Origin: Streptomyces sp. NBC_01314
GTDB taxonomy: Bacteria; Actinomycetota; Actinomycetes; Streptomycetales; Streptomycetaceae
Length of the DNA stretch: 64,000 nucleotides
Assembly: GCF_041435215.1 (NCBI RefSeq)
Contig: NZ_CP108394.1
Span: 6,758,001-6,822,000 of the forward strand
Direction of reading: 5' to 3'
Translations under genes and position numbers: made by a program
Shown here: positions 1 to 64,000 of the stretch, in pieces
Position numbering within the stretch: the stretch's first letter is position 1
Layout: each line of letters begins with the position of its first letter
The notes under the pieces: model-generated
What the model was told of the DNA's origin: nothing
The model's database searches: none
What the model saw: only the letters and a program-made list of their open reading frames with translations

Positions 1-666
1 CTTGTCCACGCCGGGATGCTCGACGAGGGCCCGGCCGGCCTCGGGACCACCGGTCAGCAGGTTGATGGCGCCGTCCGGCACACCGGCCGCCCGGCACAAC
101 TCGACGAGCCGCACCGTGGTCATCGGGGTCTGTTCCGCGGGTTTGACGATCACGGTGTTCCCGCAGGCGAGGGCCGGTGCGATCTTCCAACTCGCGATCA
201 TGAGCGGGAAGTTCCACGGGGTGATCAGCGCGCACACTCCCACCGGCTCGCGCTTGGTGTACTGCAGCACGCCGGGGAAGGACAGCGGCGCCGTCTCGCC
301 GTAGATCTTGGTGACCCAGCCGGCGTAGTAGCGGAAGTGCTCGGCAGCCGCGGCGACGCTGACCGCCATGGAGATGCCGAGCGGCTGGCCCTGGTCGCGG
401 GTCTCCAACGCGGCCAGTTCCTCGGCGTTTTCCTCGATGAGGTCGCCGATGCGCCACAGGATCCGGGCGCGCCGGGCCGGGGTGAGTCCCGCCCAGTCCG
501 GGTTCTCGAGGGCGGCGCGGGCGGCCCGTACGGCCGCGTCGGCGTCCGCGGCCCCGGCCAGGGACACCTGGGCGTGGGGTTGCCCCGTCGCCGGGTCCAG
601 GGTCTCGAACTCCGCTCCGGAGGCCGCGGCTTGCCACTCGCCACCGATGAAAAGGGTGTTGGTCAC
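1..666 (-). CDS. NAD(P)-dependent aldehyde dehydrogenase (N-terminal part, runs off the left edge)
   Basis: Only the first ~222 residues are in the window. Reading on the minus strand from GTG at 666 the protein opens MTNTLFIGGEW and carries the aldehyde dehydrogenase hallmark LITPWNFPLM followed by NTVIVKPAEQTP, i.e. the N-terminal NAD-binding domain of the superfamily. The catalytic Glu and Cys would lie beyond the edge. The GTG start overlaps the stop of the upstream GMC oxidoreductase (GTGA), so the two are almost certainly translated together. An alcohol-oxidising GMC enzyme followed by an aldehyde dehydrogenase implies stepwise alcohol to aldehyde to acid oxidation; choline to betaine is the textbook pair, but the adjacent 4-hydroxyphenylacetate genes make an aromatic aldehyde equally possible. 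Substrate is not determinable from this fragment. Confidence 0.9.
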   Translation of the reverse strand, partial: MTNTLFIGGEWQAAASGAEFETLDPATGQPHAQVSLAGAADADAAVRAARAALENPDWAGLTPARRARILWRIGDLIEENAEELAALETRDQGQPLGISMAVSVAAAAEHFRYYAGWVTKIYGETAPLSFPGVLQYTKREPVGVCALITPWNFPLMIASWKIAPALACGNTVIVKPAEQTPMTTVRLVELCRAAGVPDGAINLLTGGPEAGRALVEHPGVDK

Positions 667-2195
667 AGCTGTGCTCCCAGGATGAAGTCGGCGCAGCGCT
701 CGCCGATCATGACGGCAGGTGCGTGGGTGTTGCCGGAGGTGACGGAGGGCATGACGGAGGCGTCCGCGACGCGCAGGCCGGCCACGCCGTGTACGCGCAG
801 CTGAGGATCGACGACCGCCATACGGTCGATGCCCATACGGCAGGTGCCCACCTGGTGGTGATAGCTGAGGAGGGTCCGCTTGATGTACGCGGCGATCTCC
901 GCGTCCGTACGCACGTACGGTCCGGGTGCGACCTCGCGGGCCCGCCAGTCGCCCAGCGACTTCTCCTCGCCGATCTCCCGCACCTGCCGCACGGCCCGCA
1001 CCATGGACGCGAGGTCCGACGGCTCGGAGAAGTAAGCGGGGTCCAGGGCGGGAGCCTGGGTGGGGTCGGCCGAGCGCAGCCACAGGCGGCCCCGGCTGAG
1101 CGGACGGATCGTCCCGGCGAGGACCGAGAAGCCGTGGCCCTCTTCCGGAACGTCCATGTCGGGCACCGGCAGTGGCAGGTGGGACATCAGCGGCTGCAGG
1201 TCCGGCACGGCCAGCGCCGGGTCGGACTTGGCGAAGTAGTGGGCCTCCAGTTTGTTGGCCGTACCCTGCGGCACCGGCCGTGCCGACTCCCACACCACCG
1301 GAGCGAGGGTGTGGTCGTGCAGGTTCGCGCCCACTCCCGGCAGGTCCGCGGTCGACTCGATCCCGAGGGCCCGCAGCTCGTCCGCCGGCCCGACACCGCT
1401 GAGCAGGAGCAGCTGGGCCGATCCGATGGCGCCGCCGGACAGGATCACGTCCCCTTCGCAGCGGACCTCCGTCGTACGGCCTTCGCGCAGCAGCTCGACG
1501 CCCTGCGCCCGGCCGTCGGCCACCAGGACGCGCGTGACCGCCGTGCCGGTCATCACCGTGAGCTGCGCGCTGTCGAGCACCGGCTCCATGAAGGCGGTCC
1601 ACGCGCTGACCCGCTTGCCGTCGCGGATGTTGCGGTGGATCAGGTTCACGCCGAGCTGGTCCTGGCCGTTGCAGTCGTCGTTGTACGCGATCCCGTAGTC
1701 CTGGCAGGCCTCGATGAAGGCGGTGGTGACCGGGTTGGGGGAGTGGTTCCGGCTGACGGGCAGCGGGCCGCCGGCCCCGTGGTAGTCCGACGCGCCGTCC
1801 TCGAAGTCCTCCGAGCGTTTGAAGTACGGCAGCACCTCGTCGTACGACCAGCCCGCGGCTCCCTGGTAGGCCCAGCTGTCGTAGTCGGCCCGGTTGCCGC
1901 GGACGTAGATCATGCCGTTGAGGGCGCTGGAGCCGCCGAGGACCTTGCCGCGCGGCCAGAACACCTGGGTGCCGGAGGCGTGCCGCTGGGGTTCGGTGGT
2001 GTACGCGTGGTCCTGCGGGGAGTTCCACAGCTCCCACAGGCGCCCGGGGTCGTGGATGGCCGGGTTGTCGTCCCGGTCGCCCATCTCGATCAGCAGGACG
2101 GTCCGGCCGGCGTCCACGAGTCTGCGCGCGAGCGCACAGCCCGCGGACCCGGCGCCCACCACGATGTGGTCGTAAACGGTGTGTGTTGCTCGCAT
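663..2195 (-). CDS. GMC-family FAD-dependent alcohol/choline dehydrogenase-like oxidoreductase
   Basis: A 510-residue protein, normal length for choline dehydrogenase-like GMC enzymes. The N terminus has the FAD Rossmann motif DHIVVGAGSAGCALARRL (about residues 8-25), then the GMC signature KVLGGSSALNGMIYVRG, and the C terminus has YHHQVGTCRMG with the likely catalytic histidine and the closing VTSGNTHAPAVMIGERCAD. The reading frame stays open far upstream but ATG at 2195 puts the Rossmann fold in its usual place. The stop overlaps the start of the aldehyde dehydrogenase by four bases. No signal peptide is visible, so a cytoplasmic flavoprotein is expected. It could oxidise choline, or an aromatic alcohol such as tyrosol to supply the neighbouring 4-hydroxyphenylacetate pathway; the sequence alone does not decide. 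Confidence 0.9.
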   Translation of the reverse strand: MRATHTVYDHIVVGAGSAGCALARRLVDAGRTVLLIEMGDRDDNPAIHDPGRLWELWNSPQDHAYTTEPQRHASGTQVFWPRGKVLGGSSALNGMIYVRGNRADYDSWAYQGAAGWSYDEVLPYFKRSEDFEDGASDYHGAGGPLPVSRNHSPNPVTTAFIEACQDYGIAYNDDCNGQDQLGVNLIHRNIRDGKRVSAWTAFMEPVLDSAQLTVMTGTAVTRVLVADGRAQGVELLREGRTTEVRCEGDVILSGGAIGSAQLLLLSGVGPADELRALGIESTADLPGVGANLHDHTLAPVVWESARPVPQGTANKLEAHYFAKSDPALAVPDLQPLMSHLPLPVPDMDVPEEGHGFSVLAGTIRPLSRGRLWLRSADPTQAPALDPAYFSEPSDLASMVRAVRQVREIGEEKSLGDWRAREVAPGPYVRTDAEIAAYIKRTLLSYHHQVGTCRMGIDRMAVVDPQLRVHGVAGLRVADASVMPSVTSGNTHAPAVMIGERCADFILGAQL

Positions 2196-2397
2196 GACGG
2201 GAGGGTCACAGACGGACGGGCCGCCCGCTTGTGCCGTCGTGCACGGGCTGTTGCGGAGGCGGGCACGAACGGCTGTGCACGGGCGGACGGCCGGCCCTGT
2301 GGCCGGGCGCACGTTGCCCTGCCGGCCCATGGGCGACGCGGCAGCTGCGGCGGGTGACCAGCCGGACCGCGCGGGGCGGACGGCTGGTTCGCGGCAG

Positions 2398-2443
2398 CAC
2401 GCGAAGAGCCAGGACCACCGAGGTGGTCCTGGCTCTTCGCGTG
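2398..2443. terminator. Perfect 22-bp inverted repeat (bidirectional hairpin)
   Basis: Bases 2398-2419 and 2422-2443 are perfect reverse complements separated by two bases (GA). The arm begins CACGCGAAGAGCC and ends GGACCACC. It lies in the 515-base gap between the AraC gene end and the GMC gene start, both read on the minus strand. There is no T tract, as is common in Streptomyces. A terminator or cruciform protein-binding site are both possible. Confidence 0.6.
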
Positions 2444-2629
2444 AGTCGCATGCACCCTGGCCACCCACTCCGGCTTGCGTGATGGTGCACCGGCCCTTGC
2501 CGGGGCGGGCACGATCGGCAGATCCGCCGTTTTCGGGATGTACTACGACAGGCGGCGAAAGGGCGGCAAAACCGCGTGACCGCCGCTGAGCGCTCGCTAA
2601 GCGGCCTTGGTGAAGTCTGGTGCGGCACC

Positions 2630-2683
2630 GCGCCCCGTAAGGGGCGCGGGGAACTGCGCGACCAGCCCCCACCGGCCCGCGGG
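2630..2683. repeat. Streptomyces-type intergenic hairpin-plus-tail element, copy 1
   Basis: GCGCCCC, loop GTAA, GGGGCGC (2630-2647), followed by the tail GGGGAACTGCGCGACCAGCC and a CCGGCCCGCGGG end. The same layout recurs five more times in this window in gaps between genes. It sits just past the stop of the minus-strand AraC gene and probably serves as its terminator. Confidence 0.65.
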
Positions 2684-2710
2684 TTCATCACCGTCCTTCC
2701 AGCGGAGCGC

Positions 2711-3676
2711 TTAGGCGCCCAGCGCCGTGCGCCCGGCCCCGCGTGCCTCGGACGGACTCATGCCGTAGGCGCTCTTGAAGGCGTGGCTGAAGTGGGCGGG
2801 GTCCGGAAAGCCCCAGCGGCTTCCGACGGTGGCGACGGGCATGGGGGCGAGCGCGGGGTTCGCGAGGTCGCGCAGGCACTCGGCGAGGCGACGCTCCCGG
2901 AGCCAGCCCGAGACCGTGTATCCCCGCTCGGCCAGCAGCTTGTAGAGGAAGCGCCGCGAGATGTGGTGGGCGGCCGCGATCCGGTCGGGGCCGAGCCCCG
3001 GGTCGGAGAGCCGCTGCTCCATGTACGTGAGGATCCGCCGGGCCAGCAGTTCCCGCCCGTCGTCCTGCTGTGTCACGTGCGCGGCGCACCGCTCCGAGAG
3101 CAGCGCGCCGACCAGGTCGATCACGCTGTCCGCGAGCCGCGGCGTGCTAAGTGCGTCCAGTTGCCGCACCTGCCCGGCCAGTCCGCGCAGGAACGGGTGC
3201 ACCACGGGCCCCAGTCCGTCGTCGCACGACACGGTGGTGGCGATCATGCGGGTCAGGTCGCGCTCGGGCAGCCGGAGCAGGACCCGCGGGAACATCAGCA
3301 CGAGTGTGCGGTACGGCTGGTCGAAGTCGAGTGTGTACGGGTGCCGGGTGTCGTAGATGGCCAGCTCGCCCGGCTTGAGCAGGGCCTGGCGGTCCGCCTG
3401 GGTCAGCATGCACTGCCCTGCCAGCTGAAGACTCACCTTGACGAAATCGGCCGGGTCGGAGGCGATGTGCCTACGGGTGTGGGCGACGCCGTGCGGATCC
3501 GCGGCCACCACGGACACCTGCACCGCGCCGAGCTGGGCGGTGTCCAAGGAGGCGCGGAAGTCGGGAACCTCGCGCGGCAGCGCTTCCAGCGGCACGAAAC
3601 TCTGGCCGACCACGTCCCGCCAGAACTCGAAGCGTCCTGCGGAGGTGTCTTCCAACGGAGTCGTCATCGAGGGCAT
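2711..3676 (-). CDS. AraC-family transcriptional regulator (AraC_binding_2 type)
   Basis: A 321-residue regulator. The N-terminal two thirds look like the cupin-derived effector domain of the FeaR/NphR branch (LKPGELAIYDTRHPYTL near residues 120-135), and the last ~100 residues form the double helix-turn-helix with the classic ending WGFPDPAHFSHAFKSAYGMSPSEAR. ATG at 3676 is preceded by AGAGGAG at good spacing. Family members of this branch activate genes for aromatic amine, phenol or phenylacetaldehyde catabolism, which suits its position between the 4-hydroxyphenylacetate operon and the GMC/aldehyde dehydrogenase pair. The effector is unknown; assignment to those two operons is inference from location. 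Confidence 0.88.
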   Translation of the reverse strand: MPSMTTPLEDTSAGRFEFWRDVVGQSFVPLEALPREVPDFRASLDTAQLGAVQVSVVAADPHGVAHTRRHIASDPADFVKVSLQLAGQCMLTQADRQALLKPGELAIYDTRHPYTLDFDQPYRTLVLMFPRVLLRLPERDLTRMIATTVSCDDGLGPVVHPFLRGLAGQVRQLDALSTPRLADSVIDLVGALLSERCAAHVTQQDDGRELLARRILTYMEQRLSDPGLGPDRIAAAHHISRRFLYKLLAERGYTVSGWLRERRLAECLRDLANPALAPMPVATVGSRWGFPDPAHFSHAFKSAYGMSPSEARGAGRTALGA

Positions 3677-3725
3677 GGGTCTCCTCTGAGGGCCCTTCGG
3701 CAGGCCGGCAGGTAGGCATGCCGCC

Positions 3726-3756
3726 GGATACTAACTGTATTATCCGGTTTTCACAA
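3726..3756 (-). promoter_or_regulatory. Promoter of the AraC-family gene with overlapping operator-like palindrome
   Basis: On the minus strand TTGTGA (3756-3751), a 17-base spacer and TAGTAT (3733-3728) form a good vegetative promoter about 50 bases before the ATG. GGATA at 3726-3730 and TATCC at 3741-3745 make an inverted repeat over the -10 box, a likely control site. The region is strikingly AT-rich for this genome. Confidence 0.5.
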
Positions 3757-3810
3757 AGTGCGACGAATGGGGTGAATGAGAAGATCCCGTGTCTGTTGAG
3801 GGGGCGGTGA

Positions 3811-3847
3811 GGGGCCCCGGAAGGGCGCGAAGCACCTCCGGGTCCCC
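3811..3847 (-). terminator. Likely terminator of the hpa operon
   Basis: GGGGCCCCGGA (3811-3821) pairs with TCCGGGTCCCC (3837-3847) with one mismatch, 15 bases apart, just past the stop of the ring-cleavage dioxygenase gene (3862) and before the AraC promoter. Confidence 0.5.
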
Positions 3848-3861
3848 CACCGCCCGGAGCA

Positions 3862-4866
3862 TCAGCCGAGGCCGTCCGCACCCACCTGAACCGCGGACTC
3901 GTCGAGGACGGTGTCGGTCACGGGCCGCGGACGTCCGTCCAGGTCGAGGACGGGGACGGCCTCCTTGTACCAGGACTCGATGACGGCGTTGCCCCAGAAG
4001 TCGCGGCGGCGGTCGTCGCGCACGTTCCAACGGTACGTCTCGTGGTCCGGGTCACCGGTGTAGTAGTCCGAGGTGTAGATCTCCACGCGGTGGCCGTCGG
4101 GGTCCCGCAGGTAGAGGTAGAAGGCGTTGGAGACACCGTGCCGGCCGGGGCCACGCTCGATGTGGTGCTCCTTGTGCAGCGAGCCGAAGATGTCGGCCGC
4201 GCGCAGTACCTGGTGGGACTCGTGGGTGGCCACCCCGACGTGGTGCAGGCGCGGTCCGGCACCCCCCGTGAAGGCGACGTCATGGACGGTCTGCTTGCGG
4301 TACATCCAGGCCGCGTACAGCTCGTGCTCGTCACCCTCGATCGTTTCCGAGCAGCCGAAGCCGAGGGACTTGTAGTGGGCGTAGGCGGCCGGGATGTCGG
4401 GGGTGCAGATGTTGAAGTGGTCCAGGCGGGCGATCTCGGCGCCGTGGCGGATGTCGTAGCGCTGGATGAGGCGCTCGGCGCGCTCGATCTCGTGGAAGAA
4501 CTCCACGGGGAAGCCGAGCGGGTCGATGACCCGGACCGCGTCGCCGATTCCGTGCGTTCCCTCGCCCTTCTTCAACCGCTTGACCGGGCAGCCGAGTCCG
4601 GCGAAGAACTTCTCCGCCTTGTCGACGTCCTCCGGGGTGCGGACGCGATAGGAGATGTGGTCGAGGGCCGCCAGATCGCCCTTGCGCAGCACCAGCGAGT
4701 GGTGGGTGAGTTCGTCCGTGCCGCGCAGATACAGCGACCCGGCGTCCTCGTACTGGATGTGGAAGCCGAGCATGTCGACCCAGAACCAGCGGGCGGCACC
4801 GAGGTCGGTGACGGCCAACTGGGCGTAGGCGGACCGGACGACGTCGGGTGCGTTCGAGGCGGTCAT
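3862..4866 (-). CDS. hpaD: 3,4-dihydroxyphenylacetate (homoprotocatechuate) 2,3-dioxygenase
   Basis: A 334-residue type I extradiol dioxygenase with two glyoxalase-fold halves that opens homoprotocatechuate between C2 and C3. The metal ligands are visible as H150 (LDHFN), H209 (RLHHVG) and E262 (HRVEIYT); second-sphere residues N152, H195, H243 and Y252 also fall at the positions known from the Brevibacterium fuscum enzyme, offset by five. The C-terminal run GRHGVSNAFYLYLRDPDGHR is characteristic of this subgroup rather than catechol or biphenyl dioxygenases. The ATG overlaps the stop of the upstream semialdehyde dehydrogenase (ATGA). It is the last gene of the operon. Whether Fe or Mn is used cannot be told from sequence. 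Confidence 0.95.
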   Translation of the reverse strand: MTASNAPDVVRSAYAQLAVTDLGAARWFWVDMLGFHIQYEDAGSLYLRGTDELTHHSLVLRKGDLAALDHISYRVRTPEDVDKAEKFFAGLGCPVKRLKKGEGTHGIGDAVRVIDPLGFPVEFFHEIERAERLIQRYDIRHGAEIARLDHFNICTPDIPAAYAHYKSLGFGCSETIEGDEHELYAAWMYRKQTVHDVAFTGGAGPRLHHVGVATHESHQVLRAADIFGSLHKEHHIERGPGRHGVSNAFYLYLRDPDGHRVEIYTSDYYTGDPDHETYRWNVRDDRRRDFWGNAVIESWYKEAVPVLDLDGRPRPVTDTVLDESAVQVGADGLG

Positions 4867-6371
4867 GAGGTGGCTCCGAAGCGAGGGGTGTGCACCTCGG
4901 TGAGGGCGACGTGGACGATCTTCGATTCGGTGTAGAAGTCGATGCTGTGGGCGCCGCCCTCGCGGCCGACGCCGGAGGCCTTGACCCCACCGAACGGAGT
5001 GCGCAGGTCACGGACGTTGTGGGAGTTGATCCAGACCATGCCGGACTCGACCGCGTGCGCGATGCGGTGGCCGCGCTTGAGGTCCGAGGTCCAGACATAG
5101 GCGGCCAGACCGAACTGCGTGGCGTTCGCGAGTTCCACGGCCTCGGTCTCGTCGTCGAAGGGAGCGACGGCCACGACCGGGCCGAAGATCTCCTCCTGGA
5201 AGATACGGGCGTCGCGTTCGACGTCGGCGAAGACGGTGGGCTGGAGGTAGTTGCCGTCCGCGAGGTGCTCGGGGCGGCTGCCACCGGCGACCAGCCGGGC
5301 CTCCTTCCGGCCGATCTCCACGTAGTTCAGGACGCGCTCGTAGTGTTCGGGGTGTACCAGTGCGCCGACCTCGGTGGCCGGGTCGGAAGGCAGCCCGACG
5401 CGTACGTTCGCGGCCCGCTCCGCCAGTCGCCGGGTGAACTCCTCGTACAGCGGGCGCTCGACGAGTACGCGTGAACCTGCCGTGCAGCGCTCCCCGTTGA
5501 GGGAGAACACGCCGAACACGACCGAGTCCAGGGCGGCTTCCAGGTCGGCGTCGGCGAAGACGACGACCGGGGACTTGCCGCCCAGCTCCATCGACACCGT
5601 CTTCAGGTGCTCGGCGGAGGAGCGGATGATGTGCCGGCCCGTGTCGGAGGAGCCGGTGAAGGAGATCAGCGGCACGTCCGGGTGGTCGACGAGGGCCTGG
5701 CCGGCCTCCTCGCCGATGCCGTGGACGATGTTCACCACTCCGGCGGGCACGCCTGCCTCTTCGAAGATCTCCGGCCACAGCGACGCGGACAGCGGGGTCC
5801 ACTCGGCCGGCTTGAGGATCAGCGTGCAGCCGGACGCCAGCGCGGGTGCCAGCTTCCAGCTCTCCAGCATGAACGGGGTGTTCCAGGGAGTGATCAGCCC
5901 GGCGACCCCCACCGGTGTGCGCACCACATAGCTGAACTGGTCGTCGCCCTGCCGGAACGCCTCCTCGCCGAGGGCCACGATGACATCCGCGAAGTAGCGG
6001 AAGTTCTCGGCGGCACGCCGCGCCTGGCCGCGGGCCTGCGTGATCGGCAGCCCGGAGTCGTACGACTCGAAGGCGGCGAGCCGGTCATGACGGGCCTCGA
6101 CGGCGTCGGCAATCCGGTACAGGACACCCGCGCGTGCCCGGTTGGACAGCCCGGCCCACTCCGGGAACGCGACCCGGGCGGCCGTCACCGCCCGGTCCAC
6201 GTCGGCCGCGGAGCCACGCGCGGCCTGTGCGTAGGCCGTGTTGGAGACCGGGTCGGCGACGTCGAAGGTGCATCCGTCGGCGGCGTCGACGAGGTCACCG
6301 CCGATCCAGTGCCGGATCACGGAGGGCAGGTGCTCGGGGGTGGGGGGAAGGTGCTCCGGGGTGGCGCTCAC
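4863..6371 (-). CDS. hpaE: 5-carboxymethyl-2-hydroxymuconate semialdehyde dehydrogenase
   Basis: A 502-residue aldehyde dehydrogenase that oxidises the ring-cleavage product of HpaD. The fold motif LITPWNTPFMLESWK lies near 160-173, the general base is E262 in MELGGKSP and the nucleophile is C296 in NGERCTAGS. GTG at 6371 overlaps the stop of the DapA-like gene (GTGA) and the stop overlaps hpaD, so the coding frame is fixed at both ends. The N terminus contains a short duplicated string TPEHLP, a local oddity outside the conserved domain. Function is assigned from family plus position between the aldolase-like genes and hpaD; other semialdehydes are possible but the operon context is strong. 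Confidence 0.92.
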   Translation of the reverse strand: MSATPEHLPPTPEHLPSVIRHWIGGDLVDAADGCTFDVADPVSNTAYAQAARGSAADVDRAVTAARVAFPEWAGLSNRARAGVLYRIADAVEARHDRLAAFESYDSGLPITQARGQARRAAENFRYFADVIVALGEEAFRQGDDQFSYVVRTPVGVAGLITPWNTPFMLESWKLAPALASGCTLILKPAEWTPLSASLWPEIFEEAGVPAGVVNIVHGIGEEAGQALVDHPDVPLISFTGSSDTGRHIIRSSAEHLKTVSMELGGKSPVVVFADADLEAALDSVVFGVFSLNGERCTAGSRVLVERPLYEEFTRRLAERAANVRVGLPSDPATEVGALVHPEHYERVLNYVEIGRKEARLVAGGSRPEHLADGNYLQPTVFADVERDARIFQEEIFGPVVAVAPFDDETEAVELANATQFGLAAYVWTSDLKRGHRIAHAVESGMVWINSHNVRDLRTPFGGVKASGVGREGGAHSIDFYTESKIVHVALTEVHTPRFGATS

Positions 6372-7300
6372 TGCGCGGCTCCGATCTGCTGGGTGAGGTC
6401 GCCGCCCTCGGCGAGGAGCGCGCGGATCTTCGACAGGCCCGCGTCGGTGGGGGAGGCGAGCGGCGGGCGGACATGGGGCGACGCGATACGTCCCTGCTGG
6501 TGCAGCACCCACTTCGCCGGCGCCGGGTTCGTCTCGACGAACAAGAGGTCGACGAGCGGGTGCAGGCGGTAGTGGAGATCGCGGGCACCGTCGAAATCGC
6601 CCGCCTCCCACAGCTCGTACATCCGAGCCACCGCGCCGGGCGCGAGGTTGGCGACGGCCGAGACGAACCCCGCACCGCCGAGCGCGAGCAGCGGCAGACA
6701 GAGCAGCTCGATGCCGGACCACACCAGCAGTGAGCGCCCGCAGGCGTGCAGCACGCGCGAGAAGTGCTCGAAGTCCTTGGTGGTCTCCTTGACGCCCACG
6801 AAGTTCTCGAAGTCGGTGAACAGCCGCTTCACCGTCTCGGGCGCGATGTCGACGGCCGTGCGCGAGGGCACGTTGTAGGCGACGATCGGCAGGTCCGGGA
6901 ACTCCCGTGCGACGGTCGCGTACCACTGGTACAGCCCCTCCTGCGTGGGGCGCGCGTAGTACGGCGTGATGACGAGCGCGGCGTCGGCGCCCAACTCGGC
7001 TGCGGCGGCGGTGAGTTCGAGGGTCTCGTCGAGCTTGTGGGATCCGGTCCCGGGCAGGAACGGGACGCGGTCGCCGATCTCCTCGACCGCCGTCCGCATC
7101 CCCGCGATCCGCTCGCCGACGCTCTGCGAGCTGGGCTCGCCGGTGGAGCCGCCCAGCGAGATGCCGTGCGAACCGGACTCCAGCTGGAAGCGGATCAGCG
7201 CGCGCAGGCTGTCGTGGTCGACGGCTCCGTCCGAGGTGAAGGGGGTGATGGCGGGAGCGATGGAGCCGCGGATGGCGGACGGGTCGCTGCGGAATTTCAT
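6368..7300 (-). CDS. DapA/N-acetylneuraminate-lyase superfamily aldolase in the hpa operon
   Basis: A 310-residue TIM-barrel lyase of the dihydrodipicolinate synthase superfamily. Visible are GGSTGE (50-55), the tyrosine of AYNVPSR (Y142) and the Schiff-base lysine K171 in VGVKETT. ATG at 7300 has AAGGAGAG in front and overlaps the stop of the FAH-RraA gene (ATGA). True lysine-pathway DapA is unlikely inside a degradation operon. Canonical pathways split the final hydroxy-oxo-diacid with the HpaI/HpcH aldolase; no such gene is seen here, so this protein may do that retro-aldol step, or act as a decarboxylating dehydratase as other superfamily members do. The reaction is inference. Confidence 0.85.
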   Translation of the reverse strand: MKFRSDPSAIRGSIAPAITPFTSDGAVDHDSLRALIRFQLESGSHGISLGGSTGEPSSQSVGERIAGMRTAVEEIGDRVPFLPGTGSHKLDETLELTAAAAELGADAALVITPYYARPTQEGLYQWYATVAREFPDLPIVAYNVPSRTAVDIAPETVKRLFTDFENFVGVKETTKDFEHFSRVLHACGRSLLVWSGIELLCLPLLALGGAGFVSAVANLAPGAVARMYELWEAGDFDGARDLHYRLHPLVDLLFVETNPAPAKWVLHQQGRIASPHVRPPLASPTDAGLSKIRALLAEGGDLTQQIGAAQ

Positions 7301-8742
7301 GTGGGCTCTCCTTGCGTGCTGTGCTGCTTGCGCCACCGCTCGTACATCTCGTGCCAGTCGGGGCCGAGGGGATACAGGCCGTCGATGCCGTGCCCGGCGC
7401 GCACCTGCTCGGTGATGAATTGCTCCCGCTGTTCCTGCTCCCGGCAGTCGGTGATCAGGTCCTCGGCCAGGTCTGGCGGCACGACGACCACGCCGTCCGC
7501 GTCTCCCACCAGCAGGTCGCCGGGCTGCACGAGGGCTCCGCCGCAGGCGATCGGCACTCCCGTGTCCCACGGCACATGGCGGCGGCCGAGGACGGAGGGG
7601 TGGGCTCCGCCGTGGTAGACGGGCAGCCCCAGTTCGGTGACGGCGACGCTGTCGCGCAGACCTCCGTCGGTGACGACCCCGGCCGCGCCGCGCTGCTGGG
7701 CGCGCAGGGCGAGGATGTCGCCGAGCGTGCCGGCGGAGGTGTCCCGGCGGGCGTCCATGACCAGCACATGACCGGGTCGCAGCTGCTCGATGGCCCGCTT
7801 CTGGGCGTTCATGCCGTTGCCGTATCGCTTGAACAGGTCCTCGCGCAGCGGCAGGTAGCGCAGTGTGTGGGCGACGCCGACCATCTTCGTGTCCGGCTGT
7901 GTGGGACGTACGCCGTCGATGGACATGTGCGGCAGTCCGCGCCCCCGCAACTGCGCGCTGAGTGTGGCGACCGCGACCGAACGCAGGCCTTGCTCGATGC
8001 GTTCGTCGAGCTGGGGCTCGGGTGTGTACGCGGCTCCGTGGGCGGCCTCGCGTTCGGCCTCGTCCGTCCTCGGCATCGCTCCGTACGTCTCCAGGGCGGG
8101 CCCGGAGGCGATGGGGTTGCGCAGCCGCCCGGTGGACTGCCCGCTGCCGGTGACCTCGACCTCGACCGTGTCGCCGGGGGAGACGACGGACGCGCCGGCC
8201 GGAGTCCCGGTAAGGATGACGTCCCCGGGCTCCAGCGTGACCAGTCTCGACAGGTCGGCGACGAGCTGTCCGAAGGGGAAGAGGAGCGTGTCGGTGGTGT
8301 CGTCCTGCACGAGTTCGCCGTTGACCCAGGTACGCAGCTGGAGTGCGGTCGGGTCGAGTTGGCGGGCGTCCAGCAGCCGCGGCCCGATCGGGGTGAAGCC
8401 GTCGGCGCCCTTGGAGCGGAGGTTGGAGCCGCGGTCGGCATACCGCAGGTCGTAGACCCCGGCGTCGTTCGCGGCGGTCACCCACCGCACGTGGGACCAG
8501 CCGTCCTCCGGCCGCACCCGCTGGGCCCGGCTGCCTACGACCAGGGCGATCTCGCCTTCGAACCCGAGAAGTTCACACCCCTCCGGGCGGACGATGGCCT
8601 CCTGGGTGCCCGCCAGCGACGAGGGGGGCTTGAGGAAGTAGGAGGGCTGGGCCGGGATCCGGCCGCGCTCCTTGGCCCGGCTGGGGTAGTTGAGATGGAC
8701 AGCGATGATCTTCGAAGGAGGATTCCCCAGGGGGTGCGTCAT
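7297..8742 (-). CDS. Fused fumarylacetoacetate-hydrolase-fold and RraA-like protein of 4-hydroxyphenylacetate catabolism
   Basis: A 481-residue two-domain protein. Residues ~12-220 are an FAH-family isomerase/decarboxylase domain with the acidic metal site in GFEGEIALVVG (E62, E64) and the ending PGDVILTGTPAG. Residues ~250-460 are an RraA/HMG-aldolase-like domain with GDILALRAQQRGA (341-353) and VVTDGGLRD (357-364). FAH-fold HpaG normally decarboxylates and isomerises the oxidised ring-cleavage product; RraA-like aldolases cleave 4-hydroxy-4-methyl-2-oxoglutarate-type acids. The fusion would therefore pair an early and a late step of the lower pathway. ATG at 8742 shares one base with the hpaB stop (TGATG). 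Both domains look intact. The precise reactions are inferred from families. Confidence 0.85.
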   Translation of the reverse strand: MTHPLGNPPSKIIAVHLNYPSRAKERGRIPAQPSYFLKPPSSLAGTQEAIVRPEGCELLGFEGEIALVVGSRAQRVRPEDGWSHVRWVTAANDAGVYDLRYADRGSNLRSKGADGFTPIGPRLLDARQLDPTALQLRTWVNGELVQDDTTDTLLFPFGQLVADLSRLVTLEPGDVILTGTPAGASVVSPGDTVEVEVTGSGQSTGRLRNPIASGPALETYGAMPRTDEAEREAAHGAAYTPEPQLDERIEQGLRSVAVATLSAQLRGRGLPHMSIDGVRPTQPDTKMVGVAHTLRYLPLREDLFKRYGNGMNAQKRAIEQLRPGHVLVMDARRDTSAGTLGDILALRAQQRGAAGVVTDGGLRDSVAVTELGLPVYHGGAHPSVLGRRHVPWDTGVPIACGGALVQPGDLLVGDADGVVVVPPDLAEDLITDCREQEQREQFITEQVRAGHGIDGLYPLGPDWHEMYERWRKQHSTQGEPT

Positions 8743-10208
8743 CAGGAGCGCTCCAGGCTGCTCTGATCCAGGAAGTTCTGGACCTTCGCCTTGTACGGCT
8801 CGCGGTCGTACGACTTCACGTACGCGCCGGCCATGCGGACGGGGTCGCCGAAGAAGTAGTACTCGTACAGGGCCTGGCGGCTGGAGAAGGCGGAGATGCA
8901 GGTGTCCCAGACGAGACGGAACAGCTTCACGCGCTCGGCGCCGGTGAGGGTGGCCGACTGGAGGTAGGCCTCGATGTCGATGGCCGCCGGGCCGGTGATG
9001 TCGAGTTCGGTCGGGGTGGCCATCAGGCCGGAGGCGCCGAGCTTGCGCAGGATCTGCGGGAAGCGCTGGTAGAGCTTGGGGTAGAGGTTGCGGGCGGCGT
9101 TGAGGGGGGCCCAGGCCGGGGTCAGCACCCCGTACTCGTTGATCTCGGCGTCGGCTTCCGCCGCGCGCAGGAAGGCGCGCAGCGTCTCCAGGGTGGTGAT
9201 GATCTCGGCGATGTCCTCCTGGACGTGCTGGAACTGCTCGATGCCGATGGCCTCCGTGAGCAGTGTCACCAGTCCGAGGATGTACTCGGTCTTGGCGGTG
9301 GTGCGGGTGACGACCTGGTGGGTCATGTGCACCACGGAGGCGGTCTGGGAATAGAAGCCGTTGCACAGCTCGGCGTCACCGAGGGCGAAGCAGCGCTCGA
9401 AGGGCACGTGCACGTCGTCGAAGACGACGACGCAGTCCGATTCCTCGAAGCGGGAGGCGAGGGGGTGGTCGTGGCGCGGGCGGTCGTAGTCGAGGGGCTC
9501 GCGGGCGATGTAGCGCAGGCCGGGGGTGTCGTTGGGGATGGCGAAGGCGTACGAGTACGGCTTGTCCTCGGGCGTGCCGCGGAGCACGGTCGAGGGGAAG
9601 ACGAGCATCTCGTCGGCGAAGGGGGCGATGGTGGCGAGCATGCGCGCCCCGCGGATCACCACGCCGTTGTCGTCCTCCTTCACGATGCGTGCCGCGAGCT
9701 TGCCGCCCGCCTGCTGGGTGCCCGCCACGGCCCGGTTGACCTGCGGCGGGATCAGCGTGTGGGTGCACAGCAGATCCTCTTCGCGGGCCTTCTCGTAGTA
9801 GCGGCGGATGTTCTCGCCGAAGGCGGGGTTGGACTGGGCGAACCAGTCGGCGGCCGAGGCGAGCGCCATCAGGGAGCTGTTCATGTAGTCGCCGGTGCGG
9901 CCCAGCATGCCGTTGCTGTGGTCGGCCCACACCTTGAACGACTTACGGCGCTTGACGAGATCGTCGGGTGTGCGCGGAGTGAGGAAGGACGTGCCGACCG
10001 GCTCACCGGAGGTGGGGGAGGCGTAGGTGAGGACGTCCTTGTGTTCGTCGCTGTGCTGGAGGTCGTACAGCTCGGCGTAGGTCCGCACCACGTTGCGGAA
10101 GGCGGGGTGTTCCTGGATTCCCCCGGTGAGCGTCTCGCCCTGGATGTGCACGGTGGGGCGGGACTGGGAGAGGCGTTCGAGGAATTCCTTGCCGGTGCGT
10201 GCGGCCAT
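8742..10208 (-). CDS. hpaB: 4-hydroxyphenylacetate 3-monooxygenase, oxygenase component
   Basis: A 488-residue member of the FADH2-dependent HpaB/PvcC hydroxylase family with an acyl-CoA-dehydrogenase-like fold. Diagnostic stretches are DHSNGMLGRTGDYMNSS near residue 95-110, THTLIPPQVNR near 155, RGARMLATIAPFADE near 190 and the C-terminal EYYFFGDPVRMAGAY. It adds a hydroxyl group to 4-hydroxyphenylacetate, giving homoprotocatechuate, using reduced flavin from HpaC. ATG at 10208 follows AGGAGAACCACC. The reading frame remains open upstream into the hpaC gap but lacks family similarity there. A chlorophenol or other phenol hydroxylase is the alternative, made unlikely by the adjoining hpaE/hpaD. 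Confidence 0.93.
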   Translation of the reverse strand: MAARTGKEFLERLSQSRPTVHIQGETLTGGIQEHPAFRNVVRTYAELYDLQHSDEHKDVLTYASPTSGEPVGTSFLTPRTPDDLVKRRKSFKVWADHSNGMLGRTGDYMNSSLMALASAADWFAQSNPAFGENIRRYYEKAREEDLLCTHTLIPPQVNRAVAGTQQAGGKLAARIVKEDDNGVVIRGARMLATIAPFADEMLVFPSTVLRGTPEDKPYSYAFAIPNDTPGLRYIAREPLDYDRPRHDHPLASRFEESDCVVVFDDVHVPFERCFALGDAELCNGFYSQTASVVHMTHQVVTRTTAKTEYILGLVTLLTEAIGIEQFQHVQEDIAEIITTLETLRAFLRAAEADAEINEYGVLTPAWAPLNAARNLYPKLYQRFPQILRKLGASGLMATPTELDITGPAAIDIEAYLQSATLTGAERVKLFRLVWDTCISAFSSRQALYEYYFFGDPVRMAGAYVKSYDREPYKAKVQNFLDQSSLERS

Positions 10209-10270
10209 GGTGGTTCTCCTGGGGAGTGCGGTGGGGTTCGAGAGAGGGGGGCGGGCCGGGCGGAAAGGCT

Positions 10271-10774
10271 TTAGAAGAGGTGCTCGATGCCGTCGGTCGA
10301 CTCGGTCGTGGACGCGAAACGGCTCCAGGCGTAGGTCAGGGCGTCGCCGTCGCGGTGACCGAGGTCGGTGACGCGGCCGAGGACCAGGGTGTGGTCGCCA
10401 CCGTCGTACGCGCGCCAGGGCTCGCACTCCACCCAGGCGAGCGGGTCGGCCAGCCGCGGAACGCGCGCGCCCTCCGCCCAGCGGGGCTCCACGGTGCTCG
10501 GGGCCCCCGCGAACAGCCGGGCCAGCTGCTCCTGCTCGGCACCGAGGATGTTCACGCAGAAGGGCCCGTCGGCCAGCTGGTCGTGGCAGCGGGCCCGGCG
10601 GGCGACGCTGATCAGGACGAGCGGCGGTTCGGCGGACACGGACGTGAAGGAGTTCATGGTGGCGCCCCGCGGACCGTCGTCGGTGGCGTACGACACCACC
10701 GTGACGCCGGTGGCGAAACGGGACATGCAGGCACGCAGCGCGCCGGGACTGGGGGGAGCGAGTGCTTCGGGCAT
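10271..10774 (-). CDS. hpaC: Flavin reductase component of the 4-hydroxyphenylacetate monooxygenase
   Basis: A 167-residue flavin reductase of the short HpaC/FMN-binding split-barrel family; it uses NAD(P)H to make the reduced flavin consumed by HpaB. Recognisable parts are SRFATGVTVVSY, the flavin-contacting GATMNSFTSVSAEPPLVLISV type segment and a C-terminal GDGDHTLVLGRV-like strand. ATG at 10774 has AAGGAG before it; the frame is open upstream but starts there would run into the operator region. It is the first gene of the operon, 62 bases before hpaB, and therefore directly behind the MarR-controlled promoter. Confidence 0.9.
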   Translation of the reverse strand: MPEALAPPSPGALRACMSRFATGVTVVSYATDDGPRGATMNSFTSVSAEPPLVLISVARRARCHDQLADGPFCVNILGAEQEQLARLFAGAPSTVEPRWAEGARVPRLADPLAWVECEPWRAYDGGDHTLVLGRVTDLGHRDGDALTYAWSRFASTTESTDGIEHLF

Positions 10775-10922
10775 ACGAGGCTCCTTGGGATCGATCGCCC
10801 GCCACACCGTCCCCCTTGACGGAGGAGGGGGAACGGCCGGGGCTACCCGGCCGCGCATCGGGACGCACGGCCGGGAGGAGACCTGTCCCCTGACGGACCC
10901 AGGGGACAAAACGGTACGACTA

Positions 10923-10954
10923 ATGCTCAGAGCATGTAATCAATGCTTTGATTA
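10923..10954. promoter_or_regulatory. Two adjacent palindromes in the hpa/marR divergent promoter (MarR operators)
   Basis: ATGCTC-A-GAGCAT (10923-10935) and TAATCAA-TGCT-TTGATTA (10937-10954) are both perfect inverted repeats, one base apart, in an AT-rich patch of the 322-base gap between hpaC and the divergent MarR gene. The AT-rich 18-mer has the size and shape of MarR-family operators such as those of HpaR/HpcR. A minus-strand TTGATT (10943-10938) that could be the hpaC -35 box lies inside it, so occupancy would block the operon. Confidence 0.65.
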
Positions 10955-11084
10955 ATTGGGGACGGTACCCCCGTCGGCATCTCTGGGGAAGCCCTCGGGT
11001 GAAGGTTTTTTACGGTCCGGAAACCTGGACGGGGTGCCGACGTGTGCCCGCATTCCCGAGTGCGGTCCGTGACGCCGCCCGACC

Positions 11085-11099
11085 TACACTCCGACTGTG
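11085..11099 (+). promoter_or_regulatory. -10 box giving a leaderless marR transcript
   Basis: TACACT at 11085-11090 ends six bases before the GTG start at 11097, and no ribosome binding site precedes the GTG. That spacing places transcription initiation at or next to the start codon. No convincing -35 box is visible. Confidence 0.4.
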
Positions 11100-11642
11100 A
11101 CCCAGGAACCGGAACCGCTGGACGCCGACCACCTGCACTTCTGGTCGTTCATCGACCACGCCGTCGACCGGGCGTCGCGGGAACTCCCCGGCATCGACCC
11201 GCTCGCCATGCGGCTGGTGCTCACCCTCCACCGCGCGGCCAACATGCTCGTCTACGACCTCGAATCCGCCGTACACCGGCCTCGCGGCTGGTCATGGCCC
11301 GGCTTCCGAGTGCTGTTCGCCATCTGGCTGTCGGGCCCGGTAGAGGCGAAGAAGGTCGCGGAGCTGTCCGGCATGAGCCGAGCCGCCGTGTCGGCGCTGG
11401 TGAACACGCTGGACCGGGACGGCCTGGTGAGCAAGGAGCGCGCCTCCTACGACGGGCGCGCGGTCCAGCTCGGCCTCACCGAGGCCGGCGTGCATGCGAT
11501 CACCACCGCCTTCCAGGCACACAACGCACGTGAACAGGAGTGGGCGGGCGCCCTCAGTGAGGACGAGCAGCAGACCCTCATCGAGTTGCTCGGCAAGCTG
11601 ACCGCGCACTCCGCGCACAGCGACGTCCGGCATCGGACCTGA
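11097..11642 (+). CDS. MarR-family transcriptional regulator of the hpa operon
   Basis: A 181-residue winged-helix protein. The recognition region is VAELSGMSRAAVSALVNTLDRDGLV (helix-turn-helix then wing entry) near residues 88-112, flanked by the typical dimer helices. It is divergent from hpaC across two palindromes that are its likely binding sites. HpaR/HpcR proteins of the same family repress homoprotocatechuate operons and are released by the aromatic substrate, so the same role is inferred. The GTG start at 11097 has no Shine-Dalgarno sequence but is placed just after a TACACT -10 box, which supports a leaderless message. Confidence 0.85.
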   Translation: MTQEPEPLDADHLHFWSFIDHAVDRASRELPGIDPLAMRLVLTLHRAANMLVYDLESAVHRPRGWSWPGFRVLFAIWLSGPVEAKKVAELSGMSRAAVSALVNTLDRDGLVSKERASYDGRAVQLGLTEAGVHAITTAFQAHNAREQEWAGALSEDEQQTLIELLGKLTAHSAHSDVRHRT

Positions 11643-11909
11643 GGGGTTCTCCCAGGGCAACGAGCCGATGGCAGGCGTCCTACCTGGCGGACGGCGACTG
11701 CTTCGCCGCCCGAGCCGCCTACCCGACCTACCCGAGCCGCCGCTACCCGGGCCGACCGCACGTGCGGCACGGGCACCCGAAACCGTCGGCCGGCGAGGTC
11801 GGCGGCCACGATGTGCGGAAGGCAGTCGGTGTCGACCGGTCCTCCCGCGGCGCATCGGTTCGGCGCCTCGTGGCCGGGCGTGCGGCGGCTCGCTGCGGGC
11901 GCAAAGCGC

Positions 11910-13658
11910 TCAAGGGCGAGGGGCGGACCAGCGCTCGGTTGCCGAAGGGTCCGACGCTGCCCGGATGTCGTCAGCTGCCAAGGCGGCACTGAACTGCAAG
12001 ACGTCCGAAGGACTTGCGAGAGAGAGTCCCGTCAGCTTCTCGATGCGCCGAAGCCGCTGGGAGACCGTGTTCTTGTGAACGAAGAGCTTCTGAGCGGACA
12101 CATCGGCGCGGCAGTCATTGGCCAGGTAGGTCCTCAAGGTGAGGATCAGGTCTGTCGAGCGCTCGAGATCGCTCTGGCGCAGTGCACCCAGCACGCGATC
12201 ACTGAAGCTCGCGACGACCCTGTGGTCCTCCAGCTGGAGCAACAGGCCCACCACCCCCAGGTCTTCGATGGTGCGAACCAGAGGAGCCTGGGAGCCGCCG
12301 AGTTCAAGCGCGCCCCGTGCCATCCGGAACGCTCTGGCCAGGTCTTCCGAACCGCCGGCCGGGGCCACCACCGCGTGTACCTGAGAGCCGATCGCGCCGT
12401 GCGTGAGGGTGGCAGCGATGTCCTCCGCGCCTTCACTGGTCGGCCAGAGAGCGACCCAGTAGTCGCCGAGCCGACCGCACACAAGGCGGGGTCGTCGGCT
12501 CGAAATGGATCGCATCCGGCGTCCGAGCGGCGAGTTGTCGACCTTCGTGGCACTTCCTTCGCTTTGGTCCTTCATCACGACTACCTGAACCTCATCGACG
12601 AGCAGGTTTGCTCGTAGTGCACGCTGCCGGGCCGCAGCGCGCCGCTCAGGGTCGCCGGAACAGAGATCCCCGATCAGATCGTCTCTGAATCGGGCTTCGG
12701 CCTCGGCCGCGGTCCGGTCGCGCAGAAGCAGGAGCGCGCAGACGGTCGCGGCGTGCTCCAGTGCGCGAGCGGCCATGTCGGGGTCGAGGGTCGCGCCGAA
12801 AGCTTCGATTCGTGCGGCTACCTCCCCGTGCAGGAGAACCACCGCCGAGTTCGAGACCTCCGGCGTCAGGTCTTCGACCGAGTCGGAGCCCGCCTGTGCG
12901 AGCACGAAACCCGAATCGTCGACGATCTTCAGGAAGCCGGCGCCCACCATCTGCGCGGACTCATTTGCGAGGTGGGCGAGATCCGAGTCGGTGAGCGCCA
13001 CGTCGGTAAGGCGACGATGCAACTCCTGAGATCGCTCGTCCCGCGCCTGCCGGTCGCGCAGTTCCTCGTTGAGAGCCTCGAGCTGGTTCATCCGGCCGGT
13101 CTCCGCCTGGCGGAGCCGCGTGATTTCGAGAGCCGCGCTCGCGAAATCCGTCAGGGCCTCGACCAGGTGGCGAAGCTGGGGATCCGGGGCGATGACCTCT
13201 CTGTTGTAACAGTTGAAGGTCCCGACGATCTGGTCGCCCGCTCGCAGCGGCACAGCCAGCAGCGTCCTGTAACCCTGCGCCCTCGCCGGCCCGGACCACT
13301 GGGTGAAGTCGGCATGCTGCGTGATGTCGGATACCCAAACGGAAACGCCGGAGGTATAGGCCCTGCTGGAGGGCGACTCTCTCGCGGTGCTACCAAGCGT
13401 CAACGGGTTCCGGGTGTTGATCTGCTCGACGTAGAAGGTGTCCAGACCCGCCCAAGCACGGATGAGCAGCTGGGTCCCCGACTCGTCGGGGAGAAGAACC
13501 GCGCAGAAGTCGAAGCCGGTGAGCTGGCGCCCGACCGCGACCAGTCGCTGATGCAAGTCCTCGGACGAACTCCCTGCCCCGGCCTGACGGGCCAGCAACT
13601 CGAGCGCCGCGATCCACACAGCGGTTGGCGTCACTTCGTGAGGCATCGTCCTGCTCAA
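11910..13658 (-). CDS. PucR/CdaR-type regulator with N-terminal GAF domain
   Basis: A 582-residue cytoplasmic regulator. Residues ~40-190 form a GAF-like sensor, a coiled-coil stretch rich in Glu and Arg follows (~190-225), and the C terminus has the PucR helix-turn-helix, seen as KLFVHKNTVSQRLRRIEKLTG. The likely start is TTG at 13658, which has GGAGG seven bases upstream; ATG at 13646 is a weaker alternative. It follows the FAD monooxygenase and cupin genes on the same strand, 93 bases after the cupin, and may control them in response to a small ligand bound by the GAF domain. Codon and base use are less GC-extreme than the flanking hpa and hut genes. Confidence 0.8.
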   Translation of the reverse strand: MSRTMPHEVTPTAVWIAALELLARQAGAGSSSEDLHQRLVAVGRQLTGFDFCAVLLPDESGTQLLIRAWAGLDTFYVEQINTRNPLTLGSTARESPSSRAYTSGVSVWVSDITQHADFTQWSGPARAQGYRTLLAVPLRAGDQIVGTFNCYNREVIAPDPQLRHLVEALTDFASAALEITRLRQAETGRMNQLEALNEELRDRQARDERSQELHRRLTDVALTDSDLAHLANESAQMVGAGFLKIVDDSGFVLAQAGSDSVEDLTPEVSNSAVVLLHGEVAARIEAFGATLDPDMAARALEHAATVCALLLLRDRTAAEAEARFRDDLIGDLCSGDPERRAAARQRALRANLLVDEVQVVVMKDQSEGSATKVDNSPLGRRMRSISSRRPRLVCGRLGDYWVALWPTSEGAEDIAATLTHGAIGSQVHAVVAPAGGSEDLARAFRMARGALELGGSQAPLVRTIEDLGVVGLLLQLEDHRVVASFSDRVLGALRQSDLERSTDLILTLRTYLANDCRADVSAQKLFVHKNTVSQRLRRIEKLTGLSLASPSDVLQFSAALAADDIRAASDPSATERWSAPRP

Positions 13659-13751
13659 GAGGTGCCCTCCAACCCGAGGGCTCGCATGTGACTGTCGCCC
13701 GTGATCTGGCTCAAGGGTATGACAGGAGCCGGCCCGGAGGGTGTGGCGTGC

Positions 13752-14219
13752 TCATCCACGCTCGATCGGCAGAGGTGAGTTCTCGCTGTCGAGATGTTCG
13801 ACAGTCGTGAATACGAGATCGGCTTCACCCGCGTTTTCGATGTCATGGAGCAGAAACTCGCCGCGCGCGAATCCGAAATGGCGCGTTTCGCCTGCTTCGT
13901 ACTCCACGGCGCGAGTCGTTCCGTCGTGTGTGTGCTGAATGCTGCGGCCAGACGTGATCGCTGTCCAGAAGTAATCGAGCACGTGACGATGAGCGTGCCA
14001 TCGTTCGCCCGGCGCCAGTCGAATCTCCCAGACCCGGACACGGGGATTTTCGCTGAGCAGACGCGAACCCACATGTCCATCCTGCGCGTGAACGCGGAAC
14101 TCTTCTGTCAGCTCATCGGTCCAGCCGGAAAAGTCGCTGGCGATCAGTTCGCCTGCCAGAGGCAGATCAAGGCTGCTCACGAGGGGCGTGTTTCGATCAG
14201 CCCGGGACCTCTCACTCAT
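13752..14219 (-). CDS. Small single-domain cupin protein
   Basis: A 155-residue protein with the cupin motif 1 pattern GERWHAHRHVLDYFW (metal-binding H-x-H) and the second motif around HFGFARGEFLLHDIENAG. ATG at 14219 is preceded by GAGGAA. It lies 19 bases after the FAD monooxygenase gene on the same strand, so the two are probably co-transcribed. Stand-alone cupins of this size are dioxygenases, isomerases or ligand-binding accessory proteins; the substrate cannot be read from the sequence, but a part in the breakdown of an aromatic or heterocyclic compound with the monooxygenase is reasonable inference. Confidence 0.75.
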   Translation of the reverse strand: MSERSRADRNTPLVSSLDLPLAGELIASDFSGWTDELTEEFRVHAQDGHVGSRLLSENPRVRVWEIRLAPGERWHAHRHVLDYFWTAITSGRSIQHTHDGTTRAVEYEAGETRHFGFARGEFLLHDIENAGEADLVFTTVEHLDSENSPLPIERG

Positions 14220-14238
14220 GATGATTCCTCTGTCTCTG

Positions 14239-15420
14239 TTAGATGCCGGGCCCATAGAGACCGAACCGGAGTTCGGGATCCGATGGGCGCCAGGAGTTGT
14301 CGAACTGTGAACGCTCACCCATGGCCTGGACACGCGACTCGAGCTGGGCGCTCAGGGCGAGTTGAACGGGCTCCCAGACCTGAAGGGCTCGGTCCAGGCC
14401 GTCGTCTGACTTTTCGATTGCCGCGGCCAGATTCCACGCGTCGGCAGCGGCCTTGGCGGTGCCGGCCGCCGCGTGTGGGCGAGCGGCGCATGCGGCGTCA
14501 CCGAGTATCGCGACCCGGCCTCGGACCATCTGTGCGGCGCGAATGTCACTGACGACCTGGACGTAGGGGGCGTCGCAGCGCGAAACGACCTCGGCCGCCG
14601 CGGGCGGTAGGTCGCGAGCCGCATCGGCCCGCATTCGTTCGACCTCGGTGTGCGGAACCTGGTCCGGAGGCAATGACAGGACCCCGGCGGATGCGCCCCC
14701 GACGAACTGATCGAGTTGGGGTCCTGCCGGAACGTTGCGATACCAGACGAAGTTCATAAGCCTTTCGGTGATGCCGTCTTCCATCGGGCTGGGCACGGGA
14801 TACATCACGATGTGTGAGTCCGGCATGAGCGCGTAGGTCACGGAGTCCTCAAGAACCGCACAGGTTTCGCTGCTCAGCAGACGCTCTGGCACGAGGCCGC
14901 GCCAACCGATGTAGCCGGAGTACCGGACGGGTGTGTTCGGTGAGACGTACTGCCGGCCCACCGAGTTCACCCCGTCGGCGAATACCACGAGGTCGCCGGT
15001 TGCAAAGCTGCCATTGTCGAACTCGACGGTCGCGGTCGACGCGTCCTGAGCGACCGCCACGGCGCGGTGTCCGCGCCTGAAACGTTCGGCCCCGAAGTCC
15101 CGCAGCAGCGCCGAGTGGAGGGTCGCCCAGGAGCTGTAGGACCACTGCGCGTTCTCGCGGTGGGCCACGCGATTGTCGCTGCCCAGGTACTGGACGAGAT
15201 TTGTCGAGGTGGTGAGGCTCTCCAGCGCCTGCGTACTGCGTTCGGTGAACCAGCGGATCGTGTCCGGCTGCAGCACGATGCCGCCGCCGCGGGCGTCGTC
15301 GCGGGTCGATCGCTCGAAGACGTCGACGTCCCAGCCGAGGTCGCGCAGCAGCAGTGCGGTGGTGAGACCGCCGATCGACCCTCCGACGACGACAGCCTGA
15401 CGGGACTTGGGTTCGCGCAT
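14239..15420 (-). CDS. FAD-dependent aromatic monooxygenase (2,6-dihydroxypyridine hydroxylase-like)
   Basis: A 393-residue class A flavoprotein hydroxylase. It begins with the Rossmann motif VVVGGSIGGLTTALLLRDLG, has the mid-protein VVFADGVNSVGR segment (the DG region) and the second FAD motif RVAILGDAACAARPHAAAGT. The WRGLVPE segment and the AAAGTAKAAADAWNLA ending resemble 2,6-dihydroxypyridine 3-hydroxylase and related enzymes rather than salicylate or phenol hydroxylases; that comparison is from memory. ATG at 15420 is preceded by GGGGAGG at good spacing, preferred over an upstream ATG at 15477. It leads a minus-strand unit with the cupin and the PucR-type regulator. Confidence 0.82.
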   Translation of the reverse strand: MREPKSRQAVVVGGSIGGLTTALLLRDLGWDVDVFERSTRDDARGGGIVLQPDTIRWFTERSTQALESLTTSTNLVQYLGSDNRVAHRENAQWSYSSWATLHSALLRDFGAERFRRGHRAVAVAQDASTATVEFDNGSFATGDLVVFADGVNSVGRQYVSPNTPVRYSGYIGWRGLVPERLLSSETCAVLEDSVTYALMPDSHIVMYPVPSPMEDGITERLMNFVWYRNVPAGPQLDQFVGGASAGVLSLPPDQVPHTEVERMRADAARDLPPAAAEVVSRCDAPYVQVVSDIRAAQMVRGRVAILGDAACAARPHAAAGTAKAAADAWNLAAAIEKSDDGLDRALQVWEPVQLALSAQLESRVQAMGERSQFDNSWRPSDPELRFGLYGPGI

Positions 15421-15653
15421 GCGTCGACCTCCCCGGTTGCGGGAGACATCGGCGCGCCTGCTCGATGCCTCGGGCATTCAGTCTCGGAGGGTGGTGCGAG
15501 CGATACTATGTTCGGGGCCACATCGCAGGCGATTGACAGTGTGAGTGAGCACATGTCGCCGGGCCGTTCCACCGGGGCATTCTGGTTTGACCTCGATGTG
15601 GCGCGGCCAATCGAGCGGATGTCCTCAGGGACCCGTTCAGAAGGTCAGGGAAG

Positions 15654-15990
15654 ATGAGCAGACTCACGAGCTCAACGCCGAACACTCACCCGGCAACCGA
15701 CTCGCTGGGGATCAGCGGACCGATGTTCATGGTGATCGCAGTCACCGCACCGCTGACTGCCTTAGCGCCAAACCTCGCTCTCGGTGTCGCCTTCGGCGGT
15801 GGAATCGGCACAGCGGCGTGATGTCAGTGGCGCCGATTGTTCTCTCTGTCTTCACGGTCGCCTATGTCGCAATCAGCCGCGAAGTTGTCAACTCGGCGGT
15901 CCACTACGGCTAAATCCGCCTTGGCCCGGCAGTCGCCGGGGCCGGCGCCTCCGCCTCCGCAGCGTTGATCGGGGCCGTGCTTCACGCCGG
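15654..15990 (+). pseudogene. Decayed APC-family amino acid permease, N-terminal fragments
   Basis: From ATG 15654 (AGGGAAG upstream) a 55-residue frame contains GPMFMVIAVTAPLTALAPN, the typical first membrane helix of APC permeases, and ends in TGA at 15819. The next part of a permease, VLSVFTVAYVAISREVVNSA, continues in another frame and ends at TAA 15911; beyond that stop the same frame still reads IRLGPAVAGAGASASA, matching the helix-3 region. The remaining ~350 residues of a permease are absent. A frameshift, a stop and a large deletion therefore mark a dead transporter beside the catabolic genes. Confidence 0.7.
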
Positions 15991-16142
15991 CAGACCGCAG
16001 CGGTCTACGACGCGATTTACCCGCGGAGATGTTTCAAGTGTGTCGACGGTTGAATTCGTCGAGTCCGCATCGCCCGTGTCCGCGAGCCAGAGCCGACGAT
16101 GTGGGCGAGTTCCCAGCGGCAGGCGAAAGACTGGAGGCTGAA

Positions 16143-17945
16143 GTGGATACTCAGGAAGAAGTGGCGAAGACGATGCTTATCGAAAGAGACGTGCCGATCG
16201 AGATGGACGATGGCATCGTTCTGCGAGCTGACGTCTTCCGTCCGAATGACGGCTCGGCACATCCCACGCTCATGACCTACGGGCCCTACGGGAAAGGTCT
16301 GGCGTTCGCCGACGGGTACCCGACGGCATGGAACAAGATGGCTGAGGAACATCCGGACACGGTGAGTGGGTCGACCAACGTCCACCAGTGCTGGGAGGTG
16401 GCGGACCCGGAGAAGTGGGTCCCCCATGGCTACGTCATCATTCGCGTGGACTCTCGTGGTGCCGGCCGGTCGCCCGGATTTCTGGATCCATTTTCCGCGC
16501 GAGAGACCGAGGACTTTCGCGAATGCATCGAATGGGCGGGCCGGCAGGCGTGGAGCAACGGCAAGGTCGGCCTGAACGGAATCTCGTATTACGGGATGAA
16601 CCAGTGGCGGGTGGCCGCGCTGAAGCCAGGGCCTCTCGCGGCGATCTGCGTATGGGAGGGCGCCTCCGACTTCTACAGAGAGGCTGCACGCCATGGCGGC
16701 GTTCTGAGCATGATGCTGCTGAACTGGTACGAGATGCAGGTGCTGTCGGTCCAGCACGGACGAGGGGAGGCGGGACCGCGGAGCGCCGCGACCGGTGAAC
16801 TGGTCTGCGGCGATCGAACGCTGAGTGAATCCGAACTCGCTGCGAACCGGGCTGACCTGTCGACGTTTCACCGCGACAACGAGTTCATCGACGCCTACCG
16901 TGAGCGACGCCAGGCTGATCTGTCCCAAGTCGATGTGCCGCTGTTGTCCGCCGGCAACTGGGGCGGGCAGGGACTGCACCTTCGCGGCAACATCGAAGGC
17001 TTTTGCAGGGCATCTTCGACGGAGAAATGGCTTGAGATCCATGACGGTGAACACTGGGTCGAGTTCTACACCGATTATGGCGTAGACCTCCAGCGCCGGT
17101 TCTTCGATCACTTCCTCAAGGGTGAAGACAACGGCTGGGATGAACAGCCCCGCATTCAGATGAAGGTGCGGCACGTCGATGGAACGACGGAGGTGCGACA
17201 CGAAGACGCATGGCCACTTCCCGGGACGACCTGGACCGATCTGCAACTGGACATCGACCGAATGCACCCTGGTGCCGCCACTGAATCGGTCGTTTCCTTC
17301 GACGTCAGTGGCGAGGGCGTCTCCTGGACCACCGAACCGATGGAGGAGACCACCGAGATCACGGGACCGGTCACCTGCCGGCTCTTCGTATCCACTACCT
17401 CTACGGACGCGGACATCTTCGCGGTGCTGCGCGCTTTTGACCCGGCTGGGAATGAGCATGTGTTTCAAGGTGCTATTGATCCCTTCAGTGCAGTGACGAA
17501 GGGTTGGTTGCGAATGTCGCACCGGGAGATCGATGAGCGTCTCAGTACGCCGTACCGGCCGTTCCATTCGCATGAGCGGGCATCCGAGGTCATTCCCTAC
17601 GAGATCTACCAACTCGATGTCGAACTGTGGCCCACCAGTGTGGTCCTACCGCCGGGCTGGCGCCTCAGCCTGACCCTGCGGGGCTCCGACTGGGTGTACG
17701 ACTCGGCGCCGGAGACTCGACTCTCGAACTTCAAGAACGCGATGCAGGGTTCGGGACCGTTCCTGCACGACGATCCGTCGGATCGTCCGGCGTCCGTCTT
17801 CAGCGGACGCACTTCGATTCATCTGGGGGGCGAACACAAATCCTTTCTACGCCTCCCGACAGTCCCGGCAACCAGGACCAGGACCAGGACCAGGACCGTA
17901 CCGTCGGCCGGTTCTGCCTCTGAAGGTCGACGAGAGAAGGAGTGA
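16143..17945 (+). CDS. CocE/NonD-family alpha/beta hydrolase (X-Pro dipeptidyl-peptidase S15 fold)
   Basis: A 600-residue hydrolase, the usual length for cocaine esterase/glutaryl-acylase relatives. The N-terminal alpha/beta hydrolase domain has RVDSRGAGRSPG and the nucleophile S148 in NGISYYG; the acid/histidine pair is likely in the DGEHWVEFY region near 340. Residues ~380-580 form the jelly-roll C-terminal domain with PGWRLSLTLRGSDW. GTG at 16143 follows GGAGG. The C terminus runs into a Thr-Arg repeat encoded by about four ACCAGG hexamers (near 17870-17898), probably slippage-prone. It overlaps the quinone reductase start. An ester or amide hydrolase is clear; the substrate is not. Confidence 0.88.
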   Translation: MDTQEEVAKTMLIERDVPIEMDDGIVLRADVFRPNDGSAHPTLMTYGPYGKGLAFADGYPTAWNKMAEEHPDTVSGSTNVHQCWEVADPEKWVPHGYVIIRVDSRGAGRSPGFLDPFSARETEDFRECIEWAGRQAWSNGKVGLNGISYYGMNQWRVAALKPGPLAAICVWEGASDFYREAARHGGVLSMMLLNWYEMQVLSVQHGRGEAGPRSAATGELVCGDRTLSESELAANRADLSTFHRDNEFIDAYRERRQADLSQVDVPLLSAGNWGGQGLHLRGNIEGFCRASSTEKWLEIHDGEHWVEFYTDYGVDLQRRFFDHFLKGEDNGWDEQPRIQMKVRHVDGTTEVRHEDAWPLPGTTWTDLQLDIDRMHPGAATESVVSFDVSGEGVSWTTEPMEETTEITGPVTCRLFVSTTSTDADIFAVLRAFDPAGNEHVFQGAIDPFSAVTKGWLRMSHREIDERLSTPYRPFHSHERASEVIPYEIYQLDVELWPTSVVLPPGWRLSLTLRGSDWVYDSAPETRLSNFKNAMQGSGPFLHDDPSDRPASVFSGRTSIHLGGEHKSFLRLPTVPATRTRTRTRTVPSAGSASEGRREKE

Positions 17946-18976
17946 TGAAGATCAGAGCCGCAGGTTACGCAGCCACAGGAGGTCACGACGTGCTCCGCAT
18001 TGTCGACCTCCCCATGCGCGATCCGGGCGCGGGCGAGGTTCGGGTGAAAATCCAGTACTCAGGCGTCAACCCGACCGACTGGAAGACCCGCATCGGCGGC
18101 ATCCACATGCCGATCCCCGACGGGCAGGTTCAGGTTCCGCACCTCGACGGCTCCGGGATCGTGGACGCCGTCGGCCCGGGGGTCGAGGGCCTCGTGCCGG
18201 GGGACAGGGTGTGGTTGTGGCTCGTCGCCTTCAAGCGCTTGGAGGGGACCGCGCAGGAGTACGCCACCGTTCCGGTCCGACTGGTCCGCCCGCTGCCCGA
18301 CACGGCCTCTCTGGAGTTGGGCGCCAGCCTCGGGGTCCCTTTCATCACCGCTCATCACGCGCTGACGCTCCGTGCCGGAGGTCCGGCCCAGCTCGCGCCG
18401 GGGGTGCTCGCAGGGGTCACCGTGCTGGTCGCGGGAGGAGCCGGCGCCGTCGGCAATGCCGCGATCCAGCTGGCGACGTGGGCCGGTGCGACCGTGATCA
18501 CGACTGTCAGCAGCGAAGCCAAGGCCCGCCTCGCGAAGGCCGCCGGCGCCGCGATGGTGGTGAACTACCGCACGCAGGACGCCGCCGCCGAGATACGGCG
18601 ACTCGCGCCGGGCGGGGTGGACATCGTCGTTGAGGTCTCGCCGTCCACCAACGTCGGCCTGGACCTCGCTGTCCTCGCGCCGCACGGGCTGATCGTCGTC
18701 TACGCCAACAACGGCGGCGACGACGTCACCATGCCGGTCCGATCCCAGATGACTCTGAGCGTCACCTGGCATTTCGTGCTGCTGTACAAGATGACCGACG
18801 CCGTTCTCGACAACGCCGTCGCGTCCATCGACAGGGCCCTGGCAGCCGGGGTGATCGGCGTGGGTGAAGACAGAGGGTTGCCCGTTCACCACTATCCGCT
18901 GGAGCGAATCGCGGATGCCCACAGGGCGGTGGAGTCCGGAACCGTCGGAAAAGTTCTCCTTGACCTGTCCGCATGA
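17945..18976 (+). CDS. NADPH:quinone reductase-like MDR oxidoreductase
   Basis: A 343-residue medium-chain dehydrogenase/reductase without the structural or catalytic zinc cysteines, so of the quinone oxidoreductase (zeta-crystallin) type. Seen are SGVNPTDWKTR near 40, HLDGSGIVDAVGPGV near 68 and the nucleotide motif VLVAGGAGAVGNAAIQLA near 160. The ATG overlaps the hydrolase stop (TGATG); GTG at 17942 is an alternate start. Being coupled to the CocE-type hydrolase suggests a two-step process on one compound, hydrolysis then reduction, but no substrate is evident. Confidence 0.87.
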   Translation: MKIRAAGYAATGGHDVLRIVDLPMRDPGAGEVRVKIQYSGVNPTDWKTRIGGIHMPIPDGQVQVPHLDGSGIVDAVGPGVEGLVPGDRVWLWLVAFKRLEGTAQEYATVPVRLVRPLPDTASLELGASLGVPFITAHHALTLRAGGPAQLAPGVLAGVTVLVAGGAGAVGNAAIQLATWAGATVITTVSSEAKARLAKAAGAAMVVNYRTQDAAAEIRRLAPGGVDIVVEVSPSTNVGLDLAVLAPHGLIVVYANNGGDDVTMPVRSQMTLSVTWHFVLLYKMTDAVLDNAVASIDRALAAGVIGVGEDRGLPVHHYPLERIADAHRAVESGTVGKVLLDLSA

Positions 18977-19075
18977 CGTCCCTACCCGAAACCGGCTGGG
19001 ACCGCCCGCCCAACACATCAACACATCGGCGCTCGCACGAGCGGCCGTCAATCGCGATACCGGAGGTATGAGGAA

Positions 19076-20032
19076 ATGAGTCTGAAGAACCAGGATGTGG
19101 CCGCGGCGACGTCGGTGAAGGAAGACATCGAGTTTCGCGCCGACAGCGGGGTCATACTGCGTGGCTGGGTGATGACCCCGGACTCCGAGGGGCCGCATCC
19201 CACCATCGTGATGACCCCTGGATTCTCCTCGTCGATCACCCGCCTCGAAACTGTCGCTGACGCCTTCGTCGCTCGGGGGTTCGGAGTCCTGCTGTACGAC
19301 CAGCGGACGTGCGGCAGCAGCGATGGGGAGCCGCGCCAGGACGTCGATCCTGTCGCCCAGGACCGGGACATGCAGATGGCCCTGTCCTTCGTGGAGCAAC
19401 ACCCGGCGCTCGACAGCGACCGCATCGGCCTGTGGGGCTCCAGCTACAGCGGGGCGAACGTGCTCGTCGTGGCCGCCATGGACCGCCGGGTGAAAGCCGT
19501 CGTCAGCCAGGTGCCCTTCATCTCCGGGTACGACCAATTCGTACTGGGAAACGGCCAGGGCGCGCTCGCCGCGATCGACGACAACATGGACAAGGACAGG
19601 CAGGGAAGGCTCAAGGGCGAGGAGCCCGGCCGTATCCAGCTGGTGCGGATGCCGACCGATCCGGCTGACCAAGCCGTCCTCTTCGAGGACCAGGCGGACT
19701 ACGAGTACCTCGTGGGTGGTCCCCAGGGCCCCGCCGAGGGATGGATCAACAGCGTGACCATCCGCTCGACCGGACGGGCGCTGGCATACGACGTGCGTCC
19801 GTTCATGCGCCGCATCAGCCCGACCCCTCTGATGATGGTCGTCGCCGGCGACGACCAGACCACTCCGCCCTCGCTCGCTCTGGAAGCCTACGACGCTGCG
19901 CTTGAGCCCAAGGAGCTCATGATGATCTCCGGGGGACACTACGGCGTGTACTGGCCTCACCTTTCCCGGGATCTTGTCACCGACGCCGCAGCCCGTTGGT
20001 TCGAGACCCATCTGGGCAAGGGCACGCATTGA
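19076..20032 (+). CDS. Alpha/beta hydrolase (dienelactone hydrolase-like)
   Basis: A 318-residue hydrolase. The N-terminal strands hold GVILRGWVMTP and PTIVMTPGFS (oxyanion region), LLYDQRTCGSSDG follows, the nucleophile is S123 in GLWGSSYSG, the acid is in VVAGDDQTTP and the base is the histidine of ISGGHYGVY. ATG at 19076 is preceded by GGAGG and a second AGGAA. It begins 99 bases after the quinone reductase on the same strand and may be part of that unit. No signal peptide. Substrate unknown. Confidence 0.82.
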   Translation: MSLKNQDVAAATSVKEDIEFRADSGVILRGWVMTPDSEGPHPTIVMTPGFSSSITRLETVADAFVARGFGVLLYDQRTCGSSDGEPRQDVDPVAQDRDMQMALSFVEQHPALDSDRIGLWGSSYSGANVLVVAAMDRRVKAVVSQVPFISGYDQFVLGNGQGALAAIDDNMDKDRQGRLKGEEPGRIQLVRMPTDPADQAVLFEDQADYEYLVGGPQGPAEGWINSVTIRSTGRALAYDVRPFMRRISPTPLMMVVAGDDQTTPPSLALEAYDAALEPKELMMISGGHYGVYWPHLSRDLVTDAAARWFETHLGKGTH

Positions 20033-20462
20033 TTGATGGTGCGGCGGAGACCGGCCGGCGAAGTCGCCCGGAGGTTCGGGGGCGGCCTCGCCGGCACCAT
20101 CGGGGTCGGAAGGCGACGCCGGAGCTCGGTGCGTGACGCGGCAGCTCACGAGCTCGTCGCCGAGCGCACCGGCACCGGCACAGACCCCGAACGCCGAACG
20201 CCGAACGCGACACGGCTTCGCGTCTGCGGCCCGACGCGGAATCCGTCGCGCTGCGGATGGCCGTCGGGATGTGGGCGACGGGTGATACTGACGTCTCGCT
20301 GCCCGATCTGATCCGCGAGAGTCCCACGCAGCTGCGCGTCGGCCTTACCCCATCGGCTCCGTCGCACTGGCTGTATGACCGTCCCCGCTCTCGTCGCCGA
20401 CCATCCGCCGGGTGGCCAGACGATTCTGTACACCCTCGATGAGGGGAAAGAGCGAGGATCCG
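20033..20462. other. 430-base gap without a recognised gene
   Basis: Open frames here show no family similarity and are explained by GC bias. Nothing resembling a strong hairpin or a recognised operator was seen; a promoter for the next hydrolase gene presumably lies at its right end. Confidence 0.5.
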
Positions 20463-21383
20463 ATGAGTGCCTTCCACCCCGATCTCAAGCGAGGTCGCTT
20501 CATCCCCAAGGTGTCCTTCGGGCGTCTGTCGTCGCGCATCCTGCGGAGCGTGAAGTGGCGCTCGACCGATCCAGGGCCGGACGTCACGGTCCAGGAGATG
20601 ACCGTGCCCGGGCCGAAGGGCGCGCCGCCCGTCTCGCTGCGCGTCTTCCAGCCCACCGGCCTGAAGGCAGCGGCTCCGGCGTTGCTCTGGGTACACGGAG
20701 GCGGGCTGATCTTCGGCGCTCCCGAGCAGGACGACCGTACGAACATCGCCTTCGTCCGCGAGCTCGGCATCACCGTCGCCGCGGTTCGTTATCGACTGGG
20801 GCCGGACCATCCCGCGCCGGCCGCGGTCGAGGACGCCTATGCCGGGCTGCGTGGCCTGGTCGAGCGCGCGGGTGACCTGCACATCGACATCGACCGCATC
20901 GCGATCGGCGGTGCCAGCGCAGGCGGCGGACTCGCCGCGGCCCTCGCCCTGCTCGCCCATGACCGGGGCGAGATCCGGCCGGCGTTCCAACTGCTCCTCT
21001 ACCCCATGCTGGACGACCGCACGACGACGAGAACCGACCTGGACTCCCGCAAGGTGCGCGTCTGGACGCCCAAGAGCAACCGGTACGGCTGGTCGTCCTA
21101 CCTCGGCGACGCCGTCGCGGGCCCGGATGTCTCCCCGTACGCGGCCGCGGCCCGCCGCGAGGATCTCACCGGTCTTCCTCCGGCCTGGATCGGCGTCGGC
21201 ACCCTCGATCTCTTCCACGACGAAGACGTCGAGTACGCGCGCCGGCTGCGTGACAGCGGCGTCCCCTGCGACCTCGACATCGTCCCCGGCGCTTTCCACG
21301 GCTTCGACGCGGTGTTCCCCAAGGCCGAGGTCTCGCGGGATTTCTGGCGCCGACAGGCACGGGCGCTGGAGGGCGCACTGTGA
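20463..21383 (+). CDS. HSL-type alpha/beta hydrolase / acetyl esterase
   Basis: A 306-residue esterase of the hormone-sensitive-lipase branch: oxyanion motif HGGG (78-81), nucleophile S152 in GGASAGGG, acid in GTLDLFHDEDV and histidine in PGAFHGFD. ATG at 20463 follows CGAGGATCCG; starts further upstream lack a binding site. This branch hydrolyses short acyl esters in the cytoplasm. It is the fourth hydrolase in eight kilobases, separated from the others by 430 bases, and convergent with the large LuxR regulator gene. No clue to its natural ester. Confidence 0.88.
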   Translation: MSAFHPDLKRGRFIPKVSFGRLSSRILRSVKWRSTDPGPDVTVQEMTVPGPKGAPPVSLRVFQPTGLKAAAPALLWVHGGGLIFGAPEQDDRTNIAFVRELGITVAAVRYRLGPDHPAPAAVEDAYAGLRGLVERAGDLHIDIDRIAIGGASAGGGLAAALALLAHDRGEIRPAFQLLLYPMLDDRTTTRTDLDSRKVRVWTPKSNRYGWSSYLGDAVAGPDVSPYAAAARREDLTGLPPAWIGVGTLDLFHDEDVEYARRLRDSGVPCDLDIVPGAFHGFDAVFPKAEVSRDFWRRQARALEGAL

Positions 21384-21678
21384 GACCGCCCCACATCCAT
21401 GACCGAGAGTGAAGGCCAATCGACATACAGATCGCGCACCATCGCGAGGCCGTCGGTACGGTGCCATGACGCTCAACCGTGGTGCCACTTCTGGCCTGAC
21501 GCGGGCCCAGCAGGCATTTGGCGGTGGTGCCCAAGAAGGTGCGGCCGCCACCGGCCGGGGCATCACCGCGTCGTCGGGGTGTCACGGCATCGTGGGGCAC
21601 CCCGGGTGTGAATGACGACGAGCACTACCCGGCGCCGGGCGTCAGCGGGCCGCCCGGTCCATCCCCGAAGGCGGCCGG

Positions 21679-24450
21679 TCACCCCGTCAGATGCAGCCCG
21701 TCCCCGAAGTCGATGCGCGCGAGGTCGGCGCGGGAGACGATCCCGAGCTTGGGGAACACGTTGGCCAGGTGATGACCCACCGTACGAGGACTGATCAGCA
21801 GCTGTGCCCCGATCTCCCGGTTGGTGAGCCCCTGCGCGGCCAGCCGTGCGACTCTCAACTCCTGCGACGTGAGGATGGCTGCGGTGTCCCCGGCCGATGC
21901 GGAGTCGCGGCGCGGTTGCTGCCCGGTCAGCTCCTGTTCGGCCCGGGTGCGGGCGAGCAGGGGCGCCGCGCCCAGGCGCCGGAAGATCTCCGCGGCTTCG
22001 GCCAGCTGCACCCGGGCGTCGGTACGGCGGCCGGCCCGACGCAGCCACTCGCCGTACAGCATGCGCGTGCGGGCGTAGTTGAAGGGCCGAGACGCGGCTC
22101 CGGGGACCTCCAGCGCAAGCCGGAACTGCTTCTCCGCATCCGTCCCCGACGCCAGCAGGGCATGGACCAGGTGCGTCGCGGAGATCGCCCACGCCGCCTC
22201 GGTCCGTTCGGCCCACCGCCGCAGCAGCCGCGCCTGTTCCTCGGCCGTCTCCCGCTGTCCGGCCTGGAGGGCGGCCTCGGCGGTGTCCGGCGCGGCGAGC
22301 ACGGCGACGGTGGCGTTCGCCGCGTGGTGCCCGTGCTCGCTCAGCCGGACCAGGCGGTCCAGCGCATCCTCGGCCCGGCCGGCGAAGAGCGCCGACATGC
22401 CGAGGTTCCACTCCGCGCCGGCGCTGAAGGCGCGCATCCCACGCGGCACCCATACCTCGAAGAACCGGGCGGCGATGTCTGCGGCGGTCTGCTCATCGCC
22501 TCGCGCGGCCGCGAGCCATCCGAGACTGGAGCGGCACTGCGCCGCCAGGAGGTCGTCGCCGGTCCCCTCGGCCACTTGGATCCCTTCAAGGGCGTTCGCC
22601 GTGGCCGAGGTCCAGGAGCCTTGCGCGATGTCGAGCGCCACGGTCTGGGCCAGCGCCTGGGTCAGGGCGGTGACCTGGTCCGTGTGGCGCAGCATGTCGG
22701 TCTCGCGGCGGAGCGCCTCCTGCAGGGCGGACTCGATGCCCCAGGCCACCGCCAGCGGTGCCGGTGGCATCAGGAGCCAGGAACTGCCGCTGAGCCGGGT
22801 GAGGATGTCAGCGCCGGGGGCCACGATCCGGTCGTGGTCATCGGCGCCGCCGCCCCGGTCCTCCGTCCACCAGGCGCGCAGCAGCGGCAGCAGATCGGCG
22901 TTGGGGAAGTTCTCTTGCGGGAGGCGCCGTTCGAGCCGCTGGAGTGCCTCGCGCTGCAGTGCGCCGTGCCCGGCCGCCCATGCCGCCCGCAGTGCCATGC
23001 TGCCGAGTTTGAACGCCTGTCCGGGATCGGCCACCCGTTCCATGTCCCGGGTCAGTTGCCGGCAGGCGGTTTCCAGATTGCCGTGCGCGAACTCGATCAG
23101 CCCGCGCAGCCCCTTGCTGAGGTCCGCGACCGTGGACGGGGAGGAAAACCCTTCGGCCCGCTCCAGCATTGCCCGCGCCACGTCGACGTGGCCTGCCTCC
23201 CAGGCCGCCTGAGCCCCGTGAGCCAGTCGTCTGGCCGCGTCGTCCGTGGAGGGGGACAGCTTCGCCGCACGCCGCAGGGCACGGGCCGCCGTGGCGCAGC
23301 CACCGCGCGCCCAGGACCGGTGGGCCGACTCTTCCAGCAGCCGGGCCACCTCCTCGTCGGGTCGGCCCGCGGCTTCCACGGCTGCGGCGAGGTGCCAGGG
23401 GCGCAGCTCGTCGGCGTTCTCACCGGTCAGTGCGCGGGCGAGCGCATGATGAACGGCCTGACGGTCCGCGGGCGGCGCCTCCTCGTAGACCACCGCCTCC
23501 ATCAGCTGGTGGCGGAAGCGGATCCGCCCGTCCGAGCGCGTGGTGAGCAGGTCCGAGTGCAGCGCCTCGTCCCACGCGCGTGCGTCGAGGCCGAGGACGC
23601 CACCGGCCTGGCGCACGCTGTTGCCATCGCCTCGGTCCTCGGCGGCGGTGAGAAGGAGCGCGGTGCGGGCAGGCGCGGACAGCCTCTCGATCCGGGTGCG
23701 GAAGGCACGGCGCAGGCGTGGCCCGAGGGCGATCCGCTCATCGGCCAGAGGGCGCGTCGAGAGGTCGCCGGCCACCACGGACGTGGTCAACTCCTGGAGC
23801 GCGAGGGGATTTCCGGCCGCCGCGCGGATCGTACGGCGGATCACCGCCTCGTCCGCGTGGGGAGCGACGGCACGGGCGAGGAGCCGGGCGTTGCTGTCGT
23901 CCAGCTCCCGCACCTCCATGGCCGCCAGCTTCTCCCAGTGACCCTCGACAGGATCGTCGTGTCCGGTGAGGAGCATGACCACGGGCTCGCTGCGCAGCCG
24001 ACGCGCGACGAAGGCCAGGCACCGTGCGGACGGCTCATCGAGCCACTGAGCGTCGTCGGCGACGATGAGCACCGGCCGTTCCCGGGCCAGCTCCCCGACG
24101 AGCGTCAGCACGGCCACACCGATCAGAAACCGGTCCGCCACGTCGCCGCTCATCCCGAGCGCCCCGTTCAGGGCCTTGGCCTGCGGCTCCGGGAGTGCGC
24201 TGATCCGCTCCGTCACCGGCCACAGCAATTCGTGCAGCGCGGCGAACGTCAGCCCCGACTCCAGGCGAGTGCCCCCGCACCGCAAGACGGTGAAGTCCAC
24301 GGCGGCTGACTCGGCCACGTATTCGAGGAGGGCGGTCTTACCGATGCCGGGTTCACCCCACAACATCATGGTCGCTCCGGATCCCTGACGGGCACCGTCA
24401 AGGATCCGGTCGAGGGCTGCCTGCTCCTGGCGCCGTCCGTACAGGTCCAT
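21679..24450 (-). CDS. Large ATP-binding LuxR-family (LAL) transcriptional regulator
   Basis: A 923-residue LAL protein. The N-terminal AAA-like ATPase module has Walker A GEPGIGKT (32-39) and Walker B VLIVADDAQWLD (127-138); a long tetratricopeptide-like helical middle (~350-840) follows, and the C terminus carries the LuxR helix-turn-helix, LTSQELRVARLAAQGLTNRE then SPRTVGHHLANVF. ATG at 24450 opens right at the conserved YGRRQEQAALDRIL. In Streptomyces such proteins are usually cluster-situated activators of secondary metabolism or carbohydrate use. The neighbouring genes here are isolated hydrolases and an SDR, with no polyketide or peptide synthetase in view, so the target is uncertain. 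Confidence 0.9.
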   Translation of the reverse strand: MDLYGRRQEQAALDRILDGARQGSGATMMLWGEPGIGKTALLEYVAESAAVDFTVLRCGGTRLESGLTFAALHELLWPVTERISALPEPQAKALNGALGMSGDVADRFLIGVAVLTLVGELARERPVLIVADDAQWLDEPSARCLAFVARRLRSEPVVMLLTGHDDPVEGHWEKLAAMEVRELDDSNARLLARAVAPHADEAVIRRTIRAAAGNPLALQELTTSVVAGDLSTRPLADERIALGPRLRRAFRTRIERLSAPARTALLLTAAEDRGDGNSVRQAGGVLGLDARAWDEALHSDLLTTRSDGRIRFRHQLMEAVVYEEAPPADRQAVHHALARALTGENADELRPWHLAAAVEAAGRPDEEVARLLEESAHRSWARGGCATAARALRRAAKLSPSTDDAARRLAHGAQAAWEAGHVDVARAMLERAEGFSSPSTVADLSKGLRGLIEFAHGNLETACRQLTRDMERVADPGQAFKLGSMALRAAWAAGHGALQREALQRLERRLPQENFPNADLLPLLRAWWTEDRGGGADDHDRIVAPGADILTRLSGSSWLLMPPAPLAVAWGIESALQEALRRETDMLRHTDQVTALTQALAQTVALDIAQGSWTSATANALEGIQVAEGTGDDLLAAQCRSSLGWLAAARGDEQTAADIAARFFEVWVPRGMRAFSAGAEWNLGMSALFAGRAEDALDRLVRLSEHGHHAANATVAVLAAPDTAEAALQAGQRETAEEQARLLRRWAERTEAAWAISATHLVHALLASGTDAEKQFRLALEVPGAASRPFNYARTRMLYGEWLRRAGRRTDARVQLAEAAEIFRRLGAAPLLARTRAEQELTGQQPRRDSASAGDTAAILTSQELRVARLAAQGLTNREIGAQLLISPRTVGHHLANVFPKLGIVSRADLARIDFGDGLHLTG

Positions 24451-24964
24451 TTGCTTGAAAGCTTAAAGGGCTGCGATTGCACAAAGCCACTACCGGCCAC
24501 CCGAGTTCAACGACACCAGACCAAATCTTGACGGACACGGTGACGGACACGGTGACGGATCCGTTTTCCTCGCTTCCTCCGTAGCGTCGGGCGCGATCAA
24601 CGCACTCGCGCCCCACCGCAGGAGAAAGACATGGCGACGGCGATCCGAGGTCGGGAGCGTCGGCAGGCGAGTGGCCCAGCCCGTTGTGCCGGGCGCGCGA
24701 TCGCCGCAGCGGCCACAGACCCGAAACCGAGGCTGCGCTCCACCGCCGTCCCGACCGTCGGCCGCGTCAGCAGGTTATGCCGACCGAGGCCGCCGTCGAC
24801 GCGTGCGGCGGGTGATGTGAGGACTGGCGGTGGCGGTCCCCCCACGACGACGCCGTCGCGGTCGGTCCCCGCTCGTCGTCCGCTCGTGGTCTTTCCCGTT
24901 CCGCACCCCGGGTTTCCCGGATCTTTGCCAGATCGCCGGACGTGACCACTTGCCATCGACCGAC
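24451..24964. other. Intergenic region with a 12-base tandem repeat
   Basis: The unit GACGGACACGGT occurs at 24530-24541 and 24542-24553, followed by a partial third copy to 24559. It lies upstream of the LAL gene, outside its coding frame. A 104-residue open frame from ATG 24631 has a weak GGAGA before it but no recognisable domain and looks like GC-biased noise or a remnant. Confidence 0.4.
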
Positions 24965-25005
24965 GACCATCATATGGTCGTACGAACGTAAGGCATACGA
25001 ACGTA
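24965..25005 (+). promoter_or_regulatory. Operator-like repeats before the SDR gene
   Basis: GACCAT-CAT-ATGGTC (24965-24979) is an inverted repeat, immediately followed by two copies of the small palindrome TACG-AA-CGTA at 24981-24990 and 24996-25005, repeating with a 15-base period. The block ends about 20 bases before the SDR start and probably covers its promoter. The TetR encoded at 27178 is a candidate binder, by proximity only. Confidence 0.45.
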
Positions 25006-25026
25006 ATGCAAACCAAGGAGTACGTG

Positions 25027-25842
25027 ATGGCGTCAACCCGGCCGGTAGCACTCGTGACAGGGGCCACATCGGGGATCGGCAAGGAGACGGCCCACGCCTT
25101 CGCCGCCGCGGGTTACGAGGTGGTCGGCACCGGCCGGAAGGCCTCCGGGCTCACCCCGCCCGCCGGTGTCACGTACCTCGATCTCGACGTGGGCAACGAC
25201 GACTCGGCCACCGCCGCGGTCGCAGAGGTGATCGACCGGTTCGGACGCATCGACGTCCTGGTCAACAACGCGGGCCTCGGCTCGGCGGGCGCCGTCGAGG
25301 AGAACTCCGTCGCCCAGGCCCAGAACGTCCTGAACATCAACGTCGTCGGTGTCATCCGCATGACCAAGGCCGTCCTGCCGCACATGCGCGCTCAGGGAGG
25401 CGGACGCGTCATCAACATCTCGTCCGTCCTCGGGGTCGCCCCCCAGCCCTTCATGGCCCTCTACGTCGCGGCGAAGCACGCCATCGAGGGCTACTCCGAG
25501 TCGCTGGACCACGAGGTCCGCGAGCACGGCGTCCGGGTCCTCCTCGTCCAGCCCGCCTACACCAAGACCAGCTTCGACACCAACGCCGCGCAGCCCGACA
25601 CCCCGCTGCCGCTGTACGCGGAGCGGCGGCGCATCTTCGACGAGGTCATGGCGGAGGCGATGGAGGCCGGCGACGACCCCGCCGTCGTCGCCAAGGTGAT
25701 CGTCACCGCGGCCACCGACAAGAAGCCGAAGCTGCGCTACGCCGCCGGCCCGCTGGCCTCACGCGTCACCACCGCGCGCCGCCTCGTCCCCGCCGGAGCG
25801 TTCGACAAGCAGATCCGCAAGAGCAACCGCCTGCCCGGCTGA
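25027..25842 (+). CDS. Short-chain dehydrogenase/reductase
   Basis: A 271-residue classical SDR with cofactor motif TGATSGIG (11-18), NNAG (80-83), catalytic serine in INISSV (S132/S133) and the YxxxK pair Y146/K150. ATG at 25027 has AAGGAG six bases before it, preferred over an ATG at 25006. It reduces or oxidises a carbonyl/alcohol using NAD(P)H; the length and the LxYxxAKHAIEG context fit the broad-substrate type often found next to TetR regulators. It is preceded by tandem operator-like repeats. Substrate not determinable. Confidence 0.9.
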   Translation: MASTRPVALVTGATSGIGKETAHAFAAAGYEVVGTGRKASGLTPPAGVTYLDLDVGNDDSATAAVAEVIDRFGRIDVLVNNAGLGSAGAVEENSVAQAQNVLNINVVGVIRMTKAVLPHMRAQGGGRVINISSVLGVAPQPFMALYVAAKHAIEGYSESLDHEVREHGVRVLLVQPAYTKTSFDTNAAQPDTPLPLYAERRRIFDEVMAEAMEAGDDPAVVAKVIVTAATDKKPKLRYAAGPLASRVTTARRLVPAGAFDKQIRKSNRLPG

Positions 25843-25861
25843 CATCCCGGCGGGCCGCACG

Positions 25862-25923
25862 GGGCGCCGACGACATCCCTGTCCGGCCTCAAGGGCGCCG
25901 ACGACACCCCCGTCCGGCCTCAA
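25862..25923 (+). repeat. 31-base tandem duplication
   Basis: Two 31-base units (25862-25892 and 25893-25923), each beginning GGGCGCCGACGAC and ending CCGGCCTCAA, differ at two positions. A third copy starts (GGGCG) and stops. It lies between the SDR and the secreted-protein gene. Confidence 0.8.
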
Positions 25924-26030
25924 GGGCGTGGCTTCCCCCCGAGTGTCTCTGATGTACCCGACATCACCGGCAGCTCCGATCTTCCCGAATGTCCACTGAT
26001 CAGTAACTCATTGCTTTACCGAGGAGAGTC

Positions 26031-27116
26031 ATGCAGCAGCAACGTCAGCAGACGGCCCGGCGCAGTGCGTCGAGCGCAAGGCGTTTTCTGAGGAAGAACG
26101 TCGGGATCGCGTTGGCGGTCACCGCGACGGCGGCCGTCCTGGTCTCGGCGCCGTCCGCATCCGCGGGAACGGGACACTCGTATCGTGGCGGATCTGTTGT
26201 CACCGACGTGACGACCGTGGCGAAGTTCGACTTCGCCGCCGGCGAGATCCCCGAGAACATCACCGCCAACCCCGACGGTTCGGTGACCCTGTCCATGCTC
26301 GGCAGCTGCGCGGTGTGCGAGCGCACCCACGGGCCGCAGCTGATGCGTATCTCCGCGTCCGGACAGCGCACGGTGCTGGCCACCGGGCAGGTGGGTGAAG
26401 CGATCAGCGGCAACACCCGTGGCAGTGACGGCACCGTCTACTACAGCGTGTGGGCCCCGGGCAACGCGGCCAGGAACGGCGTGTACAAGCTGCTTCCGGA
26501 CGGTACCCCTGAGCGCATCGCCGCTCTGGCCCCCGACTCGGGCCCCAACGGGCTGGCCGTCGACGCGGCCGGACGCACCCTCTACATCGCGGACAGCCTG
26601 AAGGGCACCATCTGGTCCGTTCCCGTCTCGGGCGGATCGGTGACCCCTTGGCTGACCGATGCCGCTCTCGCGCCGGTGCCGACCGAAGCCCTGCCGATCG
26701 GCGCCAACGGACTCCGGTTCCACAACGGCGCCCTGTGGGCCACCAACTTCAACAAGGGCACCCTGCTGCGGATCCCGGTCACCGGCGCCGGCGCGGCCGG
26801 TCCCATCCGCCAGGTCACCGGCGGCCTGCCCAACATCGACGACATCAGCTTCCTGACCCCCCGCTCCGATGTGGTGTTCGCGGCGCAGAACGGCTCCTCC
26901 TCGAACAACGGTCCGGACAGGGTCGTGGTGATCTACCCGAACGGCACCTACAAGCCCGTCCTGACCAGCGCGGACGGACTCGCCTCGCCCTCCGCCACCG
27001 CGGTCCGCGGCGACCGGCTGTACATCACCGACGGCGGGGTCCCCGAGCCCCACGACGCGAAACTGCAGACCGCCAGGATCAACTTCCCCGCTCTCCTCGC
27101 GGGCGCGGCACACTGA
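26031..27116 (+). CDS. Secreted SMP-30/gluconolactonase-like beta-propeller protein
   Basis: A 361-residue exported protein. The first ~46 residues are a long signal peptide: a basic stretch to RKNVG, a hydrophobic core ALAVTATAAVLVSA and an ASAG cleavage site. The rest shows repeated beta-propeller blades of the SMP-30/LRE type, for example PDSGPNGLAVDAAGRTLYIADS and ALWATNFNKGTLLRI. ATG at 26031 has GAGGAGAGTC ahead. Such proteins are extracellular lactonases or binding proteins; catalytic metal residues cannot be assigned by eye. It is followed by a strong hairpin and then a TetR gene. Confidence 0.8.
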   Translation: MQQQRQQTARRSASSARRFLRKNVGIALAVTATAAVLVSAPSASAGTGHSYRGGSVVTDVTTVAKFDFAAGEIPENITANPDGSVTLSMLGSCAVCERTHGPQLMRISASGQRTVLATGQVGEAISGNTRGSDGTVYYSVWAPGNAARNGVYKLLPDGTPERIAALAPDSGPNGLAVDAAGRTLYIADSLKGTIWSVPVSGGSVTPWLTDAALAPVPTEALPIGANGLRFHNGALWATNFNKGTLLRIPVTGAGAAGPIRQVTGGLPNIDDISFLTPRSDVVFAAQNGSSSNNGPDRVVVIYPNGTYKPVLTSADGLASPSATAVRGDRLYITDGGVPEPHDAKLQTARINFPALLAGAAH

Positions 27117-27125
27117 CCCGACCAG

Positions 27126-27159
27126 GGCGGCAGCCGGGGCGCACGCCCCGGCTGCCGCC
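27126..27159. terminator. GC-rich 15-bp hairpin between the propeller and tetR genes
   Basis: GGCGGCAGCCGGGGC (27126-27140) is perfectly complementary to 27145-27159, with a GCAC loop. It starts nine bases after the stop of the secreted protein gene and ends before the tetR ribosome binding site. Confidence 0.7.
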
Positions 27160-27177
27160 GCGACGGAGGAACACCCA

Positions 27178-27765
27178 GTGCGGTACACGAAAGAACACAA
27201 GCACGAGACACGGCAGCGGATCATCACGACGGCCGGCCGCCGGCTCAAGCGCAACGGCATCGACGGCTCCGGAGTCGCCACGCTCATGAAGGACGCGGGG
27301 CTGACCAACGGCACCTTCTACGCCTACTTCGACTCCAAGGACGAACTCATCGCCACCGCGGTCGCCGACCAGATGCGCGCACAGCACGCGAACATCGTCG
27401 CGCAGGCGGCACCCGGCCGCGCCGGCCTCGAACAGATCATTCGCTGGTACTTCTCCCCCGAACAGCGCGACAGCGTCGAGGACGGCTGCCCCAACGCCGC
27501 CCTGCTCGACGAGATCGCACGCTCCACGGACCCCACCAGACAGGCATACACCGACGGCGCACTGGTCCTCATCGACGGCTTCGCCGCCCGCCTGGCACCC
27601 CACGATCCGCCATCGGCACGTCTGAAGTCACTCAGCCTCCTCGGCATGATGGCCGGGACGCTGCAGCTCTCCCGCGCCCTGACCGACCGCCAACTCGCGG
27701 ACAGACTCCTCGAACAGGGCATCCGCAATGCCCTCGCACTGCTGGATGCCGAACAGCACGACTGA
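27178..27765 (+). CDS. TetR-family transcriptional regulator
   Basis: A 195-residue repressor: N-terminal helix-turn-helix RRLKRNGIDGSGVATLMKDA with the typical TNGTFYAYFDSKDELI recognition region (residues ~40-56), then an all-helical ligand domain. GTG at 27178 has GGAGGAACACCCA before it. Proteins with the FYAYF.SKDEL pattern and a CPNAALLDEI segment belong to the broad group controlling stress-linked oxidoreductases. Candidate targets are the neighbouring SDR, propeller protein and esterase; the tandem TACGAACGTA site before the SDR is one possible operator. Confidence 0.88.
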   Translation: MRYTKEHKHETRQRIITTAGRRLKRNGIDGSGVATLMKDAGLTNGTFYAYFDSKDELIATAVADQMRAQHANIVAQAAPGRAGLEQIIRWYFSPEQRDSVEDGCPNAALLDEIARSTDPTRQAYTDGALVLIDGFAARLAPHDPPSARLKSLSLLGMMAGTLQLSRALTDRQLADRLLEQGIRNALALLDAEQHD

Positions 27766-28091
27766 TCGGCTTCAGCCGGTGACCTGTGTTCCATGACCGG
27801 GACATCGGGACATCGGTGATCCCGGCCCGACGGGATTCCGATGAAGATCACCCCGGCGGGGTCTGCCACACCGATGGACCGGCCCGCCGAGGCGACCTTC
27901 CCTTCCCCCGCCCACGTCAAGACTCGGGCTCTTCCTCCATCCACAGAGGAGCCGGGCCTGCTCAAGCGCCGCCCATTGCCGTGACCCGCACCGACCGGAG
28001 CAGCACCTGGCCGTTGCCGTACATCGTCGACGGCAGCGGATCAGCACGCTCGCGGCAGTACCGCCGACCCACCGCCCCAGAGGAGTCCTCC
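27766..28091. other. 326-base gap before the esterase gene
   Basis: No gene recognised. A short direct repeat GGGACATC appears twice near 27800-27815. The esterase promoter presumably lies here, but no clear -35/-10 pair was found. Confidence 0.4.
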
Positions 28092-29609
28092 ATGAGCATC
28101 ACCAGCCGCCCCGAGGCCCAGGTCGGTGGCGGGACCGTGCGTGGCCGCAGTGAGGACGGCCTCGTCGTTTTCCGCGGCATACCCTTCGCCCAGCCACCAG
28201 TCGGCGAACAGCGTTTCGCGGCGCCCCAGCCCGTGCTGCCGTGGGACGGGGTGCGTGAGGCCGCTGCCTACGGGCCCCCGCCGCCACAGTCCTCCGCATT
28301 CGGGCTCATCCCGCCCTGGGAGGGCGGCGAGGATCACGAGTGGCTGACGGTGAACGTATGGTCCCCCGCCTACGGCAGTGCACCCGCGGCGGCCCTGCCG
28401 GTCATGGTGTGGATCTACGGCGGTGCCTTCCTGGCCGGGCATGCGGGTCAGCCCGACTACGACGGGGCTACGCTGGCCGCGCAGGGCGTGGTCGTCGTGA
28501 CACTGAACTACCGCTTGGGCATGGAGGGTTTCGCGCAGATCGAGGGTGCGTCGGCCAACCGGGGGCTGCTCGACCAGGTCGCCGCGCTGGAATGGGTGCG
28601 GGACAACATCGCCGCGTTCGGCGGCGACCCGGACCGGGTGGCCGTCTTCGGCGAGTCCGCCGGGGCCGCCTCGATCGCCGCGCTGCTGGCCATGCCCCGG
28701 GCCGCCGGACTGTTCCGGCGGGCGATCACGCAGAGCGCGTCGAGCACCTTCTTCTCCCCGGAACTGGCCGACGACATCGCCGTCGCGTGCGCCGCCGAAC
28801 TCGGGCTGCGGCCGACACTGGCCGATCTCTCCTCCGTCGATCCGACCGCGCTGGCCGCGGCGGGCGACGCGGTGGCCGCGAAGATGGCCCAGTACGAGGA
28901 CCGCTGGGGGCCGGTGGCGCACACCGTGACTCCCTTCTCTCCGGTCGTCGACGGGGAGATCCTGCCGACCGACCCGTGGCAGGCGATCGCCGCCGGCTCG
29001 GCGCGCGACATCGACCTGGTCGTCGGTCACAACCGCGAGGAGTACCGGCTGTTCATCGCCCAGGCCGGACAGCTCGGCCGGATCACCGACGAACAGGCGA
29101 CGGCTGTCCTGCGGGGTCTTGCACCGCGACCCGAGGTGGAGGCGGCATACCGGGCCCGCGGCTACGCGGCCGGTGAGCTGTACGAGCGGATCTACTCCGA
29201 CTGGCTGTTCGACATGCCCAGCCTGCACCTGGCCGAAGCGCACGCCACCGCCGGCGGCCGGTCCTACCTCTACCGGCTGAACTGGTCGGCCCCGGCCTTC
29301 GGCGGCGCGTTCGGAGCCTGCCACGCGCTGGACATCGGACTGGTTTTCGGCAACCTGAGCGCAGGACTGAGCACCCTCTTGATCGGTGAGCAGCCACCCG
29401 CCGACGCGGTGGCCCTTTCCCAGTGGATGCGCTCCGCGTGGACGGCCTTCGCCACCACCGGCACCCCCGGCTGGCCCGAGTACGACACCGAACAGCGCCT
29501 CACCCAGCTCATCGACACCGAAGGCCGCGTCACGCCCTACCCGGCCGAAACCACCCGCCGTATCTGGGCGGACCACACCTTCAACGCCCTTCCGCTACGC
29601 CCGGCCTGA
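28092..29609 (+). CDS. Type B carboxylesterase
   Basis: A 505-residue esterase of the PnbA/cholinesterase family: GIPFAQPPVGEQRF near 29-42, oxyanion motif IYGGAF (108-113), ALEWVRDNIAAFGGDP, nucleophile S189 in VFGESAG, and a C-terminal histidine region around GACHALDIGLVFG. No export signal. ATG at 28092 has AGAGGAG before it. It hydrolyses carboxylic esters in the cytoplasm; bacterial relatives are promiscuous. It is followed by a DoxX-like membrane protein on the same strand after 141 bases. Confidence 0.92.
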   Translation: MSITSRPEAQVGGGTVRGRSEDGLVVFRGIPFAQPPVGEQRFAAPQPVLPWDGVREAAAYGPPPPQSSAFGLIPPWEGGEDHEWLTVNVWSPAYGSAPAAALPVMVWIYGGAFLAGHAGQPDYDGATLAAQGVVVVTLNYRLGMEGFAQIEGASANRGLLDQVAALEWVRDNIAAFGGDPDRVAVFGESAGAASIAALLAMPRAAGLFRRAITQSASSTFFSPELADDIAVACAAELGLRPTLADLSSVDPTALAAAGDAVAAKMAQYEDRWGPVAHTVTPFSPVVDGEILPTDPWQAIAAGSARDIDLVVGHNREEYRLFIAQAGQLGRITDEQATAVLRGLAPRPEVEAAYRARGYAAGELYERIYSDWLFDMPSLHLAEAHATAGGRSYLYRLNWSAPAFGGAFGACHALDIGLVFGNLSAGLSTLLIGEQPPADAVALSQWMRSAWTAFATTGTPGWPEYDTEQRLTQLIDTEGRVTPYPAETTRRIWADHTFNALPLRPA

Positions 29610-29750
29610 CCATCCGCCGACGCGAGAGCGAGGCCTGGCCGCCTCCACACAATGCCCCGGACATGAGGCAGTTCACATGACCGCGGCTCATCCTTGTCGC
29701 CCTGAATTCCCGGACCGATCGACGGTCCCCTTCTCCCTACGGAGCTCTCC

Positions 29751-30101
29751 GTGTTCATCGCCTATGTCGTCCTCGCTGTCGTGCTGTCCCTGCTGCTGGT
29801 CTTCTCCGCCGTTCCCGACTTCACCCGGGACCCGAAGATCACAGAGGGGCTCAAGGCACTCGGGGTGCCCGACAACTGGTTCCTGCCGCTCGGCCTGGTC
29901 AAGATCGCGGGCGCTCTGGGGCTGCTGGCCGGCATCGTCTTCCGACCGTTGGGCATCGCGGCGGCGATCGGTGTCGTCCTGTACTTCCTGGGCGCCGTGA
30001 TCACGCACCTCCGTGGAGGCGACAAGAAGGGAAGCGCCACCCCGGCCGCCATCATGCTCTTTGCCGTGGCGCCGCTGGTACTGGGGTTCGCGACGGTCTG
30101 A
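29751..30101 (+). CDS. DoxX-family small membrane protein
   Basis: A 116-residue protein with four predicted membrane helices: about 3-20, 45-63, 67-88 and 98-114. The ITEGLKALGVPDNWFLPLG region between helices 1 and 2 is typical of DoxX-like proteins. GTG at 29751 with a weak GGAG. Such proteins are linked to redox or thiosulfate metabolism in some organisms but mostly have no known role. Its stop codon is followed within 20 bases by a pentanucleotide tandem repeat. Confidence 0.75.
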   Translation: MFIAYVVLAVVLSLLLVFSAVPDFTRDPKITEGLKALGVPDNWFLPLGLVKIAGALGLLAGIVFRPLGIAAAIGVVLYFLGAVITHLRGGDKKGSATPAAIMLFAVAPLVLGFATV

Positions 30102-30118
30102 TCGTGCTCCACGCTCGC

Positions 30119-30183
30119 GACCGGACCGGACCGGACCGGACCGGACCGGACCGGACCAGACCAGACCGGACCAGACCAGACCG
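30119..30183 (+). repeat. Pentanucleotide tandem repeat (GACCG/GACCA)
   Basis: Thirteen units of five bases, the first seven GACCG and the rest a mixture of GACCA and GACCG. It starts 18 bases after the doxX-like stop. The remaining sequence up to 30357 shows no gene. Confidence 0.9.
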
Positions 30184-30357
30184 GCTCACGATCACACGGC
30201 GCAGCCACTGCCAGGCCCGCCATCCCGGCATCGAGAGACGCGCCAGCGGCCGGTCTGCCGGACAGCCTCGTCGGACCGCACCCCGAACACGGGAGGGCGG
30301 ACTGCCCGGAAGCACCCCGCAGACGAAGCCCCATCAGATCGGCGACCTCGGCTAGAA

Positions 30358-30373
30358 AGTGATCTACATCACT
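30358..30373 (+). promoter_or_regulatory. Crp-like palindrome upstream of the lyase-like gene
   Basis: AGTGAT-CTAC-ATCACT is a perfect inverted repeat and contains GTGA-N6-TCAC, the core of Crp/Fnr-type sites. It is about 150 bases before the start of the aromatic-lyase-like gene, in an AT-rich patch. A TATAGG box at about 30453 could be part of the promoter. Confidence 0.5.
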
Positions 30374-30520
30374 ATTGTTGGGCTCCGCGCTCCCATTTCC
30401 AGCGTCCGTTCTCATCGCCCATTCTCCCGACCGGGATCTCTTGCCCGGCCTGTATAGGCTCATGCAGAGTTCTCGGTGTCTGAATATTCGGTGTCTGGTC
30501 GGGGCTGGAGGCTGCGGGTG

Positions 30521-32140
30521 ATGTCCTCTCGGATCGTGGGCGAGTCGAACGCCCCCGCCGTGGCCGTGGCGGCGGCTCCGGCCGGTCTCGTCGTCCTCGA
30601 CGGGTACGCCGTCGGTGTCGCCGACGTCGTACGGCTCGCCGACGGAACCGCGCGGCCAGTGCCCGGCAGTGAGGCGATGCGGCGGGTCGAGGAGTCCTGG
30701 GACGCGGCCCGGCAGATCGCGGCGACCGGACGTGTGTACGGCCGCTCCACCGGTGTCGGCGCCAACCGCAGTGAGGACGTACCCACCGAAGCCGCCGCCG
30801 AGCACGGTCTGCGGCTGCTGCGCAGCCACGCCGGAGCCATCGGGGAGGAACTGCCCGCCCGCCAGGTACGGGCCATGCTCGCCGTACGCGCCAACCAACT
30901 GCTCGCCGGCGGCGCCGGACTCCGGCCGAGCGTGGTCACGGCGCTCTGCGAGGCGCTGGCGAGCGGGGCGTACCCCGTGGTGAACGAGTTCGGGTCGGTC
31001 GGCACGGGCGACATCGCGGCGCTGGCCCAGATGGGGCTGGCGTTGGCGGGCGAGCACCCGTGGCGGGGGCCGGGAGCGGGGACAGGGGCGGGGTCGGGGT
31101 CGGGAGACGAGGCCGGGGTGCGGGTCGAGTCCGGCCTCGGTGCTCCCGAGGCGCAGCCGCTCGACAACAACGACGCCCTCGCACTGATCAGCAGCAACGC
31201 GCTCACGCTCGGACAGGCCGCACTCGCGCTGCACGAGCTGCGGGGGCTGATCGCCGCCACCCAGGTCGTCGCCGCGCTGTCGCTGCTCGCCGTGGACGGC
31301 TCGCACGAGCCGTACGCGGCGCCCGTGCACCTCGCGCGCCCCCACCGGGGGTCGAGCGAAGTGGCCCGGCGCATGCGGGAGTTGATCGGGGCGTCCGACC
31401 GGCCCACGCCCCCGCTGGGCCGGATCCAGGACCCGTACGGCTTCCGGTGTCTGCCGCAGATCCACGGGCCCGCGCTGGACGCGGCGGACGCGCTGCAGGG
31501 CGTCCTGGAGGTCGAGATCAACGCGGCGGCGGAGAATCCGCTGATCTGCCCCGAGGACATGGCCGCCTACCACCACGGCGGCTTCTACCAGGCACAACTC
31601 GCCCTCGCCCTGGACCACTTCAGACTCGCCGTGACACAGGTGGCCCGGCTGTCGACCTCCCGGCTCTCCTCGCTCAACGAGCCCGCGTACACCCGGCTGC
31701 GCCCCTTCCTGGCCGATCAGGAGCCCGCCTCGTCCGGCGTGATGATCCTGGAGTACGCCGCCGGGGCCGCCCTCGGTGACCTGCGGGCCTTCTCCGCGCC
31801 CGCGTCGCTCGGCCACGCTGTACTCTCCCGGGGCGTCGAGGAACAGGCCAGCTTCGCCTCACTCGCCGCACGGCAGACTTTGCGGGCGTGCAACGCGTAC
31901 CGGCTCGTCGTCGGCTGCGAACTCGTCGCCGCGGTAAGGGCCTTGCGCCAGCGGGACCTGCGGCCGGATCCGGAACTGCCCGTCGGGCGGGCGCTGGAAC
32001 TGGCCGAGACCGTGCTCGACACGGACCCGGCCGACCGGCCGCTGACGGCGGACGTGAACGCGGCGGCCGTACTGCTCGATCGGTTCACCGAGATCTGGAC
32101 GGACGTCCAGGCGGACCCGCGGAGGGGGAGCGCGTCATGA
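30521..32140 (+). CDS. Histidine/phenylalanine ammonia-lyase family protein with non-canonical cofactor triad
   Basis: A 539-residue PF00221-type protein. Most family landmarks are present: the catalytic tyrosine in VYGRSTGVG (Y73), LLRSHAG (99-105), LDNNDALALISSNALTLG near 214-231 and QDPYGFRCLPQIHG. The MIO-forming Ala-Ser-Gly is not: where family members read GSVGASGDLAPLA this protein reads GSVGTGDIAALA, one residue shorter, giving G161-T162-G163. A Gly/Ser-rich insertion follows (~183-207). It is therefore either a lyase using an unusual triad or a family member with another function; it is not the ordinary hutH. The stop overlaps the RpiR gene start. Confidence 0.8.
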   Translation: MSSRIVGESNAPAVAVAAAPAGLVVLDGYAVGVADVVRLADGTARPVPGSEAMRRVEESWDAARQIAATGRVYGRSTGVGANRSEDVPTEAAAEHGLRLLRSHAGAIGEELPARQVRAMLAVRANQLLAGGAGLRPSVVTALCEALASGAYPVVNEFGSVGTGDIAALAQMGLALAGEHPWRGPGAGTGAGSGSGDEAGVRVESGLGAPEAQPLDNNDALALISSNALTLGQAALALHELRGLIAATQVVAALSLLAVDGSHEPYAAPVHLARPHRGSSEVARRMRELIGASDRPTPPLGRIQDPYGFRCLPQIHGPALDAADALQGVLEVEINAAAENPLICPEDMAAYHHGGFYQAQLALALDHFRLAVTQVARLSTSRLSSLNEPAYTRLRPFLADQEPASSGVMILEYAAGAALGDLRAFSAPASLGHAVLSRGVEEQASFASLAARQTLRACNAYRLVVGCELVAAVRALRQRDLRPDPELPVGRALELAETVLDTDPADRPLTADVNAAAVLLDRFTEIWTDVQADPRRGSAS

Positions 32141-32997
32141 GCGCGGACAAGGGCACGGGTGTGACGGACAGTCCCGCCGCGCGGCTGCAGGCGCTCTTCG
32201 AGGGCCACCGGCTGACACCCACGCAGCGGCGCATCGCCCACAGCATGGTGCGGCGGGCGGCCGACGTGGCGTTCCTGTCGAGCGTGGAGCTGGCGGAACT
32301 GGCCGGGGTCAGCCAGCCGTCCGTGACGCGCTTCGCGGTGGCGCTGGGCTTCGACGGCTACCCGGCGCTGCGCAGGCATCTGCGGGACGTCGCGCCCGCC
32401 GAGCCGGCCCTGGACACCACCGCGTACAACGAGTACCAGCAGGCCGTCGAGGCCGAGATCGAGAACCTGCGGCATCTGGCCGAGGTGCTCGCCGACCCCG
32501 GCCCGGTGGCACGGGCCGGGCGACTGCTCGCCGCCTCCCGCCCGCTGCCGGTGCTCGGACTGCGGGCCGCGGCCTCCCAGGCCTACGGCTTCGCCTACTT
32601 CGCCGCCAAGGTCCACCCCGACGTACGCCTGCTGCACGAGGGCGGCAGCATGCTCCACGACCGCGTCGACGCGGCCGTACGGGCCGGCGCGACCGCCCTG
32701 CTCTGCTTCGCGCTGCCCCGGCATCCGCGTGAGGTCGTCGAGACCCTGGCGTACGCGAAGGAGGCGGGGCTCTTCGTCGTCACCGTGGCCGACTCCGCGT
32801 TCGCTCCCGTCGCCAAGGTCTCCGACCTGCTGCTGCCCGCCGCCGTCGGCACCGGGCTCGCCTTCGACACCGCCTGCGCCCCGATGCTCCTGGGCCGGGT
32901 GCTCCTGGAGGCCATGTGCGACGACCTGCCGGAGGCACAGGCCCGGCTGGAGGAGTTCGACGCGAAGGCCGCGCAGCGGAGCCTGTTCGTGGAGTAG
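32137..32997 (+). CDS. RpiR/MurR-family transcriptional regulator with SIS domain
   Basis: A 286-residue regulator. The N-terminal RpiR helix-turn-helix is seen in VELAELAGVSQPSVTRFAVA (about 50-69) with ALGFDGYPALRRHLR, and residues ~120-270 form a SIS sugar-phosphate-binding fold. ATG at 32137 overlaps the stop of the lyase-like gene (ATGA) with GGAGG upstream, so the two are co-expressed, suggesting it senses a metabolite of that enzyme. Most RpiR proteins respond to phosphosugars; an amino-acid-derived ligand would be atypical. Confidence 0.88.
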   Translation: MSADKGTGVTDSPAARLQALFEGHRLTPTQRRIAHSMVRRAADVAFLSSVELAELAGVSQPSVTRFAVALGFDGYPALRRHLRDVAPAEPALDTTAYNEYQQAVEAEIENLRHLAEVLADPGPVARAGRLLAASRPLPVLGLRAAASQAYGFAYFAAKVHPDVRLLHEGGSMLHDRVDAAVRAGATALLCFALPRHPREVVETLAYAKEAGLFVVTVADSAFAPVAKVSDLLLPAAVGTGLAFDTACAPMLLGRVLLEAMCDDLPEAQARLEEFDAKAAQRSLFVE

Positions 32998-33121
32998 GCG
33001 GCCCTTTTGACCGGGTGGGGTTCCCGGTGCCCGGTTCCCGATTTCTCAGGCGCGTTTCACGTTCGCTGGCTATCGTGCCCGCGACTGTCGTACACCTGGG
33101 GATTACGGGAGGCGGGGAAGC

Positions 33122-33691
33122 GTGGCGCGCGGAGGGCAGGGGCTTGCTCGGGTGGCCGTCGTGGTGCGGGCCGGGGCGGCGCCGTTGTGGTGGCTGGGAG
33201 TGGTCGCGGCCGGGGTCGGCGTACTGCCGCCGGGGCTGACCGGGCGGCGGATCGGGGTGCTGGCCGGGGCGGTGCTGTTCATCGTCGCCGCCGGCGCGGT
33301 GGCGTGGGCGCGGCGCGGCCGGTATCTCGTACCGGCGCGCGCAGCCGTGCGCGCCGGGAAGCACGATGCCCTCCAGGACCGTGCCGTGACCCTCCGCAAC
33401 TGGCGCCGGGGCCACCGATGGTGGCTGCTGCTCGGTTTCGCGGCCGCCCTGGGCTCGTCCTTCGCGCTTCCCGCGGCGGGCGGCATGCTCCTCGCCGGAC
33501 TCGGCACCGGCCTCCGCCTCAAGGCGGCCTGGCTCGGCCGCCAGGAACTCACCACCGGCCGGCTCCTGTGGGCCCGTGTGGACTGGCTGTCCGGGCGGGG
33601 CGGCCGGCCGACGGGGAAGCGGGTGGCCGGGTACCGGGTCACCGGTCTCGGCGCGGGCGACGCGGCGCCCGGAGGCGGTCCGCGGAAGTAG
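33122..33691 (+). CDS. Hypothetical membrane protein
   Basis: A 189-residue protein with four hydrophobic segments: about 12-33, 43-60, 100-115 and 118-132, separated by a basic loop (RRGRYLVPARAAVRAGKH). No known domain recognised. GTG at 33122 with GGGGAAG upstream. It stands alone between the RpiR gene and a convergent lipoprotein gene. Confidence 0.6.
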   Translation: MARGGQGLARVAVVVRAGAAPLWWLGVVAAGVGVLPPGLTGRRIGVLAGAVLFIVAAGAVAWARRGRYLVPARAAVRAGKHDALQDRAVTLRNWRRGHRWWLLLGFAAALGSSFALPAAGGMLLAGLGTGLRLKAAWLGRQELTTGRLLWARVDWLSGRGGRPTGKRVAGYRVTGLGAGDAAPGGGPRK

Positions 33692-33752
33692 GGCCGCTCG
33701 GCGGTCCTCTGCGGTGTGGGCTCGCGACCGATTCTCAGAGCTCAAAGGCTTT

Positions 33753-34472
33753 TCAGGCGGTACTCAAGGTCCGCTTGGCCAGTTCGTACGCCGGGAGCAT
33801 CTCCTCGTGTTCCTGGGTGTCGAGGCCGCCGAGGTGGACGACGACGGGCCCGTCCGGGGTGACCGTCACGAAGGCACGCTCCTTCTTGGTCTCCTCCAGG
33901 GCCTCGCTGGTGTAGAGGTACTGGACCTCGGTGCCGGAGACGTCGGAGTCCGAGGAGAACGCGCTGTACTCGGCCTTGCTGGTGTTCCCCTCGGCCGCCA
34001 CGAACTCCTTGAGGAGCGCCTCCGCGTCGCCGTCCTCCGCGCCCGCCGCGCCCGTCCAGACGCGGAGGAACCCGATGTTCCCGGCCGGCTTGGCGTCGAT
34101 CTCGCACGCGGCGGTGAACGGGCCCTGGTGGAGCAGCCCCTCGGCCAGCTCCGCCGCGAGCTCGTCCTCCTCGGATCCGCTCCCGCCGTCGGGTGCCCCG
34201 GTCTCGACGGCCTCCGGCTCCCATTTCTCGGCGGTGTCGAAGGTGACCGGCAGTTCGCAGGCGGACCCGGCCGCGCCGACGCTGCCACCGCTCGTGGCGG
34301 CGTCCTCTGACGATTCCGACTCCGGTTCGGCCTCCGCCTTCGCCGACTTGGTGGCGCTCGCCGAGGGTTTCGCGTCGCCGTCCTCCGCCGACTCCGCGCA
34401 CCCGGTCAGCACCCCGGCCAGCAGCGCCATCTGCGCCAGCACCGTCCCCCGTACCGCTCTTCCCACAGCCAT
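33753..34472 (-). CDS. Probable secreted lipoprotein
   Basis: A 239-residue protein with a lipoprotein signal: basic start, hydrophobic core and lipobox VLTGC with the lipidated Cys at 25. A low-complexity acidic/Ser linker (~30-60) leads to a globular domain of unknown fold with two further cysteines (ACELPV and AACEID). ATG at 34472 has AGGAGAAGAGG upstream; an earlier ATG would bury the lipobox. It lies downstream of the roadblock genes on the same strand after a 177-base gap. Role unknown. Confidence 0.75.
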   Translation of the reverse strand: MAVGRAVRGTVLAQMALLAGVLTGCAESAEDGDAKPSASATKSAKAEAEPESESSEDAATSGGSVGAAGSACELPVTFDTAEKWEPEAVETGAPDGGSGSEEDELAAELAEGLLHQGPFTAACEIDAKPAGNIGFLRVWTGAAGAEDGDAEALLKEFVAAEGNTSKAEYSAFSSDSDVSGTEVQYLYTSEALEETKKERAFVTVTPDGPVVVHLGGLDTQEHEEMLPAYELAKRTLSTA

Positions 34473-34649
34473 CCTCTTCTCCTGGTTCAGGGCGGACACG
34501 GTAGCGGAGGGGGAGGGGTGGTGTTCGCACGGGTGTGCGGTGTGCGGTGTCCGTGTCGGTGCCTGGCCGGGCACGGGCCCCCGCCGGGGAATGTGCTCGG
34601 CGGCGCTCCCCGGGTGGGGTGCGCCGCCGGAGCCGCGGTGTCAGGTGGG

Positions 34650-35024
34650 TCAGACCTCCAACTCCGCCTCGATCCGCTTCAACTGGTGCCTGGCCATGGC
34701 CAGGTTGGCCCGCTTGGCGTCGAGGACCAGGTAGAGGAAGAGGCCGTTGCCGCCGCGGCCGGTGAGCAGGCGGATCAGGTGGTACGCGTCGGACAGGGTG
34801 ATCAGGATGTCCTCGATCTCGCCCTTGAGGCCGAGGTGTTCCATGGTGCGCAGCTTGGCGCGGACGACGTCGGTGTTCCCGGCGGCGGCGACGGTGAGGT
34901 CGAACCCCTTGCTGCCGCCGATCGTGCCCAGTGCCATGCCGCTGGTGTAGTCGACCAGGGCGACGCCGGTCGCGCCCTCGATGGACGCGAGGGCCTCTTT
35001 CAGCGCGGTCTCGGTGTTGGCCAT
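34650..35024 (-). CDS. Roadblock/LC7-domain protein
   Basis: A 124-residue single-domain roadblock protein: ALASIEGATGVALVDYTSGM at the N terminus, the central helix with NTDVVRAKLRTMEHLGL, then LYLVLDAKRANLAMARHQL at the C-terminal helix. In Streptomyces such MglB-like proteins normally sit in conservons with a kinase, a DUF742 protein and a small GTPase and regulate the GTPase; none of those partners is adjacent. Start ATG at 35024 chosen because it begins the conserved domain. It follows the next roadblock gene by 16 bases, so the genes form a unit. Confidence 0.85.
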   Translation of the reverse strand: MANTETALKEALASIEGATGVALVDYTSGMALGTIGGSKGFDLTVAAAGNTDVVRAKLRTMEHLGLKGEIEDILITLSDAYHLIRLLTGRGGNGLFLYLVLDAKRANLAMARHQLKRIEAELEV

Positions 35025-35040
35025 GATGTGCGGTGTCCTT

Positions 35041-35643
35041 TCAACTCTCATTGGTGGTAGGTGCGTTGGGAGTGGTTCGAGGAGCGGTTCGGGGGGTGGG
35101 GCGTGGGGTGGTGGCGCGGGGGGTCCGGCGGGGCATGGTCGACCTGACCGTGGCCTTGGCCGGTGTCTGGGCCGAGGCGGCGGTCGTGGCCGCGCTCGCG
35201 GTCTTCGCCACCGACCGGGCCGGGCTCCTGGCGGCCGACCGGGCGTTGGCCGCGGCCGTGTCGTCCGGCCGGGGCAGGGCGTCCATCAGCTCACCGATCC
35301 GGCCGCCGGCGCGGCGGCCCTCCAGGTGCAGCCGGCCCACGTTGACCCGGTCCTGGGCCAGCAGCGTCAGCACGGCGGAGGAGCCCGCCGCGTACGTCGC
35401 CACATAGCCGTGGTCGCCGCGCAGCAGCAGTTCGCGGAGTTCGCCCCGGCCGGCGGTGTCCGCCATCCGTACGGCGACGCCGAGCGCGGCGGCGGTGAGT
35501 GCCGCCAGGCCCTCCGGTTCCACGCCGGGGGTGTCGTGGGCGAGGACCAGCCCGTCCACACTGGCCGCGAGCACGCCGGTCAACTGGGGTACACGGGCCC
35601 TCAACCGGTGCAGTTCGTCGAGGACTTCGGCCTCCGCGGCCAT
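35041..35643 (-). CDS. Roadblock/LC7-domain protein with Ala/Thr/Pro-rich tail
   Basis: A 200-residue protein. Residues ~1-125 are a roadblock-like domain (VPQLTGVLAASVDGLVLAHD and GRGELRELLLRGDHGYVATY); the last ~60 residues are disordered, rich in Ala, Thr, Pro and Arg. ATG at 35643 has GAGGAGA upstream. It lies between the DUF4388-like gene and another roadblock gene on the minus strand. The tail may tether it to a partner or nucleic acid, which is conjecture. Confidence 0.78.
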   Translation of the reverse strand: MAAEAEVLDELHRLRARVPQLTGVLAASVDGLVLAHDTPGVEPEGLAALTAAALGVAVRMADTAGRGELRELLLRGDHGYVATYAAGSSAVLTLLAQDRVNVGRLHLEGRRAGGRIGELMDALPRPDDTAAANARSAARSPARSVAKTASAATTAASAQTPAKATVRSTMPRRTPRATTPRPTPRTAPRTTPNAPTTNES

Positions 35644-35680
35644 GAGCAGTCTCCTCTCGGCGGGACGCTCCCGCTGCCGC

Positions 35681-36664
35681 TCAAAGGGCCTCCAGCGCAT
35701 CCCTGAGCCTTTGCAGTAGAGCCACGTCGGGGTCTGTGGTGATGAGTGGCCAAGGTGGGGCGGGGGGTGTCACCTCGCCGCCCGCCGCGGGTCCGGCAGC
35801 CGCGTCGCGGTCCGGGTCGGCCGACGGGGGGTGGGCCGACGGGGGGTGGGGCGGATCGGCCGACGGGTCGTGGCCCGGGTGGGTGACAGGGGCGGGCCCC
35901 TGGCGTGCGGGTGGGACAGGGGCCGGGCCGGTCGGAATCGGTGGTGTTCTCGCCGGGCTGCGCCGGGTCGCGGATATGAGGCCCGCGGCCGTCAGCCGCC
36001 GTACGTCCACGAGGGTGTGGAAAGCCGGGCGCCCCAGGGTCAGGGAGATCTCGGCGGCCGTGCGGACGCCGTCCACCTGGCCGAGTACGGCTCCCTGGCG
36101 GGCCGGGACCGGCGGGCCGTCCAGGCCGCGGGCCCTGACCAGGGGGGCGTCGTCCGTCGCCGGGTCGGGCCAGATGCGGTGCAGCAGGTCGCGGCGGCGC
36201 CGGGCCTCACGCTCCACCGTGGCCACCGGCACCGGGCGGATCGGTCCCAGCCAGTGCGCGGCCCCGTAACGGAAGCTGGCCGGCGCGCTGCTCGGGCCGA
36301 GGACGAAGTACGCCGCGTCGAAGAGCGCCCCCGCGTGGCACAGCTCCAGCGCGCCCCGGGCGACCCGGCCGCTGTCCACGAGGAACCGCCCGACCCGCAG
36401 CCCGGCCCCGGCCGTGTCGACCGCTTCCCGCCAGCCGTCGGCGTCCAGCATGCCGCCGGTGGTGAGCAGCACGTCCAGGCCCGGTGACCGGGGGCTCTCG
36501 GCGTGCACGACCTCGCCCTCGGACAGATACAGCGAACCGCTCTCGCGCAGCAGTACGCCGGTGGCCCGCTCGGCGGCGAGCCGGCTCAGCATCGGGGAGA
36601 CGGCCTGCCGGAAGTGCTCACCGCGCACGGGCAGCGGAGGCGCCGGTGTGGTGATCACGCTCAT
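35681..36664 (-). CDS. DUF4388-like (PATAN-type) signalling protein
   Basis: A 327-residue cytoplasmic protein. The N-terminal ~110 residues match the DUF4388 layout (LAAERATGVLLRESGSLYLSE then GEVVHAESP and GLDVLL), a domain found with two-component and gliding-motility signalling. A middle winged-helix-like part (RQGAVLGQVDGVRTAAEISL) is followed by a Pro-rich tail (~255-310) and a short C-terminal helix. The ATG at 36664 overlaps the stop of the third roadblock gene (ATGA). Function unknown; linkage to three roadblock proteins suggests a regulatory scaffold. Confidence 0.7.
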   Translation of the reverse strand: MSVITTPAPPLPVRGEHFRQAVSPMLSRLAAERATGVLLRESGSLYLSEGEVVHAESPRSPGLDVLLTTGGMLDADGWREAVDTAGAGLRVGRFLVDSGRVARGALELCHAGALFDAAYFVLGPSSAPASFRYGAAHWLGPIRPVPVATVEREARRRRDLLHRIWPDPATDDAPLVRARGLDGPPVPARQGAVLGQVDGVRTAAEISLTLGRPAFHTLVDVRRLTAAGLISATRRSPARTPPIPTGPAPVPPARQGPAPVTHPGHDPSADPPHPPSAHPPSADPDRDAAAGPAAGGEVTPPAPPWPLITTDPDVALLQRLRDALEAL

Positions 36665-37059
36665 GCCAGCACCAGCCGTCCCGCCATCTCTCCGAGCCGG
36701 ATCCGGGCCAGCGCGAGGTTGCCGTCCGAACGGGCCAGCCACAGATGCAGGAACACACTGCTGTCGAACGTCGTCCGCACGAACCGCAGCACGTGGTACG
36801 TGTCCCGGTTGCTGACGATCAGGTCCTCGACCGGCAGATCCGCCCCGGACCAGTCGGAACCCTCCTCCGGCGCGAACGCCCGGTGTTCCGCCGCGAGCCG
36901 CGCCAGTTCCGCCGCCTCCGCCGCGGTCGTCTCGTGGTCACCGCCGGGGGCCTCCCCGACCGTGCCCAGCGCCAGTCCGCTGGTCCAGTCGACCACCGCG
37001 GCGCCCAGGGCACCGGGCAGCCTCATGGCCTCCACCAGACACTCGTCGATTCCGGGCAC
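36661..37059 (-). CDS. Roadblock/LC7-domain protein
   Basis: A 132-residue roadblock protein, first gene of the minus-strand group: MRLPGALGAAVVDWTSGLAL, then a central helix and VFLHLWLARSDGNLALARIR. The GTG start at 37059 has GGAGGGGGAG upstream. It is a paralogue of the protein at 34650 with the same layout and length. It is translationally coupled to the DUF4388-like gene, which argues that the two act together. Confidence 0.82.
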   Translation of the reverse strand: MPGIDECLVEAMRLPGALGAAVVDWTSGLALGTVGEAPGGDHETTAAEAAELARLAAEHRAFAPEEGSDWSGADLPVEDLIVSNRDTYHVLRFVRTTFDSSVFLHLWLARSDGNLALARIRLGEMAGRLVLA

Positions 37060-37350
37060 CGTGGCTCCCCCTCCTGCCTGCGGTTCGGCTGAGTGACGCA
37101 GACGCTACGCAACGTGTGCGCGAGGGGTGAGCGATCTGGCATTTTCCAGCGGAACATGCGGACAGGCGACTAAGGTAGGTCGACTTGCCTGGTTTTCACC
37201 GCTGTTGAGACCCGGGAGGCACGCCGGTGCGCTGAGGTGGGCCTATGCGGCCGAACCGCATACCGGGCGCGGGCGAGGCGCCGGGCGTCAATCATTCTGG
37301 GGGGCGTGAGGGGCGCAGGTTGGGGAGCGGTTGCTCCTGCCGGGCGCCGC

Positions 37351-37403
37351 CAAGTCCTTCGGGGGCGTGGGGAACCGCGCGATCAGCGGCAGCCAACCCG
37401 CAG
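37351..37403. repeat. Intergenic hairpin-plus-tail element, copy 2
   Basis: AAGTCCTTCGGGGGCGTGGGGAACCGCGCGATCAGC then an AACCCGCAG end; a diverged copy of the element at 2630. It lies just past the stop of the minus-strand PLP decarboxylase, in the 384-base gap up to the roadblock genes, which otherwise shows nothing recognisable. Confidence 0.6.
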
Positions 37404-37443
37404 CAGCCCCACCACGGTTCCCGCCCGAACTCGAAGGCGACGG

Positions 37444-38868
37444 TCAGAGCCCCAGCAGCCCCGACCTCTCCACTCCCCCCGCCTCGGCCACGATCTCCTC
37501 CACGCTCTGCGCCCGCCGCACCACCGCGAACCGCGTTCCCCGCTCCCCGGGCGCGTACCCGTAGATCCCGGGCCGCGGCAGGGAGTTGTACGCGTAGTGG
37601 TGCGCGAAGTAGTACGCCCCGGTGTCCAGCGCGGCGGCATGATCACCCGGCTCCAGAAGCGGCAGCGCCCGCCCCTGCGCCAGCAGGTCCCCCGCGAAAC
37701 AGGCGGGCCCCGCCACGTCCTGCACCACCACGGGCCCGCTCTTCACCCGGCCCTTCCCGTCGTACGCCGCGATCCGCAACGGCCACGCCCCCGGCACGTA
37801 CACCGTCCGCGTCGCCACCTGCACCCCGGCATGGGTGACCGCGATGGCCCGCCCGCCCGCGCTCTTCGTGTACTCCACGCGGGCGACGATCGTCCCGTGC
37901 TTCGCGAGCAGCGACCTCCCGAACTCGGTCACCAGCCCGTACCGCCCGTCGAACAGCCCCGGCACCGCCTCCGCCAGCAGCCGTGCGTACTGCTCGTACG
38001 TCGGTGTCGCCGCCTCCGAGGCGAAGTTCACCGGCAGCCCGCCACCGATGTCGATCGTGTCGATCTGCCGCCGCCCGATCCGCCGGTTGATCTCCTCCGC
38101 CAGCTCGTACGTCTCGGTGATCCCCCGTGTCATCAGCGACAGCGGCATCCCCTGCGACCCGGTGTGCGCGTGCAGCCGGCTCAGCCAGGGGCGGTCCAGA
38201 TACGCCCGTACGACCCACTCCCGGGCGCCCTCGTCGCGGAGCGCCACCCCGAACTTCGACGTGGCCGTCGCCGTGGACAGCGCGTCGATCGCGCCGGCGC
38301 CGACCTGCGGGTTCACCCGGATGCCGAGAGGGGAGCGGGTGGTGGCCGACCGGACGAGCGCGTCGACGCGGTCCAGCTCCTGCGGATTGTCCGCGTTGAC
38401 CGCGATGCCCAGCGCCAGCGCCTCCCGCAGCTCGGCCAAGGTCTTGGCGGGAGAGTCCAGCACGGTGTGCTTCGGCGACACCCCGGCCGCCCGCGCCAGG
38501 GCCAGCTCCCCGGCGCTCGCCACCTCCGCGCCGATCCCCGCCTCGCGCAGCAGCCGCAGGACGGGCACGAGCGGCGTCGCCTTCACCGCGAACGCGTGCA
38601 GCACGGGTGTCCCGGGCGCCGTCACCGCGTCGAACGCCCTTCGCAGCGCCCCCGCCGAGGCCCGGATCCCGGTCACGTCGAGGAGCGCGACGACCGGGGT
38701 GCCGGGGCCGAGCAGTCCCTGCTCCACCGCCGCCCGCACGGCCTCGTCCCGCCGGGTGGCCCGCTCACCGTCGGTGTCGAACAGCCGCAGCGTGCGCTCG
38801 CTGTCCTCCTCGTCCTGCGGGTGGGCCCGGCCCCCGGCCGGACCGTCTCCCACGGTCCCGTTCGTCAC
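37444..38868 (-). CDS. Type III PLP-dependent decarboxylase (diaminopimelate/ornithine decarboxylase family)
   Basis: A 474-residue alanine-racemase-fold decarboxylase. The PLP lysine is K96 in HAFAVKATPL; RLHAHTGSQG supplies the phosphate-side histidine/serine, and IDIGGGLPVNF the glycine loop; the catalytic cysteine region near the C terminus is GPACFAGDLL. Sequence around these motifs differs from housekeeping LysA enough to suggest a dedicated amino-acid decarboxylase. GTG at 38868 has GGGAG in front; an ATG at 38991 would lie in the hutU promoter. It is divergent from hutU, so it may share the control region and act on an amino acid linked to histidine or glutamate metabolism; the substrate is unknown. 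Confidence 0.82.
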   Translation of the reverse strand: MTNGTVGDGPAGGRAHPQDEEDSERTLRLFDTDGERATRRDEAVRAAVEQGLLGPGTPVVALLDVTGIRASAGALRRAFDAVTAPGTPVLHAFAVKATPLVPVLRLLREAGIGAEVASAGELALARAAGVSPKHTVLDSPAKTLAELREALALGIAVNADNPQELDRVDALVRSATTRSPLGIRVNPQVGAGAIDALSTATATSKFGVALRDEGAREWVVRAYLDRPWLSRLHAHTGSQGMPLSLMTRGITETYELAEEINRRIGRRQIDTIDIGGGLPVNFASEAATPTYEQYARLLAEAVPGLFDGRYGLVTEFGRSLLAKHGTIVARVEYTKSAGGRAIAVTHAGVQVATRTVYVPGAWPLRIAAYDGKGRVKSGPVVVQDVAGPACFAGDLLAQGRALPLLEPGDHAAALDTGAYYFAHHYAYNSLPRPGIYGYAPGERGTRFAVVRRAQSVEEIVAEAGGVERSGLLGL

Positions 38869-38970
38869 GTCTCCCTCTCTTCCCCCGCTGTCGCGCAGTC
38901 GTCCGAGCCCATGGGGCCACTGTGTCCAGCCAAACATCCACGGCGTGCGGTCGCTGGCCCTACCGCCGTA

Positions 38971-39007
38971 TTGACTAGTTCTATTCATCAAGTCAGGATG
39001 TGAATAG
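38971..39007 (+). promoter_or_regulatory. hutU promoter with inverted-repeat operator
   Basis: TTGACT at 38971-38976 is a good -35 box. CTATTCA (38981-38987) and TGAATAG (39001-39007) form a perfect 7-bp inverted repeat 13 bases apart, covering the expected -10 and start region. The patch is AT-rich and lies 26-60 bases before the hutU GTG. It is a likely repressor site for the hut operon. Confidence 0.55.
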
Positions 39008-39032
39008 TTGCTGTAAAACGAGGAGGCAGACC

Positions 39033-40693
<1,661 letters not shown>

Positions 40694-40697
<4 letters not shown>

Positions 40698-41971
40698 CCC
40701 GGACCCGGCCCGTGGTGGGTGGTGGCGGCGCGGGGCCCGTCTCCGGCGGTGCCTCCTTCCACGAGATGTGGCGGGAGCTCGAGCCCATCGGGCGGCACCC
40801 CGACTCCGGTGGATACCGCCGGTTCGCCTGGACCGCCGCCGACGCGGACTGCCGGGCCTGGTTCGAGGAGCAGGCCAGGGACCGGGGGCTGGGCTACGAG
40901 GTCGACCGGAACGGCAACCAGTGGGCCTGGCTCGGGAATCCGGCCGCCGGGGACGCCGTGGTCACCGGATCGCATCTCGACTCCGTGCCCGACGGCGGCG
41001 CCTTCGACGGGCCCCTCGGTGTCGTGTCGTCCTTCGCCGCGCTCGACGAACTGCGGGCCCGGGAAGCGCGGTTCGACAAGCCGTTGGGGATCGTGAACTT
41101 CGGTGATGAGGAAGGCGCGCGGTTCGGGCTGGCCTGCGTGGGGTCACGGCTGGCCGCCGGGCAGCTGACAGTCGAGCAGGCGGGTCGGCTGACCGACGGC
41201 GACGGGGTCACGTTGCCCCGGGCGATGGAGGCCGCCGGGTACGACCCGGAGGGCATCGGGCCCGATCCGGAACGGCTCGCGCGGATCGGGGCGTTCGTCG
41301 AGCTGCATGTCGAGCAGGGACGGGCCCTGGACCTGTCCCGGAACGCCGTCGGGATCGCCAGCGCCATCTGGCCGCACGGGCGGTGGCGGTTCGACTTCCG
41401 GGGCGAGGCGAACCACGCCGGGACGACCCGGCTCGTCGACCGCCGTGACCCCATGCTGTCCTACGCGGAGACCGTGCTGGCGGCCCGGCGCGAGGCGCGG
41501 CTCGCCGGAGCGGTGGCCACCTTCGGCAAGATCTCCGTCGAGCCGAACGGCGTCAACGCCATCCCCTCCCTCGTGCGCGGCTGGCTCGACTCCCGAGCCG
41601 AGGACCAGGCGACCCTGGACACGGTCGTCGGCGCGATCGAGGAGGCGGCCCGTGACTTCGCCCAGGAGCACGGCATCGCACTCGACGTCGTCCGGGAGTC
41701 CTTCACCCCCGTCGTCGAGTTCGAGCACGCGCTGCGGGACGAGATCGCCCGCATCCTGGGCCGGGACACGGCGGGTCTGAAGGTGCCGGTGCTCGGGACC
41801 GGCGCCGGACACGACGCCGGCATCCTCTCCGGGACCGTCCCGACCGCCATGCTGTTCGTGCGCAACCCGACAGGCGTCTCGCACTCCCCGGCCGAGCACG
41901 CCGCCGAGGACGACTGCCTGGCCGGGGTGACCGCGCTCGCCGACGTACTGGAAGGGCTGGCCCGCAGGTGA
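40694..41971 (+). CDS. M20-family amidohydrolase of the hut operon (allantoate amidohydrolase-like)
   Basis: A 425-residue metallo-amidohydrolase. Zinc-site motifs are [16 protein letters not shown] (His and bridging Asp), FGDEEGARF (catalytic Glu pair), and ELHVEQG; the lid domain holds the family NHAGTTR and a C-terminal GTGAGHDAG. Annotated relatives are allantoate or N-carbamoyl-amino-acid hydrolases, but here it sits between hutU and hutF with overlaps at both ends (GTGA each). The Streptomyces pathway needs N-formylglutamate hydrolysis after HutF, and no standard HutG is present, so this enzyme probably removes the formyl group. That assignment is inference from the operon. Confidence 0.88.
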
Positions 41972-43323
41972 CGGAGACGACCTACTGGCTCGAACACGCC
42001 TGGTTCGGCACCCATGTGGAGCCGGGTGTGACCCTGACCGTGGCCGCGGAGGGCACCCCCCGAGCGGGCCGCATCACCGCCGTGCGCATCGAGACGCCCA
42101 CCCCACCCCCGGGCGCGGTCGTCCTGCGCGGCCTCACCCTGCCCGGCCTCGCCAACGCCCACAGCCACGCCTTCCACCGCGCCCTGCGCGGCACCGTCCA
42201 GGTCGGCTCGGGCACCTTCTGGACCTGGCGCGAGGTCATGTACCGGGTGGCGGACCGGCTGACCCCGGACACGTACCACGCCCTCGCGCGGGCCGTGTAC
42301 GCGGAGATGGCACTGGCCGGGATCACGGCGGTGGGCGAGTTCCACTACGTGCACCATGCCCCCGGCGGCACCCCCTACGCCGATCCGAACGCCATGGGGG
42401 AGGCGCTCATCGAGGCCGCCGCCGAGGCAGGCATCCGGATCACCCTCCTCGACACGGTCTACCTCTCCGCCGGCTTCGGCAAGGCGCCCGACCACCACCA
42501 GCTCCGCTTCTCCGACGACACGGCGGAGGCCTGGGCGGAACGCTGTTCAGTTCTCAAGGACCGGGATCACGCGCGGATCGGTGCGGCCGTCCACTCCGTA
42601 CGGGCCGTGCCGGCCGGACAGTTGGCGACCGTGGCGAGGTGGGCCGAGGAGCGGCGGGCCCCGCTGCATGTGCACCTGTCGGAGCAGACGGCGGAGAACG
42701 ACGCCTGCCACGAGGCACACGGCCGCACCCCCGCCCGGCTCCTCGCCGACCACGGTGTCCTGGGCCCCCGCACGACCGGCGTCCACAACACCCACCTCAC
42801 CGACGAGGACATCGCCCTGATCGGCGGCAGCGGCACCGGCACCTGCATGTGCCCCACGACCGAACGGGACCTCGCGGACGGCATCGGACCGGCTGTCGCC
42901 CTGCAACGGGCGGGCTCCCCGCTCTCCCTCGGCTCCGACAGCCACGCCGTCATCGACCTGCTCGAAGAGGCGCGCGCGATGGAGCTGAACGAGCGGCTGC
43001 GCACCCGTACGCGCGGTCACTGGACGGCGGTGGCCCTCCTGCGGGCGGCCTCGGCCGACGGCCACGCGGCGATCGGCTGGGACGACGCCGGTGCCCTGGA
43101 GACGGGCGCGCTCGCCGACTTCACCACGATCGCGCTCGACTCGGTCAGGACAGCGGGGCCGCTTCCACGGCTCGGCGCGGAGACGGCGGTATTCGCCGCG
43201 TCGGCAGCGGACGTGTCGCACACGGTCGTGGGAGGTCGGCACGTCGTACGGGACGGGGCGCACGCGCTCGTACCGGATGTGCCGAAAGCCCTCGCGGACG
43301 CCGTCGAAGCACTGCGCGGATGA
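41968..43323 (+). CDS. hutF: Formimidoylglutamate deiminase
   Basis: A 451-residue amidohydrolase-superfamily deiminase that turns N-formimino-glutamate into N-formylglutamate and ammonia. The metal-binding [13 protein letters not shown] motif starts near residue 59 (H65, H67), the substrate region has VGEFHYVHH, then HLSEQTAEN and the [11 protein letters not shown] aspartate. This HutF-type arrangement differs from guanine deaminases by [11 protein letters not shown] at 41968 overlaps the M20 gene stop. Its stop (TGA at 43321) overlaps a possible ATG of the hutI frame. Confidence 0.94.
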
Positions 43324-43412
43324 CCCCCGTCCGCCCGCCCACACCGCCGGCCCCCGATCCGGCAGCATCCCCCGACCCCGACCCCACCGCCGACCAGGCC
43401 ACCAAGGACGCC

Positions 43413-44627
43413 ATGAGCAGCCCGACGACCGTCAGCCCCGCCGACTCAGCGAGCACCGCGAGCACACTCATCACCAACATCGCTGCCCTGGTCACCAACG
43501 ACCCCTCCCTCGGCGACAGATCCCCCCTCGGACTGATCCAGGACGCGGCCGTCGTCATCGACGGTGAACGCATCGCGTGGACCGGTGATCAAAGAAAAGC
43601 ACCCGCCACTGACAATCGGGTCGACGCCGGTGGGCGGGCGGTGATCCCGGGCTTCGTGGACTCCCACTCCCACCTCGTCTTCGCAGGCGACCGGACCGCC
43701 GAGTTCAACGCCCGCATGTCCGGCCGGGCCTACAGCGCGGGCGGCATCCGCACGACCGTCGCCGCCACCCGCGCCGCCACCGACGGAGAACTGGAGGCCA
43801 ACCTCACCCGTTACCTCCGCGAGGCACTCCGCCAGGGCACCACCACCTTCGAGACGAAGTCCGGCTACGGCCTGACCGTCGAGGACGAGGCGCGGGCGCT
43901 GCGCATCGCCGCCGCCCACACCGACGAGGTCACCTACCTCGGCGCCCACATCGTGTCCCCCGACCACGCCGAGGACCCCGCCGCCTACGTCGCCCTCGTC
44001 ACCGGCGAGATGCTCGACGCCTGCGCCCCGTACGCCCGTTGGATCGACGTCTTCTGCGAGAAGGGCGCCTTCGACGGCGACCAGGCCCGCGCGATCCTCA
44101 CGGCGGGCAGGGCCAAGGGCCTGCACCCGCGCATCCACGCCAACCAGCTCTCGTACGGCCCCGGCGTCCGGCTGGCCGTGGAACTGGACGCGGCGAGCGC
44201 GGACCACTGCACGCACCTCACCGACGCCGACGTGGACGCCCTCGCGAACAGCCGGACGGTCGCCACCCTGCTTCCCGGCGCCGAGTTCTCCACCCGCGCC
44301 CAGTGGCCGGACGCCCGCCGTCTCCTGGACGCGGGCGTCACCGTGGCCCTCTCGACGGACTGCAACCCGGGGTCGTCGTTCACGTCGTCCGTTCCCTTCT
44401 GCGTCGCGCTCGCCGTACGGGACATGGGGATGACGCCGGACGAGGCGGTCTGGTCGGCCACGGCGGGGGGCGCGCGGGCGCTTCGCCGCGACGACGTCGG
44501 CCGGCTCACGCCGGGCGCGTACGCCGATCTCGCGCTGCTGGACGCGCCCAGCCACGTCCACCTCGCCTACCGGCCGGGAGTACCCCTGGTCACGGGCGTG
44601 TGGCGCAGGGGCGTTCGGGTGGTCTGA
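43413..44627 (+). CDS. hutI: Imidazolonepropionase
   Basis: A 404-residue amidohydrolase that opens the imidazolone ring to N-formimino-glutamate. Motifs: [13 protein letters not shown] (metal histidines), [19 protein letters not shown] and [17 protein letters not shown] at 43413 has AAGGACGCC upstream and matches the normal N terminus ([13 protein letters not shown] follows soon). A longer version from ATG 43320, overlapping the hutF stop (ATGA), would add 31 Pro-rich residues; which start is used is open. Last gene of the operon, convergent with the sigma-lectin gene six bases away, with no room for an independent terminator. Confidence 0.95.
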
Positions 44628-44633
44628 CCGGCC

Positions 44634-46769
44634 TCAGGTGTGGGCGGGTCCGGCCCCCGCCCGCCATCGTTGGCCGTCGCGCCCCGACACCTCGGTGAGG
44701 GCGACGGAGCCGAGCGCGTCCGGGGTCACGGCGTGCCCCGGCGCGATCGCCGGACGGATCACTCCCCGGGAGTCGACCTCGAACCTGAGGTTGTCGCCTT
44801 TGTCCCCGTCGAGCGAGTCGCACTCCCAGACGCCCACACCGTGGTCGGTCGCGCCCCTGCTGTCGAGGCACAGGTCGGGGTCGGCGAACGACTGGAGGGC
44901 GTTCCGCTCGGAGTCGAGGCGCCAGCGCTGGGTGGAGCGGGAGGAGCAGGTGGCCGTGACGACGTCGGTGCCCTTCGCCAGCTCACCCCGGATGTCCAGG
45001 CACAACCCCGAGGCGATGTTCACGACCTGGGCGTAGGCACCGTTCAGCGGCGGCCCGTACGGCAACGACGGCGTCGGCGGGCCGGACTTCGACGGACTCG
45101 GATTCGGGCTCGTCGTCGGCTTCTCCTTCTCCGGGGGCTTCGAGGGTCTCGCGGTGGCCGAAGGGGTCGGGGACGGCGTCGGGCTCGCCGGGACCGTCGG
45201 GGTCACAGCGCCCGCAGGTGGAGTCGCGGGCGTAGCGACGGAATCCGCCGCGTCGTCGGACGACGAGCCGACCGTGCCCGAGAACACCAGGAACGCCAGC
45301 AGCGGCGCCAGCGCCACTCCGAGGGCCATCGAGGTCAGCACGATCCGACGGGACGACGACCAACCGCCCTTCGCCGCCCCCGCCTCGGCCCCTGCCTCAG
45401 CCCCGGCACCGCTGTCAGCCCCTGCCGCCCAGGCTCCGGCCGCTGTCCCTGCTCCGTCCGTGTTCCCGGCCGCGGCTGCCATGTCGGCCTCAGTACCGGT
45501 CGCCGCACCGGCCTGTGCGGCGGCGCCGGTCCCTGCCCACGCCTCTGCCCCGGCCCACGCACCGCTCTGGGCCTCCGCCCCCACCCCGTCCACCGCGCGA
45601 TCCCCGCCACCGGCGTCGGAACCGAAGCCGATGCCGGCGTCGGAACCGAAGCCGAAGCCCGGACCGGATCCGGTGCCCGAGCCGACGCCGAGGCCGGATT
45701 CCGGCCACACCTCCGCCGCAGCGGCGGCCGCAGCCGCCGCTCCCGCCCGACCGCCCGCTCCGGAGCCTGCCCCGGCCCCCGTTCCCGTCCTGTTCCCCGT
45801 TCCCGTCCCGGCCTCCGGCTCCGCGAAATCCTCCGCGGCCTCCACTCCGGCGCCCGGCCAACCCTCGCCACGCGCGCCCGCACCGCTCCGCGCGCCCGCA
45901 CCACCCCGCACCCCGCTCCGCGTATACGCCGTACCACCCCAAGGCAGCAGCCCCTCCGCGAGCGTCGCGCGCGGGCTGTCGCGCAGGGCGCACAGCTCCT
46001 CGTACGCGCCGGCGCAGTACGCGCAGTACTCCATGTGAGCGTGCAGGTCGGGGCTGTGGCGGGGGGTGTCCGGCCGTACGGACTCCTCGATCAGCCGGCG
46101 GAAGTCCTGGCAGCGCGGGTCGTCGGAGGCGGCGAGGCGCACTTGGAGACAGGCCTGGCGCAGGGCTTGGAGTGCGGACTCCCGCTTGTACGTCACGTCG
46201 TCGGGGGTGAGGCCGAGCAGTACAGCCGTACGGTCGTCCGGTTCCCGCTCCACGACGCCGTACCAGATGAGGCCCTGGGGGCGGGGCGGCAGGAGCTGGA
46301 ACGCCGCGAGCAGCGGTGGGACGGGGCCGTCGGGGCCCGCCGCGTCCAGCACGGGGCGCAGGGCGGGGGCGAGGCCGGTCGTGTGTTCGTCCGTGGTCCA
46401 GGTGGCGGCCACCCGGACGGTCAGCAGGAGCAGTTGGTGGCGCCAGGGGACGGCCGGCTCGGTGCCGCGCGCGGTCTCCCGGGTGGCGATCGTGAACGCC
46501 TGCGTCGCCAGCTCCCGTGCCGAGGACTCGCTCGCGGCGCACAGCCGGGCGTAGGCGAGGACCGGCAGGTGGTGGCGATCGCGCAGCTCGCGCAGGGCCG
46601 TGTACGCGGTCGGCGAGTCGGTGCGCAACAGCGCGGTGAGCCGCGCGTCGGACGCGGCCGCGTGCCGGTGCTCGGACCCGTCGTCGGGGCGTGCGCCCGG
46701 CGCGTCGGTGTCCTGCTGGTTCTCATGGCTGTCTTCGTCGCCGGGGCGCTCGTCCCGAGCCCGAGTCAT
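44634..46769 (-). CDS. Sigma-factor-like cytoplasmic domain fused to a transmembrane segment and ricin-type lectin domain
   Basis: A 711-residue mosaic. The N-terminal ~200 residues resemble a degenerate ECF sigma (region-2-like helices, then LLGLTPDDVTYKRESALQALR as a region-4 helix-turn-helix). A zinc-finger-like HMEYCAYCAGAYEELC follows near 255. About 190 residues of Gly/Ala low complexity lead to one membrane helix (VLTSMALGVALAPLLAFLVF), a Pro/Ser/Thr wall-spanning stretch, and a ~130-residue beta-trefoil with CLD and QRW motifs (TQRWRL, GQRWRAG). ATG at 46769 has GAGGAGG. It reads as a membrane-tethered regulator with a carbohydrate-binding sensor outside. Whether the sigma part is functional is unclear. 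Confidence 0.75.
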   Translation of the reverse strand: MTRARDERPGDEDSHENQQDTDAPGARPDDGSEHRHAAASDARLTALLRTDSPTAYTALRELRDRHHLPVLAYARLCAASESSARELATQAFTIATRETARGTEPAVPWRHQLLLLTVRVAATWTTDEHTTGLAPALRPVLDAAGPDGPVPPLLAAFQLLPPRPQGLIWYGVVEREPDDRTAVLLGLTPDDVTYKRESALQALRQACLQVRLAASDDPRCQDFRRLIEESVRPDTPRHSPDLHAHMEYCAYCAGAYEELCALRDSPRATLAEGLLPWGGTAYTRSGVRGGAGARSGAGARGEGWPGAGVEAAEDFAEPEAGTGTGNRTGTGAGAGSGAGGRAGAAAAAAAAAEVWPESGLGVGSGTGSGPGFGFGSDAGIGFGSDAGGGDRAVDGVGAEAQSGAWAGAEAWAGTGAAAQAGAATGTEADMAAAAGNTDGAGTAAGAWAAGADSGAGAEAGAEAGAAKGGWSSSRRIVLTSMALGVALAPLLAFLVFSGTVGSSSDDAADSVATPATPPAGAVTPTVPASPTPSPTPSATARPSKPPEKEKPTTSPNPSPSKSGPPTPSLPYGPPLNGAYAQVVNIASGLCLDIRGELAKGTDVVTATCSSRSTQRWRLDSERNALQSFADPDLCLDSRGATDHGVGVWECDSLDGDKGDNLRFEVDSRGVIRPAIAPGHAVTPDALGSVALTEVSGRDGQRWRAGAGPAHT

Positions 46770-46918
46770 CCTCGTGCCTCCTCGCACCCCCGTGTCCGCC
46801 AGTCGGCTTCTGGGACACCGAACAGTCTGGCGCGTGACCATAGTGACGGAAGGTGAACCGGAGGGAAGGGGTTTCTTGCGGTAAGGGGGTGTGACAAAGA
46901 GCAGGCCGGGAACAGTTC

Positions 46919-46962
46919 GGCCGGGTACGGGAGGAGTGTCGCAACTCCTGCCGCACCCGGCC
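46919..46962 (-). terminator. Imperfect hairpin after the sigma factor gene
   Basis: GGCCGGGTACGGGAGGAGT (46919-46937) pairs with ACTCCTGCCGCACCCGGCC (46944-46962) with two mismatches. It lies between the stop of the sigma factor gene (47017) and the start of the next minus-strand gene. Confidence 0.55.
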
Positions 46963-47016
46963 GCCTTCTGTCACGGTCGACGGCGCCGTCACCGATGGCT
47001 CGGCGCCGGCCCGCAC

Positions 47017-47919
47017 TCACTCCTCCAGCGTCAGCCCCTTGCGCAGCCGCACCAGCGTGCGGGACAGCAGCCGGGAGACGTGCATCTGGGAGATGCCCAG
47101 TTCGTCCCCGATCTCGGACTGCGTCATATTGGCCACGAACCGCAGGGACAGGATCTGCCGGTCGCGCGGCGGCAGCCCGGCGATCAGCGGCTTCAGGGAC
47201 TCGACGTACTCGATGCCTTCGAGCCCATGGTCCTCATAGCCGATCCGGTCCGCCAGCGCGCCCTCGGAGTCGTCCTCCTCGGGCTGGGCGTCCAGCGACG
47301 ACGCGGTGTACGCGTTCGACGCCGCCATGCCCTCGACGACCTCGTCGTTCGTCAGCCCGAGGCGCTCCGCCAGCTCTCCCACCGTAGGAGCGCGATCGAG
47401 CCTCTGGGCCAGCTCGTCACCGGCCTTGGCCAGGTCGAGCCGGAGTTCCTGAAGTCTGCGCGGTACACGCACGGACCAGCTCGTGTCGCGGAAGAAACGC
47501 TTGATCTCGCCGACGATGGTCGGCATGGCGAAAGTGGGGAACTCGACGCCCCGGCTCAGTTCGAAGCGGTCGATCGCCTTGATCAGCCCGATCGTGCCGA
47601 CCTGGATGATGTCCTCCATGGGTTCGCTGCGCGAGCGGAACCGGGAGGCGGCGAACTTCACCAGAGCCAGATTGAGTTCGACCAGGGTGTTGCGGACGTA
47701 CGAGTACTCGTACGTGCCTTCCTCGAGGGACTCCAGCCGCTCGAAGAGGGTCTTGGACAGCGCCCGTGCGTCCACCGGCCCCACCTCGTCGAACGGGGGG
47801 ATCTCCGGCAGGTCGGCGAGTCCGTCGCCCGGATCGTGGGCGACTTCGTCCTGCGTCTCTTCCGGGGCGGATGCCGACGTCGCCCTCTGGGTATGCGATG
47901 CGTCGAGCCGGGGTGACAT
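47017..47919 (-). CDS. sigI: SigB/SigF-family alternative RNA polymerase sigma factor
   Basis: A 300-residue sigma-70 group 3 protein. Region 2 is SRSEPMEDIIQVGTIGLIKAIDRFE followed by TFAMPTIVGEIKRFFRDTSW; region 3 has QELRLDLAKAGDELAQRL; region 4 ends in QSEIGDELGISQMHVSRLL. ATG at 47919 is preceded by GGAGG five bases away, better than the upstream GTG at 48015. This group is held by an HATPase anti-sigma and released by a STAS protein; both kinds of gene are encoded just across the divergent promoter. Position beside hutI and family match S. coelicolor SigI as I recall it, hence the symbol. Confidence 0.9.
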   Translation of the reverse strand: MSPRLDASHTQRATSASAPEETQDEVAHDPGDGLADLPEIPPFDEVGPVDARALSKTLFERLESLEEGTYEYSYVRNTLVELNLALVKFAASRFRSRSEPMEDIIQVGTIGLIKAIDRFELSRGVEFPTFAMPTIVGEIKRFFRDTSWSVRVPRRLQELRLDLAKAGDELAQRLDRAPTVGELAERLGLTNDEVVEGMAASNAYTASSLDAQPEEDDSEGALADRIGYEDHGLEGIEYVESLKPLIAGLPPRDRQILSLRFVANMTQSEIGDELGISQMHVSRLLSRTLVRLRKGLTLEE

Positions 47920-48166
47920 GATGTCCTCCATCGTTCTCGGCATATGGCCGCCGATGCCAATACGTGCACTGCGGTGTGCGGCGCCTCCAAAGCCGGCCGT
48001 GTCGATTGGTGTCACTACTAGCCCTACCCGGTTTCGCGACGTCGTCGCAAGTGCGTCCTGTGCCGAAATATCCCTTTTCGAGGGATTGTTCAGGTGTCGG
48101 GGATTGTGGAGAAGGCGTAGTGTTCGAGGGCGAGTCAGCAGTCACGACGGTCGGGAGAGAGACGGC

Positions 48167-48535
48167 ATGGACCGTGGGACGGTCGGCAGCGCACAGTCGG
48201 GCCGACTACGGGTCGAGGTGCGGGAAGAGGGCTCCAGCGCCGTGGTGACCCCGGCGGGTGAGCTCGATCACCACACCGCCGATCTGTTGCGTGAGCCACT
48301 CGAGAGCTGCCTGGAAAAGGGGTTCTCACGTCTGGTGGTGGACTGTTCCCGTCTGGAGTTCTGTGACTCCACCGGGCTGAACGTCCTGCTGGGCGTCCGG
48401 CTCGGGGCGGAGTCGGCGGGCGGCGGCGTCCATCTGGCGGGCATGCTCCCGGCGGTGGCGCGGGTCTTCGAGATCACCGGGGCGGACGCGGTGTTCACCG
48501 TCCACGACAGCCTCGACGCGGCCCTGGGCGACTAG
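48167..48535 (+). CDS. STAS-domain anti-anti-sigma factor
   Basis: A 122-residue SpoIIAA/RsbV-like protein: PAGELDHHTADLLREPL and the phosphorylatable serine S68 in FCDSTGLNVL. Dephosphorylated STAS proteins bind the anti-sigma kinase and free the sigma factor. ATG at 48167 has GGGAGAG upstream. It is divergent from the sigma factor gene and 425 bases before the anti-sigma gene, so the three-member partner-switching module is complete within 2.5 kb but split into separate transcription units. A small hairpin ATCCCT-AGGGAT (48070-48086) lies in the divergent gap. Confidence 0.92.
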   Translation: MDRGTVGSAQSGRLRVEVREEGSSAVVTPAGELDHHTADLLREPLESCLEKGFSRLVVDCSRLEFCDSTGLNVLLGVRLGAESAGGGVHLAGMLPAVARVFEITGADAVFTVHDSLDAALGD

Positions 48536-48960
48536 GCCCGGACCCGCCCGGCCGTGGCCCCCGCCGAGGGGTGCCGTCGGCCCGGTCGGAGCCGTCGGAC
48601 CGATCGCCTCCGCCTTCGAGGCCGACCCCGGGTGCCCCATCCCGACCGGCGGGTTGTTCGCGTCACAGGTTCTGTGCCGAAAACGCGGGTGTTCTGACGG
48701 TTCGCTCGGGCAGGAGACATCCTGAACGTGTCGGCGAACGGGTCGGCGGCGGGTTCGGAAACGGCTCGGTGACGGGGCGTGGACGGGCGGCGGCGCGTAC
48801 GGCGGTGGTTCGGCGGTGGCCCGGCAGTACGACGAAGTGCGACGGAAAGACGGATGGCGCAACGGATGACAGCAGAAGACGGCATGTACCGCGGGCGTTC
48901 GTCCCGCACCCCAGACGAGTCCTGAATCGTGAACCGGTGAATCGGTGAGGTGAAGCGCTG
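48536..48960. other. 425-base gap between STAS and anti-sigma genes
   Basis: No gene recognised. GGTTC at 48668-48672, 14 bases, then GGGTGT at 48687-48692 loosely fits promoters read by SigB-type sigma factors, which would suit the anti-sigma gene downstream. This is a weak match. Confidence 0.3.
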
Positions 48961-49476
48961 ATGAGCACCACCCGGCCTTTCTCGCCGGGCGACCGCGGCC
49001 CGGAACCGGGTGCCGGCGGCGCTTCCGGGACGTCCGGCGGGGACCCGCCCCCGGTCCCCGCCGAGAGTCGTCAGTCCCGTCGGCTCAGCTTCGAGGGCGA
49101 GAGCGGGGTGGTGCCGCTCGCCCGTGACTTCACCCGCCAGGCGCTGTACGCGTGGGGGTGGCTGCCGTCCGCGACCGCGGATCAGCGGGCGGCGGCGGAG
49201 GACGTGCTGCTGGTCGTGTCCGAGCTGGTCACCAACGCGTGTCTCCATGCGGAGGGCCCGGCCGAGTTGCGGATCGGGTGCGACAACAAGGTGCTGCGGA
49301 TCGAGGTCTCCGACCGGGGGGCGGGAAATCCGGCGCCGCGGACGCCGCACCGGGCCGGGCGGCCGGGTGGGCACGGGATGTTCATCGTGCAGCGGCTCTG
49401 TCTGGACTGGGGGGTCGTGCGGGCTCCCGGGGCGGCCGGGAAGACGGTGTGGGCCGAGTTGGGGGCACCTGCGTAG
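48961..49476 (+). CDS. HATPase_c anti-sigma factor / serine kinase (RsbW-like)
   Basis: A 171-residue protein. After a disordered Gly/Pro-rich N terminus (~1-40) comes the histidine-kinase-type ATPase: N-box LLVVSELVTNACLHAEGP, G1 box SDRGAG and G2 box GGHGMFIVQRLC. It should bind and inhibit the nearby SigB-type sigma factor and phosphorylate the STAS protein. ATG at 48961 with GAGG upstream. In Streptomyces dozens of such proteins exist, so pairing with this sigma factor rests on location. Confidence 0.88.
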   Translation: MSTTRPFSPGDRGPEPGAGGASGTSGGDPPPVPAESRQSRRLSFEGESGVVPLARDFTRQALYAWGWLPSATADQRAAAEDVLLVVSELVTNACLHAEGPAELRIGCDNKVLRIEVSDRGAGNPAPRTPHRAGRPGGHGMFIVQRLCLDWGVVRAPGAAGKTVWAELGAPA

Positions 49477-49529
49477 GCGCCCCACCGGGTGAGTTGAGAA
49501 CAGCCGTAGCGCGGTCGGCCGTTTCCGGG

Positions 49530-49574
49530 TCGCGGGGCGGTCGTGGCCGATCTCGCGGTTCCCCGCGTCCCGCA
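49530..49574. repeat. Intergenic hairpin-plus-tail element, copy 3 (inverse orientation)
   Basis: Read on the minus strand it gives GGGACGCGGGGAACCGCGAG followed by a GGCCACGACCGCC tail, a diverged copy of the element at 2630. It lies 54 bases after the anti-sigma stop, where a terminator is expected. Confidence 0.55.
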
Positions 49575-49699
49575 CAGCGAAAAGCCGGGGCGCGCCCTGC
49601 CGTCATCCATCCGACACCTGCGCGTGTCTTCCCTCTCCACGGGCCCCGGCGTACCTTGAGCCGCCGATCTGATGTTCCGTCAGAATGTGGGGTGCCGAG

Positions 49700-50425
49700 G
49701 TGCCGTACCGGACATACCAGAAACGAGCCGCCGCGCTCGCCTCCCTCGCGGCCCTGGCCGGCTCGGCGGTGCTGATGGCCGCCCCGGTGGCCCATGCCGA
49801 GGTCGTGGACGTGGAGTACAACTGCAAGACGCCGATCGGGGACAAGTCCGCGGTGTCGCCGATCGACATCAAGGGGGTCGAGAGCGGCGACGGCTACAAG
49901 ATCACGATGTCGTGGCAGAAGGGTGTGTCGTCCAGCCCGGTCGAACTGGGCAAGGGCGCGATGACGCCGAGCGCCACGATCGAGCTGGGCGGGGCCGACA
50001 ACGGGACGCTCACGGTGACCGGGCCGGCGAACCAGGAGGCCCTTCCGGCCAACACGCCGATCAAGATCAATGACCTGAGCGGCACGTACACCCCGAAGAA
50101 GACCGGCAAGGTCGACTTCACCGCGGGTGTGCTCACCATCAAGGCCCTCGGCACGGTGACGACCTGTACACCGGGGAACGACCCCGGCCCGTCGCTGACC
50201 CTCGACGTCACCGCCGCGGGCGGGGGCGCCTCGGGCGGTACGGGGGGTTCCGGCACCGGCGGCTCGGGCGGTACGGGCGGTACGGGCGGCTCGGGCGGTG
50301 AGCTGCCGCAGACCGGGCCACTGGATTCGGCGGTCGCGCTCGGCACGCTCGGCGGCACGGTGCTGCTCGCGGGAACGGCGGGGGTGCTGTGGGTGACACG
50401 CAGGAATCAGGCGGTACGTCGCTGA
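49700..50425 (+). CDS. Secreted cell-wall protein with LPQTG sorting signal
   Basis: A 241-residue surface protein. Signal peptide ~1-33 (hydrophobic SLAALAGSAVLMAAPVAHA, cleavage after AHA), a beta-rich domain with two cysteines (NCKTP and TTCTP), a Gly/Ser/Thr linker (~174-200), then LPQTG (202-206), a membrane helix and an RR-containing tail: a complete sortase anchor. GTG at 49700 begins at the basic MPYRTYQKRA; ATG at 49685 is an alternative with no better binding site. No sortase gene is in the window. It is followed 13 bases later by another secreted protein gene. Confidence 0.82.
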   Translation: MPYRTYQKRAAALASLAALAGSAVLMAAPVAHAEVVDVEYNCKTPIGDKSAVSPIDIKGVESGDGYKITMSWQKGVSSSPVELGKGAMTPSATIELGGADNGTLTVTGPANQEALPANTPIKINDLSGTYTPKKTGKVDFTAGVLTIKALGTVTTCTPGNDPGPSLTLDVTAAGGGASGGTGGSGTGGSGGTGGTGGSGGELPQTGPLDSAVALGTLGGTVLLAGTAGVLWVTRRNQAVRR

Positions 50426-50438
50426 CGGGAGCCGGAAC

Positions 50439-51665
50439 GTGATCAGAAGGCGGCGGATCCCGGCGTCGTACGCGACTTCGTACTCGACTTCGACTTCGAC
50501 TTCGACCTCAACGTTGCACTCGGCCTCGGCGTTGGCGTTGGCCTCACCTTCGACTTCGACTTCGCACTCGGCCCCGTCCGCGTATTCGGCGATGAGGGTG
50601 TTCACGGTGGTGCTCGCCCTCCTCGTGGTGCTCGGGGCGGCCTTCGGCGGCGGGTACGCGCAAGCCGCGGACAAGCCGACCGTGAAGTTGTCGAAGTCGC
50701 AGGCCGGGACCGGTGGTTCGGTCACCGTGACCGGTGGTGGCTGGCGGCCGAAGGCGATTCTGATGGTGCTGATCTGCGGTCGGTCCACGCCGTCGCGGGG
50801 CGTGCCCGGTGGCACCGACTCCTGTGCCAACGCCGACGGACGGGCCGTCACCGCCGACGAAAAGGGCTACTTCCGCCGGGAGTTGCCGGTGGCCGAGCCG
50901 CCGGTGCCGTGTCCGTGCGTCGTGCACGTCTCCACCATCACGGGCCCGAAGACGGCGGCCGACGCGGTCTTCCAGGTCGCCGGGCACTCGGTCGAGCCGT
51001 TGCCGCGGGAGGCGACGGGTGGACGGCTCTCGCTCCTGACGGACAGTCGACTGGAGGGCGGCGACGGGCTGTTGACCTGGTTCGGGTCGCCGCCCGCCCG
51101 CGAACTGGTCTTCACCGTCGGCAACGTCGGTACCTCCCCGGTCAAGAACCCGGTCTTCCAGGTCGGTACCTCCCACGGCGTGTTCGCGCCACGGTGGGAG
51201 GAGCAGCGGTGGCGCGGCACGATCCAGCCGGGCCGTGAGGCCCGGATCACCCTGCCCGTGGACCTCGCGGCCGGAGCCCACGGCGACTACACCGTCTCCC
51301 TCACCTACGGCGGCAAGGTCCTCGCCGAACAACCGTGGAACGTGGGCCGCCCCTGGGGCGTCACCCTCTTCTGGCTGATGCTCTGCCTCGTCGTACCGGC
51401 GGCGCTGTTCCGGATGGGGATGGCCGTGGTGGACCGGGTGCGGCCGGGGCGCAAGACCCCCGAACGGAGGGGACGGAGGCCGCGGATGCCCGGACTTCCC
51501 GTGTGGGTGCCCAGGCCGAGCGCCTCGACCGCCGCACACGCGCAACCCCGTACGCCGTCCCCCTCGCGTACGCCCCCGGCCCTGCCGTGGTTCGCACCGG
51601 ACACCGGTCCGGGGGAGACGCGGGCAGCACGGCTCGCCTCGGCTCAGGAGGACACGTCCCCATGA
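50439..51665 (+). CDS. Secreted, membrane-anchored protein with Ig-like domains
   Basis: A 408-residue frame from GTG 50439 (GGGAG seven bases upstream). The first 51 residues are a Ser/Thr/Ala low-complexity stretch (STSTSTSTST) encoded by GACTTC-type hexamers; then from an internal ATG at 50592 a clean signal peptide begins (VVLALLVVLGAAFGGGYAQA). The mature part has Ig-like beta domains (GGSVTVTGGGWRPKA), a C-terminal membrane helix (LFWLMLCLVVPAALFRMGM) and a basic, Pro-rich cytoplasmic tail. If GTG is used, the export signal would be unusually far in; ATG 50592 may be the real start. Probably partners the LPQTG protein upstream. Function unknown. Confidence 0.72.
   Translation: MIRRRRIPASYATSYSTSTSTSTSTLHSASALALASPSTSTSHSAPSAYSAMRVFTVVLALLVVLGAAFGGGYAQAADKPTVKLSKSQAGTGGSVTVTGGGWRPKAILMVLICGRSTPSRGVPGGTDSCANADGRAVTADEKGYFRRELPVAEPPVPCPCVVHVSTITGPKTAADAVFQVAGHSVEPLPREATGGRLSLLTDSRLEGGDGLLTWFGSPPARELVFTVGNVGTSPVKNPVFQVGTSHGVFAPRWEEQRWRGTIQPGREARITLPVDLAAGAHGDYTVSLTYGGKVLAEQPWNVGRPWGVTLFWLMLCLVVPAALFRMGMAVVDRVRPGRKTPERRGRRPRMPGLPVWVPRPSASTAAHAQPRTPSPSRTPPALPWFAPDTGPGETRAARLASAQEDTSP
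50474..50570 (+). repeat. Two blocks of GACTTC-type hexanucleotide repeat
   Basis: Block 1 (50474-50509) is a run of GACTTC/GACCTC-like hexamers; block 2 (50549-50570) repeats it after a stretch of GGCCTC/GGCGTT units. They encode alternating Ser-Thr and may be slippage-prone. Confidence 0.75.
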
Positions 51666-51823
51666 GGCGGGAGCGCAGCGCCGCGCGGGAGACGAGTAGG
51701 GGCCGGCGTACCAGGAGGTACGGTCCCCGCGTGCCACTACAGGCGTTACGTCACCATGCGACAGAAGACTGCGGGAAACGGAATGCCTTGAGAGGTGAAT
51801 CACAGGTAAGAATGGAATCTTGA
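51662..51823 (+). CDS. Candidate small basic protein (53 residues) coupled to the preceding gene
   Basis: ATG at 51662 overlaps the stop of the upstream membrane-protein gene (ATGA) and has AGGAGG ten bases before it. The product is Arg-rich in its first half (RRERSAARETSRGRRTRRYG) with one Cys and no recognised family. The following 291 bases up to the response regulator hold no gene that can be supported; they include an AT-richer patch near 51790-51850. Confidence 0.35.
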   Translation: MRRERSAARETSRGRRTRRYGPRVPLQALRHHATEDCGKRNALRGESQVRMES

Positions 51824-52114
51824 TCGCGCAATCGAAGGTCATTCATAGGTTCGCACCGTGTGGACGCAGGGAGTGGGCGCGGGCGTCGTGGTACGGCGAC
51901 GCCATGTTCACGGGATCGGCGCACGATCGGCACCGGACCCGGGCACCGTCTCCGTACGGCGTCATGCGACGCCACGGATCTTCCCCGGCGGGGGACGAAA
52001 CGCCCGCCGCAGTGGATCATGCCCCCGGGAAGTAAGAGAACCGATGGGCAAAGGTGTGAATCGTGCTTGCCGATCACCCTCCACCTGCGGTTCTCGGCGG
52101 ACTACCATCACCCC

Positions 52115-52792
52115 ATGACCCGTGTACTGCTCGCCGAGGACGACGCGTCCATCTCGGAGCCGTTGGCTCGCGCACTGCGCCGGGAAGGATACGAGGTGGA
52201 GGTCCGTGAGGACGGCCCCACCGCGCTGGACGCCGGAATGCAGGGTGGCGTCGACCTGGTCGTCCTGGACCTGGGGCTGCCCGGCATGGACGGCCTGGAG
52301 GTGGCCCGCCGGCTGCGCGCCGAGGGCCTCACCGTGCCGATCCTCATCCTGACCGCGCGCGCCGACGAGGTGGACACCGTCGTCGGTCTCGACGCGGGCG
52401 CCGACGACTACGTCACCAAGCCCTTCCGGCTCGCCGAGTTGCTCGCCCGTGTGCGGGCCCTGCTCCGGCGCGGCGCCGCGGAACCGGCGCAGCCGCCCGC
52501 CACCCATGGGGTGCGGATCGACGTCGAGTCGCACCGGGCGTGGATGGGGGACGAGGAACTCCAGCTCACGGCGAAGGAGTTCGACCTGCTGCGGGTGCTC
52601 GTCCGCGACGCCGGCCGGGTCGTCACCCGTGACCAGCTGATGCGCGAGGTCTGGGACACGACGTGGTGGTCGTCGACCAAGACCCTCGACATGCACATCT
52701 CCTGGCTGCGGAAGAAGCTCGGCGACGACGCGGCGAACCCGCGGTACATCGCGACGGTGCGGGGTGTTGGGTTCCGGTTCGAGAAGAACTGA
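52115..52792 (+). CDS. OmpR-family response regulator
   Basis: A 225-residue two-domain regulator. Receiver domain: acidic pocket E8/D9/D10, phospho-acceptor D52 in VVLDLGLPGMDG, the TARAD threonine/alanine switch and K in DDYVTKPF. Winged-helix effector domain: LTAKEFDLLRVLV and TLDMHISWLRKKLGDD ending in GVGFRFEKN. ATG at 52115 has no clear ribosome binding site; TACCAT lies seven bases upstream, so a leaderless message is possible. Its partner kinase follows after a 240-base gap that contains a repeat element. Confidence 0.94.
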   Translation: MTRVLLAEDDASISEPLARALRREGYEVEVREDGPTALDAGMQGGVDLVVLDLGLPGMDGLEVARRLRAEGLTVPILILTARADEVDTVVGLDAGADDYVTKPFRLAELLARVRALLRRGAAEPAQPPATHGVRIDVESHRAWMGDEELQLTAKEFDLLRVLVRDAGRVVTRDQLMREVWDTTWWSSTKTLDMHISWLRKKLGDDAANPRYIATVRGVGFRFEKN

Positions 52793-52837
52793 GCGGGTGG
52801 GCGGGGGGCGCCCGGTAGCTCGGGGCGCGTGCTGTGT

Positions 52838-52890
52838 GGCGGCTGCGGGTGGTGGGGGCCGATCGCACGGTTCCCCGCGCCCCTCCGGGC
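52838..52890. repeat. Intergenic hairpin-plus-tail element, copy 4 (inverse orientation)
   Basis: CGGCTGCGGGTGGTGGGGGC, then GATCGCACGGTTCCCCGCGCCCC: the reverse complement gives the GGGGCGCGGGGAACCGTGCG arrangement of the other copies. It separates the response regulator and kinase genes, which are otherwise a natural pair. Confidence 0.6.
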
Positions 52891-53032
52891 GCAGTTCCCC
52901 ACGCTCCTTACCTGGCGCGGTGCCCCCCCCCGCATGCGCCGATGAGCGTCCGCGACCCCGGCCCGACCGCGGGCGCCGGGTGCCGCACAATCGAAGGTTC
53001 CCGAACAACCCCGCCCCTCCCGGAGGGCAACC

Positions 53033-54301
53033 GTGCGTCGCCGTCTCATCCAGTCCACCCTCGCCGTCGTCCTCGTCGTCATCGCCGTCTTCGGCGTCTC
53101 CCTCGTCATCGTCGAGACCCGCACGATCAGCAACAGCGCCCAGGAACGTGTGGAGTCCGAGGCGGTCCAGCTGACGAGCATCGTGGACAGCCGCATCATC
53201 GGCGACGAGCGGATCACCGCGGAGGTCCTCAGGGACCAGGTCGGCGACGAGCGCTACGCCCGTATCGAGATCCCCGGCCAGACCGCGATCGAGATCGGTG
53301 ACAAGCCCGTCGGCGATGTCATCCGTCACAAGGCCAAGGGCGAGAAGGACGAGGTCGTCACGGTCGAGGAGTCCCGCTCGGCGGTGAGCCGCGAGGTCGG
53401 CCGCACGCTGCTGATCATCGCGGCCGTCGCCCTGCTCGCGGTCATCGCCGCCGTCCTCCTCGCCGTACGCCAGGCCAACCGCCTCGCCTCCCCCCTCACC
53501 GACCTCGCCGAGACCGCCGAGCGGCTCGGCTCCGGCGACCCGCGCCCGCGCCACAAGAGGTACGGAGTCCCGGAGCTGGACCGCGTCGCGGACGTGCTGG
53601 ACGCCTCCGCCGAGCGCATCGGCCGCATGCTGACCGCCGAGCGGCGCCTCGCCGCGGACGCGTCCCACCAGCTGCGTACGCCGCTGACCGCGCTGTCCAT
53701 GCGGCTGGAGGAGATCACCCTCACCGACGACCTCGCCACGGTGAAGGAGGAGGCGCACATCGCGCTCACCCAGGTCGAGCGCCTCACGGACGTCGTGGAA
53801 CGACTCCTCACCAACTCCCGCGACCCCCGCAACGGCTCCGCCGTCTCCTTCGAGCTCGACGAGGTCATCAAGCAGCAGCTGGAGGAGTGGCGGCCGGCCT
53901 ACCGAGGCGAGGGCCGGGCCGTCGTCAGCTCGGGCAAGCGCCATCTCCAGGCCGTGGGCACGCCGGGCGCGGTCGCGCAGGTGCTGGCCGCGCTGATCGA
54001 GAACTCGCTCATGCACGGCGGCGGCACGGTGGCGTTGCGCACGCGCGTCACCGGGAACCAGGCGGTGATCGAGGTCACCGACGAGGGGCCGGGCGTCCCC
54101 GCCGACCTCGGGGCGCGGATCTTCGAGCGGGCGATCAGCGGGCGCAACTCCACGGGCATCGGGCTGGCCGTGGCGCGCGACCTCGCGGAGGCCGACGGGG
54201 GGCGCCTGGAGATGCTCCAGGCGCAGCCGCCGGTCTTCGGGCTGTTCCTGTCCCGCACGCCCGTACGGACGCCGTCCGGCGATGACCGGCCTGTTCGGTA
54301 G
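53033..54301 (+). CDS. Membrane sensor histidine kinase
   Basis: A 422-residue kinase. Membrane helices ~7-28 and ~124-146 bracket a short ~95-residue extracytoplasmic sensor, then a HAMP linker (ANRLASPLTDLAETAERLGSG), the dimerisation histidine H212 in DASHQLRTPLTAL, and the ATPase domain with ENSLMHGGG, DEGPGVP and STGIGLAVARDLAEADGG. GTG at 53033 is preceded by GGAGGG. It should phosphorylate the response regulator upstream; the signal is unknown. Confidence 0.93.
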   Translation: MRRRLIQSTLAVVLVVIAVFGVSLVIVETRTISNSAQERVESEAVQLTSIVDSRIIGDERITAEVLRDQVGDERYARIEIPGQTAIEIGDKPVGDVIRHKAKGEKDEVVTVEESRSAVSREVGRTLLIIAAVALLAVIAAVLLAVRQANRLASPLTDLAETAERLGSGDPRPRHKRYGVPELDRVADVLDASAERIGRMLTAERRLAADASHQLRTPLTALSMRLEEITLTDDLATVKEEAHIALTQVERLTDVVERLLTNSRDPRNGSAVSFELDEVIKQQLEEWRPAYRGEGRAVVSSGKRHLQAVGTPGAVAQVLAALIENSLMHGGGTVALRTRVTGNQAVIEVTDEGPGVPADLGARIFERAISGRNSTGIGLAVARDLAEADGGRLEMLQAQPPVFGLFLSRTPVRTPSGDDRPVR

Positions 54302-54371
54302 CTCGGCGGTTCGGCGGCTCGGGTACGGGTGGCGTTCGCGGGCGCGCCGTAGCTCCGGGGCGCAGGGCGGC

Positions 54372-54451
54372 GACTGCGGGTGGTTCGCGGTTGCTCGCGC
54401 CCACGCGGCGGAGCCGCACATTGATGCAGCCCCGCGCCCCTTGAGGGGCGC
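54372..54451. repeat. Intergenic hairpin-plus-tail element, copy 5, with terminator
   Basis: GCGACTGCGGGTGGTTCGCG at the left, then the hairpin GCGCCCC-TTGA-GGGGCGC (54434-54451), the same stem as at 2630 in inverse order. It lies between the convergent kinase and GtrA genes and should terminate both. A further CGCTGCCCCTCAGCGGCG follows to about 54468, running into the gtrA end. Confidence 0.65.
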
Positions 54452-54457
54452 TGCCCC

Positions 54458-55000
54458 TCAGCGGCGCTTGCCCGTCACCGCCGGCGGCTGGGCGGGCCCC
54501 GCTTCGAGGAACGATTCCGCGCTCGCCACCGCCTCGCGGGCCGGGAGGGCCCGGAACACCCACGTGCGGTACGACCAGAACCGGAAGAGCGTCGCGATGC
54601 CGATGCCGAGGAACTTGAAGATGTTGGACTGCAGAGGGCTGTCCCAGTCGAAGCCGTACGTGGCCACGTAGAGGACGCCGTTCTCGATCACCAGTCCGAC
54701 GGCGCTGAACAGCAGGAAGAGCGACAGCTCCTTCGTACGGCCGCTCTTGTCACGGTCCCGGTACGTGAAGTAGCGGAAGCCGACGTAGTTGAACGCGATG
54801 GCGACGACCGTGGCTATGACGCTGGCCCGGACGACCTGCAGGTCGGTGGTGTGCCGCACGAGGTTGAACACCGCGAGGTTCACCAACAGCCCCACACCGC
54901 CCACCGCGCCGAACTTGGCGACCTCCCGTACGAGCAGGTCGATCCGGCGGCGCAGGGCGCCGTGGGGCTTCGTATCAGGCCCCGAGGTGGTACTTCTCAT
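54458..55000 (-). CDS. GtrA-like membrane protein
   Basis: A 180-residue protein with four membrane helices (about 33-53, 63-83, 98-117, 128-148) and the GtrA/PF04138 pattern FGAVGGVGLLVNLAVFNLV and FNYVGFRYFTYRDR. GtrA proteins help move polyprenyl-linked sugars across the membrane. ATG at 54998-55000, weak GGGGG upstream. It is divergent from purK across 262 bases. Confidence 0.88.
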   Translation of the reverse strand: MRSTTSGPDTKPHGALRRRIDLLVREVAKFGAVGGVGLLVNLAVFNLVRHTTDLQVVRASVIATVVAIAFNYVGFRYFTYRDRDKSGRTKELSLFLLFSAVGLVIENGVLYVATYGFDWDSPLQSNIFKFLGIGIATLFRFWSYRTWVFRALPAREAVASAESFLEAGPAQPPAVTGKRR

Positions 55001-55250
55001 GGTGTGCGGCCCCCGTCGCTCGGTCCGGTCGGTGTCGTGCCGGTGGTCAGCCGGTTGCTGCCCCGTCCGAAATGATCTGTAATGAGTTGATCTTCGGTCG
55101 AAATTCCCTGGTTCAGCCATGCTAACCAGCGCCCCTTGGCAATGCCTGTGCGGAAGCTCACAGCAGGGACACGGGGGAGGTCCTGGGGCGGTCCGGTGGG
55201 GAAAAGGGCGGGGAAATCGGGCACCCGGGAGTGGCCGATTCCATGGCCGA

Positions 55251-55265
55251 TACCCTGGGGGCGTG
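55251..55265 (+). promoter_or_regulatory. -10 box giving a leaderless purK transcript
   Basis: TACCCT at 55251-55256 ends six bases before the purK GTG at 55263. The geometry equals that of the marR start at 11097. Just upstream TGGCCGATTCC and TGGCCGATACC are near-identical direct repeats (about 55232-55255). Confidence 0.4.
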
Positions 55266-56414
55266 ACGTTCCCGGTAGTCGGCATGGTCGGCGGGGGCCA
55301 GCTCGCTCGTATGACACACGAGGCGGGCATCCCGCTCGGCATCAGGTTCAAGCTCCTCAGTGACACCCCTCAGGATTCCGCGGCGCAGGTCGTCGGCGAT
55401 GTCGTCATCGGCGACTACCGCGACCTCGACACGCTGCGTGCGTTCGCGCAGGGCTGCGACGTGATCACCTTCGATCACGAACACGTACCCACCGAGCACC
55501 TACGGGCCCTGGAGGCGGACGGCATCCCCGTGCGCCCGGGGCCGGACGCGCTCCAGCACGCCCAGGACAAGGGTGTGATGCGCGCGAGGCTCGACGCGAT
55601 CGGTGTGCCCTGTCCACGGCACCGCATCGTCGTGGACCCCGACGACGTGGCCGCTTTCGCCGCCGAGGGCGAGGGGTTTCCGGTCATCCTCAAGACGGTC
55701 CGCGGCGGCTACGACGGCAAGGGCGTGTGGGTCGTCCGGTCGGTCGAGGACGCCGCCGAGCCCTTCCGCGCCGGTGTCCCGGTCCTCGCGGAGGAGAAGG
55801 TCGACTTCGTACGGGAGCTGGCCGCCAACGTCGTGCGGTCGCCGCACGGCCAGGCCGTCGCGTACCCGGTCGTGGAGTCGCGGCAGGTGAACGGCGTCTG
55901 CGACACCGTCATCGCGCCCGCCCCCGACCTCGACGCGGCCCTCGCCCTCAAGGCCGAGGAACTGGCCCTCACCATCGCCAAGGAACTGGACGTGACCGGC
56001 CACCTGGCCGTCGAGCTCTTCCAGACCCTCAATGACGACGGGTCTTCTGGTGTCCTCGTCAACGAGCTGGCGATGCGCCCCCACAACTCCGGCCACTGGA
56101 GCCAGGACGGCGCGATCACCTCGCAGTTCGCCAACCACGTACGGGCCGTCCTCGACCTGCCGCTGGGCGACCCGCGCCCGCGCGCCAGGTGGACCGTCAT
56201 GGTCAACGTCCTCGGCGGCGACTACCCCGACATGTACTCCGCGTACCTGCACTGCATGGCCCGCGACCCGCAGCTCAAGATCCACATGTACGGCAAGGAC
56301 GTCAAGCCCGGCCGTAAGGTCGGTCACGTCAACACCTACGGCGACGACCTCGACGACGTGCTGGAGCGCGCCCGTCACGCCGCCGGTTACCTGAGAGGCA
56401 CGATCACCGAATGA
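55263..56414 (+). CDS. purK: N5-carboxyaminoimidazole ribonucleotide synthetase
   Basis: A 383-residue ATP-grasp enzyme that carboxylates AIR with bicarbonate and ATP in purine synthesis. Motifs: [12 protein letters not shown] at the N terminus, [22 protein letters not shown] (ATP loop) and [17 protein letters not shown] at 55263 opens right at the conserved start; a TACCCT box directly upstream suggests a leaderless message. The stop overlaps purE (ATGA). Confidence 0.96.
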
Positions 56415-56935
56415 GCCCCGTCGTAGGCATTGTCATGGGGTCGGACTCCGACTGGCCCGTCATGGAGGCCGCCGCGCAGGCACTCGACGAGTTCGAGATC
56501 GCGTACGAGGTCGACGTCGTCTCCGCGCACCGGATGCCGCGCGAGATGATCGCGTACGGCGAGGAGGCCGCGGGCCGGGGTCTCAAGGTGATCATCGCGG
56601 GCGCGGGCGGCGCCGCCCATCTGCCCGGCATGCTCGCGTCCGTGACCCCGCTGCCGGTCATCGGCGTGCCCGTGCCGCTGAAGTACCTCGACGGGATGGA
56701 CTCCCTGCTGTCGATCGTGCAGATGCCGGCCGGTGTGCCCGTCGCGACGGTCTCCGTCGCCGGGGCCCGCAACGCCGGTCTGCTGGCCGCGCGCATCCTG
56801 GCCACGCAGGACGAGGAACTCCTCGGCCGTATGCGGGAGTTCCAGCAGGAGCTGAACGACCAGGCCACCGAGAAGGGCAAGCGCCTGCGCACCAAGGTCG
56901 AGGGAGCCGGCAACGGCTTCGGCTTCGGGAAGTAG
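56411..56935 (+). CDS. purE: N5-carboxyaminoimidazole ribonucleotide mutase
   Basis: A 174-residue class I PurE that converts N5-CAIR to CAIR. Seen are [14 protein letters not shown] (phosphate/substrate loop), [10 protein letters not shown] with the catalytic histidine, and [11 protein letters not shown]. Its ATG overlaps the purK stop, the standard purK-purE pairing. It is followed 10 bases later by a dipeptidase gene in the same direction. Confidence 0.96.
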
Positions 56936-56945
56936 ACGCGACGCG

Positions 56946-58169
56946 ATGACGGGGATCACGGGGGACACGGGGGACATGGGTATGGCATCGCTGGAGACGG
57001 CCCGGGAACTGCTGCGGGAGTTCCCGGTCGCGGACGGGCACAACGACCTGCCCTGGGCACTGCGCGAGCAGGTCCGCTACGACCTCGACGCGCGGGACAT
57101 CGCCACCGACCAGAGCGCCTTTCTCCACACCGACCTGGCGCGGCTGCGCGCGGGCGGAGTCGGGGCGCAGTTCTGGTCGGTGTACGTCCCCTCGCACGCC
57201 GAGGCACTGCCGGGGGCCGTCCCCGCGACCCTCGAACAGATCGACTGCGTACGGCAGTTGATCGACCGTTACCCCGCCGAGCTGCGGGCCGCGCTGACCG
57301 CCGCCGACATGGAGGCGGCCCGCGCCGAGGGCCGTGTCGCCTCCCTGATGGGGGCCGAGGGCGGCCACTCCATCGACAACAGCCTCGCCACCCTGCGGGC
57401 GCTGTACGCGCTCGGCGTCCGCTACATGACGCTCACCCACAACGACAACATCGCCTGGGCGGACTCCGCGACGGACAAGGCGGCGGCCGGAGGTCTGTCG
57501 GCCTTCGGCCGGGCGGTCGTGCGGGAGATGAACCGCGAGGGCATGCTCGTCGACCTCTCGCACGTGGCGGCGACGACGATGCGCGACGCGCTCGACACGT
57601 CGACGGCCCCGGTGATCTTCTCCCACTCGTCGTCGCGGGCCGTCTGCGACCACCCTCGCAACATCCCGGACGACGTCCTGGAGCGGCTCCCGGCCAACGG
57701 GGGAGTGGCGATGGTGACGTTCGTGCCGAAGTTCGTGCTCCAGGCGGCCGTGGACTGGACGGCCGCCGCCGACGAGAACATGCGGGCCCACGGCCTGCAC
57801 CACCTCGACACCACCCCCGAGGGGATGACGGTCCACCGCGCCTTCGAGGAGCGCAGCCCCCGTCCGGTCGCCACGGTGTCCACGGTCGCGGACCACCTCG
57901 ACCACATGCGCGAGGTCGCCGGCATCGACCACCTCGGCATCGGCGGCGACTACGACGGCACGGCCTTCACCCCGGACGGTCTGGGTGACGTCTCCTGCTA
58001 CCCGAACCTGATCGCCGAGCTCCTCGACCGTGGCTGGTCCCGGCCCGACCTCGCCAAGCTGACCTGGCGGAACGCGGTCCGGGTGCTCGGCGCGGCGGAG
58101 GACGTCGCCCGGGACCTCCGGGCCCGTACGGGCCCGTCCAACGCCAGGCTGGAGCAGCTGGACGGGTGA
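56946..58169 (+). CDS. M19 (renal dipeptidase family) metallodipeptidase
   Basis: A 407-residue binuclear zinc dipeptidase. All ligands are visible: H32 and D34 in DGHNDLPW, bridging E138 in GAEGGHS, H206 in VDLSHVA, H227 in IFSHSSS, and the catalytic D335 in GIGGDYDG. It hydrolyses dipeptides, including L-D types, in the cytoplasm (no signal peptide). The start is uncertain: ATG 56946 lacks a binding site, ATG 56976 or 56982 inside a GGGGGAC-rich repeat are alternatives and would drop 10-12 residues. A degenerate paralogue follows after 156 bases. Confidence 0.92.
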
Positions 58170-58325
58170 CACGGGCCGCTGCCGGACGCCCCCGGGCATC
58201 ACCCGGGTGGCGTACGGCGGCTCCCCCGGCCGTACAACCCGAACGCCCCACCCACCAGGAAGGTGGGCGGCCCCCGTGCCACGGTGACGAGTACTGCGAT
58301 CACCCAACGGCTACGGAGGTTTGCC

Positions 58326-59546
58326 ATGGCAGATCTGCAGGACGAACTGCAAGCCGCCGGGGAGGCCGGCGAACTCGACACGCCTCCCCCCACCACCCGC
58401 ACCCGGCCCGAACCGAAACGCGGCCACCAGCCCCCGGTGGCGGAGCCGATAGCCGCCGACGCCCACGCCCACGCCGACACAGCGAACACCGCCGACGCCT
58501 CCGGGGCGGTCGCGACGGCGGCCGGGACCGCTGAGCCCTCTTCGGAGTTGGCGGAGGCGCATGCCTTCCTTGAGGCGCACCCCGTCGCCGACGGCTACAG
58601 CGGGCTGCCCTGGGTGCTGCGTCAGCTGCCCCGGTACGACCTGGAGCTGGGCGAGGGCGGGATGGACACCGATGTGCCGCGGATGCGCAAGGGTCACATC
58701 GGCGCGCTGTTCTGGTCGCTGCACCTCCCGGAGGGCCCGGCGGGCGAGCGGGCCGTCGACGCCACCCTGGAGCAGCTGGACCTGGTCCGGACGGCCGTCC
58801 ACGCCCACCCCGAGGGCCTGCGGCTCGTGCACAGCGCGGGAGAGACCACCGACGCCCGCAACTGCGGCCGCGTCGCCGTGCTGCTCGGCCCCGCCGGAGC
58901 CCCGGCGATCGGCGACTCCCTCGGCATCCTGCGCGCCCTGCACGCGCTCGGCCTGAAGGCCCTCACCCTCGCCGGCGCGTCCTGGGCGGGCGAGTCCGGG
59001 CTGAGCAGGTTCGGCGAGGAGGTGGTCCGCGAGATGAACCGCATCGGCGTCCTCGCCGACCTCTCCGGCGCCTCCGAGCCGACCGTCCGCCGGGCGCTCG
59101 CCCTCTCCCGCGCCCCGGTCGTGTGCACCCGCTCGGCGGCCGGCGCCCTACGGTCCCACCCCGCCAACCTCCCCGACGACCTCCTCGCCGCGCTGGGCGA
59201 GGCCCGGGGCCTGTGCATGGTGCCGCTCACCGCCGAGCAGACCGGCCCGTCCGTCCGCGACGTCGCCGACCACCTCGACCACGTCCGCGCGATCGCCGGC
59301 CCCGAGTGTGTCGGCCTCTCCGGCACCTACGACTCCGGTGCCGCCCACCCCCAGGACCTCAACGACGCCTCCTGTTACCCCCACCTCGTCGCCGAACTCA
59401 TGCACCGAGGCTGGTCCGAACCCGACCTCGCCCTCCTCACCTGGGGCAACGTCCAACGAGTCCTCCGCACGGCCGACTTCACGGCGCGGGCGGCGCGGGA
59501 CCGCCGAGAGGCCTCGACGGCGAGGATCGCGGAGCTGGACGGATAG
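58326..59546 (+). CDS. Catalytically dead M19 dipeptidase paralogue (pseudoenzyme)
   Basis: A 406-residue protein that keeps the M19 fold and aligns with the upstream dipeptidase throughout, after a ~75-residue Ala/Pro-rich N-terminal extension. Every metal or catalytic residue is replaced: HxD becomes Y91-S-G93, the bridging Glu becomes A190, the two histidines become G248 and R269, and the catalytic Asp becomes T334. Structural segments such as VREMNRIG, HPANLPDDLL and LMHRGWSEPDLALLTWGNV are well kept. ATG at 58326 has GGAGG six bases before it. The frame is intact, so this is a maintained gene rather than a decaying copy, probably regulatory or binding. Confidence 0.85.
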   Translation: MADLQDELQAAGEAGELDTPPPTTRTRPEPKRGHQPPVAEPIAADAHAHADTANTADASGAVATAAGTAEPSSELAEAHAFLEAHPVADGYSGLPWVLRQLPRYDLELGEGGMDTDVPRMRKGHIGALFWSLHLPEGPAGERAVDATLEQLDLVRTAVHAHPEGLRLVHSAGETTDARNCGRVAVLLGPAGAPAIGDSLGILRALHALGLKALTLAGASWAGESGLSRFGEEVVREMNRIGVLADLSGASEPTVRRALALSRAPVVCTRSAAGALRSHPANLPDDLLAALGEARGLCMVPLTAEQTGPSVRDVADHLDHVRAIAGPECVGLSGTYDSGAAHPQDLNDASCYPHLVAELMHRGWSEPDLALLTWGNVQRVLRTADFTARAARDRREASTARIAELDG

Positions 59547-59552
59547 CCCGCC

Positions 59553-59616
59553 GCCCCGTGCCCCTGTTTTCAGGGGCGCGGGGAACTGCGCGAGGAACCA
59601 CGACGGACCCGCAGCC
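59553..59616. repeat. Intergenic hairpin-plus-tail element, copy 6 (terminator)
   Basis: CCCCGTGCCCCTG (59553-59565), loop TTTT, CAGGGGCGCGGGG (59570-59582) with one G-T pair, followed by AACTGCGCGAGGAACCACGA and ACCCGCAGCC. It lies between convergent genes and can terminate both. Confidence 0.7.
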
Positions 59617-59653
59617 GTCGAACACACTCACGCCCCCACCCCCTACGGGGCAC

Positions 59654-60016
59654 TCAGCTCCGGCACAGACAGAACGGATGCCCCGCGGGATCCGCGTACA
59701 CCCGGAAACCGCGCTCACGATCCGCCGCGTCCAGCACCGTCGCCCCGAGCGCCAGCACCGCCTTCTCCGCGGCGTCCATGTCCGCCACGTTCAGATCGAG
59801 ATGGAACTGCTGCGACCGCTCCGCCGAGGGCCACTGAGGCGCCACGAACCCCGGCGCCTCCTGGAAGGCCAGCCGCGCGCCCCCGCCCGGTACCTCCAGG
59901 TCCACCCAGTCCCCCTCCCCGCTGACCTTCCCGCCGATCACCTCGGCGTAGAACCCGGCGAGCGCGGCCGGGTCGGGACAGTCCAGAACGACGACATCCA
60001 GCTTGGCGATGGCCAT
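59654..60016 (-). CDS. VOC (glyoxalase/bleomycin resistance fold) protein
   Basis: A 120-residue single-chain vicinal-oxygen-chelate protein: KLDVVVLDCPDPAALAGFY at the start, FHLDLNVADMDAAEKAVLALG in the second half and a C-terminal VYADPAGHPFCLC. ATG at 60016 with AGGAGAAGG upstream. The canonical glyoxalase I metal ligands cannot all be placed, so it may be a binding or resistance protein. Divergent from a CGNR zinc-finger gene across a cluster of GTTACC-type half sites. Confidence 0.85.
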   Translation of the reverse strand: MAIAKLDVVVLDCPDPAALAGFYAEVIGGKVSGEGDWVDLEVPGGGARLAFQEAPGFVAPQWPSAERSQQFHLDLNVADMDAAEKAVLALGATVLDAADRERGFRVYADPAGHPFCLCRS

Positions 60017-60052
60017 GGCCTTCTCCTTGCTCGTTCCTGCTCGCGTGACTTC

Positions 60053-60113
60053 GGTTACCTATAAAGCAGAGTAACCAGTAACGGTTACCTCATGCATCCC
60101 CATAAGAGGTAAC
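60053..60113. promoter_or_regulatory. Cluster of GTTACC half-sites between VOC and CGNR genes
   Basis: GTTACCT at 60054-60060, GTAACC at 60071-60076, GTTACCT at 60084-60090 and AGGTAAC at 60107-60113 form alternating inverted repeats; GTAACC-AGTAAC-GGTTAC (60071-60088) is a perfect palindrome with six-base arms. They fill the 106-base divergent gap and should control both genes. The CGNR protein itself is the obvious candidate binder. Confidence 0.6.
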
Positions 60114-60122
60114 GTCGGCGGC

Positions 60123-60629
60123 ATGAGTGAGAGAGCGTCCGCCCCCGGCGGCCTGGCCCTCGTCGAGAGCCTGGTGAACACGCTGGACCTGGAGACGGGT
60201 GCCGACGCCCTGGACACTCCGGAAGGCCGTGCCCGACTGGACCTGACGGCCGAGGAGGACATCACGGCCGTACGCGACCTGCGGGAGTCCCTCCGGGTGA
60301 CCCTGCTGGCCCACGCCGGCCACGCACCGCACCGCGCGGTGACCCCGCTCGGCGAGTTCCTGGCCGCCGCACCCCTGATCGTCGAGATCTCCGCCGGGGA
60401 CGGCTCCGCGACCCTGCGCCCCGCCGCCGACCCGGCCCCCCTCGTCTCCCGCGTGGCCGCGGCCGTCGCCGAGGCCCTCGCGGCGGGCACCTGGCAACGC
60501 CTCAAGGCCTGCGAGGCCCCCGACTGCCACTGGGCGTACTACGACCGCAGCCCGGCCGGACGGGGCCGCTGGTGCTCGATGCAGGTGTGCGGAGCCCGCG
60601 CGAAGATGCGCCGCTACCGAGCGAAGTAG
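60123..60629 (+). CDS. CGNR zinc-finger (ABATE domain) regulator
   Basis: A 168-residue protein: an N-terminal ABATE-like ligand domain (LALVESLVNTLDL) and a C-terminal CGNR-type zinc finger, C-x4-C-x15-C-x4-C as in ACEAPDCHWAYYDRSP then GRWCSMQVCGARAKMRRYR. These are putative transcription factors. ATG at 60123; weak binding site. Its stop faces a strong hairpin shared with the convergent UDP-glucose dehydrogenase gene. Its likely operator is the GTTACC cluster upstream. Confidence 0.85.
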   Translation: MSERASAPGGLALVESLVNTLDLETGADALDTPEGRARLDLTAEEDITAVRDLRESLRVTLLAHAGHAPHRAVTPLGEFLAAAPLIVEISAGDGSATLRPAADPAPLVSRVAAAVAEALAAGTWQRLKACEAPDCHWAYYDRSPAGRGRWCSMQVCGARAKMRRYRAK

Positions 60630-60674
60630 GCGCTTCGCTCCCGCCGACCGCCCGAACGGTGGAGAATGTGGGAA

Positions 60675-60715
60675 GACGCCGTTCCGGCCGACTGAGCCTC
60701 GGCCGGAACGGCGTC
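60675..60715. terminator. Bidirectional terminator hairpin
   Basis: A perfect 17-bp stem: 60675-60691 (GACGCCGTTCCGGCCGA) and 60699-60715, loop of seven bases. It lies between the convergent CGNR and UDP-glucose dehydrogenase genes. Confidence 0.75.
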
Positions 60716-60816
60716 ACCCGTTCGCCCCGCGTCCGGCTCGACGGGGACCTGGAGCCACGCCCCGGCCTTGGTTCTACGCGCCCTCCGCCGCCTCATGGCG
60801 CCGGCCGGTGTCGGCC

Positions 60817-62160
60817 CTACGCCGTCGGCCGTCCCATGGCCCGGTACGTCCACCCCGCCCGTCGCCACAGCTCGGGGTCCAGCGCGTTGCGGCCGTCCAG
60901 CACGAGCCGGGTCGAGGCGACCTCGCCCAGCGCCGCCGGGTCCAGCTCGCGGAACTCGCGCCACTCCGTCAGGTGCAGCACTATGTCGGCGTTCCGCACG
61001 GCCGCGATCGCGGAGTCGGCGTATCCGAGCGTCGGGAAGACCCGCCGGGCGTTGTCCATGCCCTTGGGGTCGTAGACGGTGACCTGGCCGCCCTGGAGGT
61101 GGATCTGCCCGGCCACGTTGAGGGCGGGGGAGTCGCGTACGTCGTCGGAGTCGGGCTTGAAGGTGGCGCCGAGCACGGCGACCCGCTTGCCCAGGAAGGA
61201 GCCGCCGCCCAGCGCCTGCCGGGCCAGCTCCACCATCTGACCGCGCTGGCGCATGTTGATGGAGTCGATCTCGCGCAGGAACGTCAGCGCCTGGTCGGCG
61301 CCCAGCTCGCCGGCGCGGGCCATGAACGCCCGGATGTCCTTCGGCAGACAGCCGCCACCGAACCCGATGCCGGCGCGCAGGAACTTCCTGCCGATCCGGT
61401 CGTCGTGCCCGATGGCCTCCGCCAGCTTGGCGACATCGCCCCCGGCGGCCTCGCACACCTCGGCCATGGCGTTGATGAAGGAGATCTTGGTGGCGAGGAA
61501 GGAGTTCGCGGCGGTCTTCACCAGCTCGGCGGTGGGGAAGTCGGTGACGACCAACGGGGAGCCCTCGGTCATCGGCGTCAGGTACACCTCGCGCAGCAGC
61601 TTCTCGGCCTTCTCGCTCCGTACGCCCACCACGATCCGGTCCGGGTGGAGCGTGTCGTTCACGGCGAAGCCCTCGCGCAGGAACTCCGGGTTCCAGGCCA
61701 GCTCGGCGTCCGCCCCTGCGGGCGCGTGCTCGGCGAGATAGGCGGCGAGCCGGTCGGCGGACCCGACCGGCACGGTCGATTTGCCGACGACGAGGGCGGG
61801 GCCCGTCAGATGCGGGGCGAGCGAGGCGAAGGCCGCGTCGACGTACGACATGTCGCAGGCGTACTCGCCGTGCCGCTGCGGGGTGTTCACACAGATGAAG
61901 TGGATGTCGCCGAAGGCCGCGACCTCGGCGTAGTCGGTCGTGAAGCGCAGCCGCCCGCTGGACCCCTCGATCCCGGCGACGTGCTTGCGCAGCAGCTCCT
62001 CCAGGCCCGGCTCGTACATCGGGACCTCGCCCCGCCGGAGCATGTCGATCTTCTCTTCGACGACGTCGAGCCCGAGCACCTCGAACCCCAGTTCGGCCAT
62101 GGCCGCGGCGTGTGTCGCGCCGAGATAGCCGGTGCCGATCACGGTGATCTTGAGGGCCAT
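60817..62160 (-). CDS. UDP-glucose 6-dehydrogenase
   Basis: A 447-residue enzyme that oxidises UDP-glucose to UDP-glucuronate with two NAD. Rossmann motif VIGTGYLGATHA at 8-19, VGKSTVPVGSA near 125, WNPEFLREG, catalytic-site lysine K225 in FLATKISF and nucleophile C271 in GFGGGCLPKD; NAD/UDP-binding C-terminal domain with GATFKPDSDDVRDSP. ATG at 62160 has AGGAGCACCC upstream. UDP-mannuronate-type dehydrogenases are related, but the C-terminal motif fits the glucose enzyme. Supplies uronic acid for wall or capsular polymers. Confidence 0.93.
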   Translation of the reverse strand: MALKITVIGTGYLGATHAAAMAELGFEVLGLDVVEEKIDMLRRGEVPMYEPGLEELLRKHVAGIEGSSGRLRFTTDYAEVAAFGDIHFICVNTPQRHGEYACDMSYVDAAFASLAPHLTGPALVVGKSTVPVGSADRLAAYLAEHAPAGADAELAWNPEFLREGFAVNDTLHPDRIVVGVRSEKAEKLLREVYLTPMTEGSPLVVTDFPTAELVKTAANSFLATKISFINAMAEVCEAAGGDVAKLAEAIGHDDRIGRKFLRAGIGFGGGCLPKDIRAFMARAGELGADQALTFLREIDSINMRQRGQMVELARQALGGGSFLGKRVAVLGATFKPDSDDVRDSPALNVAGQIHLQGGQVTVYDPKGMDNARRVFPTLGYADSAIAAVRNADIVLHLTEWREFRELDPAALGEVASTRLVLDGRNALDPELWRRAGWTYRAMGRPTA

Positions 62161-62330
62161 GGGTGCTCCTGATGTCCGGCCGTGGGGTGTCACACGCGCT
62201 CTGGTCCTGTGCGCTGCACGAGCATAGTCGGGGCGTGTCCGGGCCCTTCACCGGGCAGATTCCGACGGGGACGGGCGGCCTGTCGTCAAACTCACGTATC
62301 ACTCGCGTGGGCGGACCTCTAAAATTTGAG

Positions 62331-62347
62331 TTACTTAACGGTAGTTA
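62331..62347 (+). promoter_or_regulatory. AT-rich operator-like site before the acyl-CoA dehydrogenase
   Basis: TTACTTAACGGTAGTTA is an imperfect palindrome about 22 bases before the TTG start, inside a short AT-rich patch (TAAAATTTGAG just upstream). It resembles sites bound by TetR-type regulators of acyl-CoA metabolism. Confidence 0.35.
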
Positions 62348-62368
62348 GCGTCAGGAGCGTGAGAGACC

Positions 62369-63526
62369 TTGGCCGGATCGGCTGATTTCGACCTGTACCG
62401 CCCGTCCGAGGAGCACGACATGCTCCGTGACGCGATCCGTTCCCTCTCCGAGGCGAAGATCGCGCCCTTCGCCGCCGTCGTGGACGAGGAGGCCCGTTTC
62501 CCGCAGGAGGCGCTGGACGCGCTGGTCGCCAACGACCTGCACGCCGTGCACGTCCCCGAGGAGTACGGCGGCGCCGGCGCCGACGCGCTCGCCACGGTCA
62601 TCGTGATCGAGGAGGTGGCCCGCGCCTGCGTGTCGTCCTCCCTGATCCCGGCCGTCAACAAGCTCGGCTCGCTGCCCGTGATCCTCTCCGGCTCCGAGGA
62701 GCTGAAGAAGAAGTACCTGGGCCCGCTCGCCAAGGGCGACGCGATGTTCTCGTACTGCCTCTCCGAGCCGGACGCCGGCTCCGACGCGGCAGGCATGAAG
62801 ACCCGCGCGGTCCGCGACGGCGACCACTTCATCCTCAACGGCGTGAAGCGCTGGATCACCAACGCGGGCGTCTCCGACTACTACACGGTCATGGCCGTCA
62901 CGGACCCGGAGAAGCGCTCCAAGGGCATCTCCGCCTTCGTCGTCGAGAAGTCCGACGAGGGCGTCTCCTTCGGCGCCCCGGAGAAGAAGCTCGGCATCAA
63001 GGGCTCCCCGACCCGCGAGGTCTACCTCGACAACGTCCGCATCCCCGCCGACCGCATGATCGGCGAGGAGGGCACCGGCTTCGCCACGGCGATGGCGACC
63101 CTGGACCACACCCGTATCACCATCGCCGCCCAGGCCCTCGGCGTCGCCCAGGGCGCCCTCGACTACGCCAAGGGCTATGTCCAGGAGCGCAAGCAGTTCG
63201 GCAAGCCGATCGCCGACTTCCAGGGCATCCAGTTCATGCTCGCCGACATGGCCATGAAGATCGAGGCCGCCCGCGCGCTGACGTACCAGGCGGCGGCGAA
63301 GTCCGAGCGCGGCGACAAGGACCTCACCTTCCAGGGCGCCGCCGCCAAGTGCTTCGCCTCCGACGTCGCCATGGAGGTCACCACGGACGCCGTCCAGCTC
63401 CTCGGCGGCTACGGCTACACCCGCGACTACCCGGTCGAGCGCATGATGCGCGACGCGAAGATCACACAGATATACGAAGGCACGAACCAGGTCCAGCGCA
63501 TCGTCATGGCCCGCAACCTGCCGTAA
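62369..63526 (+). CDS. Acyl-CoA dehydrogenase
   Basis: A 385-residue flavoenzyme for the first step of fatty acyl or branched-chain acyl-CoA oxidation. Motifs: YCLSEPDAGSDAAGMKT and WITNAGVSDYYTV (flavin site), DKDLTFQGAAAKCFASD, QLLGGYGYTRDYPVERMMRD and the catalytic Glu E370 in QIYEGTNQ. The position of the catalytic Glu fits the short/medium/butyryl-CoA class. The only start giving the conserved DFDLYRPSEEHDML N terminus is TTG at 62369 with GAGAG upstream, an uncommon start. A hairpin terminator follows. Confidence 0.94.
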   Translation: MAGSADFDLYRPSEEHDMLRDAIRSLSEAKIAPFAAVVDEEARFPQEALDALVANDLHAVHVPEEYGGAGADALATVIVIEEVARACVSSSLIPAVNKLGSLPVILSGSEELKKKYLGPLAKGDAMFSYCLSEPDAGSDAAGMKTRAVRDGDHFILNGVKRWITNAGVSDYYTVMAVTDPEKRSKGISAFVVEKSDEGVSFGAPEKKLGIKGSPTREVYLDNVRIPADRMIGEEGTGFATAMATLDHTRITIAAQALGVAQGALDYAKGYVQERKQFGKPIADFQGIQFMLADMAMKIEAARALTYQAAAKSERGDKDLTFQGAAAKCFASDVAMEVTTDAVQLLGGYGYTRDYPVERMMRDAKITQIYEGTNQVQRIVMARNLP

Positions 63527-63547
63527 CCTCTTCGGCGCAATCCGTAC

Positions 63548-63575
63548 ACAGCCCCCGGCACCCGTCGGGGGCTGT
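63548..63575 (+). terminator. Terminator after the acyl-CoA dehydrogenase gene
   Basis: ACAGCCCCCG (63548-63557) pairs perfectly with 63566-63575, loop of eight bases, 22 bases past the stop codon; TT follows. Confidence 0.7.
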
Positions 63576-63699
63576 TGCCGTACGGGACGTATGGGGCGGA
63601 TTGTTTCCGTCCGCCCGATGGCGGGCGGGTGCGGGGAGGCGTAGGACGGAAGTGCACGGGGTTCGCCCCGGACCCCGCTTCACCCCCCCAGGAGGAGCC

Positions 63700-64000
63700 A
63701 TGACTCAGCACGCCGGATCCATGACCGCGATGAGCAAGGAGATGCAGGACTGCGTCAATGCCTGCATGACGTGCCACAGCATGTGCGAGGAGACCATGAG
63801 CTCCTGCATGCAGGCCGGCGGCCAGGCCCAGATGCAGATCATGCGCGCCCTGATGGACTGCGCCGAGATGACCCGTATATGCGCGGACATGATGATGCGC
63901 CGCTCGCCGCTGTCCGCCGAGATGTGCGCGATGTGCGCCCGCGCCTGTGACATGTGCGCCGAGGCGTGTATGTCCATGCCGGACGATCAGCAGATGACGC
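63700..64000 (+). CDS. Cysteine-rich four-helix-bundle copper-storage-like protein (DUF326), cut by the right edge
   Basis: ATG at 63700 with GGAGGAGCC upstream; 100 residues are visible before the edge. They contain 12 cysteines (18, 22, 25, 29, 36, 54, 61, 76, 79, 83, 86, 90) in CxxxC and CxxC spacing, many methionines, and helical periodicity, as in the Csp family that stores Cu(I) inside a four-helix bundle. There is no signal peptide, so it belongs with the cytosolic (Csp3-like) members. The end of the gene, probably 20-40 residues further, is outside the window. Confidence 0.8.
   Translation, partial: MTQHAGSMTAMSKEMQDCVNACMTCHSMCEETMSSCMQAGGQAQMQIMRALMDCAEMTRICADMMMRRSPLSAEMCAMCARACDMCAEACMSMPDDQQMT

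Follow-up and report, generated by a model that had tools for sequence, protein, structure and literature searches.

What might a protein do that is built as an M19 dipeptidase and has lost the residues with which such an enzyme cuts? The question is raised by two neighbouring genes of Streptomyces sp. NBC_01314, found in a stretch of 64,000 nucleotides that was analysed as a whole (the window). The first copy encodes an active-type M19 dipeptidase closely homologous to Sco3058 of S. coelicolor (E 4.2e-229 against PDB 3ID7). The second copy (the dead gene) starts 156 bp downstream of it on the same strand. Upstream of the pair lies a gene that we take from its sequence to be purE, and the window also holds a presumed purK. 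The features are as follows.

56411-56935: purE, upstream of the active dipeptidase gene
56946-58169, plus strand: active M19 dipeptidase (first copy), 407 aa
58236-58294, plus strand: conserved element in front of the dead gene, made up of CGAACG at 58240, conserved bases beside it, and CGTG..ACGGTG after a further 29 nt
58315-58319, plus strand: ribosome-binding site GGAGG, among the conserved upstream positions
58326-59546, plus strand: metal-free M19 pseudoenzyme (second copy), 406 aa, assigned by the PF01244 profile and by alignment with the active neighbour
58326-58346, plus strand: tag MADLQDE at the N-terminus (residues 1-7), which nearly all second copies conserve
58380-58544, plus strand: variable Pro/Ala/Asp-rich linker, residues 19-73, mostly predicted to be disordered
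58545-59543, plus strand: M19-fold barrel, residues 74-406, with pocket residues Y91, G93, A190, G248, R269, R276, C297, T334 and H341

The catalytic site and the pocket

The dead protein scores 279.5 bits against PF01244, well above the curated cut-off of 26 (the active protein scores 393.4, and a third match in the window's genome is weak at 30.7 bits), and its M19 barrel is predicted to be intact. The frame is open, as the initial annotation had stated; it runs from the ATG at 58326 to the stop at 59544-59546 with a ribosome-binding site in front, and alignment with the active neighbour returns exactly the six replacements that it had listed. The active protein retains H32, D34, E138, H165, H206, H227, R238 and D335, while in the dead protein H32 has become Y91, D34 G93, E138 A190, H206 G248, H227 R269 and D335 T334. 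Three further losses had gone unmentioned: the deletion of the THND His (H165), the change of the HPRN Arg (R238) to A280, and the disappearance of about 43 loop residues that separate MVTF, a strand, from VADHLDH. The five residues that bind the two metals in renal dipeptidase (H, D, E, H, H) are thus all replaced, and the catalytic Asp and the substrate Arg have gone as well. Relative to Sco3058 and other bacterial M19 dipeptidases (PF01244; PDB 3ID7, 3ITC, 3S2J), the dead protein is likewise short of these loop residues, and it has gained the tag and linker. Judged by its sequence, it belongs to M19 by homology and lies outside the M19 dipeptidases as enzymes.

The replacements recur throughout the family. 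In 121 rows from the close end of the dead family (the dead protein and the best 120 of 1390 hits), Y91 is found in 120, G93 in 121, A190 in 121, G248 in 120, R269 in 121 and T334 in 118; since the same states recur in 118-121 of 121 rows, chance or sequencing error is ruled out. A wider comparison covered 147 second and 124 first copies, with window duplicates and the frame-split piece of locus L153 dropped. All eight site residues are retained in the first copies wherever these are covered, and the site is intact in none of the 147 second copies. The commonest second-copy pattern is YGA-GRAT (95/147), with other patterns in divergent clades; nearly all have lost the Glu, the THND His and Asp335 and mostly carry Gly for H206. 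A quick tree of 53 sequences unites the 33 second copies in a single group with support of 100, to be taken cautiously given the long branches and the quick support method. The basal second copies L132, L137 and L219 keep more active-type sequence with the ligands already gone, and might help to establish the sequence of losses, with the ligands going before the loop.

A search from basal copy L137 returned, among the best 120 of 7976 hits and besides the query, 14 dead proteins, 104 site-bearing ones and a mammalian DPEP3 whose site residues are altered (P0138). Human DPEP3 (PDB 6VGO) is likewise an M19 protein reported to be without dipeptidase activity; it is a mammalian GPI-anchored protein (PMC8541375). 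Unlike the Streptomyces dead copies, Capricornis DPEP3 partly keeps the site, aligning as HHEFYHLS at the eight positions; from host and sequence, the two losses appear to be separate.

The pocket around the lost site is itself conserved. The columns of the former ligands have a mean of 0.14 bits across 110 main-clade sequences, against 0.28 for the 32 surrounding columns and 0.61 for the remainder; 20 of 5000 random block sets were equally conserved, and 30 sites are fixed differently between the dead and active families. This conservation argues for a pocket in use, falling short of proof of binding because packing may also keep buried columns at the barrel ends conserved (the active family gives 0.02 vs 0.33 for the same contrast). 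The replaced positions vary in divergent clades (e.g. CTV-GNGA, HTV-GHGT), so there is no single common new pocket chemistry.

A new set of fixed residues might also mean a different enzyme, one that works without metal or through a new metal site built from H133, C297, H341, D336 and H278. These candidates are kept in 107-110 of the 110 main-clade sequences, and H133, C297 and H341 are new relative to the active family, but among 23 divergent copies H133 is replaced by Leu in 14, C297 by Ala in 11, H341 by Arg in 14 and D336 by Gly in 16. No such metal site is therefore common to the whole clade, and a replacement site with ligands from other positions is rejected as a general feature; the rejection applies to a clade-wide site, not to one private to the main clade. 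We regard a different enzyme as quite unlikely.

The N-terminal tag and the upstream element

The dead protein had been described as carrying a long Ala-rich N-terminal extension. The extension is real, but the description leaves out that residues 1-7 are strongly conserved, variation being confined to the linker that follows. The linker consists of 20% Pro, 15% Ala and 14% Asp, the predicted structure has pLDDT <50 over residues 7-68, and the domain begins anywhere from residue 38 to residue 120 across second copies. In 138 starts, many of them originally located by motif, the tag shows A2 in 138, Asp or Glu at position 3 in 138, L4 in 138, Q5 in 124, D6 in 126 and Glu or Asp at position 7 in 131, the conservation of A2 and position 3 being due to sampling because these starts were chosen for ATG and MAD/MAE. 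Without that selection 145 of the 147 second copies start with MA[DE] or MAG (139 scripted, 6 by inspection); in L153, one of the six inspected, the start is out of frame with the domain. Among basal copy L137 and the 14 dead rows of its search, 13 of 15 begin MADL or MADT, the exceptions being P0125 and P0134. Tag codons 2, 3, 4 and 7 show synonymous or Asp/Glu variation. Conservation of the tag could partly stem from translation initiation, though synonymous codons vary.

When the tag was sought on other proteins of the window's genome, no convincing case was found. Cargo proteins of family 2 encapsulins bear a tag on a disordered N-terminus, and their genes usually sit beside the encapsulin gene. 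The window's genome has three family 2 encapsulin (PF19307) genes, at G000:C1:145459, 3936615 and 9936208; the nearest lies about 2.8 Mb from the window, so that none is adjacent to the dead gene, and a role as an encapsulin cargo tag is disfavoured and kept as an idea.

Of 132 unique sequences upstream of the dead gene (from 139, drawn from overlapping collections in which some species are counted twice), 106 have CGAACG followed by CGTG at a spacing of 29-30 nt, and the element is present also in 25 loci with >500 bp between the active and dead genes. Among 13 loci checked that have no active gene nearby, ten carry the full element, L038 half of it, and L114 and L116 none; it is kept by the dead genes of G127 (locus L090) and G108 (L098), whose pairs are about 2 Mb apart. 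The element occurs once in the window, and a stricter form has two matches in the whole genome, one of them at the dead gene. A sigma-70 promoter scan around the dead gene found no promoter-like site. From its conservation, the element is probably the dead gene's own promoter or a regulator site.

Just downstream of the dead gene, a stem-like stretch and GGCGCGGGGAACTGCGCGA lie at 59556-59593. This repeat has five copies in the window at ≤3 mismatches vs 0.23 expected, the others at 2643, 37364, 49551 and 52863, and the stretch looks like a dispersed 3' repeat. An Rfam scan of 54000-62500 returned zero RNA families.

Pairing, selection and distribution

Counted by hand among the matches listed, the second copy occurs in at least 94 of 199 Streptomyces genomes, a set to which the window's genome belongs; 91 of the 94 are rows at E ≤2.6e-66 and the others are G102, G004 and G041. 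In 81 of these 94 listed carriers the active gene precedes the dead one by no more than 4 kb in the same orientation, 77 being placed directly and four from fetched loci (G187, L117; G010, L119; G006, L127; G090, L137). The pair is split on one contig in eight: it is 2.8 to 7.3 kb apart on opposite strands in G093, G122, G162, G081, G002 and G021, and about 2 Mb apart, also on opposite strands, in G127 and G108, which are natural test cases for independence. In four (G087, G032, G113, G102) the genes are on different contigs, which may reflect assembly breaks, and G085 was left unclassified in this count. Of the fetched second copies, 122 of 147 have the active gene in the same stretch, always upstream and on the same strand, with gaps of 108 to 3125 bp (median 180; ≤350 bp in 77, up to 999 in 18, ≥1 kb in 27). 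For the other 25 the upstream DNA covered is <1.7 kb in 16 and 3.9 to 5 kb in nine, and the active gene is elsewhere in the genome for six of them whose genomes were searched. In L032 (1875-5000) other genes are inserted between the two copies; in L015 (3450-4355) a minus-strand gene between them resembles, by eye, an NAD-dependent epimerase. The tandem active/dead pair of the initial annotation thus stands in 81 of 94 listed genomes, but not as a strict two-gene unit, given the intervening genes, the splits and the dead gene's own upstream element.

This arrangement bears directly on the possibility, close to the regulator or binding partner suggested in the initial annotation, that the dead barrel associates with the active dipeptidase as a regulatory or stabilising subunit. 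M19 enzymes can self-pair, as human renal dipeptidase does, and proximity in most carriers, with a median gap of 180 bp, is what such a subunit might lead one to expect. Distance trees point the same way: beyond purK/purE, the partial correlation over 93 loci is 0.49 for dead-active vs 0.44 for dead-purK, and 0.43 vs 0.29 in the main clade (76 loci), though so slight an excess could come from linkage alone. However, the gap is wider than 350 bp in 45 of the 122 pairs, the two of these that were inspected having other genes in it, and the split pairs retain the dead gene's own element. The active gene is found in 198 of 199 Streptomyces genomes (E 1e-150; G030 is the sole exception), while the dead gene is missing from about half of the 199, so the dipeptidase does not rely on the dead copy everywhere. 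A fused dead-plus-active chain, modelled from 14 rows, gave pTM 0.36 and pLDDT 50.6, too poor in both halves to speak for or against pairing. A precedent exists in the pseudo-dihydroorotase of Pseudomonas ATCase, an inactive amidohydrolase-type chain required for the partner's activity (PMC7053772); it belongs to another family and its partner is a different enzyme. On balance we consider the subunit role doubtful.

The initial annotation had presented the dead gene as an intact paralogue, a view bound to fail if relatives showed relaxed selection and frequent truncation. Selection was measured on 105 locus pairs and the window, the rest of the 147 second copies being without an active neighbour or start motif. 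Over 624 close pairs the median dN/dS is 0.26 for dead and 0.15 for active genes; in 50 disjoint pairs it is 0.247 vs 0.157 (pooled 0.295 vs 0.170), with ranges of 0.058-0.972 and 0.061-0.307, the outlier of 0.972 being retained. Two of the 147 second copies are frame-broken (L136, L153) and L076 is cut by a contig end; the domain frame is unbroken in 145 of the 147 fetched copies, among which the fetching of best hits first favours intact ones. Selection is purifying, and the view of a maintained non-catalytic paralogue is borne out. Outside the 147, L218 (G354:C1:582000-590500) is a broken second copy in a fetched stretch with no purK/purE, and G081 and G274 give partial or split matches.

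The dead gene's distribution is patchy and confined. Of the 88 genomes whose active protein matches that of the window at ≥81% identity, the second copy is present in 67 and absent from 21, so the gene is dispensable in those relatives. A family-wide search (E 1e-57) matched 61 of 249 genomes, spread over 3 of 17 genera, and both matches outside Streptomyces are active-type by similarity (L216, purE-linked, 66% to active; L217, 52%), and a class-wide search (E 1e-58) matched 16 of 296 genomes, all within one of 114 genera. At this sensitivity the dead family is therefore confined to Streptomyces. On a purK/purE/active-protein tree of 141 loci (103 with and 38 without a second copy), presence changes 8 times vs 33.8 after shuffling, with none of 500 shuffles as low, in a sample biased in that most carriers were fetched for having the dead gene and the 38 non-carriers were hand-picked. 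In 36 newly fetched loci without a second copy no remnant was detected near the active gene (tblastn, 1e-4). The pattern is consistent with an ancient origin followed by several clean losses, gain and loss being indistinguishable from change counts alone.

Could the dead gene simply be a functionless duplicate in slow decay? It evolves faster than its twin in 39 of the 50 disjoint pairs, is missing from near relatives with eight presence changes on the tree, and has occasional broken, partial or split copies. A dN/dS of about 0.25, domain frames nearly always unbroken, and fixed new residues and tag speak against decay, which is disfavoured by the sustained purifying selection and which we rate as very unlikely.

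A candidate metal-free binding protein

Taken on its sequences, the second copy is a member of a real, conserved, genus-specific M19 pseudoenzyme family, and binding would be the best functional reading of it. We tentatively propose a metal-free protein of the cytosol whose old substrate pocket binds a small ligand and whose tag attaches to a partner, with expression governed by its own upstream element. An old dipeptidase duplicate would have lost its binuclear metal site before the known second copies diversified, keeping the barrel while the pocket was rebuilt with new fixed residues, and would have come to carry the private peptide MADLQDE on a flexible linker. It may then serve as a sensor or adaptor, with a small ligand in the former substrate pocket and the tag docked on a protein partner. 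A cytosolic location is suggested by an N-terminus that by eye is not signal-like, and expression would run from the upstream element, with a putative promoter role. The proposal starts from what was computed: the site is lost and the predicted fold intact, the second copies form one clade under purifying selection, tag, pocket and element are conserved, and the element stays with the gene in split pairs.

A related reading makes the protein an intracellular receptor of Streptomyces, whose pocket would read a small peptide or amino-acid-like ligand and whose MADLQDE would relay its state to a partner. The ligand would perhaps come from the dipeptidase's substrate or product pool, and ligands may vary between clades, the pockets being different. 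We think it unlikely that the protein is this kind of receptor. For the binding protein that we favour, the conserved tag offers a handle for fishing out the partner.

Open-licence literature searches found no paper on a metal-free M19 twin in Streptomyces. By the sequence evidence, the database label "dipeptidase" that most named relatives bear is wrong for the 120 listed clusters. Active twin, basal dead copies and main clade together provide a natural series for studying the transition from metalloenzyme to binding protein. Many Streptomyces carry, beside an active dipeptidase, a dead twin that may now bind something instead of cutting.
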